DNA of 64,000 nt from Malania oleifera (lineage: Eukaryota; Streptophyta; Magnoliopsida; Santalales; Ximeniaceae). Shown here piece by piece: positions 1 to 64,000 of the stretch. Location of the stretch: NCBI RefSeq assembly GCF_029873635.1, contig NC_080423.1, positions 100,006,991 through 100,070,990 on the forward strand, given 5' to 3'. Made by a program: the position numbers and the translations under genes. The notes beneath the pieces are model-generated. The model worked only from the letters and a program-made list of their open reading frames with translations, was not told the DNA's origin and made no database searches. How positions within the stretch are numbered: the first letter of the stretch is position 1; every line of letters begins with the position of its first letter.

Positions 1-196
1 TTTGTTGATTAAAGTATTGACTATGTTGTTGCTAATTTCTCCATCAATAGGTATAAATGACCAAATGGTCAGCATACTAAATTTAAATTGACTTCTTATA
101 TAGTTATTATGTATGTTGCAAATAAGCTATGGTAATGAGTAGTTGCTAAGCTTTCGTGTTTTCTTGAATACAGATAGTTCTGTTTGTTTCTTCCAG

Positions 197-1134
197 TGAT
201 GCCATGCAACCAGGTTGGCTTTTGACATTTCTTAGGAGCATTAGTCCTTCTCGGATACAAGAAATGAGGAGGAACCTAGCCAAGGTTTGTGACTACAAAA
301 AAGTGATAGAAAACTTCTGACTTAGCGCTGCTGTTTGAATGTCTTTTTTTAAATAGCTGGAAGCTTGTTGAACTTCATCTTTTGATCTACTTAGTGATGA
401 TGCTCTCCTGCAGTGTCACCCATCAGCTTCCAAATCATTTTCTTAATTTATTATCTCTTTTCATCTCATCAATATTCGTTTAGTAGCTTTCGTGAAATTT
501 CTCATTATTATCCTTCATAACTTAGCCATTGCTTTGCAATGACAGATTTTGTTAGTCATTCATTTCTTGCAGTTTTCAAGGCATTTCCATAATTTAAGTT
601 TTTTGTTTTTGTTTTTGTTTTTATTTTTGTTTTTTTGCATCCAATCAATATTCATTTAGTAGCTTTCGTGTTATTTCTTATTATTACCCTTCATAGCTTA
701 GCGATTGCTTTGCAGCAACTGATTTTATTATTTATTTTCTTGCAGTTTTCAAGGCATTTTGTTTATTCAAGTCCAGCTCAGCCAGTTGGTCCAGAAGATT
801 TAGTGTGGAGAATGGTCTCTCTCTCTCTCTTCTCTGTGTGTGCGTTTTCGCTATAGACTGGTATGCCAAGCATGGGTATGTTGTTGAAGTATGACATCTT
901 CAGTACTGGCATACTGGCAATATCAAAAGCTTTCTAATCCATACTAGTCAATTTGAACCCTTTATTGGCTGCTATGTTTATTTGTTTCTTCATTTTATGC
1001 ACCAGATGGCAGGCAAACTTGTGAACATTAAGCTCCACACCCGGCGATCGCAGCGTGTTGTGAAAGATTCCAGAAGACTCTGTACCTGTGAGTGCAGGCG
1101 TGCCAATTCCACAACTTCAACTCCTCTCTCTTGA
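197..1134 (+). CDS. 3' end of a GT47 exostosin-family glycosyltransferase gene (partial)
   Basis: Last three coding exons, at 197-284, 746-814 and 1006-1134, with the TGA at 1132-1134. Acceptors (ttccag, ttgcag, caccag) and donors (caag|gt, aatg|gt) fit GT-AG, and the phases join without a break. The joined C-terminus reads DAMQPGWLLTFLRSI, then SRHFVYSSPAQPVGPEDLVW, then MMAGKLVNIKLHTRRSQRVV, and ends in a Cys-rich CTCECRRAN tail. I recognise this as the C-terminus of a plant exostosin-like GT47 protein, the Golgi type II membrane family that includes arabinosyl- and xylosyltransferases of pectin and hemicellulose. The catalytic core and N-terminus lie left of the window, so substrate specificity cannot be judged. 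Everything before 197 and between the exons reads as intron. Confidence 0.8.
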
Positions 1135-1400
1135 TCACTTGCTGCCACTGTTGCTTCAATATGCTTTCATTGTTGGTGAAAGATTGCTTTCTTTGCTCGT
1201 CCGATGATGCAAATCAATCTCAGCAAATTACTTCTGTAATCTCCTCATTATCTTTGTCTCGCTGATGCTAGATTCTGTAAGCTGCCAGTTTTTGAAGGTC
1301 GCTTCTCTCTTGATTATGTAAAAGAGGAACCGATTCACTCATGGTGTTCCTTCTTTTCTTTTTGTGCAATAAATTATTTTTGCCATCATTGTCTTTCCTT
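1135..1400 (+). other. 3' UTR of the GT47 gene with poly(A) signal
   Basis: T-rich sequence follows the stop codon, and an AATAAA hexamer lies at 1368-1373, about 235 bases downstream. The mRNA probably ends around 1385-1410. The exact cleavage site is inferred. Confidence 0.55.
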
Positions 1401-1409
1401 TTGCGTTGT

Positions 1410-2324
1410 TTCGTTTTTAATGTTCTTCTAGACTTTATTTATGATGCATTATCAATGTATATACTCAAAATGTTCTGTTTATATTAGAATGCTTCTAATC
1501 AAAGTAGACTTCTTTTTCCCCCCTACATTGCTTTCTAAATTTGAAGAGAAAAAAAAGTGAATTCGATATATTTTTTAAATTAATCTTGAGCATAGCTATG
1601 TTCGATTCGTTTTAAGATTGTTTGATAAACATTACACTGCTCTCAAGATCTTCATCTTTCAGTTTAAATTATCTATTTTTGTTTTTCAGTTTAAACTGTT
1701 CGCAAGGATAACAGTTTTTATTTTTGTTGTTCGTATCTTTGTTGATTTGTTTTTAGGTGCAGAACAAGGGGTCGGAGGAATAGCCAATCAGCCGAAGTTA
1801 TTGAGATTTTTTCGTGTCGCAAAACACACCGAGGCAGTGTTTGTTGGATTATTTTTATAAAAACAAGATATTTCAATTATTATAATTTTAACCATTGTTT
1901 TATAAATTAATTCAATACTGATTGTAGTTATAATCTTTATTAGTTTTGCTATTATTATTTACAGTTATACAAATTATATATTAAATGTACGAGGCAAATT
2001 TATAATATTAATTATTTTACTTTATACACAGTTTAATATTTGTGTAACCACAATATTTTCATATAATATGGAACATCGTGATCATTGAAATCACCCGACT
2101 TTTTCATACTCAATAAATTCAAACAAACTATGGGTTTAAATATCGCTTGTGAGAATTTCTTATAATACAAATATTTATATATAATTTTTAAGGTTTGAAT
2201 CCTCTACTACAATATTATACATAATCACATATGTCCACTGCTCGCGAGTGTTAAGATCCGTTGTCACATGTTTTATATATAAACATCGAACACAAATACA
2301 TTTAGTGAATACTCCCCTCCCTTA
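1410..2324. other. AT-rich intergenic region
   Basis: No gene is supported. The short open frame at 1618-1860 is low-complexity, mostly Phe, Val and Leu codons from T-rich DNA, with no domain or splice context. The rest is AT-rich spacer. Confidence 0.5.
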
Positions 2325-2520
2325 GAGTGCAAAAGAGTGACTTAGTTACTGTGGGGGGCAGTAGAAGGGGTAGGGATAGACCTAAAATAATTTGGGAGGA
2401 GATAGTAAGGATTTAATGTCTTTGAATCTATCAAAAGAAATGGTCCATAATCGCATAAATTGGCGGAAAAGGATTCATATAGCCGACCCCACTTAGTGGG
2501 ATTTTTTTGTTGTTTTGTTG
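2325..2520 (+). mobile_element. 3' fragment of an RTE-type LINE
   Basis: The plus strand reads through the usual C-terminal end of plant RTE-clade reverse transcriptases: a GRGRP-like stretch, then SLNLSKEMVHNRINWRKRIH and a short AD-P motif. It is followed by the diagnostic cccacttagtggga segment and a ttgttgttttgttg 3' tail. Plant RTE elements end in such TTG-type microsatellites. The copy is heavily 5'-truncated, as target-primed insertions often are. The same family occurs in reverse at 9238-10005. Confidence 0.75.
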
Positions 2521-2591
2521 TTTATGTAACTTTGCAATTAATTATAACAGAAAAAATTAACTATAAAATTCAAGCACGTGATGGTTCCACA

Positions 2592-3075
2592 TAGGTAAGA
2601 ACATTAGCTTGGTTGGTTCGGCCAAATTCGGTTAATTAATCGATTTAATCGGAATTTTCGGTTAATGAGAATTGTTAACCGAATCGAGGGGTCTCACTGA
2701 ACCGAATCGAACTCGAATGAATTACATTTTCGGGTAATTCAATTAATTGAATTTAACCGAATTAATTTGAAATTAATTAATAAAATATAATATAATTGTA
2801 GATTTTTTACCAATTCCACCTTAATTAAGCACCTCATCTATTAATTTTATTAATAAAAATGATATTTTGCTATTGAACTATAAGAGTAGAATTAAAACTG
2901 TTACATCTGCTCTTAACATATACTAACTTATATTTAAATTTTAATTAGTTTTTAAATTAATTATTTCGATTAACTGAATTAACATTCCTCTTAATTGAAC
3001 CGATTAACCAAACTGAACGAGCCGAATAATTTCGTTCGATTAATTAAGGTTTCCACGAATTATGCTCACTCCTAG
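2592..3075. mobile_element. hAT-like non-autonomous element (MITE)
   Basis: A palindrome-rich AT segment is full of ggttaattaatcgatttaatcgg-type motifs and their complements (accgaatcgaactcga, ttaaccgaattaat). The right end, tatgctcactcctag, is the complement of the taggagtgagca terminus common on plant hAT MITEs; the left end, taggtaagaacatt, is a degenerate counterpart. I see no clean 8-bp target duplication, so the exact ends and family are tentative. Confidence 0.5.
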
Positions 3076-4190
3076 ATCTACATTCAAATAAGTTCTTTTT
3101 TTTTTTTTTTTTTTTGAAAATTCACTAATTTGTTGCACACAGTCTTCCCCCACACATACAAACTAGCATAGAATTCGTGCATGTTATGTAGAAGGCTACT
3201 TAATATAATATTACAACATTAATAGGGCAAAAATACACCCTAGCATAGCAAGAATATTCAACAGGGAAACCATTAGTTGCCCTTAAAAGTGTAATTCTAA
3301 CGGATTGTGAACATTCTCGACAAAATACTGAGGGCAATTGGCTCCAAAAAATAGAACTTCTATAGAAATGGGATGGGATTTTTACAGCTAATTTATGGAA
3401 GAGATGAGAATAAGGTGTCCACGTTTCATGAGAATCTTTTTATTCTTAAGAATGTGAACATTCTTGCCACCTCAAATTCTCATGTTTAAACAAATATGGA
3501 AATAAAATGTGTAGGTAAAAAGTTGTTACACTAATTATAATATATAAGTTGAAGCAGATGGTGAGAAGTAAGGCGTAGATTCAATATAGATGAACAAGTG
3601 CAGATGCATAGAGTGCAATTTATGCAAAAGTAGTAAGCAATTAAGTAGGTTGGGAGTAAACATGAGTCAAAACAATAAATTGTAAAGCAACACAATCCAC
3701 TTAACTAAAACCAAAATTCAAAGAGTTGCCTTAGGAGCGATGAAGACTCTAAGCCCGGATGGGCTGCCCTATGCGGTGTGAAGACCAAGACCATAATAAT
3801 AATAATAATAATAATAATTTATTATAAAAGATGCAAGAAAATAAATAAAAATGAGACGAAAATTTACATGATTCGACTATACCTACTCTTCGAATGGATG
3901 AAATCAAAATTTCACTATTTCGGAAGGAATTATAAGATGATATGGAATCGGCCTTACACGAAATATCAGAACCGACCTTGTACAAGATATCTAACTTCTT
4001 TTTATCTCTCTTCTTTTTTCTATATACCTACTTACTTCAAACATATATATGTGTATACAAGCATGCAATGTGCATATCAAATGAGAAAGGGAAAGTGCCC
4101 TTTTCTAGAGCAATAAGGATAGTTAAACATTTATTGGAGTGAAAATTGAAAGGATGGAAGATGGAGTGACATACATATTTTTCATAATAC
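3076..4190. other. AT-rich intergenic region with (AAT)n
   Basis: No gene is supported. A 17-T run lies near 3096-3115 and an (AAT)n microsatellite at about 3795-3822. The short open frames overlapping these runs are composition artefacts. Confidence 0.45.
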
Positions 4191-4191
4191 A

Positions 4192-4224
<33 letters not shown>

Positions 4225-4247
4225 TGAGAGGGGAGAAGCACCTTGGC

Positions 4248-4293
<46 letters not shown>
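4192..4293. repeat. Paired microsatellites (ATT)n and (GA)n
   Basis: (ATT)n runs from 4192 to about 4223. After 26 bases of unique sequence, an uninterrupted (AG)n of about 21 units follows at 4251-4293. Both should be highly length-variable. Confidence 0.95.
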
Positions 4294-4296
<3 letters not shown>

Positions 4297-4619
4297 GTGA
4301 GTAGAAAGTCATGTTATGCTCTATAATGCTTTGAAGGCTATTTTATAAAGAAGACCATATGACTCCTTATTAATGGGCTCTATAACCTCATATGGATATG
4401 TCTTAACCTCATTTTTCTCGTCAATAATATATTATAAGAATAGGTTCAACTTTGATTATTGTAAAATGGGGAAAAAACGTTCAATATAGTAACTCATTCA
4501 ATAGTATTATTGATAAAAATAAATAAATCTAGATTTTAATAAAAATAATAATAAACTAGTGCTAGCTTTAGATTCAATTAATATGTATCAAATTGATATT
4601 TTGTCATAAAAAAAAATAG

Positions 4620-4945
4620 GGCAAAAGACACTAACCTCTCTTGAGGTTTGACCAAAAAAATATATATATATATGACTTCCCTGAGATTTTAAAAATTTTA
4701 GGGACCTCCCTTGAGATTTCAAAAACCTTAGAAACCTCCCTTAAGATTTGTTAAAAAGACACAAATCTCTTATTGTATTTTGCAAAAAGACAATTCTTAG
4801 GAAATGTCTGTGTCTTTTTTGGCAAATTTCAAGGGAGTTTGTGTCATTTCTGATAAACCTTAGGAGAGGTCCCTATGATTTTTGAAATCTCAGGGAATGT
4901 CTTTATCTTTTTGTCAAATCTCGGGAGAGGTGAGTGTCTTTTACC
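4620..4945. mobile_element. Foldback MITE with about 40-bp terminal inverted repeats
   Basis: The left end, ggcaaaagacactaacctct, matches the complement of the right end, ggtaaaagacactcacctct, and the pairing extends about 40 bp through a 'gaggtttgacca' segment. Internally, 'acctcccttgagatt'-type motifs recur in both orientations. No coding capacity. The flanks are A-runs, so a target duplication cannot be told from background. A degenerate relative lies at 24190-24455. The DNA at 4960-5050 and 5481-5560 resembles a second, decayed copy split by a SINE. Confidence 0.65.
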
Positions 4946-5064
4946 AAAAAAAAATTAACGGTAGAAGCTATTGATTTGCCTTAAAATTTCGTAAAATGCA
5001 AACTTTGCTTGAGGTAAACAATCTTTTGAATCTCTCCTAAGATTTCGCAAAAAGACGTGAACTT

Positions 5065-5480
5065 AGCCCCCACGGGCATGGTACGGTGGAAAGACATCAG
5101 CACGTAAGAAGGAGTATTGGGGGTTCAATTCCAAGTAGATATATTCACGGAGCCAGCGGTACCTGTGGATGGTGAGAATTTACTTTGTGAGCCAACGGAG
5201 ACCGTGGATGGTAAAAGTTTGCTCTGTGAGTTAGCGGGGACCATGGATAGTGAGAGTTTTTTGTGAGCTAGCGGGGGACTGTGGATGGTAATGGAGATGT
5301 GTCCCGAGGGTCAGGTTGGCCGAACATCCAACTAATGCACGGAAGCTGTATCCGCATTCCGAACTTTACCTGATTAACGAGACTTAGGAGGAGAACGTTG
5401 ATCGGTAGGTTTGGTGTCGCACCAAGGGGTCCGAAAGGTTTGTTAGTGGCTGGAGTTCCTATGTAATAAAAAAAAAAAAA
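5065..5480 (+). mobile_element. tRNA-headed SINE, copy 1, with perfect 10-bp TSD
   Basis: The target duplication acgtgaactt occurs at 5055-5064 and 5481-5490. The head has a degenerate pol III A box (tggtacggtgg) and B box (gggttcaattcc). The body holds four tandem units of about 50 bp built on 'gtgagccagcggggaccgtggatggtgag', followed by a unique 3' part (ggggtccgaa, gttcctatgtaata) and a poly(A) tail. This is the architecture of a tRNA-derived SINE mobilised by a LINE. It inserted into an older MITE-like repeat. A sister copy is at 10879-11260. Confidence 0.8.
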
Positions 5481-5490
5481 ACGTGAACTT

Positions 5491-6290
5491 TCCATGATGT
5501 TTCAAAAATTTCATGGACCCTTCTTGACATTTTATAAGATATTTATACCCCTTTTTGCCTCATTTGTTTGTCAAAATATTAAGTTTGTAGGTTTTTAAAA
5601 TAGAAGAGGTTTGCAACTTTGTGCCAAACTTTGGAAAGCATTTATAATTTTTAAAACTAAAAGAAAATTCATATCTTTTTACCAAAATATATCTTTTACT
5701 AAAAAATTAATAGTTTTTATCATTATCAATCTTAGTTACCAAAGTTACATTTGGACTTATTATGTATGTTTGGCCAAATGTTGTGTAGTCGAACTAAGGG
5801 CCTTTAATCTTTGGCCTCCAAAATGTCAACCCTAATTTTATGATGATTTTGAATTATAAATAAAAGATCATAAGAACCAATCAAATCGTTATACAAATAA
5901 ATAAATAAATAATATATTTATAATATTGACCCGTATAATTTAAGATACATATTTATTATGCTTTTTTAATAAGGAAATACATTAGTTAATAAACGCGTGG
6001 ACTTATTTTACTTAGAAACTACATTAAACTAGACAATTTATTTTTATTTTTATTCTCCATTGATGATCTCTTGCATCCCAATTGGGTGCATGTCATTAGT
6101 TGATAATGTAGTAAAACTTAAATTTTAGCAATTTATTTAGAGATTAATTAATTAAATTGAATTAATAAATTAGTTTTTGGCATCAAATATAAGAAATAGT
6201 AAAAAAAAACACACTTATTTTTATTTTATTTTGATAAAAAAATATAATAATATTTACTGATAAAATCATAAAACATATATATTTACATTG
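5491..6290. other. AT-rich intergenic region
   Basis: The remnant of a MITE-like repeat ('catggacccttcttgacatt') lies at 5495-5560, then AT-rich DNA with no supported gene. Confidence 0.45.
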
Positions 6291-6673
6291 TTTAAAAAAC
6301 TAAGTAGTCAAATATAATCTGAGTTGCACGAGTATACTCGTATATGACTTTTACTTCTCGACCTAAACTATAGGGATCCGAATCTGGAAAATAAAAAAAA
6401 AAAAAAGCAAAATTAAAAAGGATAAAGCAGTAGAGCTTGTCAACGAGGCTCCTTTTCTCGTCAACAAAGTCTCTTCTGTGGCTCTGCGATGAGACGCAGG
6501 GTCCCGTCGACGAGAAGATATAGAGGGGTTTTTGGAAATTCTGAAATCTCAGGCTTGTCGATGAGGTCACTCTCTCGACCACAAATGACCATCTTCGGCT
6601 CGTCGACGAGGTTGGCCGGGTCAAACTAGTTATAAATAGAATATTCATTTCTTCATTGTTAAGCTAACCCAAT

Positions 6674-6731
<58 letters not shown>

Positions 6732-8531
6732 AGATTTCGTGCAGTCTGTTGTCGGAATCCATAATTCGACGTCACTACGTGAATTAGGAGGAGAATCTCT
6801 ACAGTTATAGCGGATCAAATTTTTGATATGAGGATTTTCGAGTTTTTCCTAAAGTCGAGGTAAGGATCTGATTTCGTTTTTGGTTCGGTAGATATGTAGT
6901 AGTTGGGATTATAGTGAAGTATTGTTCTTCGGTTTTTAGGTTTCGGGGATCCCGAGTCATTGTTTCGGATCGATTCGTTCGTGTTTCGGTTTTCAGGATT
7001 AAGGTAAGGAGATTTGTTTACATCAATTATTTTTAGAAAATAAAACCACTAGATATGTAGTATATGTTCTTATGCACACATTGATTGCTTATTTGCAAAG
7101 TTTTATCGGGTATAGATGTCGATTTCTCACGATTTTTTGATTTTGGAAAAAATGAGGTTTTTGACATATGATCTCCAAATTTCTTAAAATTACTTTAATT
7201 GTACTAAAACTAAAGTGGAGATGCTTGAAACTCTTAAATTTTAGCAGAAATGATGTTTTACGAACCCGTTTATATGAAACGTATACTTGATCATATAAGT
7301 GTGACGTATGATATGAATTGAATCGATACTATTTTGTGATGTATATATGTATATGAATTAAGGTTCTAGGTGGTTATCAGAAAATGCAAAAAACAGGTGC
7401 CGGTTAGATATCGTGCCAAGTATGAGAAAATGGTAAATTGATAGGTTACGAGCTGATTTTTACTACAGTATGAATGAAAGTATGCATGAATGAGATTGTG
7501 AAAATACTGGAATTGCATAGGTTATTATGTTTTAATGTAAATTATATATATGATATTGAGACCGTAACTTGTCTTAATAGTATATGAAGCCTTAAAAAGT
7601 TTATATTATGTAGGTTCGGTACCGTTGCCAAAACAGAGGTATAGTGCAACCACACGCAGTTATTTTTTAGTGTGGGTATCTAGTAGTCGGCTTGGTAAGA
7701 AGGGCCACTGGTCAAAAGGAATCAGGGTGGTGATGGCCAAGTCAAACTGCAGTATGTTATGATGGCTGACAATGTCTGCACGAATAGGGCTCAATCAGTA
7801 CTTTCTTATCACACAACTCTTGCTACAGGGAGTTACTGACATAGTTATAATAGTTTCAAGTTAGACGGTGTTCTAAATATGCATATACATGATTTAAAAG
7901 CTTTAATAGGCAAATTCACAAGTTTGATACCGAGCGGAAGGATTGTACAGTGTATGAGCCTGTACCCTACCCTAACCTCAGGAACTCTCACTTGTAATGA
8001 TGTTGAGTTATCTATTATCAGGAATTTATATATGTACTATATATATTACAGTATTTAGAATGTGCAATCTATATAATTGTTTTCAAATAAGAATATAACT
8101 GTGCAGTCACACACTGATGTAATATCTTCCTCCTTACTAAGAAGTGTCTCACCCCAATCTTACAACCTTTGTTTAAGGAGTTACAGGAAATCGATCCTAG
8201 TCTTCTACAAAGACTTTGGAGCGTAAAGTCTGGTTAGCAGACGTAAGTTTTGTATGAGTTGGGTTTTTAGCTAGGATGAGTTTTTGGGAATGTAATACAA
8301 TTTATGTTTTACATACGGATGAATGTATGTAAGGAATAGTTAGACACTCTAGTACGTCTATTAGAATCCGTATAAATGTTTATGTTTTCCGCACTGTATG
8401 AGAGTACAAATCATTATGAAATATCTGTATGTCCCTATTTAGGGCGGGTAGATATGTATGTTATCAAGATTTGTACAGGTTATGTATGTGTAGTAGTACT
8501 TTGGGGCCGTATAAAAGGCCGAGGCGTTACA
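6290..8531. mobile_element. LTR-retrotransposon remnant, probably a solo LTR
   Basis: A 2.2 kb block differs from its surroundings. It contains several 'tcgtcgacgag' palindromes (6440-6615), a TATA-like ttataaataga at 6639, a long (CT)n at 6674-6730, and a right end ...gccgaggcgttaca at 8531 that fits the TG...CA terminus of a plant LTR. No primer-binding site follows the right end and no gag or pol was seen, so a solo LTR or isolated LTR fragment is the simplest reading. Orientation and left boundary are uncertain. Broken fossil. Confidence 0.4.
6674..6730. repeat. (CT)n microsatellite
   Basis: Nearly pure CT dinucleotide tract with a single 'ttt' interruption, inside the LTR-like block. 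Confidence 0.95.
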
Positions 8532-9237
8532 CAAACTATCTCACATTTGACCCAAAAAAGAATATTATATAATACTAAGGGTAAAATGAGTTTAATAATG
8601 AATTAAAAAAATAATGTGGATGTCAAGTTTAATTAATATATGTTAGCTATATTGTTAGTAAAAAACAATATTATCTTCTCAATTTTAATTATTCTATTAA
8701 GATTATCAATGTAAATAATTGAATATGTTAAATAATTTAAAATAATATTAGTTATAGAAGGAAAAAAAATAAGGTAAAATGCTTAGAGCCCATTTAATTG
8801 TTGAAATTTTTTCATTTTAATTTTTTCAAAAAAATACAAATACGTTAGCCAATTTTTTTAAGATATTTTTTTTAAATAAATGAACAACATTAAACGTTTG
8901 TTACACTATTTACTTATGGAAATTATTTTTCTGTCAATTTTAATTTTTCATATAATTAAAAAAAATACCATCTTGTTTTCTAATTTTTCAAATTTATATA
9001 GAAAAATTGAGAAATATCTTTTTGATTGTTTTTTCTAGATTCTTAACTCTTGCTTTTTGTATAGAAGCATGATATTTGAATCTTAGACTTTAATTTCTAC
9101 GGGTTAATGTATATAATTTCTTCTAAATTTATAATAATCCAAATTCAAGCCACAAAATCCATTATCTCAAATAGTACCTTATATAATTTTTGGAAAATAA
9201 AGCAGTACATTTTTTTTTTGGGGTAATTATCTTGAAA
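8532..9237. other. AT-rich intergenic region
   Basis: Very AT-rich (more than 75% by eye) with many A and T runs. No gene, RNA or clear element boundary is visible. Confidence 0.45.
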
Positions 9238-10005
9238 TCTACAACAACAAAGCAAAGCCTTAGTCCCATTAGGTGGGGTCGGTTATATGAATCTTTTTTC
9301 GCCAATTTATGCGATAATAGACCATTTCTTTTGATAAATTCAATGATATTAAATCTTTACTCAATATCTTCTTCAAAGTTATTTTAGGCCTATCCTTACC
9401 CCTTCTACTGCCCCCCACAGTAACTAAGTCACTCTTCTTCATAGGTGCACTACATGGCCAACGTTGCAAGTGTTCATATCATCTAAGTCGTCCCTCCCTT
9501 ATCTCATCTTTTATAGGAGTCACACCTAACTTACCACGAATATGTTTATTCCTTAATTTATCTTTCAATGTTATACCACTCATCCATCTAAACATTCTTA
9601 TCTCGACAACTTTTATTTTTTGGAAAATATACGACAACTTTTATTTTTTGGATATTATATTTTTTCGTTGTTCAACATTCTGATCCATATAACATAACTG
9701 GTCTTATAACTGTTTTATAAAACTTTTCTTTCAATTTTAAGGGTATTCTAAATCACAGAGCACACTTGAAACACTTCTCCATTTTACCAACCTATTTTAA
9801 CTCTATGCATTATATCATCTTCAATTTCTCCTCCGCTTGCATAATAGATCCAAGGTATTGAAATCTACAAGTACTATTTATTTTTTCATAATCAATTTTA
9901 ACTTTGTCTTCAATAATCTTCCTATCATTACAAAAATTACATTTCATATATTCAGTTTTATTTCTATTTATCCTAAAGCCTAGATTCTAAAGTTTCTCTC
10001 CATAA
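9238..10005 (-). mobile_element. 5'-truncated RTE-type LINE, minus strand
   Basis: The plus strand starts with the complement of the RTE 3' tail (acaacaacaaagc) and 'gtcccattaggtggggtcgg'. On the minus strand the frame reads RRGKDRPKITLKKI, then KDLISLNLSKEMVYYRINWR, the same C-terminus as the fragment at 2325-2520. Upstream pieces down to 'ctaaagcctagattctaaag' correspond to the RT thumb and connection region, in several frames. A short direct duplication ('acaacttttattttttgga') lies near 9606-9650. Only the last third of the ORF is present, with multiple frame breaks. Confidence 0.75.
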
Positions 10006-10878
10006 TTATCATATATTTCATATATTCTCCATAATTATCTTGAAATCTATAAATAAAAAATAAAAATATTCTGTATACCTAAAAAAAATTCTTTATTTTC
10101 TCTTTTTAATACGATTCTTGAAAAACATAAAAATAAACTATGATTTTTATAATTATTTGAAAAACTAAAAAATAAAAATATTTTTATTAATAATATTGTT
10201 AATTATGCTCCTTGTAACCCCATTATGTTAAACTTATATATGCTTTTTTAATAAAAATAAATATAAACTTAATTTTTTCAGTTTTTTTTTTTTTATATTG
10301 AAGTAATAAACCATCAAGTCAATTAAAATTATAGTCAGTTGCCCCCAAAAATAAAAATAAAATCGTGTCCATGGGACCCACCATTTTTCGACTCAGAAAT
10401 CACGAGGGAATATAGGGACGCTTCCGCTAATCACGGCGCTCCTGCGACTCCGCAGAGGCATAACTGTATAAGGGTAATTTTGGAATTCCAGAATTCAACT
10501 AACGCGGCAGACTAGTGATTCGCTGCGGAAAGCAACCGGTCTTCAAGTCCTCATATTTTGCCACGTCTGAGTTCCACTCGATCCCACTGGACATGAACAA
10601 TTCTACTCCTAAATTTTTAATAATTATAAGAAATTTAAATAATTTGTAGGATGAAAAAATGTGAAGAAGGATTGTTTGGATAGTAAAAAACTAACAATTA
10701 AAATTTTAGGAGACTTTTAGTAGTTCTTAGAAATTAAGATTGCGTTTGGATTCAGAATGTCTATTTTTAGGAATATATTAATTTTAATAGGTTAATTACA
10801 ATTAGTTACATAAAAAATTATATTCTTATTATAAAAAAAATATGAAACAATTTTATAAGTCTATAGTAGGAAATAGAT
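10006..10878. other. AT-rich intergenic region with a GC-richer island
   Basis: No gene is supported. A less AT-rich stretch at about 10375-10580 ('gggacgcttccgctaatcacggcgctcctgcgactccgc' region, quoted in part) has no open frame of note. Confidence 0.4.
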
Positions 10879-11260
10879 GCCCCCACGGCATGGCGCAATG
10901 GAAAGGTATCAGTAAGTGAGAAGAAGTATCGGGAGTTCAATTTCAAGTAGATATACTCACGAAACCAGCGGTACTTGTGGATGGTGAAAGTTTACTCTAT
11001 GAGCCAGTGGGGATCGTAGATGGTGAGAGTTCTTTGTGAACTAGCGGAGACCGTGGATGGTAATGAAGATGTGTCCCGAGAATCGGGTTGGTTGAATGTC
11101 CAACTGATGCACAGAAGTCGTGTCTGCATTCGAACATTACCCTGATCAGCGAGGCCTGGGGGCGGAGGACGCTGATCCGTAGGTTTGATGCCGCATCAGG
11201 GGGTCCGAAGGGCTCGTTGGTGGCTGAAGTTCCTATGTAATAAAAAAAAAAAAAAAAAAA
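10879..11260 (+). mobile_element. tRNA-headed SINE, copy 2
   Basis: Same family as 5065-5480. The head, gcccccacggcatggcgcaa, carries a good A box (tggcgcaatgg) and a B box (ggagttcaattt). The body has three of the 'agcggagaccgtggatggt' units against four in copy 1. The 3' part (gggggtccgaaggg, gttcctatgtaata) and an (A)n tail follow. A target duplication is not clear ('agat' at most). Copy 2 is shorter than copy 1 mainly by internal-repeat number. Confidence 0.75.
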
Positions 11261-13600
11261 GATTGATATGTAATAACTATTCTCAAATTTCATAATACGA
11301 GTGTTTTTTTTTTTTTCTTATTATATGTTGAATGAAATAATTAAGAATATATAAATAATAATTGTTCCTTGATTCCTAAAATTTGAACTATATTTCATCT
11401 TATTCTAATGAATAGATATTCTATTGAATCAAACAAGGTGTGAAAGAGTTCTTTAGTAATTGTCGAAAATTTAGAGATGTAACATTATATTCAAAAAATT
11501 CAACATGTGTTTATGAAATTTATCCATATAAGTAATGAAATTCCGAATGATTTTTAATAAAATTTATGTTATTTTAAAAAAATTTCATAAATTTGAAGCT
11601 AAGATGTGCCCGTACTCTAAAATATATGGTATACGCGGTGGACCTAAAAGCATGGAATATTGTTACAGCTCGATTACCGATCGATATGTACCAAGTATGC
11701 ATTATTAATTTATTTTATTTTTAAAAATTATAAGCATGTTCTTGGCACAGGTGTGGTTATATCTTTATTAATTTCAAAAAATTTAAATTTGGATATAATG
11801 TATAAATTCAAAATTTATGAGCTAAAAATTTTAAAATTTGTTTTTTTAAGAGACAATTTACCTAATTAATTTGTTGTGTGTTTTGCATTATTGTACCATA
11901 ATGAGATTATTAATGTACGATCTACTTGCATTACATGTTTTCTTTAAGAAAAATATTTAAGGTACGACACGATTATCTCATTTATGTTTTTTGAAATTTT
12001 AATAACAAGTCTAATAATTTTACAACATATATATGTTTTAATTATTGAATTTAATGTACCTTGGTAGTAATTTGTAATAGATTTTTTAAAAATCATTGTA
12101 TTACTTGCATTTTTATTGTACTAAAGATTTGTAGAGTCAAAATGAGTTTAATCAAAATAAACAAAGGTCTTATGACTTGAATTGGGCAACCATTAATTAA
12201 AAAAATTCATTTTTCATATATTGTCCATCTTTACGTTTCTAATTAAGAGACTTGTCATAAAATTACTTCTATTCTAACAAATTATAATTACAAAAAAAAA
12301 AATGTTCTATTTTCTTAATTTGCAAACAACATGAGATTAAATTTTAATTTCAAAATTTAGATTTTATATTAATAATTTTTTGATAAATTGAAATCTTACT
12401 TAGGGTTGGTATGAGCTCTTGGGAAGATTAGTCTGTTTTTCTTAAAGTAACTTTTATCCATTGAACGACGACCCTTTTACTCGGCACCGTCGCATCCTTA
12501 AGAGCAGAAAGCCAAGAAAGTTGGTGACCTGATGTTCGAAGATAAGCCTTTTTAAAAGAATTCTCTATGCCTATAAAAATAATAATAATAATAATAATTT
12601 CTTGTTAGTAAGCAAAAGTTAAAATGCAATGTTTGTTTAATGTTGAAAACAACTTATCATTCAATTATGTCGTAAATAATAAATCAATTTTAATTTTACC
12701 ATTTAAATAAATTTTTATCCTGAGTTCAAATATAAATCATCGTTAAAATAATGATGAATTGTTTGACTTTCAATCGTGCAAATGGGTTGAGGAATTGACC
12801 AATGTAAAAAAAAAAAAAAAATTTATAAAATAGGTTAACAGACCAAACTTAGCATCATCAACCTTAATTATTATAAATTTCGTAATACTTAATTCATTCT
12901 TAGTTGAAATGTTCAACCTACGCTTATGTAAATCTCAAATAAAACTTACTCGGTAATTCTCTTGCAGCCGAAACAGTTGTCGAATCTCAAATTTAAAATT
13001 TTCAATCCTCTCCCTTTGTAATAATAAAATATCAATAGTTAACATGTGCATTTGGTAATGAGCATTTTTTTTTCTTTTTTACTTTTGACTTTCCAAAATC
13101 AACATTAAAACTACTACTCATTATGTTCTAAAAAAATGGCAAAAATTAAAGAAAACTATCAATTTATCCCTAAAATAAATATAATCTTAATAATAAAAAT
13201 GTTAATTTTCTCGACAATCTTATAAAAGTATATCCAAAACTTGATATGGTGCTGCCATACACAAATCATTACATAAGTTTTTTAATTCGGTGTGATGTTT
13301 TTCTAAGTCGTGTGCGTTATTGAAATTTAAAAAATATTAGAAAAATGAAAGAAAATATCACGAAATCAATATTTTCATATTTGGTTATGAAGTAAACTAA
13401 GAAAGAAAATAAAAATACAAATAAGTAAAAATTTGATTTTATAAATCATTAATATTTAATTTTTCTTACTTTTTAGTCATATTAAAATAAATTTTTATTT
13501 TAAATAATATCTCATATATAAGGAAAATATAATGAAAAAGAGTTTTCTCCTTATTTTCTTTTGCTAAGGAAAATCCTTGATTCATATAAACTTTAATGTT
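11261..13600. other. AT-rich intergenic region
   Basis: No convincing gene. There are several AAT and A runs (for example about 12576-12600). A stretch at 12405-12550 with higher GC ('cggcaccgtcgcatcctt') looks like part of an unplaced repeat. The short frame at 11660-11869 is AT-composition noise. Confidence 0.4.
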
Positions 13601-13604
13601 GCAT

Positions 13605-13885
13605 TTGAGAGCATGAACGGACCATAAATTTAGATTTTGATGGATTTAGACTTTTTTTTTTAAATAATCCGAGAACTCTAACTATCATCGCGTCACTTTG
13701 GACACCATGGTGGGACACCAAATCTGGGAGGTGGAAGCCACCCACCCGTGGTAATTTACCGGGGTAAACGGGGAATCGAACGCGTAACCTTGGGGTTATC
13801 AAAGTCGCCTTTAGACAAATTTTAGTACAATTTTATATTACATTTTATTCAAATTAAATACAAATATAAATTTAAGGTTATTTAA
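13605..13885. mobile_element. AT-rich MITE interrupted by a SINE
   Basis: The outer sequence (13605-13651 joined to 13817-13885) reads ...gatggatttagac / aaattttagtacaatttt..., with inverted ends 'ccataaatttagatttt' and 'aaatataaatttaaggt'. Similar short palindromic elements lie at about 20555-20690, 60510-60640 and 62165-62265. The insertion splits it at a tttagac site. Confidence 0.5.
13652..13809 (-). mobile_element. Short SINE, minus strand, with 7-bp TSD
   Basis: The target duplication tttagac is at 13645-13651 and 13810-13816. The plus strand starts with a poly(T) run, the complement of a poly(A) tail. On the minus strand near the 5' end is a strong pol III B box (gcgttcgattcccc). The A box is not evident, so the head may be truncated. 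Unrelated to the SINE at 5065 and 10879. Confidence 0.55.
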
Positions 13886-14500
13886 AAGATTGCCACGTAA
13901 TATTCAAGATACATATTGATAAAATTTTCAGGAAAAAATAATAATAATAACAACTACACGCTACTCAGGAATGACCCAGATCAGCTGGACTTATTCCCGC
14001 ACAGCCAAACACAGCCCACCTCCAAGTCACACGTCAGCCACGCTAGCATGTTCTAAGCAGTTGACTTTATAAGAAATACCAATAATGCCCTTCCCATAAT
14101 TTTTACACTTTTCCGAACTGACACAAAATACCGATACTGCCCTTTCCAGCTGAACCGGTGCAGCTCATTGAAGCAGGAACATTGAATTGGTGTGCGCGAG
14201 TTACACTGAATCACTCTACGTAAAGTGATTATGATTACTGTAATTTTAATGTTAATACATAGTGTGAACACGGCATTAACGCTGTAATGATTTTATTTAA
14301 TGTTTTTCCAATTTGATTATTACATCTGGAAACCATTTTTTGGTACGCGGAATTCACATGTTGTAGGACGATTGGCCAACCCAAATCTCTCATCTTCGTT
14401 TCCTTTTCTTCCTCTTGGGTTTTGATTACCCGTGTTAAGCTTTTAATGGGGAGCTAGCTAGGCGGTGTTTTGTTTTATGAAGCTGTTTTTTGGAAGCAGT
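13886..14500. other. Upstream region of the CSLD gene
   Basis: No gene is seen. The region becomes less AT-rich towards 14350-14450 ('gtaggacgattggccaaccc', which includes a CCAAT-like 'ttggcc' core) and probably holds the promoter of the CSLD gene. Confidence 0.4.
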
Positions 14501-14510
14501 TTTTGTGTTT

Positions 14511-14518
14511 TATAAAAA
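14511..14518 (+). promoter_or_regulatory. Candidate TATA box of the CSLD gene
   Basis: TATAAAAA lies just before an 'agaagaagaagagg' purine stretch. A transcription start about 30 bases downstream would give a 5' leader that includes the (CT)n tract at 14690-14709, common in plant leaders. Inferred from position only. Confidence 0.45.
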
Positions 14519-14854
14519 CAGAATAAGAAGAAGAAGAAGAGGAAGAAGAAGAAGCATAGGAATTTTTTAAAAAAGTGGGGAGCTCGAGGAAACTTCTGTG
14601 TTGATCGAATATTTAATGGACTTGTTGTGAGTGTTTCTGTCGTGTCCATTTCATGGTTTTGCGGTAATGCTCGCCACTTACTCTCTACTCTCTCTCTCTC
14701 TCTCTCTCTGTGAAGGGCATTAGTAGACGCGTGGAGATGAAATCAGATTAAATCGGAATCACTTGCATTGTGAGGCTTTCTTCAGATTCAATTGCTGGTT
14801 TTGTATCTAAGACATTTTTGTGAAGATCGGCCATGAGATTTGCATTATAAAGAG

Positions 14855-15455
14855 GTATTTCTCTCTTAAATAAATCCTAGTTTGCTGAGTTTCTTTTTTT
14901 TTTTAAAAGATGAAAAATATCTTGCCCATTTTTTTCTCGGGATCATTCTCCGATTTTTTTGGGACATCCTCCGATTTTTCTGGGTCTGGTGAATCGCAGA
15001 CTTTGCTTTACTGTTAACAGTGTTAATGCTACAAATATATGGTTTCCGTTTTGTTTTTTAAGTTTATTTTGGTTTTTTGATTGTTCTTCGAAGTGTTCAA
15101 GTGCCGGACCGTTTGGTGGCTGAGAAATCTGAGGAAAATGAAAAGAATTTTGAGGTTTTTGGGATTCATGATTTGGGATTGAGGGATCAAACTCAAAAAA
15201 CTTCAGACAAGTGACCCTATGAATATGATCTATTCAGTTAAATACTCATTTTCTATGACATGATTGTTTCAATTTATACCATTCGGGACAAAAATAATTG
15301 CGCTTAATTATTTTTTTTCCCTGGATTTCCTTGATAGAGACCAAGAAATGGTTTAAATTTAAACTTTGTTTTGAGGATATTATTACCAAATTCTGAGATC
15401 AAGCCATTTGGAACAATGCTGATAGATTTTGAATTTCGTTTTAATGAAACTTCAG
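14855..15455 (+). other. Probable intron in the CSLD 5' UTR
   Basis: A donor-like aaagag|gtattt at 14854/14855 and an acceptor aacttcag|gatt at 15455/15456 bracket T-rich DNA, leaving a short leader directly before the ATG at 15488. Splicing is inferred. A leader intron is common in plant genes with long leaders. Confidence 0.4.
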
Positions 15456-15487
15456 GATTTGGGTTTGAGGATTGGTAGTGTTGAAGT

Positions 15488-18400
15488 ATGGCATCGAAGT
15501 CCTTCAAACCAACCCAATCATCGTTATCGAATAGTTCAGATGCGTCTGATGTGCATCACAGTAAGCCCCCCCTGCCTCCCACAGTCACATTTGGCAGGAG
15601 AACCTCATCGGGTCGTTACATAAGCTACTCAAGAGATGATCTTGATAGTGAACTTGCAAATACTGACTATATGGTGCACCTACCGCCCACACCCGACAAC
15701 CAGCCAATGCAGGGAAATGGGGATCCTACAATGTCAGAGAGGGTTGAAGAGCAATTTGTGTCAAATTCACTTTTTACGGGTGGATCCCACTGCATACCGC
15801 GTGCTCATCTCATGAACAGGGTGATTGAATCCCACCCGAGTCATCCGCAAATGGCTGGTATGAAAGGATCTCATTGTGCAGTTCCAGGGTGCGACGGGAG
15901 AGTAATGAGTGATGAACGAGGCAATGACATTATCCCTTGTGAATGTGACTACAAAATATGTAGGGATTGTTATTTGGATGCAGTTAAAACAGGTGATGGT
16001 TTGTGTCCGGGATGTAAAGAGCCCTACAAGGCCACAGATTTGGATGAAAAGGCAGTGGACAACACCCGGAATCTCCCGATGTTACCACCTGCTGGGATGT
16101 CCAAAATGGAGAGAAGGTTGTCTTTGATGAAGTCAACAAAGTCAGGGCTGATGAGAAGCCAGACTGGGGATTTTGATCACACCCGGTGGTTGTTTGAAAC
16201 AAGGGGGACATATGGATATGGGAATGCTATATGGCCAAAGGAAGGAAGTCTTGGGAATGACAAAGATGATGGGGTTGTTGAGCCGATGGAATTGATGAAC
16301 AAACCATGGAGACCACTCACTCGAAAACTAAATATACCAGCTGCTGTTCTCAGCCCATACCGGTATGTTTAGTGTTTCATGATGTTTTATCTTGCTGTTT
16401 TCTTCCTTGGGTTTCTTGTGTGCCTTTGTGACGTGGATTAAATAGTCTTACCATTTCCTTTCATGTTTAATGAATTGAATTTTTTAGCTTTCGATCACAA
16501 TCATTTGATGATGTGGTGTGGAGAAAGAAAGCTTTAAACTGGTACCTTCATGCTGCACCAGTTATATGTGTATCAAATGCCTTTAAAAATACCATAGTGC
16601 TTTCAGACTATGAGTTCCAGACCAAAAGTTTTGAGGACTAGAGCAATAATATCAACAAAAAGCCTCAAGACTCGCTACATATAATGTTCATATCACTGTT
16701 TTAAATTATTGTTAACAATTTATTTTTAAATTCAATATTGAAAAATCAAAAATAAAAAAACCATCACATGCAACGCTGATGAATTTATTTTTGAGTTGTG
16801 TGCAAATTCCGGTATCAGTTGTATAATTGTGAAAATGATAGCAAATACTGTAAATAATTTGAGTTCTGTCCTGAGAAAGTGGTCCTGTACAAGATAAAGT
16901 GGCTTCTACCAAAAGCTTTGAAATTATAAATTGTTAATGTGTTCCATTCATGTTTGCAGGCTTCTAATATTTATTAGGATGGTCGCTCTTGGGCTGCTCT
17001 TGGTGTGGAGGGTTAAGCACCCTAACAATGATGCAGTCTGGCTATGGGGGATGTCTGTAGTTTGCGAAATCTGGTTTGCCTTTTCTTGGCTGCTTGACCA
17101 ACTGCCTAAACTCTGTCCTGTTAATCGTTCTGCCGACCTCAGTGTCTTGAAAGAGAAGTTTGAAACACCTTTTATGGAAAACAATGAAAAATCAGATCTC
17201 CCAGGCATAGATGTCTTTGTGTCCACTGCAGATCCAGAGAAGGAGCCACCACTTGTCACCGCAAACACCATCTTGTCTATTTTAGCCTCCGATTATCCAG
17301 TTGAAAAGCTTGCTTGCTATGTTTCTGACGATGGAGGTGCACTTCTAACCTTTGAAGCCATGGCTGAAGCTGCTAGTTTTTCCAATTTATGGGTGCCTTT
17401 TTGCCGTAAACATGGCATTGAGCCCCGAAATCCTGATTCTTATTTCAATTTGAAGAGGGATCCTTACAAGAACAAAATAAAGACAGATTTTGTCAAGGAT
17501 CGTAGGCGGGTAAAGCGTGAGTATGATGAGTTCAAGATCCGGATCAATGGCCTGCCTGAGTCTATCCGACGCCGGTCTGACGCCTATCATGCCCGTGAGG
17601 AAATCAGGGCTATGAAGCTTCAGAGGCAGAACAAACATGATGATGAACCTATGGAGGTTGTGAAGATCCCAAAAGCTACGTGGATGGCTGATGGAACTCA
17701 CTGGCCAGGAACTTGGTTGAATCCAGCTCCTGAGCACTCTAAGGGTGATCATGCTGCAATAATACAGGTATTATTTACTTCCAGAGCTCCTATTATTTCT
17801 GTTTCTTTGATTATTATACGGCTAAGGCTGTTTTATATTGGGTCTGCTAACTACATTGCAGTATATTAGTTTGTAAAGATTATTTAGTGCTCTTTGGCTT
17901 TAAAAAGTGGAAAAGAAGAGTGGATAAAGGGATTAAGTTATACTAGTAGCTGAACATGGTTTTATTAAGTGATGCAGGTGATGTTGAAACCTCCAAGTGA
18001 TGACCCACTGCATGGCACTGTTGATGATTCCAATCTGATTGACCTTACTAATGTTGATATCCGTCTCCCCTTGCTTGTTTATGTTTCCCGTGAGAAGCGT
18101 CCTGGCTATGATCACAACAAGAAGGCAGGGGCCATGAATGCCCTGGTTCGAGCCTCTGCCATTATGTCTAATGGCCCCTTCATTCTCAATCTTGACTGTG
18201 ACCACTACATCTACAACTCGGAGGCCATGAGAGAAGGCATGTGTTTCATGATGGATCGAGGTGGGGATCGCATTTGCTATGTCCAGTTCCCTCAGAGGTT
18301 TGAGGGAATAGACCCGTCAGATCGATATGCTAATCACAACACTGTTTTCTTTGATGTCAACATGCGTGCCCTTGATGGGCTTCAGGGCCCAGTTTATGTT

Positions 18401-19735
18401 GGAACTGGGTGCCTCTTTCGAAGGATGGCCCTTTATGGTTTTGACCCTCCTCGATCAAAAGAACGTTCCCCTGGTCTGTTTGATTGTTGCTTTTCCCGTC
18501 GCAAAAAGAATGGCACTGTTGTTCACACCCATGAAGAGAATAGGGCCCTGAGAATGGGTGACTCTGATGATGACGATTTTAACCTCCCATTGCAACCCAA
18601 GAAGTTTGGGAACTCAAATTTTTTCATTGATTCAATCCCTGTGGCAGAGTTCCAAGGCCGTCCCCTTGCAGATCATCCATCTGTAAAGAATGGACGACCG
18701 CCCGGTGCTCTCACTATTCCTCGGGCTCTGCTTGATGCATCAACTGTTGCAGAGGCAATCAATGCTGTTTCCTGCTGGTATGAGGATAAGACTGAGTGGG
18801 GACATCGTGTAGGGTGGATTTATGGATCTGTTACTGAAGACGTGGTCACAGGATATAGGATGCACAACAGGGGATGGAAATCAGTTTATTGCGTCACCAA
18901 GCGGGATGCCTTTCGGGGGACTGCACCAATCAATCTCACAGATAGACTCCATCAAGTCCTTCGCTGGGCTACTGGCTCAGTTGAGATATTCTTCTCTCGC
19001 AACAATGCCCTCCTGGCCACCCGTAAAATGAAGATTTTGCAGAGGATAGCATACCTCAATGTTGGAATCTACCCATTTACCTCAATATTCTTGATTGTGT
19101 ATTGCTTTCTTCCTGCCCTTTCCCTCTTCTCTGGCCAGTTCATTGTCCAGACCCTCAATGTCACTTTCCTTGTTTATCTCTTAATCATCACGGTTACTCT
19201 CTGTACACTTGCTGTACTGGAGGTCAAGTGGTCAGGTATTGAGCTAGAGGAGTGGTGGCGGAATGAGCAATTTTGGTTGATTGGAGGCACCAGTGCGCAC
19301 CTTGCTGCTGTGCTTCAGGGTCTTCTGAAAGTCATTGCTGGGATTGAAATATCTTTTACTTTGACATCAAAATCAGCTGGTGATGACCTTGATGATGAGT
19401 TTGCTGATCTTTACATCTTCAAATGGACATCTCTGATGATCCCACCAATCACAATTATGATGGTTAACTTAATTGCAATAGCAGTTGGGTTTAGCCGAAC
19501 AATATACAGCACTATACCACAGTGGAGTCGTCTGATTGGTGGTGTTTTCTTTAGTTTCTGGGTTTTGGCACATCTTTACCCTTTTGCTAAAGGTTTGATG
19601 GGAAGACGAGGGAGGACACCGACCATTGTTTTTGTCTGGTCAGGACTTATTGCAATCACCATTTCTCTCCTCTGGGTGGCAATCAGTCCTCCATCAGGTA
19701 CCAATCAAATTGGAGGCTCATTCCAGTTTCCCTGA
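15488..19735 (+). CDS. CSLD: Cellulose synthase-like protein D (CSLD2/CSLD3 group), intact
   Basis: Three exons, 15488-16362, 16960-17767 and 17978-19735, with GT-AG introns and matching phases, encode 1146 aa, normal for CSLD. Residues 1-120 include the CSLD-type [25 protein letters not shown]-like Cys cluster (C130, 135, 151, 153, 158, 161, 173, 176) follows. Transmembrane segments start at about 293-340. The GT2 motifs are all present: DDG (about 415-417), DCD (634-636), TED (847-849) and QVLRW (887-891). A C-terminal multi-span domain ends in GGSFQFP. CSLD proteins are membrane beta-glucan synthases of tip growth and cell-plate formation. The N-terminal sequence favours the CSLD2/3 (root hair) group over CSLD5, but this is by memory, not a tree. 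No defects seen. Confidence 0.97.
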
Positions 19736-21218
19736 TAGATATACATATTTTTTTCTCATTCAAGAAGGTTCTGCTTTGGAAATTCTTGTTATTATTTTTT
19801 TTCCTCAACAATCTGTTGAACAAACTAAATATGCTTTTATAGCTTGTGCACAAATTCAATTAGTAGTAGCTGTGTTTTTTAGCAGTTTGGGAAAGAAAGT
19901 GGGGGTGAGAGAACAAAGAATATTGTATCCTGTTGACATTTATTTCTTTACTTTTTTCAATAATTGTTAAATGGATTCAAAATTTTTAGTTGTTTAAATG
20001 CTTCATTTTTTTTTTAATGGGGGATTAGCAGTTGCACTTATATGATTTATTTAGTAATTCAACAGTGCAAATGTGAGCCTAAGATGACTGGAGTTTTTTT
20101 TCACTTTATTTATTTACTCATTTGTGATTTATAGCAGAGTTGCTTGGCGGAATCCATCCCATGATTGTTTTGCTGTATGGTATGGCAAAGCATGGATTCT
20201 AGATTCAGGATGGTCACTATTTTAGTGTTTGGGAATATATATTTCAAGGCATGGATTTAAATTTGCTTGAATTTGAATATAATTAAAAAATAGTTGCTTT
20301 GTATAAAAATCCCTACAAATTCAAATTCAAGAACTTACTCCAAAACACTTGGGGAGTCTCATATGAAAATTATCTATGCATTAAATTCAATGGTTTGAAT
20401 TGGAGTGCATGGATGAAGAGGGCTTTGTACTTCCTTTTCATTCAAGTTCCATTATTTGGCACATTATTTTCATAATGGAACCATTCAAATTTAAAGGGAA
20501 GTCAGAATCCATCTTGGTATTTCACACTCCAAATCTTGTGCATGACCAAACTATAGGAACCCTGATGCTGCCTATGGGAGCATGTATTTTGGGCCTTGAA
20601 TTTGGATTTGGACAAAATTTAATATAATTTTATATTATATTTTTAAAAAAATCCATACAAATTCAAATCTGTTTTCAAATTTGGTTACACCCATCGGTTA
20701 CCAGGGGCTACTTATGTTGCTAGTAGAACTCTGAAAAGATATATTGCCTCATATGCAAATTTATGTTATATAAGATTAACAAATAATTATATAATTTAAT
20801 ATTAACAAAACCTACCATGCATTTTGATTTCTTCCTAGTCATCTTCCACATTTTATGCACTATGGGGGCAGGGCATACTTGTTCTGCCCCAATTTTGAAT
20901 CAAATGAGGAGAGAAAATTGGTCATTGAGATAGGAAGGTAACAGAAAAGTATACTTGGGCTATGTTCTTGGGGATAAAGTCTATAAAAAATTTATTTATT
21001 TTTTTAAAAAAGGGGGAAAACTATGCTTACTTCTACTTCCCCTCAGGGATTGAGAACTCCCAATCATGTAGGAAGCATGATGTTAGTTGTTGAGGCAGCA
21101 CAGATGCATGTTCAAGCTAACCTCAACCTCAATTCAAAAACTCAAAAGTAGATACATTCCTCCATCATAAGATCAAGTAAGTAAATTCTGCCATTCTCTC
21201 AGTACTACCAACTCCCAC
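19736..21218. other. CSLD 3' UTR and intergenic spacer to the FLA gene
   Basis: The CSLD 3' UTR runs from 19736 to roughly 19990 (T-rich, no perfect AATAAA seen). At about 20150-20690 there are palindromic AT-rich MITE-like repeats ('gaatttggatttggacaaaa'). The open frame at 20400-20627 lies inside that repeat and is not supported. The leader and promoter of the FLA gene should lie in the last 200 bases. Confidence 0.45.
20555..20690. mobile_element. AT-rich palindromic MITE
   Basis: 'ccttgaatttggatttggac' at one end and 'tccatacaaattcaaatctg' at the other form an inverted repeat around 'taatataattttatattata'. Same type as the elements at 13605, 60510 and 62165. Confidence 0.45.
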
Positions 21219-21977
21219 ATGGCAACTCACATGGTCAACCACTTGGTTCTTCTCCTTGCACTGATATTGCCAGCCGCTCCCACCAAGAGTATCCCTTCGA
21301 GAAGTCAGGACCTTCTTGTTGCCATTGAAGAGATGCAGAGAGCCAACTACTTCACCTTTGTCACTCTGATCAACATGTCCCCAGCCGACCTCTTTCGTGC
21401 CAGGAACATCACTTTTCTGATGCCCAACGATCGGTTGCTGTCGAATGGCATACTCTCAGGAACTGCTATCTCCGACTTCTTGCTCTTGCATTCCATCCCA
21501 TCCCCTTTGCTCTTTGACTATCTTGAGCACATCCCAAGTGGTTCAATCATCCCAACCTCAAAGCCAGAGTTCGTGCTCAAGATCAAAAACCATGGAAGAA
21601 GAAGCTTCTTTCTCAACAATGCAAGGATCATTAGCCCAAACATCTGTATCGCAGGATCTTCAATCCGATGTCATGGCATTGATGGGTTGTTGTCTGCAGA
21701 TAAGTTGACGTCAGAGCATAATTCTACAGTTCCTACACCAAAGTGTCCTAGTAGTAGTCCACCTCCTATTGTTGCAGCAACACCTCCTGCCCTCGTGGGG
21801 CACTCGCCGCCATCATTACCGCCACCTCCGCCCATCGCTCTTAGTCTTACCCCTTTGGTTGCCCCACCACCAGCACGTACGAACGTCCATTCAGAAAAGT
21901 CAGCTTCTTCTCCATGGCCATCTTACAGAGGATTATTGCCCCTAGTGATGCTCTTTGTTTTGGGGTTGTCAGTCTAG
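21219..21977 (+). CDS. Fasciclin-like arabinogalactan protein with one FAS1 domain
   Basis: A single exon encodes 252 aa; the stop is at 21975-21977. The N-terminus (MATHMVNHLVLLLALILPAA) is a signal peptide of about 24 aa. Residues about 28-165 form one FAS1 domain, with the H1-like segment NITFLMPNDRLL and a paired hydrophobic strand (SDFLLLHSIPSPLLFDYL). N-glycosylation sites occur at NMS, NIT and NST. Residues about 170-225 are Pro/Ser/Ala-rich (SSPPPIVAATPPAL, SLPPPPP), a target for prolyl hydroxylation and arabinogalactan addition. The last 18 residues are hydrophobic, consistent with a GPI-anchor signal. Such proteins sit at the plasma membrane and wall and affect wall assembly. It is shorter than two-FAS1 FLAs and resembles the small single-FAS1 group; the exact subclass is not assigned. 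Confidence 0.85.
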   Translation: MATHMVNHLVLLLALILPAAPTKSIPSRSQDLLVAIEEMQRANYFTFVTLINMSPADLFRARNITFLMPNDRLLSNGILSGTAISDFLLLHSIPSPLLFDYLEHIPSGSIIPTSKPEFVLKIKNHGRRSFFLNNARIISPNICIAGSSIRCHGIDGLLSADKLTSEHNSTVPTPKCPSSSPPPIVAATPPALVGHSPPSLPPPPPIALSLTPLVAPPPARTNVHSEKSASSPWPSYRGLLPLVMLFVLGLSV

Positions 21978-23328
21978 TGTTGAGGGGGAATTTGATAGAT
22001 GGCCTGAATGGTACTACTTACATAAAACACAAGGCATGCAATATTGCTACATCACCCAAAATACAAGGCTCCCATGCTGCACTGGGAATTTAGTGGACAT
22101 GGTGTAGACAGGCTTGCTTACATAATAGTACTATATATATATATATATATAGATGTTGACAATTGTACATGAGTTAATGAGCCATGCATCTTTTGTCTTG
22201 TGGTAAGATTCTTATGTAAGTGTGGAATAGCACTGTGTGCACAGGCAACAAGAGTCGAACCCAATAAGACACTACACATTAATCATCCAAAACTAGGAAA
22301 GAAAAGTTGTAGCATACCCCATATTCATATGTAAACAAATAAATAAATATATAAACATACACAACTTGGTAAGAGTGTTTGGGTAAGCTTTAAAATAGAT
22401 AAACGTCACAATGTTTAGAAACAAAAGCATATCTACTTTTTCCTAATAAATTCTTTCTTCGTTTTCTTTGGACAATATATATATATAAAATATTTGTGAA
22501 CCCAAAATATTTGGTTTTTTCAAAGAAAAAAAAATGTTCCCGTTTTTTTTTTTCCTTTTGATGGTGTAAGGAGAGACTAAACCCAGAGAGAGAGAGAGAG
22601 AGAACAGGCTTATTTTCTAGTTAGGATTATTTAAAGATGATTGGTTATTATTTAGTAACTGAAAGATAAGCAATTAAATGTTTAATTAGATGAATTGTGT
22701 GCTATATTATTACTTTTGCTTATTATTTTAACAAATTAGTAATGCAATTTCTGATTTGTTTTATTATGTAGATGATAATTATATCACATAGTGTTAGCTG
22801 TTGACACCAGATTCTGGTTTGGGGTGCGTCAGATTGGATGGAAATGTTATGCATGAGGATTCCCAATCAAGAAAGTTAAATTAGGGGCGAATAAGACTTT
22901 AGAAAATACGAAAATTGAAAACAAGAGTTCGAGAGTATGTGTGTCCTAATTGGGAAATAAAGAAGGAATAGATGTAGAAATGAAAATTGAGAAAATGTTG
23001 CAGAGCAAAAAACGCTTCAAGACACGTTGCAATGTCGTTTTCCTTAAAACGTTATTTGCTCCCACCAGATCAATGTGTATTGAGTTAGCAAATATGTTTT
23101 TGGGATACAATGAAACTTATAATATAATCTGATATCAGCTTTCGTTATACACAAATAAAAAACTGATCACAAATACCCTTAGAAGAATCTGAACAAATTT
23201 GTGGAATTCTATTTCTACAGATTACAGAACCTAAGATTGAAAAAGATATAATGTGAAATCTTTTTGAGAGAAAGAGAATGAGAGAATGATTGAATATTTT
23301 TATTATTCTTGGATTTAATTTTGCCTTT
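21978..23328. other. FLA 3' UTR and intergenic region
   Basis: The 3' UTR of the FLA gene is probably within 21978-22200. A (TA)n microsatellite lies at about 22132-22152 and a short (GA)n near 22585. A region from about 22800 on ('gttgacaccagattctggtt') may be part of a decayed repeat. No gene is supported. Confidence 0.4.
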
Positions 23329-23590
23329 AAATAGATAGAATTATGCCTTTCTCGAAAGGTTACATCTGTTCAAATCTATTTCATTAACTGTCATTTGCAA
23401 AGTAGATTTCTGAAATTGACTAGGCATCGACCTGGTCGCGTCTTGGTCGACATAGTCTGAAATAGATAGAATTATGCCTTTCTCAAAAGGTTACATTTGT
23501 TCAAATCTATTTCATTAACTGCCATTTGCAAAGTAGATTTCTGAAATTGACTAGGCATCGACCTGGTTGCATCTTGGTCGACAAAGTCTG
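23329..23590. repeat. 131-bp tandem direct duplication
   Basis: Two adjacent units, 23329-23459 and 23460-23590, both begin aaatagatagaattatgcc and end near 'cttggtcgaca.agtctg'. They differ at about seven positions (around 95% identity by eye), mostly transitions. The unit has no open frame and lies in a probable LTR-like or unclassified repeat. Confidence 0.85.
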
Positions 23591-24189
23591 AAATATATTC
23601 AATCTTTCTTTGTGTTCAGTAGGCCTGGTGCACCAACTAAATGCGCCACTAGCGCTCTACAACCCACGCTACGTGCGCACGTGTGTGAGTGTGCAGACGG
23701 TGCGAATGACCGTCCTAGGGTACACTAAAGTACACACTAGCACTATCTTTTAACCAATTTTAACAGATTATTTCACCTTATTATTTATTAATGACTTTTA
23801 ATTTTCCACTCTTTTCAATGTGGGACAAGTCCTCATAACAATAAATGCTCCTCATGAAAGTTTTAGAGAATTTGTAAATGGAAACTTTGAAAAACCCATA
23901 AAATCGATTATTTTAGAAAATATTTCAACAATGGAAAGAAAAGAAGACCCCTTTTCAAGCAAGAGTATGTCCGAGCTTTTTTGCTCTATCGTTTAGAGTA
24001 AGTATGACGTTTATTTTAAAATTAAAATTTTAGACGGAAGTCAGGGATGAGTATCCAATTTGAGAATAAAACTTTAATTTTTAATAAAATATTTAAATTA
24101 TTTTATTGTGCCAACAAACTATTTTGATGTGTTTTATTTCACAAAATGACGCATCATCGACATGTATCTGTTTTTTATGTAGAAAAAAA
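23591..24189. other. Intergenic region, repeat-like
   Basis: It includes a GC-richer segment at 23620-23740 ('acgctacgtgcgcacgtgtg') of the kind found in plant LTRs, and 'caatgtgggacaagtcc' at 23817. No gene and no second LTR were found; classification is open. Confidence 0.35.
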
Positions 24190-24455
24190 GATAAAAGGCA
24201 CTAATCCTTTTCAAGTTTAGTAGAAAGAAAGAGACTTTTCCTGATATTTCAAAATTTTCAAAATCCTCTCTTAAGATTTTAAAATTTTCAGAGTTTGTCA
24301 AAAAAGATATGAAACTCTAATATATTTGACAAAAAAAGACATTTTTGAAGGAGTATAAGTGTCGCAAAAATCAAATGTGATAATGCCCAAACTCAAGAGA
24401 GGTCTGCATCTTTTTGCAAGCCTCAAGAGAGCTTCAATATTTTTGACCCAAAAAA
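24190..24455. mobile_element. Decayed copy of the 4620-type MITE
   Basis: 'gataaaaggcactaatcctt' at the left, internal 'tcctctcttaagatttt' and 'ctcaagagaggtctgcatct' motifs in opposite orientation, and 'caagcctcaagagagcttc' near the right end echo the element at 4620-4945. The termini are too diverged for exact ends. Confidence 0.45.
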
Positions 24456-25440
24456 AATATTTTATATACCTAGCAATTAACAAAATTAACATGACTGGGA
24501 GAAGAAATATAAGATCTTTTAAATGCTCAATCACCCAGTCAAATCTTTTTTCCTTTCTTTGCCAAAAAAAACCACCTACATAAACTTATCTTTGAGTATG
24601 ATGTGTTTCCTCCTGCTAGTCTACAGAGGATATCTTAGAAAATGGAAACTCTGAAAGGAATCCAGCTGCTAATTTTATTTTTATATATAGAAAATATGAT
24701 CATTGCATTATGTATGATTCAAGATATAAGGATAAGCTTGGTTTGCAAACTAGACGAGATTAAGGATTCTTAGTTTATATTTGACTCAACTCATAAATAG
24801 AGTGAGGTTGAGGAAGAAGAGAACACATTTGGTAAGAGAATTTTTAAATTTTTCTATGCAAATATATCTATATACATTTAGATGTTTGAAATTTATGAAG
24901 TTGAAATTCCTATCTCCTCAGGGTTTTTAATTCTTCTCGTGGGAGTACGATGATGGCTTTCCAACTTGCCTATCAAAGAATTTTAAGAATGTTAGAGAGC
25001 TCGCCTTCATCATCATCGACACGCTCTGAATAATAATGTTGAAGTGCCAAGAGTTAACATGTTAAAATTAAATTTTGGTGACAAATTGACAACCCAAGTA
25101 GTAGGAGTCATTATGAAGATATGAAAACTGTTTTACACATCCAGACAGGCCCTAAATTTAAAATAATAATAATTAGCAAGTTTCCAAGTGTAATAGTTCT
25201 GTTACCGCTAAATTAATAAAAAAGCTAGAAACCGAAGCAGCATTTATGTATTTATTAGGAAATTTTAAAATGAACATCAAAACTGTTTCACACATATAAA
25301 CAGGCCCATAATTAGGAAAGAAGTTAATTAGAAAGTTTCCAAATGTAAGAGTTCTGTTATTGCTAAAGTAATAAACAATCTAAAGCCCAATCAACATACT
25401 CAATTAGGGTATTTCACCACTTCTATTCAGTTATTATAAA
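24456..25440. other. Intergenic region downstream of UMP-CMP kinase copy A
   Basis: AT-rich with no gene supported. A near-duplicate pair, 'aaaactgtttcacacatataaacaggccc' type sequence (about 25125-25165 and 25270-25310), marks a small local direct duplication. Confidence 0.4.
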
Positions 25441-25513
25441 CTAAGAATATAGGCAGATGCAGCATTCATTCCCTAAAGAGGGCAGAGGGCATTGAACTTG
25501 GAGGGAGATTCTT

Positions 25514-41417
<15,904 letters not shown>

Positions 41418-41979
41418 TGACGTAAAAATTGACCCGTTTCCTTATGGAGACTGACAATGCAAAAGAGCTTCATCAAATAAAAGAGGGAAATAAAGAAACA
41501 CTCCAAAATTAAGGGAATGAAATCAAACACTGAAAAGGAAGAATGAAATACTAATGAAGTCTAAGGAAACAGTTAAAACTGAATTTTAGGTCATGAACAA
41601 AAATTAAAGCCTTTATCAATTCATTATGTAATCTAGTTTCACATGACTAACATGGTACCATGTTACCAAGGAAGAAAACTCAAGACTTTGTAGGAACTCC
41701 TGCCCCGCCAATGTCAAACCCATGTGTTTATCGTATATTATTAGTTTCAAGGGATAATGAATATGAACTATGCTTAAACATTCCCACACCCACTTCAACT
41801 TTAACCTAATTTGTAAAAATCAACAAATAAAATCGTGTATTAAATCATAAGTGACATCTATCATCAAATTCCAAATCAATTTCATGATTTCATCTACTGC
41901 GTCTTATAGCAGGAACAGGAAAACACAAATATGGATTATAAATTGTAAATGCAGAGTAGGAGAGGGTACCTTCAAAAAC

Positions 41980-42236
41980 CCTTGAGCCGTCAAACCACAG
42001 TGTGATCAAACTTTCAGTAGTCCCAAATCGCGATTGAGCAAAAGGGAAATTAAGGGTTCTAAACCTACTCTCTGAGGGGTTATAATTTCGTAAACCCTTC
42101 GTCGTGCAAGCTGCATTGTGATATTTAGGGAAACAGGAAATGCTGGTAAACCTTCAACACCAATAAGATTGAAGTAATCAAGATTCGCATACGATACAGC
42201 CAATAAAGACAGATTTGTTCCCAAAAATAGACAAAC
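41980..42236 (-). other. 5' region of kinase copy A, duplicated at 59762
   Basis: The minus strand at 42236-42110 ('cccaaaaatag', 'tatcacaatgcagctt' in complement) is clearly related to 59762-59895. A donor-like tttttgaag|gtaccc at about 41971 suggests a leader exon. The short frame here (MQLARRRVYEIITPQRVGLE...) closes before the donor, so I treat it as leader or upstream ORF rather than a coding exon. The MULE target site starts one base beyond this block. Confidence 0.4.
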
Positions 42237-42246
42237 CGGAAAAGAT

Positions 42247-42620
42247 GAGTTTTTTCCCGTTTTATAAAATATAAAATAACACTGGGAAATTTTTTCCCAA
42301 AATAATGCTTACGTAATCTCGCAGCTTCATGCTGCGAGATTTAAACTGGTGGCCACTCTGCCTTCGACGCGTGGCAAAGAGAGAAACAGGGGGCAGGTGA
42401 CGCGTGGCGACGCTTGAAGAAATCTCGCAGCTTCAAGCTGCGAGATTTAATGAGCCATCGAACCGAAACGTGATGCGTGGCTGGGAGATTAAATGAGGTA
42501 TCGAACTGGTGGTGACGCGTGGCGAAAATCTCGCAAGACGAAACTGCGAGATTTGTGCCTGACATCCATCCGCGTGGTGACACGTGGTAAATCTCCCAGG
42601 ACTAACCTGCGAGATTTGCT
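42247..42620 (+). repeat. Left terminal inverted repeat of the MULE, with four hairpins
   Basis: Pairs with 56400-56671. It starts gagttttttcccg and contains four imperfect hairpins built on arms aaatctcgcagc / gctgcgagattt with loops of about 5-8 bases, at about 42313-42341, 42420-42450, 42526-42556 and 42588-42618. The spacers are GC-rich ('gtgacgcgtggcga', 'gacacgtgg'). Confidence 0.85.
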
Positions 42621-44194
42621 TCGTCTGCTGAATTCCTCCCCGAGCCTTCTCAGAACACAAATATTGCAGAGAGAAAAGTTGCAGACCTTCGAGCTTGCAG
42701 AGGACCGTTGCGTTGGCAGGTTACCGTTAGAGGTGCAGGTGACCGTTCGGGCGAAGACGAGGCGAGGCTATTTAAGGGCCGAAGATGGTGTATGTTATTT
42801 ATTATTTAGAAAAAAACGTGAATAATTTATTTAACTTACTGAGATTTACTAAGATTTATTTTATATTTTGAGTTGGTTTGATATCATATTTGTGTTCCGA
42901 CTATTTGGGTTCGTTGCTGCATCTAGAGGAAGGTTAGTTTTTTTAATTAATAATTTCATTAACTTTTATGTATGTAATAGTATTGTATATACTCCGCATA
43001 ATCATGTAAATTTTTAATAATTTAATCTGAATATTCTAAATAAAAAAAAAAGTATATTGATCTAATATTTATGCTTCAAATTTTATCTTCAATATTTTAA
43101 ATTAACATATTCATTAATATCAAAGAAGAAATACTGTTTAGGACATTTGTTTGTTTGTATTTTTTGTATTGTTTGTGGATCTTAACTCACTTTGATAAGG
43201 TTCTTTAATTACAAAATCATTATTAGATGAATTGATCCATAATTTACATTATTTATTATTTGGGTGTACGAGTTATGCGTGTCTCCTTGATCATCAAGTA
43301 TAAATTGAGACAAAGAGTTAGGATAGTTTAACATGTAATAGATATTTACATTATCAAAATGACTTAATTGAGATACTTTTGGCTGTCACACAAACTAAAT
43401 TATTATAAAATTGTGGACGTAGAAAAAGTTAATCATTTACCAATATTTATTATTTATTAGAGTCACATGAAAGAAAATGAAAAAAAATAAAAATTGTTGT
43501 TATTTTTAGACTTCTTATACGAGATAATTATTTAGATGAAAAAATCTAACTCTGTGTTTTTCCGTAATAATTGTTGCACGTTTCACAATAAGTACAAAGA
43601 TTTTTTAAAAAATAACATGAAATAATTTATGAATAAATATCACGAAAATCTAATATGTTTTAATAGTTGCAAAGATAGGAATAAAATTTTCTATTGTATA
43701 ATCTAATAGTAACAAATAAGTTGTAGTTTGTTGATCTATAAATGTTTAATAATAAAGTTAAAAGGTTAAATTTAAGTTAATTTAACTTGTTTAACATTAG
43801 TCTTATATACTCATATTGAGTGTGCTCCATGCCAAAATCATACAAATTTTTTTGTTAGAGTACGATCCGATCTACTACACATTAAAATAATTTTTTTTTA
43901 ATGTTTGGAAGTAATGTGAATATGATAGTGGCATGCATATAAGGTGAAGGAATTATAAGTTAATTATTTAGTATACACTCAATGGCACATGATGTTTTGG
44001 AGCTTTTGAATCTATATTTGAGATATGTATATACATACATACATATATATATATATATAATTAATTTTATTATATAATATAAATATAAAATGTTAATTAA
44101 CTTTTATGAAAGATTAAATAAATATTTGTGACACACGCATTAATTGAAGGCTTGCTTACAAAAAAGTTTCAAAGATATTATATGTTATCTAAGC
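42621..44194 (+). other. MULE 5' internal region
   Basis: It begins with a promoter-like stretch (42630-42800: 'gaggctatttaagggccgaa', a TATA-like tatttaag), then AT-rich DNA that is probably leader intron. No open coding exon was seen before 44195. The open frame at 42493-42825 straddles the TIR and is not supported. Confidence 0.4.
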
Positions 44195-47100
44195 GCAAAT
44201 TTAAATGCCTCCTGCATAGCTGATGCAGTGATGTGAATTGCATGCTGGTAGATATCATAGGTTCTCGCATGCTTAAACTATATTATTATATTGTCTGCAA
44301 ACGTTTAAGGGTCATTGTAAAAATGGGTAAATGTTCAAATTACACTGGCCTGCTGCCAATTCGATACGATTTCTTAGAGAGTGTCAGAATTGCATGTAAG
44401 AATATTTCAAAAAGTGACAATGAACACCTGTAGAGAATTATTGATATTGCACAGTAACGTATTGAAAATAATTTTGTTCACTATCCCTCGCATTTAAACT
44501 TATACATATACATGATTGTGTTGCGTAAGGCTTTTATATTTACCGGGCCGTCAATCTAGAGGCAGGAGTTCAAGCAGTTAGTTCCGTTCCGGTATTATGT
44601 ACATGGGGGGTGGTAATATATTTATAACCGGACCAAAAGCGGTGTTAGTTATAGTATCGCCAGTTCAACCTCTTTAGCATTGGTATAGGAGTAATAAATG
44701 CAGACGAAGCTTATACAAAAGTATTTGCTATTGATCTAAATCAAATGCATTGCGGCTAAACTAGCAAGAAACTAGATTAAGGGGGCCATCATGATACAAT
44801 TTTATTGAGGTTGTTCCATTTAGTGTTTGTAACTAGGGATTACGGTTGCGAATGGTTTGGATGCACACTGCGTAGCGGACGACATATTTGAATGTTGCAA
44901 CTGTGATGTCAAACTCATTTTCCTCAGAGTGTGTTGGTCGCCAGCACATAGGCTTAGTACAGCCGGGAAACCGTATTGAGCTGATGGTTGAGCGTGGAGG
45001 AAGACAAGAAGATGCCACGCGGATGGTGGTGGGGTATGCTGTTGTGTATGAACGAATGTCCAGATCGTCTTAATTCGAGGCACAGACGTACGAAAGATCA
45101 ATAATAATTCATAACGAATTATCATGTTTTTGCGAAGATTAGATGTTTCAGCAGAACAAACCAGGATCGTTGGTCGCTAATTGCGAACAACGCGCTGCCG
45201 TCTGGGATGAACATCGACGAACGATGTTCATTTACAGATAACACGTCCGATGAGGAAATGGTGAAGGGACGAAACGAGGTTCCCCGATGATGTCGACCCA
45301 CCCCCCCCCGGTCAATCGAAACGAATAGGCACGTATACGGCAGATTTCATGGACCGAACCTCCTATGTAATGGTGTGTAAATTGACGTAGATGCTGCCCT
45401 GCAGATTTTGTTTGTCTCCATGGTTGGCACGAGCTTCCCCTATAAAAACTGAAACTCGTTTGGATGAATCAATCAGACTGAGTCAAGGGATTCATTTGGG
45501 TTCGAAAGATCAATTGGATTAGCTTTTTTGTTTGCGAATATAATACCACGCTCGAACGCCACCAGAACTTTCCAACGCTCCTGCAGTCGACTACTCCACT
45601 TATTATGGGTTTTTTAGGTGTAAGAACTCTGAATGCAGTTTGGAGACTGCGTGCCGATGGTAACCGTCAAAACATCATTCTTCGAATCACTCAAATATGT
45701 TGGTCTGCCCCCATGCTTGAAATGAACTCTACTCTGCTCTCGCAACGACAGAGCCAAAAATCACGGTCGTCCCTTCTTGCGAGGAGATTGTGATATGATA
45801 AGGGGTGATGCGTCGACCTCAATCGCTACCAATTTGAAAGAATTCATAGATCGTCGTTTTCGGCTATGCATCGCTATAAGAAAATTGGTTTAGGAAAACA
45901 GAAGGCAATTGGCCCAAGTAATTCGGCGATGTAGAAGAAGTCCTTATCAACGTTCGCCTAGGTTGGAATGGAAGCATGTGCACCGTTTAATAATCCCTGG
46001 TACTTTACTATTGTGCCGTCCAAGTTGGAGGTGGAACCCTATAACCAGTGCAGCGATCAGAACCGTTAACATAATTTGTATCATTCCTTTTGGGCTTCGC
46101 GCATCAATTCAGGGTTTTCCCCCATTTGGTCCTCCTATGGAGATGTATAGATGTTGGACACACCTGTACGGTAAGTACAAGGGAAAAAACTTCCTTACTT
46201 TTGCGACGTGTCCGGATGCAAATATAGGCACCAAATATTTCCCTTTTGCATTCGCTATTTGTGCAAAGGAAAGTTTGGAACACCAATGGAATTGGTTTTT
46301 CTGTGTTTGTCTTTCGTTCCAATTAAACCGATAAGGGCGACATTTGCCTATATAATCATCAATAGGCATCCAGGGATCCACGCTGCAGTGTCGCACAATC
46401 CCGAATTGTCAGCCACCGCGTTCGCACCCGAATTCTTTGCCTTTCGACACCGCACATACGTTTGTAAGCAAACTTTCAACAGAAAGTGCACAGTGTCACT
46501 CTGAAGCGAATGACCTTGACCGGGCCGGGAAGGGACCATCAAGGTTTTTAGAAAGTTTAACCTTAAACATGGGTGATTGAGAAGATCTTCAATGAGGGGT
46601 GGGGGAAACCCGCCGAGACGTTCTTTGAATCAAATCGCGCCTTCAATATTGTGGACTTCTCCAGTGCCACGACGGGGGCAGAAAGGTAATGGAACATGAC
46701 GACAAACCTCGGTCGAATGTTTCCCAACGCCGTCCCTCAAGGGCCGCCTCGTAGCCTCCTAATCACTGCCCTCTTTCATTCTGTGCAACTGGACATTTTT
46801 ATCGCCGTTTTGCAACAATTATTTTTCAACGATCCGATGGGAGGGCTGCGCGTAATGCAATATCAGTGAGGAAATGCATTTAAAACTCCCTCAATATTAT
46901 TGCTTGCCGATGGAAGAGAAGTTGACGCGACCGTACATCGCGTGACGAGTTTCAAAACCGGTCCCTAGGAAAGTACGTTTTATTAGCATCACGAACTGCG
47001 CATGTTGGGACCTCATAAAGGAAAAAGTGAAAAAAAACGCTGGCGCAATTCAGGAATTGCAAAGCGTCCATGCCTTCGTGTGGGAAGTGGCAAAGCCCTC

Positions 47101-49268
47101 CTTACACCTTTCCATCCTCCCCACCTTCTCAGCTGGCAATGTGCGTAGACCCACTTAAAACCAACGCCCATGCAGTACTTGAAGCCTTGTTGGAGCACAC
47201 CGCTGAACTTAATGCGAAATAATGTGGGGTTTTCAAAACCACCGATTACTTTTGCACGAAGGGGAATACTAAGCCAGCATCGTCCGTTGCTTCGACTAAT
47301 ACAGGCAATTTCAGCTTATGCTCGACAAAAGGAAAGTTAAGTTTCCGTCCAAGGAGCCCTCTATACACCAATTGAGATGGGACGCCTAGGGAAAGTAGGA
47401 AAGGGAGCACGTGGCAGTATAATGTCATCAGAAGGGCATAAAATCGCACAAGGTGTCCGACAAGGACCCACTCGGGCGATTGGCAGCGGACCATCGCGTT
47501 GATGTCGTATGCAGTTTAATAACTATTTTCACACAGGTTTTTTTTTTTTTTTTTTGGTATAACCTATTTCTTTCTGATGCAAACGATGCAATTTTTCCAG
47601 GATTGAATCCCCGGGCCCGTTCCGAATCCGAGCGTATTGACAGTGGCCGATCATCACCAAGGGCCCTAAGCCGAGCTTGGACCATGAGGGCATGCGGAGC
47701 CCCTGTGCTTCAGGGGGGCACGCAGTTTTGCCGAGCGTTGTTTAAAGGGCAAAACCCCGCATTGTCCAGCCTGATACGTGAATTGCGGGGTTTTTAATGC
47801 AGATTTATCGGATTGCCTCATAATTCGCTTGCATTGGGCAATCTTGTCCCCAACATCAAATGGTGAGCGATGGGAAGACCCGAGACGCCAACAGTTCCAC
47901 CTACCCTCATGGCGAGGCACCGTCCACATTTACATACAGACTAGCTATTTGTTCCGGTTTTTGCCGATTGAATGGGCGACTGTCACTGGTCGCACTGCCC
48001 AGACAGTGAGGGACCTACAGACCGTCAGGGTTGACTCGCACTGCGTACTATGTGCGAGCGTTGTAGGTGTCGTTCCGGCCTGACAGCGAGTTTGGTTGGT
48101 GGCACGCATCCCGTATGCGTTCCTTTAGGGGGGATGCATTTTTCGTTGAGCTCCTGGCCACATGAGATGTTCAGACGATAGCAATGCCACGCACAGAGCC
48201 CCAACTTTTGTTGCGTTTGATTGGTGGGGGTGATTCTTCTCGGAATTTTTTGGCAATATGCGCATCTGATGTTCCTTCAACTCCTTGAGGGAACTCAGAA
48301 GCGTGTCACTCGTCACAAGTTTGGGGTCCCGCCACTTTTGGCGTGTTTGTAAGGGAGATGTTGTCCGCGCCCCGCGCACGTCAAAAACCACTCGAAGGAA
48401 CACAAATTGCGGGCCCATTCGTTTTACATCAGGGTTGGGCTGGGGAAAGGAGATTTCCTTCATTCAGCTGCCAACTACAGCGGCGGGTTTTCCTCTAGAT
48501 TGAGAGGGGTCAGAAATTGTCCCGGTTGTTCCGCATTGATCCTCCCTCCCACCTCGTATATTGGTTTAGTACAAATTATCTCACCCTTCTCATTCACTCA
48601 ATTAACTATTACGAATTACTAAATTCGTAATTAGGTAGTAGTCTTCCATTTTTTTGGGAACGTTAGTAACAGTTTTTCATCTTATTAAGAATGGAGGGGA
48701 GACGACTTAGGCATTCGATGGGTGGCGCTTCACCACCGTTGCCCCTGTACAGGTTCGAGTTGGACATGCCACCGGGAGCATGAGTATAATCAATTAAAGT
48801 ATAGCACGTGATATTATTTCTTTTCTTTCTTTCAGTTGTGGTATAGTTCCGATATTATTTTTTTTGTTTTGTTCTAACTTGCCAGTTTTATATGATGCCC
48901 CCCGACCCGGATGAGATTTTAGAATCAAAAAAAAAAAAAAAAAAAAAAAAGGCCGACATGCCGTCCTCGCCTTATGTCAGACGGGAAGTACCTGTGGGGT
49001 GAGCCCCGTCGAGATGGCCCCTCAATAAATTGCTTTTTCATACTTATTGAATGGGTAATCTCCCCCCCAAATTGAGTTCATGTCGCAGTTCGGGTTTCCG
49101 ACAAGAGTTCATTCCCCTTTCCGCACCATTTTATGACTTTCGGGGGTAGATATTGTTGGGGAGACGATCTCCACGGGCATGGATGGGCGGGTTCAAGGGG
49201 GGTCACAGACTGGTCGAGGATGCACGCGATATTCAATTACGTCCACTAACGTGGGGAGCATCGGCTAG
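44195..49268. repeat. Direct repeat unit 1 (5.07 kb), error-laden copy
   Basis: It begins gcaaatttaaatgcctcctg and ends in 'gggagcatcggctag'. It covers the MURA coding region (MGFLGVRTLNAVWRLRADGN, GKYKGKNFLTFATCPDANIG readable in pieces) and the first part of the PMD gene. Compared with unit 2 it is about 12% longer, almost entirely through one- to few-base insertions spread evenly, with few substitutions. It has lost every long reading frame. It also has a 25-A run at about 48930-48953 absent from unit 2. Confidence 0.9.
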
Positions 49269-52200
49269 GCAAATTTAAATGCCTCCTGCATAGCTGATGC
49301 AGTGATGTGAATTGCACATGCTGGTAGATATCATCGGTTCTGCTGCTTAAAACTATATTATTATATTGTCTGCAACGTTTAAGGGTCATTGTAAAAATGG
49401 GTAAAGTTCAAATTACACTTGCATGCTGCCCAAATTTCGATACGAATTTTCTTAGAGAAGTCAGATTGCATGTAAGAATATTTTCAAAGTGACAAGTGAA
49501 AAATTTAGAGAATATTGATGCACATTAACGTATGAAAATAATTTTTGTTCACTATTCAACTAGCAGACAACTTATTTACATAAAATTATTGTTTTGCGTA
49601 GGTCTTTTATATTTACCGGGCGTCAATCTAGATGGCAGAAAGTCAAGCAGATTCCGGTTCCGTATTATTGTACATGGGGGGTAAAATTATAACCCAGGAC
49701 AAAGCGGGTTAGTTATATATTTAGCCAGTTCAACCTTTAAGAATTGGCATAGTGAACTAAATTTGCAGTACGAAGATATACAAGTATTGCATATGTGATC
49801 ACTAACTCCAATATGCATTGCGGCTAACCGCAAGATACCCGATTACGGGGCATCTGATACAATCTTTCTATGAGGTTGTTCCTGTAACTAGTGATTACGG
49901 TTGCCGCATGGTTTGGATGCACACGCGTAGGGACGACCTTTTGACTGTGCAACGATGTCAAACTCATTCCTCAGATGGGTGTCGCCGCACATAGGCAGCC
50001 GGGAACGTCTATTGAGATTGTGGTTGAAGCGAGAAGAAGATAAGTGGTTGGTGGGAGCCCTGTTGGGGATATGAACGCATGTCCATGATCGTAATTAGAG
50101 GCACAGACGACGAAGGAAACAAAAAAAAAAACAATACTATTCATACGAATTATAATGGTGTTTCCGAAGATGTTCAGCAGAACAACCAGGATCGTTGTCG
50201 CCTATTGCGGAACAACGCGACTAAGACGTCGGGATGAACATCACGAACGAGTTCATTTACAAGAGAACACGTACGATGAGGACACATTGGTGAAGGGACG
50301 AACGAGGTCCCCGAGATGTCGCACCACCCCCCCCCGGTCAATCGAACGAGGCACGTATACGGAGATTCATGGCAGAACCTCCTATGTATGGTGTAATTGA
50401 CGTAGATTGCCCTGTGCAGATTGCCCATGTGACGAGCTTCCTATACGAGATAAACTCGTTGGGATGAATCATCAGAACTGAGTCAGGGATGCTATTTGGG
50501 TCGAAAGATCAATTGATAGCTTTTGTGACGAATATACCACGCTCGGACGCACATGACTTCACGTTGCAGCGACCCCACATATGGTTGTTAGGTGTAAAAC
50601 TCTGAATGCAGTTGGAGACTGCGTGCGAGTACGTCAGAACAGCGATTTTCGAATCACTCAATATGGGGCGTCTGCACACATCTTAATGAACTCTGCTCGA
50701 CAAGACCATAGCCAAATCACGCGTCCCTTATTGCTAAGGAGTGGTGAATAGATAAGGGGTGATGCGTCGACCTCAATCGCACATGAAAAATCATAGATCG
50801 GTTTCGGCTATTCCATCTTCATATAAGAACAATTGGTTAGAAACAGGAAGGCAATTGCCAAGTATCGGCGATTAGGAGAAGTCTTATCAGACGTTGCCTA
50901 GGTGGATGGAAGCAATGTGCACTTATAATCCTGGTATGTCGTAAGGGAGGTGGAACCCTATACCAGGCAGCGAGCAGACCGAACATTTTATCAGTCTTTT
51001 GGGCGGTTGCAGCATCAATTCAGGGTTTTACCCATTGTCCTCCTATGATATGTATAGATGGGGACAACCTGTACGGTAAGTAACAAGGGAAACTCCTTTA
51101 CTGCGACGTGTCCGGTGCAAATAGGCAAATATTTCCCTGTGCATTCGCTATTGCTGCAAAAAGCGAAAGTTGGACACATGGAATTGGTTTCTGTGTTGTC
51201 TTCGTTCCATTACCGATAGGGACGACATTTGCCTTATATCGATGGCATCCAGGATCATCGAGGCAGTGTCTCACAATCCCGATTGGCAGCCACAGAGTGG
51301 ACGCACCACAGATCTGCATTCGACACGTTGTAAGCAACTTCAGCACGAAAGTGCACAGTGTCAATCTGAAGCGAATGGCTGAGCGGGCGGGAAGGGACCA
51401 TCAGGTTAGAAAGTTTAACATGTGGATGGAGAAGATCTTCAATGAGGGTGGGGAACCCGCGAAGACGTTCTTTGATCAAATCGCTCCTCATATGTGGACT
51501 CAGTGCCACGACGGGGGCAGAAGGTATGGGAACATGACGACAAACCTCGTCGAATGTTTCAACGCCGTCCTTAAGGGCGCTCGTAGCCTCCTAATCACTG
51601 CTCTTGTGCAACTGACATTTTATCGCGTTGCACATTATTTCAACAGCCGATGGGAGGCTGCTCGTAATGCAATATCATGAGGAAATGCATTAACTCCTCA
51701 TATATTGCTTGCGATGGAAAGAAGGAAGTTGAAGGCGACCGGACATCGCGTGACGATGTTCAACCGGTCTAGAAGTACTTTTAGCATCACGACTGCGCAG
51801 TTGGGACCTCATAAAGGAAACAACGTGCAAACGCTGCGCATTCAGGATTTGCACGTCTGCTCGTGTGGGAAGTGGCAAGCCTTACACTTTCCATGCTCCC
51901 ACCTTCTCGCTGCATGTGCGGAGACACGACTTAACGCCATGCAGTACATTGAGCCTTGTTGGAGCACCGCTGAACATTATGCGACATATGTGGCGGATTT
52001 TCAACCGATTATGCACGAGGTATACTAGCCAGCATCGTCGTTGTCGACTATACAGGCAAATTCAGCGTATGCTCGACATAAAGGTCGTCCAAGGAGCTCT
52101 CGTATACACAATGAGATGGACGCTAGGGAAAGTAGGAAAAGGAGCACGTGCAGTATATGTCATCAAGAAGGGCATAATCGCACAAGGTGTCCGACAAGGA

Positions 52201-53788
52201 CCCACTCGGGCGATGCAGCGAGACCATCGCGTTGATGTCGTATGCAGTTTTATACTATTTCACACAGGTTTTTTTTTTTTTTTTTGTATATACCTATTCT
52301 GATGCAACGATGCATTTCCAGGATTGATCCAGGGCCGTCCGATCCGAGCGTATTGACGATGGGCGATCATCACAGGGCTAGCCGAGCGTGGACTGATGGG
52401 CATGCGGAGCCCCTGTGCTGCCGAGGGGGCACGCAGTTTGCCGAGCGTTGGTTAAAGGCAAACCCCCGCATTGTCCAGCTGATACGTGATGCGGGGTTTT
52501 ATGGCATTTATCGGATTGCTCATATCCAGCTTGATTGGCATCTTGTCACATCATTGGTGGAGCGATGGAGACCCGAGACGCACACGTTCCACCTACCTCA
52601 TGGCGAGGCCACCGTCACATTACAGGACGTAGCTATTTTGTTCGGGTTGCCGATTGATGGGCGAGCTGTCACTGGTCGCACTGCCGGACCAGTGGAGGGA
52701 CCTACAGACCGTCAGGGTCGACTCGCACTGCGTACTATGTGCGAGCGTTTGTTAGGTGTCGTTCCGCCTGACAGCGAGTTGGTTGGTGCACGCATCCGTA
52801 TGCGGTTCCTTGAGGGGGATGCATTTCGTGAGCTCCTGGCACATGCAGATGTTCAGACGATAGCATGCCACGCACGAGCCCACTTGTTGCGTTTGATTTG
52901 TGGGGTGATCTTCTCGGATGTTTTTGGCAATTATGCGCATCTGATGTTCCTTCCACTCCTTGAGGACTTCAGAGCGTGTCACTCGTACAGTTGGGGGTCC
53001 GCCACTTTGGCGTGGTTGTACAGGGAGATGTGTCGCGCCGCGCACCACTCGAAGACACAAATTGCGGGCCCCCTTCGTTTACTCCAGGTTTGGGCTTGGG
53101 AGAGATTTCCTTCATTCGCGCCTACGCGGCGAGGTTTCCTATAGATTGAGAGGGGTCAGGATGGTCGTCCGATTGATCCTCTCCCACTCGTATATTGGTT
53201 AGTACAAATTTTATCTAACCCTTCTCATTCACTCAATAACTATTACGAATACTAATTCGTAATATGTAGTAGTCTTCCATTTGGGAACTTACGTTTCATC
53301 TTATAAAGATGGAGGGACGACTTGAGGGCATCGATGGTTGCGCTTCACACATTGCCCTGGTACAGGTTCGAGTTGGACATGCACCGGGAGCATGAGGTAT
53401 AAATCAATTAAAGTATAGCACATGATATTATTTCTTTCTTTCTTTCAGTTGTGTATAGTTCCGATATTATTTTTGTTTTGTCTAACTGCAGTTTATATGG
53501 ATGCCCTACACGGATGAGATTTTAGCCGACATGCCGCCTGCCTATGCAGACGGGAGGGACCTGTGGGTAGCGCGAGTGCCACTCATATGCTTTCATATTA
53601 TTGAATGGTATCTCCCCGATTGAGTCATGCGACAGTTCGGGTTTCGACAGGTCATTCCCGCCCCATTTATGACTTCGGGGGTAGATATTGTTGGGGACGA
53701 TCTCCACGGCATGGATGGGCGCGGTCAAGGGGTCACAGACTGGTCGAGGATGCACGCGATATTCGTCACTACGTGGGAGCATCGGCGA
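49269..53788. repeat. Direct repeat unit 2 (4.52 kb)
   Basis: It starts with the same 20 bases as unit 1, with no spacer. The part up to about 51330 is also frame-broken and noisy. From there on, the MURA and PMD frames are long and coherent, and the sequence continues past the end of unit 1 into the rest of the PMD gene. Confidence 0.9.
49900..52235 (+). pseudogene. MURA-type transposase of the MULE (unit 2)
   Basis: The N-terminal half is readable only in pieces because of frame breaks before about 51330. There are MULE transposase signatures near 51048-51090 (IDG-HLYGKYKG) and 51170-51260 (LDTWNWFLCCLRSI, then D-RHPG). The C-terminal half is one frame: HVVSNFSTKVHSVNLKRMAE, LVECFNAVLKGARSL, a SWIM finger (CSCGKWQALHFPCSHLLAAC, about 51856-51915) and a CCHC knuckle (CSICHQEGHNRTRC, about 52149-52190). 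In-frame TGA at about 51678 and TAG at about 52026 interrupt it; both are one C-to-T or G-to-A step from likely CGA and TGG codons. Some N-terminal frame breaks may be sequencing error. Confidence 0.85.
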
Positions 53789-54601
53789 GACTACATCGTA
53801 CGAGGGGTGGCGGAGCACAGTCCGATGCGTCTAGATGACCCATACTTCACTTGGTATAGGTCTATCACACGCCGCTTCGTCGACAGGACCGCAGCTGTAT
53901 ATTTGAGCCTCGTAAGAAGATTAATGCCAGAACTCATTTTATTATATATACGTTCCGATTTGAATGCGTTAATAATATATGTTCATATCCTGCAGGCTGA
54001 CATAGTCATTGAGGCAGACCAAATCTCGTCGAATCCTGCGATCCACCAATTGATGAGTGCTGCACTAGACCTCGTCCACGAGGACGATCGACAGATCTCA
54101 GAACGAGGAGGTCGACCTGATGTACCAACACGAGAAGGTCAACCAGCTCCAATACAAGGAGGAGGACATGCCTCCTCTAGTCGTCCAGGGACTCCCATGT
54201 CCTCCCCACCAGTCGTACAGGCCGAGTACTTATTCGGCCCGTCAGCGCCTTATGCACCTTCCACTGCAGCTCATATTGCCGGACTATCGAGCAGACCGAC
54301 TGATGCCGCATCCGACTCTGCTGCTACCCCATCCATGTCATTTTTATTAGACGATCTTTTCGATGGGGTGGGGGTCGATGCACCCCCTATGCCGCCTCGT
54401 TCTCTTCCCGAGACATCGTATCATTTCTCACCGCGTGCGCTCCACATGGCTGATGATGATGATGCAGCACCTCTTGGTGGAGAGGATTCACATCCAGCAC
54501 GACAGGACAGAACACCTGATGATGCTGACGAGCAGGGAGAGGGTAGACGCAGATGGCAGCCATCACGACCCCGGAGACGACCTCGCTGCGGCACGGAGTA
54601 G
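52302..54601 (+). pseudogene. Plant mobile domain (PMD, MAIN-like) gene carried by the MULE
   Basis: Exon 1 (52302 or 52359 to about 53135-53200) encodes GFYGIYRIAHIQLDWHLVTS, LVERWRPETHTFHLPHGEAT, VTLQDVAILFGLPIDGRAVT and LRLICGVIFSDVFGNYAHLM, the PMD fold also found in MAIN/MAIL1 and PP7-long-form proteins. Likely exon 2 is 53309-53396 (WYRFELDMHREHE), exon 3 53492-53911 (LICFHIIEWYLPD, then MRQFGFRQVIPAPF, WSRMHAIFVTTWEHRRDY, DDPYFTWYRSITRRFVDR) and exon 4 53996-54601 (ADIVIEADQIS and a Pro/Ser/Asp-rich tail). One TGA at about 53618 sits where the family has Arg. The exon 1 donor is uncertain. The 84-bp third intron is a multiple of three and open. In MULEs the PMD protein is a passenger of unknown role; its host relatives act in silencing and meristem maintenance. 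Confidence 0.8.
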
Positions 54602-56399
54602 TTTAGCATTATTTTAATTGCATTTTATTTGTATGTATATCAATGATTGTTTTGATTTCATTTGTATATAATTGATTCTTTTTTTTATTCTTTTGTATAT
54701 ATCATTTAATAATTCGTATCTCTAAAGAATTCAATACTGTCAAATATAAAAAATGACACATAATTCGTATCGCTAAAATTTGCATGTCTAGTTAAGTTAA
54801 TTCCTTAAATTGAATTGTCTTTTACTGCAAAATTCGTGTCGCTAAAATTTGTATGTCTGCATGCATTTACGTGCGTCGTCAGATCCAAACGTGTTTCAGT
54901 ACTCTAAACATTTACACGTTAACCTGCCCTCACCGCCATATACTACATGCACCGAAAATCTTAGGGAGCACTTAATATATGTTCTCTCCATTAAACTCCT
55001 AGTTAATTTGTCTTAAAGTATATTAATTAATTACGTATATTAATTTTAATAAAAAAATATTATTGATTAAGTGATATATTAATTTTGAGAGTATGTATAT
55101 CCTTAATTAAAGTTTATTTCATGATTTCTCTAAACTTATACTTTAATTGACTATCCAAATTTAAAGTTCAAACTTCATGTAGTTACAACATGTAAGAATC
55201 GTTAATTTTGCATTTGAATTTAAATTTGTATAATTAGAAAAAGTTTAGTATGGTTTTCTCTACATTCATGAAAATAATATTTTAAGAAATTAAATATATA
55301 TAAAATAAAAATATATTTTAAATTTTTTATATAAATTTAGAAAATAAAAAATTAATTTGATATTTTTACAATTATTTGAAAAATTAAAAATATTTGTTTC
55401 CACACGCAAATAATGTTACATCTTTTTTTTTATCTTTTAATTTTATATAAATAATATTGTACTTTCATTTTTACACACATGCGTCAAGGCGAGAGAGGTC
55501 CAATTTTTGAACTTGAAAGAAAATAATAATAAATCTCGTTCTCATGAAATATCCCTGCCTTCTTCCTCCTTTCTCACAGTGCAGGTTATTATTAACTTGA
55601 AGCGCAACCTGGCAAATTGAACTATATATTCTGTGTTTTGAATATTTCATATATTTTAATTTAGCGATAGACATGCCTTTTGTCAAAGGAATTGTAGAGA
55701 TAATTATTATTTTTGTTTTTTAATTAGACTCAATTTTTTAAAAATTTAATTATTTTAATATGAATGGGTGACTAAGACAAAAAAGCATTCTAATAATAAT
55801 TCAATTTGATTCAAATCCTACTTTCAAACACCAAAAGGATGGGTCAAAATAATTGATTTAGTATGCGGATAGTCAAAATATAATAAAAAAGAGTAAAAAC
55901 AAAAAAATTAAGACGTACGAAGAGGTATTGATGCTGCTATTATCTTTCATACACTCCTTAGAGAGACTATATGCATGTAATATAATATTTATAATTACAT
56001 ATGTAAAAAAAATTTTGTTCGGTCTCTAATCCACTCATTTTAAAATATCATTTTATTAAGGACAAATTTTGTTATTCCACATGCATTTAATAGTTAACTG
56101 ACAAAATAATCATTTCGTCAATAAAATTCAATTATAAGAAATTTTGTAGTAATTTTTGTAAATTCAGGGGTTAGAATCATATTTTGAAATTTTTTTTTGG
56201 ATTTTATCCAAATTTTTATGACAAAATACTTATTTATAATCAATAATTTCTTTTATGTAAATTTTTTTAAAAAAATTATATATTTACAATTTAAAAATTA
56301 AAATTTAAGTTTAAATTATATTTTTAAGGAAAAGTTATGATTAAATTTATTAAAAGGGAATGTTTATTATTTAAATTTAAATTTGCAAAAAAGGGGAGT
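54602..56399 (+). other. MULE 3' internal region
   Basis: The PMD 3' UTR probably ends within 200-300 bases (T-rich, 'tgtatatcaatgattgtttt'). Then AT-rich DNA without a supported gene runs to the right TIR. The minus-strand frame at 55471-55686 is not supported. Confidence 0.4.
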
Positions 56400-56671
56400 A
56401 AATAGAGCCAGAAATCTTGCAGGACTAACCTACGAGATTTTCCCACTGTCACGTGTCACCACCGTGTTCGTCTGAGTCTTTAAATCTCGCAGCATGAAGC
56501 TGCAAGATTTTCTCTGCACTCTGCCACGCATCAGCTTCTCATTGGCATCGCTTTTAAATCTCGCAGCATGAAGTTGCGAGATTACGTGAGCATTATTTTG
56601 GAAAAAAATTTCCCAATCAGAGTGTTATTTTATATTTTATTTGTTTTTAATTATAAAACGGGAAAAAACTC
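56400..56671 (-). repeat. Right terminal inverted repeat of the MULE, with three hairpins
   Basis: The complement of the left TIR, ending cgggaaaaaactc. Hairpins with arms aaatctcgcagc / gctgcgagattt lie at about 56413-56441, 56483-56511 and 56552-56582. It is about 100 bases shorter than the left TIR, having one hairpin-spacer unit fewer. Confidence 0.85.
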
Positions 56672-56681
56672 CGGAAAAGAT

Positions 56682-57629
56682 CCTGGGAAAATTTTCTTTA
56701 TTTCAATTTCCTTTCTGTTGCCTAAAAAAAACTTTTTGCTCTGCCCTCCGTTTCACCGTTGATGGTTCTTCAGCTCCCAGTTCTTGAAAATTATTAAATA
56801 TATAGATATATACATAAAACTTAATACTATTTTATTTTATATTCTCCTCAAGTTTGGGAAAAGACATAATTTGTTTGAGGCTTCAAAAATTTTCGAAATA
56901 AAAAGATAATTTAGGTGACTAAAAATAATCATTTGCCACCATTTTCAAAGGCAACAAACATGAAAAAACTTGAATTTTTTATTACATCATTTTATTTGAA
57001 ATAACTATTACTGGTGTTCAATGTGAATGTATATTTGTTTAGAAAAATATTTTTTTATTCATATTTTTGCCCCCACTGAGAAATAATTCTGAGCCTGCCG
57101 CTACATTCTATGCTAACCGGTAGCTTAAAATTTGAAATTTGAATTTAGGTTAAATGTAGCATACACATACATTGTCAAATTCACATATTCAATTAAGTTC
57201 AAAACTTTGAAACTCAAACTCCCAAACTGCAATCTATCTAAATTCCACATATATTAAGAATGCTATATATTTAAATGGTAATTAATTAACCCGGCCATCT
57301 AAGTTAATATAATTCAACATATACAATGGACAGGGCGGCTTGCACTCTTTCCAAGTTTAGTACTGTACCATAGTATCCAAAGCGACATGATGGTGACTGA
57401 AGTCCCAAAATTATCAAATATATATATACAATTATAAAAATGGTGACAAATATAAGGATGGCCGTGCATGCATGCTGCACATTCTGGAATGTGTTCAGTT
57501 AAATTAAAGCATTAATGCGTAGCTAGTAAGAATTTTAAATCACCATTATTATTAAATTCAGCTAAAAATGTTAATTAATTTTGTGATGAGATGTACAGAA
57601 CCTACAGATGTCCCCATTGCAAAAAAATG
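56682..57629. other. Flank right of the MULE, AT-rich
   Basis: The first 90 bases ('tttgctctgccctccgtttc') continue the sequence interrupted by the MULE and match 59985-60020. The remainder is AT-rich with no gene seen. Confidence 0.45.
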
Positions 57630-58030
57630 ACAGGTGAAAAATGATCGAGATCCCTGCCTGAGAACAATTCAAAAGTGGAAAATGATGGAATGCACAAAAT
57701 CAAAATTAATTATATCTGAAGTAAAAAAAAAAAATCGAAAGAAAATAAATTTCCCAGACTACATAATTCAATATGTAGGATTAAAGCAAGCATGCAGATT
57801 CTCCTGCAGTCCAACTGGTAATTAGATAATGAAGTCATGCAATGCATGGCAGAAACTTAATTGGATGGGGATATGTTAGACGTATGAGGAAAGGGAACCA
57901 TATTGCCAAGGCGCTTACTATATATGAATACAACGAAAACAACACATTCACAGGCATTCTCAACACGTCACGTTCATACAATTAATCCATCTACAGTCTC
58001 AGCGGAGAGAGAGAGAGAGAGAGAGAGGTT
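57630..58030 (+). promoter_or_regulatory. Promoter-like segment, duplicated at 60950-61930
   Basis: 'gatggaatgcacaaaatcaa' near 57685, 'gaggaaagggaaccatattg' near 57887, and a TATA-like ctatatatgaatac at about 57918-57931, followed by 'caacgaaaacaacacattca' and a (GA)n leader (58005-58027). All of these recur in the same order at 60956, 61083 and 61825, the second copy being split by a TRIM. The spacing suggests a transcription start near 57950. Confidence 0.5.
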
Positions 58031-58187
58031 GATGCAGCGACTCCTGCATGAATTAATTAGCCTCTGTACGTATACAGATATACACACACACACACACACA
58101 CACAAAAACGGGTGGGCAGCTAGTGAGTAAGCAGTAGTGTAATTGAAGTACGTTGTAGGCTTGCAGCAATTAGCTGAACTATTAGTG

Positions 58188-58625
58188 ATGGCAGGAGCAG
58201 CAGCAAACATGGCAGCGAGGGTTGTGAGCAATTCCAGCTTGGGGCTGGATCGAGTGGTGAAGATAGCAGTGCCTTGCTTCGAAGCTCTGGTGAACTAGAA
58301 GCATGAAATCAAAGACATCACTATGGTGGTGGCCACCGATTCCTGCCCCCAGACTGATCTGAAACCTATCGAGACTCTCTGCCGGGAGCTGGACTACTAC
58401 TTCGAGGGCATTTACAGGGAAATGATCTCGCCCGCCGACGACCATACTAACATTAATGCCGGCCCTTCTTCCACTACTACTGTTGCGTCTGCCCCCGCCG
58501 GCACCTCCTCCATGAGAAGACCAACGAAAGGTAGTGCCGCGCGCCGGCCGCATGCATGCATGCATTTGATCAATCAGTCAATGCCGGCCGCGCGCCGGCC
58601 GCACGTCGTAAATAATGTTGTCTAA
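58188..58625 (+). pseudogene. Unrecognised gene fragment with an in-frame TAG
   Basis: The ATG at 58188 lies downstream of the TATA-like box and (GA)n/(CA)n leader. The frame reads MAGAAANMAARVVSNSSLGL, DRVVKIAVPCFEALVN, a TAG at 58296-58298, then KHEIKDITMVVATDSCPQTD, LKPIETLCRELDYYFEGIYR and a Ser/Thr/Ala/Pro-rich stretch. A donor-like cgaaag|gtagtg at about 58530 would end the exon. The GC content and amino-acid pattern look coding, in contrast to the flanks, but I do not recognise the family. It may be a recently broken gene, or a real first exon whose TAG is a sequencing error. Confidence 0.45.
58531..58610. repeat. GC-palindrome pair
   Basis: The direct repeat 'gcgcgccggccgca' occurs at about 58539-58552 and 58590-58603, with (catg)n between. 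It is unusually GC- and CpG-rich for this window. Confidence 0.7.
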
Positions 58626-59760
58626 AGCATTAGTTTACTTTCTTAATTTCAAGCATCTGCATGCATGGCCTACCCCTCAAGTTCTCTGTCTGCATTAACG
58701 GCTGGATGATGCACGTCGCCTTTAATTATCTTCCTTCAATTCGTCCCGCGCTTGCGCCAGATGTATGGACGCACGTCTGTGATGATATGTGCTATCTTTG
58801 ATTTGGTTGTTTCAATCTGATTCTCCACCCTCTATATGCATACATACATATGTATACAATTACTTATTAGCAGCTGCAGCCATGCAGGAGATGTTAATTA
58901 ATAAGACTGGAGGGAGAGATGAGTTAAGAGGAAGAATAGGTTAAAGGTAGAGGGACATCGTTAAGAGGAAAAATTAGTTATAATTATCAGTAAGTTAATA
59001 TATATGAAGGGGGCATAATTAAATGAATAAATTAGCGGATCACTAAAAATTTGTCTCATTTTAACCCGATTCACCTTGATTCGTACCCATCCATTTAACA
59101 TTTCTATTCTAATATATGATAAGTTTATAATTGACAACACTTACTACAACAGTGGTGTGACAATCTTTGCAGCCATAGGTGTGCATTGTAGAAAACTTTA
59201 TTTATTTATTTTTATGTACAAGACATTATTTTTAAGCAGCAATTGTCCCCTATATGATACAGGCCTACATAACCAAATGAGTGCAAGCCTGTAGTACTTT
59301 TATTACTCATTTGGTTTCTAGGGCACAATCATTATGTAGGAGAAATGGGCAAGCGGTTAAGGCATTGCATTGGAACTTTTGTTTACCGAAGATTTGAATC
59401 CCTCACTTTCACTGACGTCAGGCAATATTTTCCTTCTACCAATAGCTAAATATGAAAATTCATTGCTAAACCTTTTTTTTTACTAGAAGTCAGTAAAATA
59501 GTAAAGCCCCAAACTGGGATTGGGCAAAATGGAAATCAAGGACTCTAAACATGCATGCTAGCTTTCTTAAGGATTATGACTTTGTAATTCCCTTCTGGCG
59601 CAAGCTGATAAATTATATACAGAATTCGTGCTTCTGCTTCTTAAATTATAAATATATTGAAAATAAGTTTTTCATTTTATAAGTTTGATATTAATACATA
59701 TAAGATCATATGTTTAACATGTAAAGTTGAGTGAGAGATCCATGTATAATTTGTTCCTGT
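58626..59760. other. Intergenic region
   Basis: No gene is supported. It contains (cata)n near 58838 and purine-rich DNA at 58905-58960. The frame at 59076-59294 has no features of a gene. Confidence 0.4.
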
Positions 59761-59761
59761 T

Positions 59762-60030
59762 CTAGCTGCAATGCTGCAGTAGTAGTGCACTGTGATATTT
59801 GGGGAAACAGGTAAAGCTGCTAAACCTGCTACTACTAAGATTGGAGTAACCCAAATCCGCAGAAGATACAACTAATTTGCACCCAAAAATAGAAAAAATT
59901 ATTACTAGTGAAAAAAGTTCAATAGATATCTTGAAAGTGAAATTTTTCATTATTTCAGTAATTCAATTTCTCTGCTAGTGCAAGAAGCAACCTTTTCCTC
60001 TGCCCTCTGTTTCATTGTTGAATGTGTGTT
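59762..60030 (-). other. Paralogue of the 5' flank of kinase copy A (MULE-free)
   Basis: 'cactgtgatatttggggaaacagg' type sequence, 'taagattggagtaacccaaa', 'cccaaaaatagaaaaaatt', then 'tctgccctctgtttcattgt' parallel 42110-42236 followed directly by 56690-56765. It represents the locus without the MULE, in an extra decayed copy not attached to recognisable kinase exons. Confidence 0.55.
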
Positions 60031-61100
60031 CTATGATGGAAATGCTCTGAAAGATAAACAGGGCTGTGAATGCCCCCTCCGGATCCGGCTGTTGCCTAGA
60101 ACATCCATTTGCCATCCCCAATTCCGATTCTGACTCGGAGTAGGCATGCCTTCGGACCTATTTTTGTGCTTTTGCGGCACACTTTTGTTTTTTATTTTCT
60201 TTTATTTTCCGTGTATTTTCTTATCTGCTCCACACCATGATTTTGAAAACGGTACAAGTGCTTGTAATGATCTATTCACCTTGTACTGCCTTTGGTATTA
60301 ATGAAAATTTCACGGTGTTTTTGGTTTACTTGTCTTTGGTGCTATAGTGTATTATTGCATGCATGCTATTTCTGGACTCTCTGTTTTTCCATATGCAGGT
60401 ACATTGGTTGCCATTCATTGCACCATGCAGTGCACTCTCTCATTCCCAAGTGTTGTTCTTTTTTTCCACACTTCAGTGAGGACACTGAAGCTCTGAGTTC
60501 GGGGTAACTTAAGACTCTATATTTGGATTTAGAGTTGTATCAAATTTGAAGAAGATATAAAATAAAATTATATTAAATTTTGTTTAAATTTATTCAAATT
60601 CAAATTTGAGATCTAAAATTTATGATTCCAAACGCAATTAAGGGTTGTTGCACAAACCTATTTCGCGGGTTTCTTCTTATGAGAAATTCGAAGGATTTTA
60701 TGTTGATATCTTGGACCAATCAAAGAATACAACATGTCAGTTCATCATCAAACAACACATCATCCTTTTTTTCCTTACCTTTCTCTTAGAATCTCTTCCC
60801 TAGAATCTGATTACATACAAACCCACACACAAACAAGCAATCCCTCATTACTAAGAATAAAATATCTGAATATTAATATAACCCAAAACTGGATACATTA
60901 TTGTTCAATACACCAAAATACAAATAATTCATCACGGGATTCCAAGACTAATGAAAAGATGGAATGCACAAAATGAACAATTAATTACTTTATAAGTATT
61001 AAAAAAAGTTACAAAAAACCAATCACATGCATATATAGGATATAATTCAATCAAATTAAAAGCAAAGTACGGAGATTGAGGAAAGGGAGTTATTGCAAGG
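60031..61100. other. Intergenic region with one MITE and the left part of a duplicated promoter
   Basis: An AT-rich palindromic MITE lies at about 60510-60640 ('atatttggatttagag' / 'aaattcaaatttgagatcta'). From about 60950 the sequence parallels 57680-57900. The frames at 60292-60507 and 60734-60976 are not supported. Confidence 0.45.
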
Positions 61101-61816
61101 TGTAATGCTCCTAGACTCAATTCCGATGAAAGATTATATGCCAAATAGATTATCCGCTTTAGCGTACAGATCTCACGAATTTATCCTATTAAAGGCACCT
61201 CACATAGTTGGAGTCTAAACCATTCTTCTAAGCCCACAATCTATTTAATACACATCCAACGTGGGATCGTGACAGACTCTTCCATTTGATATCTCACACC
61301 CTTGTCAAAGTAGCTTACATTCTATGTGAGAGCCACCTACATGATAGTACTCTCACAATAGCTTTAATACCAAATATAACAATCTAGACCCAATTCCAAA
61401 AAAATATTATTGCTATAATCCACTAGCCTCGCGGATTTATCCTATCCAAGGCGCCCAGGAGCAGCTTTTCACAATATGGGACCCTAGGCGACTGAGATCC
61501 TTAATATTTTGTTTAATTTTTATTTTTATTTAAAATTAATTTCACCAAATACAATGATTTAATTAGGAGCCTTTAATATTTTATTTAATTTTTATTTTTA
61601 TTTAAAATTAATTTCACCAAATCGAATTCCATAAATAATATTAACATTATTATATTAAAAAAGAAATTAGGGGCCCAAAATTTTTGGGGCCCTAGGCAAG
61701 CACCTCAGTTGCCTAAATGTTGAGCCGGCCCCGAAGGCGCCTCACATAATTGAAGTTCAAATCATTCTTCTAAGCTTAAGATCTTCCCAGTACACATCCA
61801 ATGCGGAACCATAATA
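61101..61816 (-). mobile_element. TRIM-type LTR element with a nested MITE
   Basis: Target duplication caagg (61096-61100 and 61817-61821). The two LTR-like direct repeats are 61101 to about 61274 ('tgtaatgctcctagactcaa' ... 'cgtgggatcgtgaca') and about 61376-61816 ('tataacaatctagacccaat' ... 'gtacacatccaatgcgga'), the second enlarged by the MITE at 61456-61733. Between them are about 100 bases, with a decayed tRNA-Met-type primer site (complement of gctttaatacca, 61361-61372) next to the right LTR, so transcription ran right to left. No coding capacity. The paralogous segment at 57900-57925 ('tattgccaaggcgctt') has the empty site. Confidence 0.7.
61456..61733. mobile_element. hAT-type MITE with perfect 8-bp TSD
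   Basis: The target duplication aaggcgcc (61448-61455 and 61734-61741) flanks a 278-bp element with ends caggagcagc / complement cggggccggc, like the CAGGGGCGGC termini of hAT elements. Inside, 'gggaccctaggcgactgag' and the complement of 'ctcagttgcc' pair. A block of about 75 bp ('ttaatttttatttttattta' core) is tandemly duplicated (about 61503-61552 and 61578-61621). Confidence 0.8.
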
Positions 61817-62514
61817 CAAGGCGCCTATCATATACTAATACAATGAAAACAACACTCAGACATCCCAATCTCTCTCCTTCCCCTCACATCCATACAAATT
61901 ATACTAATTAGTCTAGCCGAGAGAGAAAGAGATCAAGAAGAGAAGATAGTGATCCTCTTCGTTTCAATTTTTTATTCTAAAATTTATTTTTTCTGTTTAA
62001 AAAAAATAATGATTGAAATGGAAAATTGAAGTTCCACGACCACAATAGAATCAAGTTCCAACACAATTAAAACTAAGAATCACGATGACTAGATGAATAC
62101 GGCAAGAATTTAAAATAAAAAATTAATGAAATTAACGCAACATTTAGAAGCATAAATTTCTGACCTTAAATTTGGATCTGCATGAATTTAGACAAATTTT
62201 AATAAAATTTTATATTATATCTCATCGAATCCAATACAACTCTAAATTCAAGGTCTCTGCAAACATAGGGTAAATGTTTTCATAAAATATAGTCTTAACT
62301 TCTGTCACCACTAAAATAATCAACAAGCTGAATCTAATAATTAATGATTCCACGCTTCTATTCAGTGATTACAAACTGAGAGCATATGCAGCGTTAAGTT
62401 AGAAGTAGATGCAGTGCTTTCGTTTGGCCTCCTGACATCCGGACGCCAACTTGGGGGTGTCCAAGATGTGAAATATAACTGGGCATGTTTCATTTGGAAA
62501 TGGATGAGGGAGAC
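61817..62514. other. Spacer and 3' UTR of kinase copy B
   Basis: 61822-61930 continues the duplicated promoter segment ('ctatcatatactaatacaat'), but no gene follows it. An AT-rich MITE of the 13605 type lies at about 62165-62265. The 3' UTR of copy B, transcribed leftwards, should occupy the last 100-200 bases before 62515. Confidence 0.45.
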
Positions 62515-63958
<1,444 letters not shown>

Positions 63959-64000
63959 CTACATAAACAGTAAAGACTTACAGAAAAGATGGACAAAACA

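Follow-up and report, generated by a model that had tools for sequence, protein, structure and literature searches.

A very probable unpolished gap fill, with two error-rich reads of one locus joined end to end, as the source of a 5 kb direct repeat within a MULE of Malania oleifera

The window analysed here (64,000 nucleotides; G000:C7:100006991-100070990) contains a MULE whose interior is assembled as a 5 kb direct repeat with two adjoining units. It is highly probable that this duplication is an assembly artefact, in which two error-rich reads of one locus were concatenated across a gap of about 1.92 kb, and the repeat and its broken genes are almost certainly not biology. Self-BLAST of the window returns one strong direct repeat, 44195-49268 against 49269-53789, with 78.9% identity, and the edges of this match bear out the preliminary description, in which the two units abut at 49268/49269. 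By the coordinates of that description unit 1 has 5,074 bases and unit 2 has 4,520, a difference of 12.3% that agrees with the roughly 12% reported. The units differ by more gap openings (387) than mismatches (320), with 773 gap bases; global alignment yields 410 indel events confined to unit 1 (270 of one base, 83 of two bases) and 131 confined to unit 2 (110 of one base). No stop-to-stop frame in unit 1 exceeds 146 aa. Another repeat of the same window (25888-26969 and 62945-63997; 80.3% identity by self-BLAST) was taken as a control and has 162 mismatches and 19 gap openings. In its full extent the control repeat joins 25501-26969 with 62506-63997 in direct orientation, the copies being 76-80% alike and differing mostly by substitutions, as in normal divergence.

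The preliminary description had placed the repeat inside a MULE, and 44195-53788 does lie within an element flanked by target-site duplications. The element (42247-56671, coding strand +; 14,425 bp as assembled) has inverted ends of which the outer 21 bases are identical (GAGTTTTTTCCCGTTTTATAA); the self-match of these ends, 42247-42345 against 56671-56553, is 80.7% over 119 columns, in keeping with the terminal inverted repeats of a MULE. The flanking duplications, both CGGAAAAGAT, occupy 42237-42246 on the 5' side and 56672-56681 on the 3' side and are identical at 10 of 10 bases; target-site duplications of MULEs are 9-11 bp long. Because this perfect 10-base duplication flanks the whole of 42247-56671, the repeat-bearing MULE arrived as one insertion. 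The clean part of the element encodes a SWIM zinc finger and, in the open frame 52242-53144 (+), a plant mobile domain (PF10536, E 4.5e-53); a second frame there has a match below the Pfam cut-off. A MULE transposase domain (PF10551, E 4.1e-13) was found in the family copy L016, in the stretch equivalent to the noisy part of the window, as was a DBD_Tnp_Mut match below cut-off; three noisy window frames from the transposase part gave no match to the domain profiles against which they were run.

The family is abundant: scoring 40 of 1,269 candidates in the genome (1.494 Gb) listed 42 matches to 51400-53700, and those outside the window have 93-95% identity. Among the places listed, C3:18.82 Mb, C12:80.39 Mb and C9:64.55 Mb match the whole of 43200-44300 at 96-97% and nearly the whole of 55400-56672 at 93-96%, and the remaining ones match these two segments piecewise. 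Partial copies also occur as inverted close pairs (G000:C2:151078896-151082466 and G000:C4:79757937-79763293). The ends of the window's MULE (42315-42616 and 56483-56566) carry repeated AATCTCGCAG / CTGCGAGATT motifs, some of them forming short hairpins by eye; within the window, exact copies of these motifs are confined to the ends of the MULE.

Alignment of the window to ten other MULE copies shows where the indel noise starts and stops. An event was kept if at least 85% of the copies used agreed against the window, and between five and ten copies were offered by region: seven of ten in the 5' parts of the units, where L013, L014 and L017 diverge or are truncated and were left out, and five of ten for 42247-43879. 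The left part of the MULE (42247-44344, +), which takes in the opening 150 bases of unit 1, is clean, with two single-base window-specific indels and none in 43884-44344. The span 44345-51312 holds 500 window-specific indel events, and the right part of the MULE, examined from 51319 to 55000 (+), holds none. Substitutions of the window relative to the copies continue through both clean sides. The noise falls into two stretches separated by the unit junction: noisy stretch 1 (44345-49268, +), with 316 insertion and 71 deletion events, and noisy stretch 2 (49269-51318, +), with 41 insertion and 72 deletion events, the last indel lying at 51312. There is no N in the window, and near 44345 and 51312-51318 the noise begins and ends in the manner of contig edges. 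These points do not coincide with the edges of the units: unit 1 opens with 150 clean bases, and in unit 2 the noise covers the initial 2.05 kb. The preliminary description let the noise begin with unit 1 at 44195; given that 44195-44344 carries no window-specific indel, its onset has to be moved to about 44345. The same description had unit 2 equally noisy up to about 51330 and then abruptly clean: the abrupt end is confirmed, and the likeness to the noise of unit 1 has to be given up, the insertion:deletion counts being 41:72 versus 316:71 (Fisher p = 2.8e-19).

The noise of unit 1 has the signature of sequencing error: it is dominated by insertions, Poisson-spread, blind to reading frame and sharply bounded. 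Over the 2,470 bases of clean unit 2, unit 1 shows 62 substitutions (2.5%), 54 deleted bases (2.2%) and 410 inserted bases (16.6%) in 226 events. Insertions per 100 bases have a mean of 9.1 and a variance of 9.2. One- to few-base insertions are evenly scattered and substitutions few, as had been described; the length of the insertion is a multiple of three in just 22 of the 226 events. The inserted base equals its neighbour in 128 of 155 one-base insertions, versus 44% by chance, a figure to which alignment ambiguity contributes. Unit 1 also has a 30-base insertion with a run of 24 A (48922-48951, +), which is missing from unit 2; the local alignments of 48900-49268 to each of the ten copies begin at 48952. 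Natural copies of the family behave otherwise: across the same stretch the median per pair is 126.5 for substitutions and 11 for indel events, with at most 0.19 indel events per substitution among 250 sampled pairs (38 of 39 copies used, one being too short). These copies and the control repeat uphold the premise that natural divergence consists mostly of substitutions. With 278 indel events and 62 substitutions against clean unit 2, unit 1 has an indel:substitution ratio more than 20 times the highest found among natural copy pairs. In its error profile the noise of unit 1 resembles that of PacBio continuous long reads. Reads of that type are not typically rich in deletions, unlike the noise of unit 2; therefore the two stretches may differ in platform, or one of them may be half-corrected.

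Underneath this noise the two units carry the same genotype. All 13 substitutions that are private to clean unit 2, being present in none of the 37-39 copies read at those sites (39 loci in all, a site being scored if read in at least 20), are also present in unit 1. Clean unit-2 variants carried by one to three copies recur in unit 1 at 27 of 29 sites, the other two being gaps, and other minority variants of clean unit 2 are shared at 25 of 27, with a third base at two. Sites polymorphic among the ten aligned copies (less L017 throughout, and less L014 within the gap stretch) were scored where both units carry an allele known from the family, noise bases new to the family being excluded. The two units have the same allele at 81 of 81 such sites in the clean stretch and at 43 of 44 where both are noisy, in all 124 of 125, versus an agreement of 52-57% from copy to copy. 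Family-discordant substitutions of noisy unit 2 are shared by unit 1 in 8 of 42 cases on a strict event list (about 0.5 expected by chance); a direct base count finds 21 of 41 shared, with four more unaligned in unit 1, and 21 of 61 from the side of unit 1. The strict list undercounts sharing through alignment noise, because in the clean stretch it recovers 24 of 38 such substitutions, though 36 of 38 bases agree. Unshared substitutions in the noisy stretch are read as sequencing substitutions. The shared locus variants therefore leave two readings of unit 1: a second, error-laden pass over the same locus, or a duplication so recent that divergence has not set in.

The second of these readings is improbable. 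In it the plant would carry a genuine 4.5 kb tandem duplication of very recent date within the MULE; the assembly would have failed there, and the break would have been closed with raw reads. Tandem copies do break assemblies, and a very young duplication would be expected to show no true divergence that could be detected between its units, as is the case here. The behaviour of the noise at the proposed false junction (49268/49269), where self-BLAST edges and noise changepoint together suggest that the template jumps back by about 4.5 kb, is unexpected for one read crossing a real junction. A changepoint scan over the insertion:deletion balance of the 500 events, which is blind to the position of the junction (the alignments were made separately on each side of it, with the same copies and settings), has its optimum at 49315-49341, 47-73 bases away, with a log-likelihood ratio of 41.6. 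The interval that holds the junction itself, 49253-49315, reaches 40.8, and the maximum of 1000 shuffles is 8.0. The switch from insertion-rich to deletion-rich noise thus falls within about 75 bp of the junction, which points to two reads joined end to end. Noisy unit 2 holds no changepoint of its own: 1213 of 2000 shuffles score at least as high as the best candidate there. Noisy stretch 1 has a second one at 44845-44876, reached by 0 of 2000 shuffles: in the early part of the stretch (44345-44860, +; about 500 bases) insertions and deletions are balanced at 20:20, and after about 44860 they stand at 296:51. The balanced beginning counts against a single read for unit 1, and may come from a third read or from a contig edge that was half-corrected.

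The other copies of the element give the size of the gap and likewise weigh against a real duplication. The clean edges 44344 and 51319 lie 1,915-1,928 bases apart in seven copies (L009, L010, L011, L013, L015, L016 and L018) versus 6,974 in the window; the right edge of L012 is deleted, the left edge of L017 is aligned elsewhere, and the left alignment of L014 ends 9 bases early (its distance would be about 1,906), so these three were set aside. Measured from the equivalent of 43200 up to the 3' end, the closest full copies listed are 8,425 (C3), 8,361 (C12) and 8,331 (C9) bases long, versus 13,473 in the window. None of the three has the extra length, and the excess over them, 5,048-5,142 bases, is about the 5,074 of unit 1. 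Among the 42 matches listed (40 of 1,269 candidates scored) there is no other side-by-side pair on the same strand, the close pair on C2 being inverted. Were the young duplication nonetheless real, it would mean that a single transposon copy had been rearranged internally in a new way.

Concatenation of two reads of one locus accounts for the structure as follows. A single MULE insertion would have been interrupted by a break in the assembly, with about 1.92 kb missing between the clean edges 44344 and 51319; the clean segment 42247-44344 would be the end of the left contig and the clean part from 51319 the start of the right contig. On copy coordinates, noisy stretch 1 runs from the left edge to about 2.47 kb past the right edge, and noisy stretch 2 begins about 150 bases before the left edge and ends at the right edge; the whole gap is spanned by each of them alone. 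Two uncorrected long reads of the same locus, each spanning the gap, would have been used as fill: the first (44345-49268, possibly two reads) would extend rightward from the left contig and overshoot by about 2.47 kb into sequence of the right contig, and the second (49269-51318, raw or half-corrected) would extend leftward from the right contig and overshoot by about 150 bases into the left one. The reads would then have been joined end to end with their overlap undetected, and the patch left unpolished. The analysis shows directly where the noise begins and ends, its type and its switch at the junction, the shared genotype of the units, the single insertion and the excess of length over sister copies; we infer from this that each stretch is one read, that the assembly broke inside the element and that a gap was filled, and likewise infer the platform. 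The earlier proposal of a gap filled with raw single-molecule reads is supported by the sharp noise edges, the Poisson-spread and frame-blind indels and the identical genotype of the two units.

A raw read of another family copy, misplaced here from elsewhere in the genome, is a very improbable source of unit 1. The abundance of the family, with 42 matches listed from 40 of 1,269 candidates scored, makes misplacement plausible in principle, but unit 1 holds every one of the 13 substitutions that, across all copies read, occur at this locus alone. Searched against the genome, unit 1 finds unit 2 as the best match listed (81%), followed by the C12 copy (78%), with 40 of 648 candidates scored. 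At the 76 sites where the C12 copy differs from clean unit 2, unit 1 has the unit 2 base at 70 and the C12 base nowhere, the remainder being four gaps and two other bases. The C12 piece compared begins at 51638 and so covers 10 of the 13 private sites, and it has none of those 10 substitutions. On the private sites, the C12 comparison and the genome search, another family copy among those read or listed was rejected as the origin of unit 1.

Decay of unit 1 into a pseudogene after an old tandem duplication would suit the lack of a frame above 146 aa and the 78.9% identity with unit 2, and is nevertheless refuted, its probability being negligible, by the want of independent divergence at 124 of 125 family-polymorphic sites and an indel:substitution ratio beyond 20 times the natural maximum, while the noise edges also fall off the unit edges (150 clean bases in unit 1, 2.05 kb of noise in unit 2). 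The changepoint at the junction disfavours a patch made of one uninterrupted raw read. A read with a missed adapter yields an inverted repeat, and this reading was dropped because the repeat here is direct.

The practical consequence is a warning about quality. Gene models, pseudogene calls and copy counts drawn from G000:C7 100051335-100058308 (window 44345-51318) are untrustworthy, as are insertion-age estimates and structural-variant calls that use it, whereas 42247-44344 and 51319-55000 look reliable. Distrust had previously been advised for 44.2-51.3 kb; the advice stands for 44345-51318 and can be lifted for 44195-44344, where no window-specific indel was found. The approach requires an assembly alone: indels are gauged against other family copies, substitutions private to the locus reveal a same-locus origin, and a changepoint in the type of noise locates the read join. 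It could be applied to any repeat-rich assembly for which reads are lacking.

Outside the MULE, the window contains neighbouring clean frames in 15488-19735 with a RING-type zinc finger (E 1.4e-18) and cellulose synthase matches (PF03552, E 2.4e-80 and 2.7e-290), which are probably exons of one CesA gene. The cellulose synthase and plant mobile domain matches mark the DNA as that of a plant. A fasciclin domain match at 21219-21977 lies just under the Pfam cut-off (20.1 versus 22 bits), two tandem copies of a 131-base unit, 95% alike, occupy 23329-23595, and 34312-35544 (-) encodes a hAT-like transposase RNase-H fold domain (PF14372, E 1.7e-28).

The element family has a MULE transposase domain and a plant mobile domain; MULEs with such domains are known, and fusions of PMD to MULE transposases are reported for several grasses and Amborella (PMC5418596). 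Gap closers able to fill with raw reads exist (PMC6324547), and the use of raw reads as gap fill would liken the patch to greedy long-read gap closure of the PBJelly or LR_Gapcloser type. The nearest class is the homotype false duplication, a term of the Vertebrate Genomes Project (PMC8081667, PMC9516828); in PMC9516828, homotype duplications are attributed to accumulated read errors, and false duplications are classified by read depth and k-mers. The likeness lies in a duplicate that would stem from long-read errors, not from a haplotype difference, and the genotype is the same in both units here (13 of 13 private substitutions, 124 of 125 polymorphic sites, 0 of 76 sites in favour of C12). 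A difference is that the duplicate here sits within a single scaffold of chromosome size, the window being free of N, and that both halves of the join are noisy. Judged from the sequence of the assembly alone, the repeat fits the class of homotype false duplications and unpolished gap fills.
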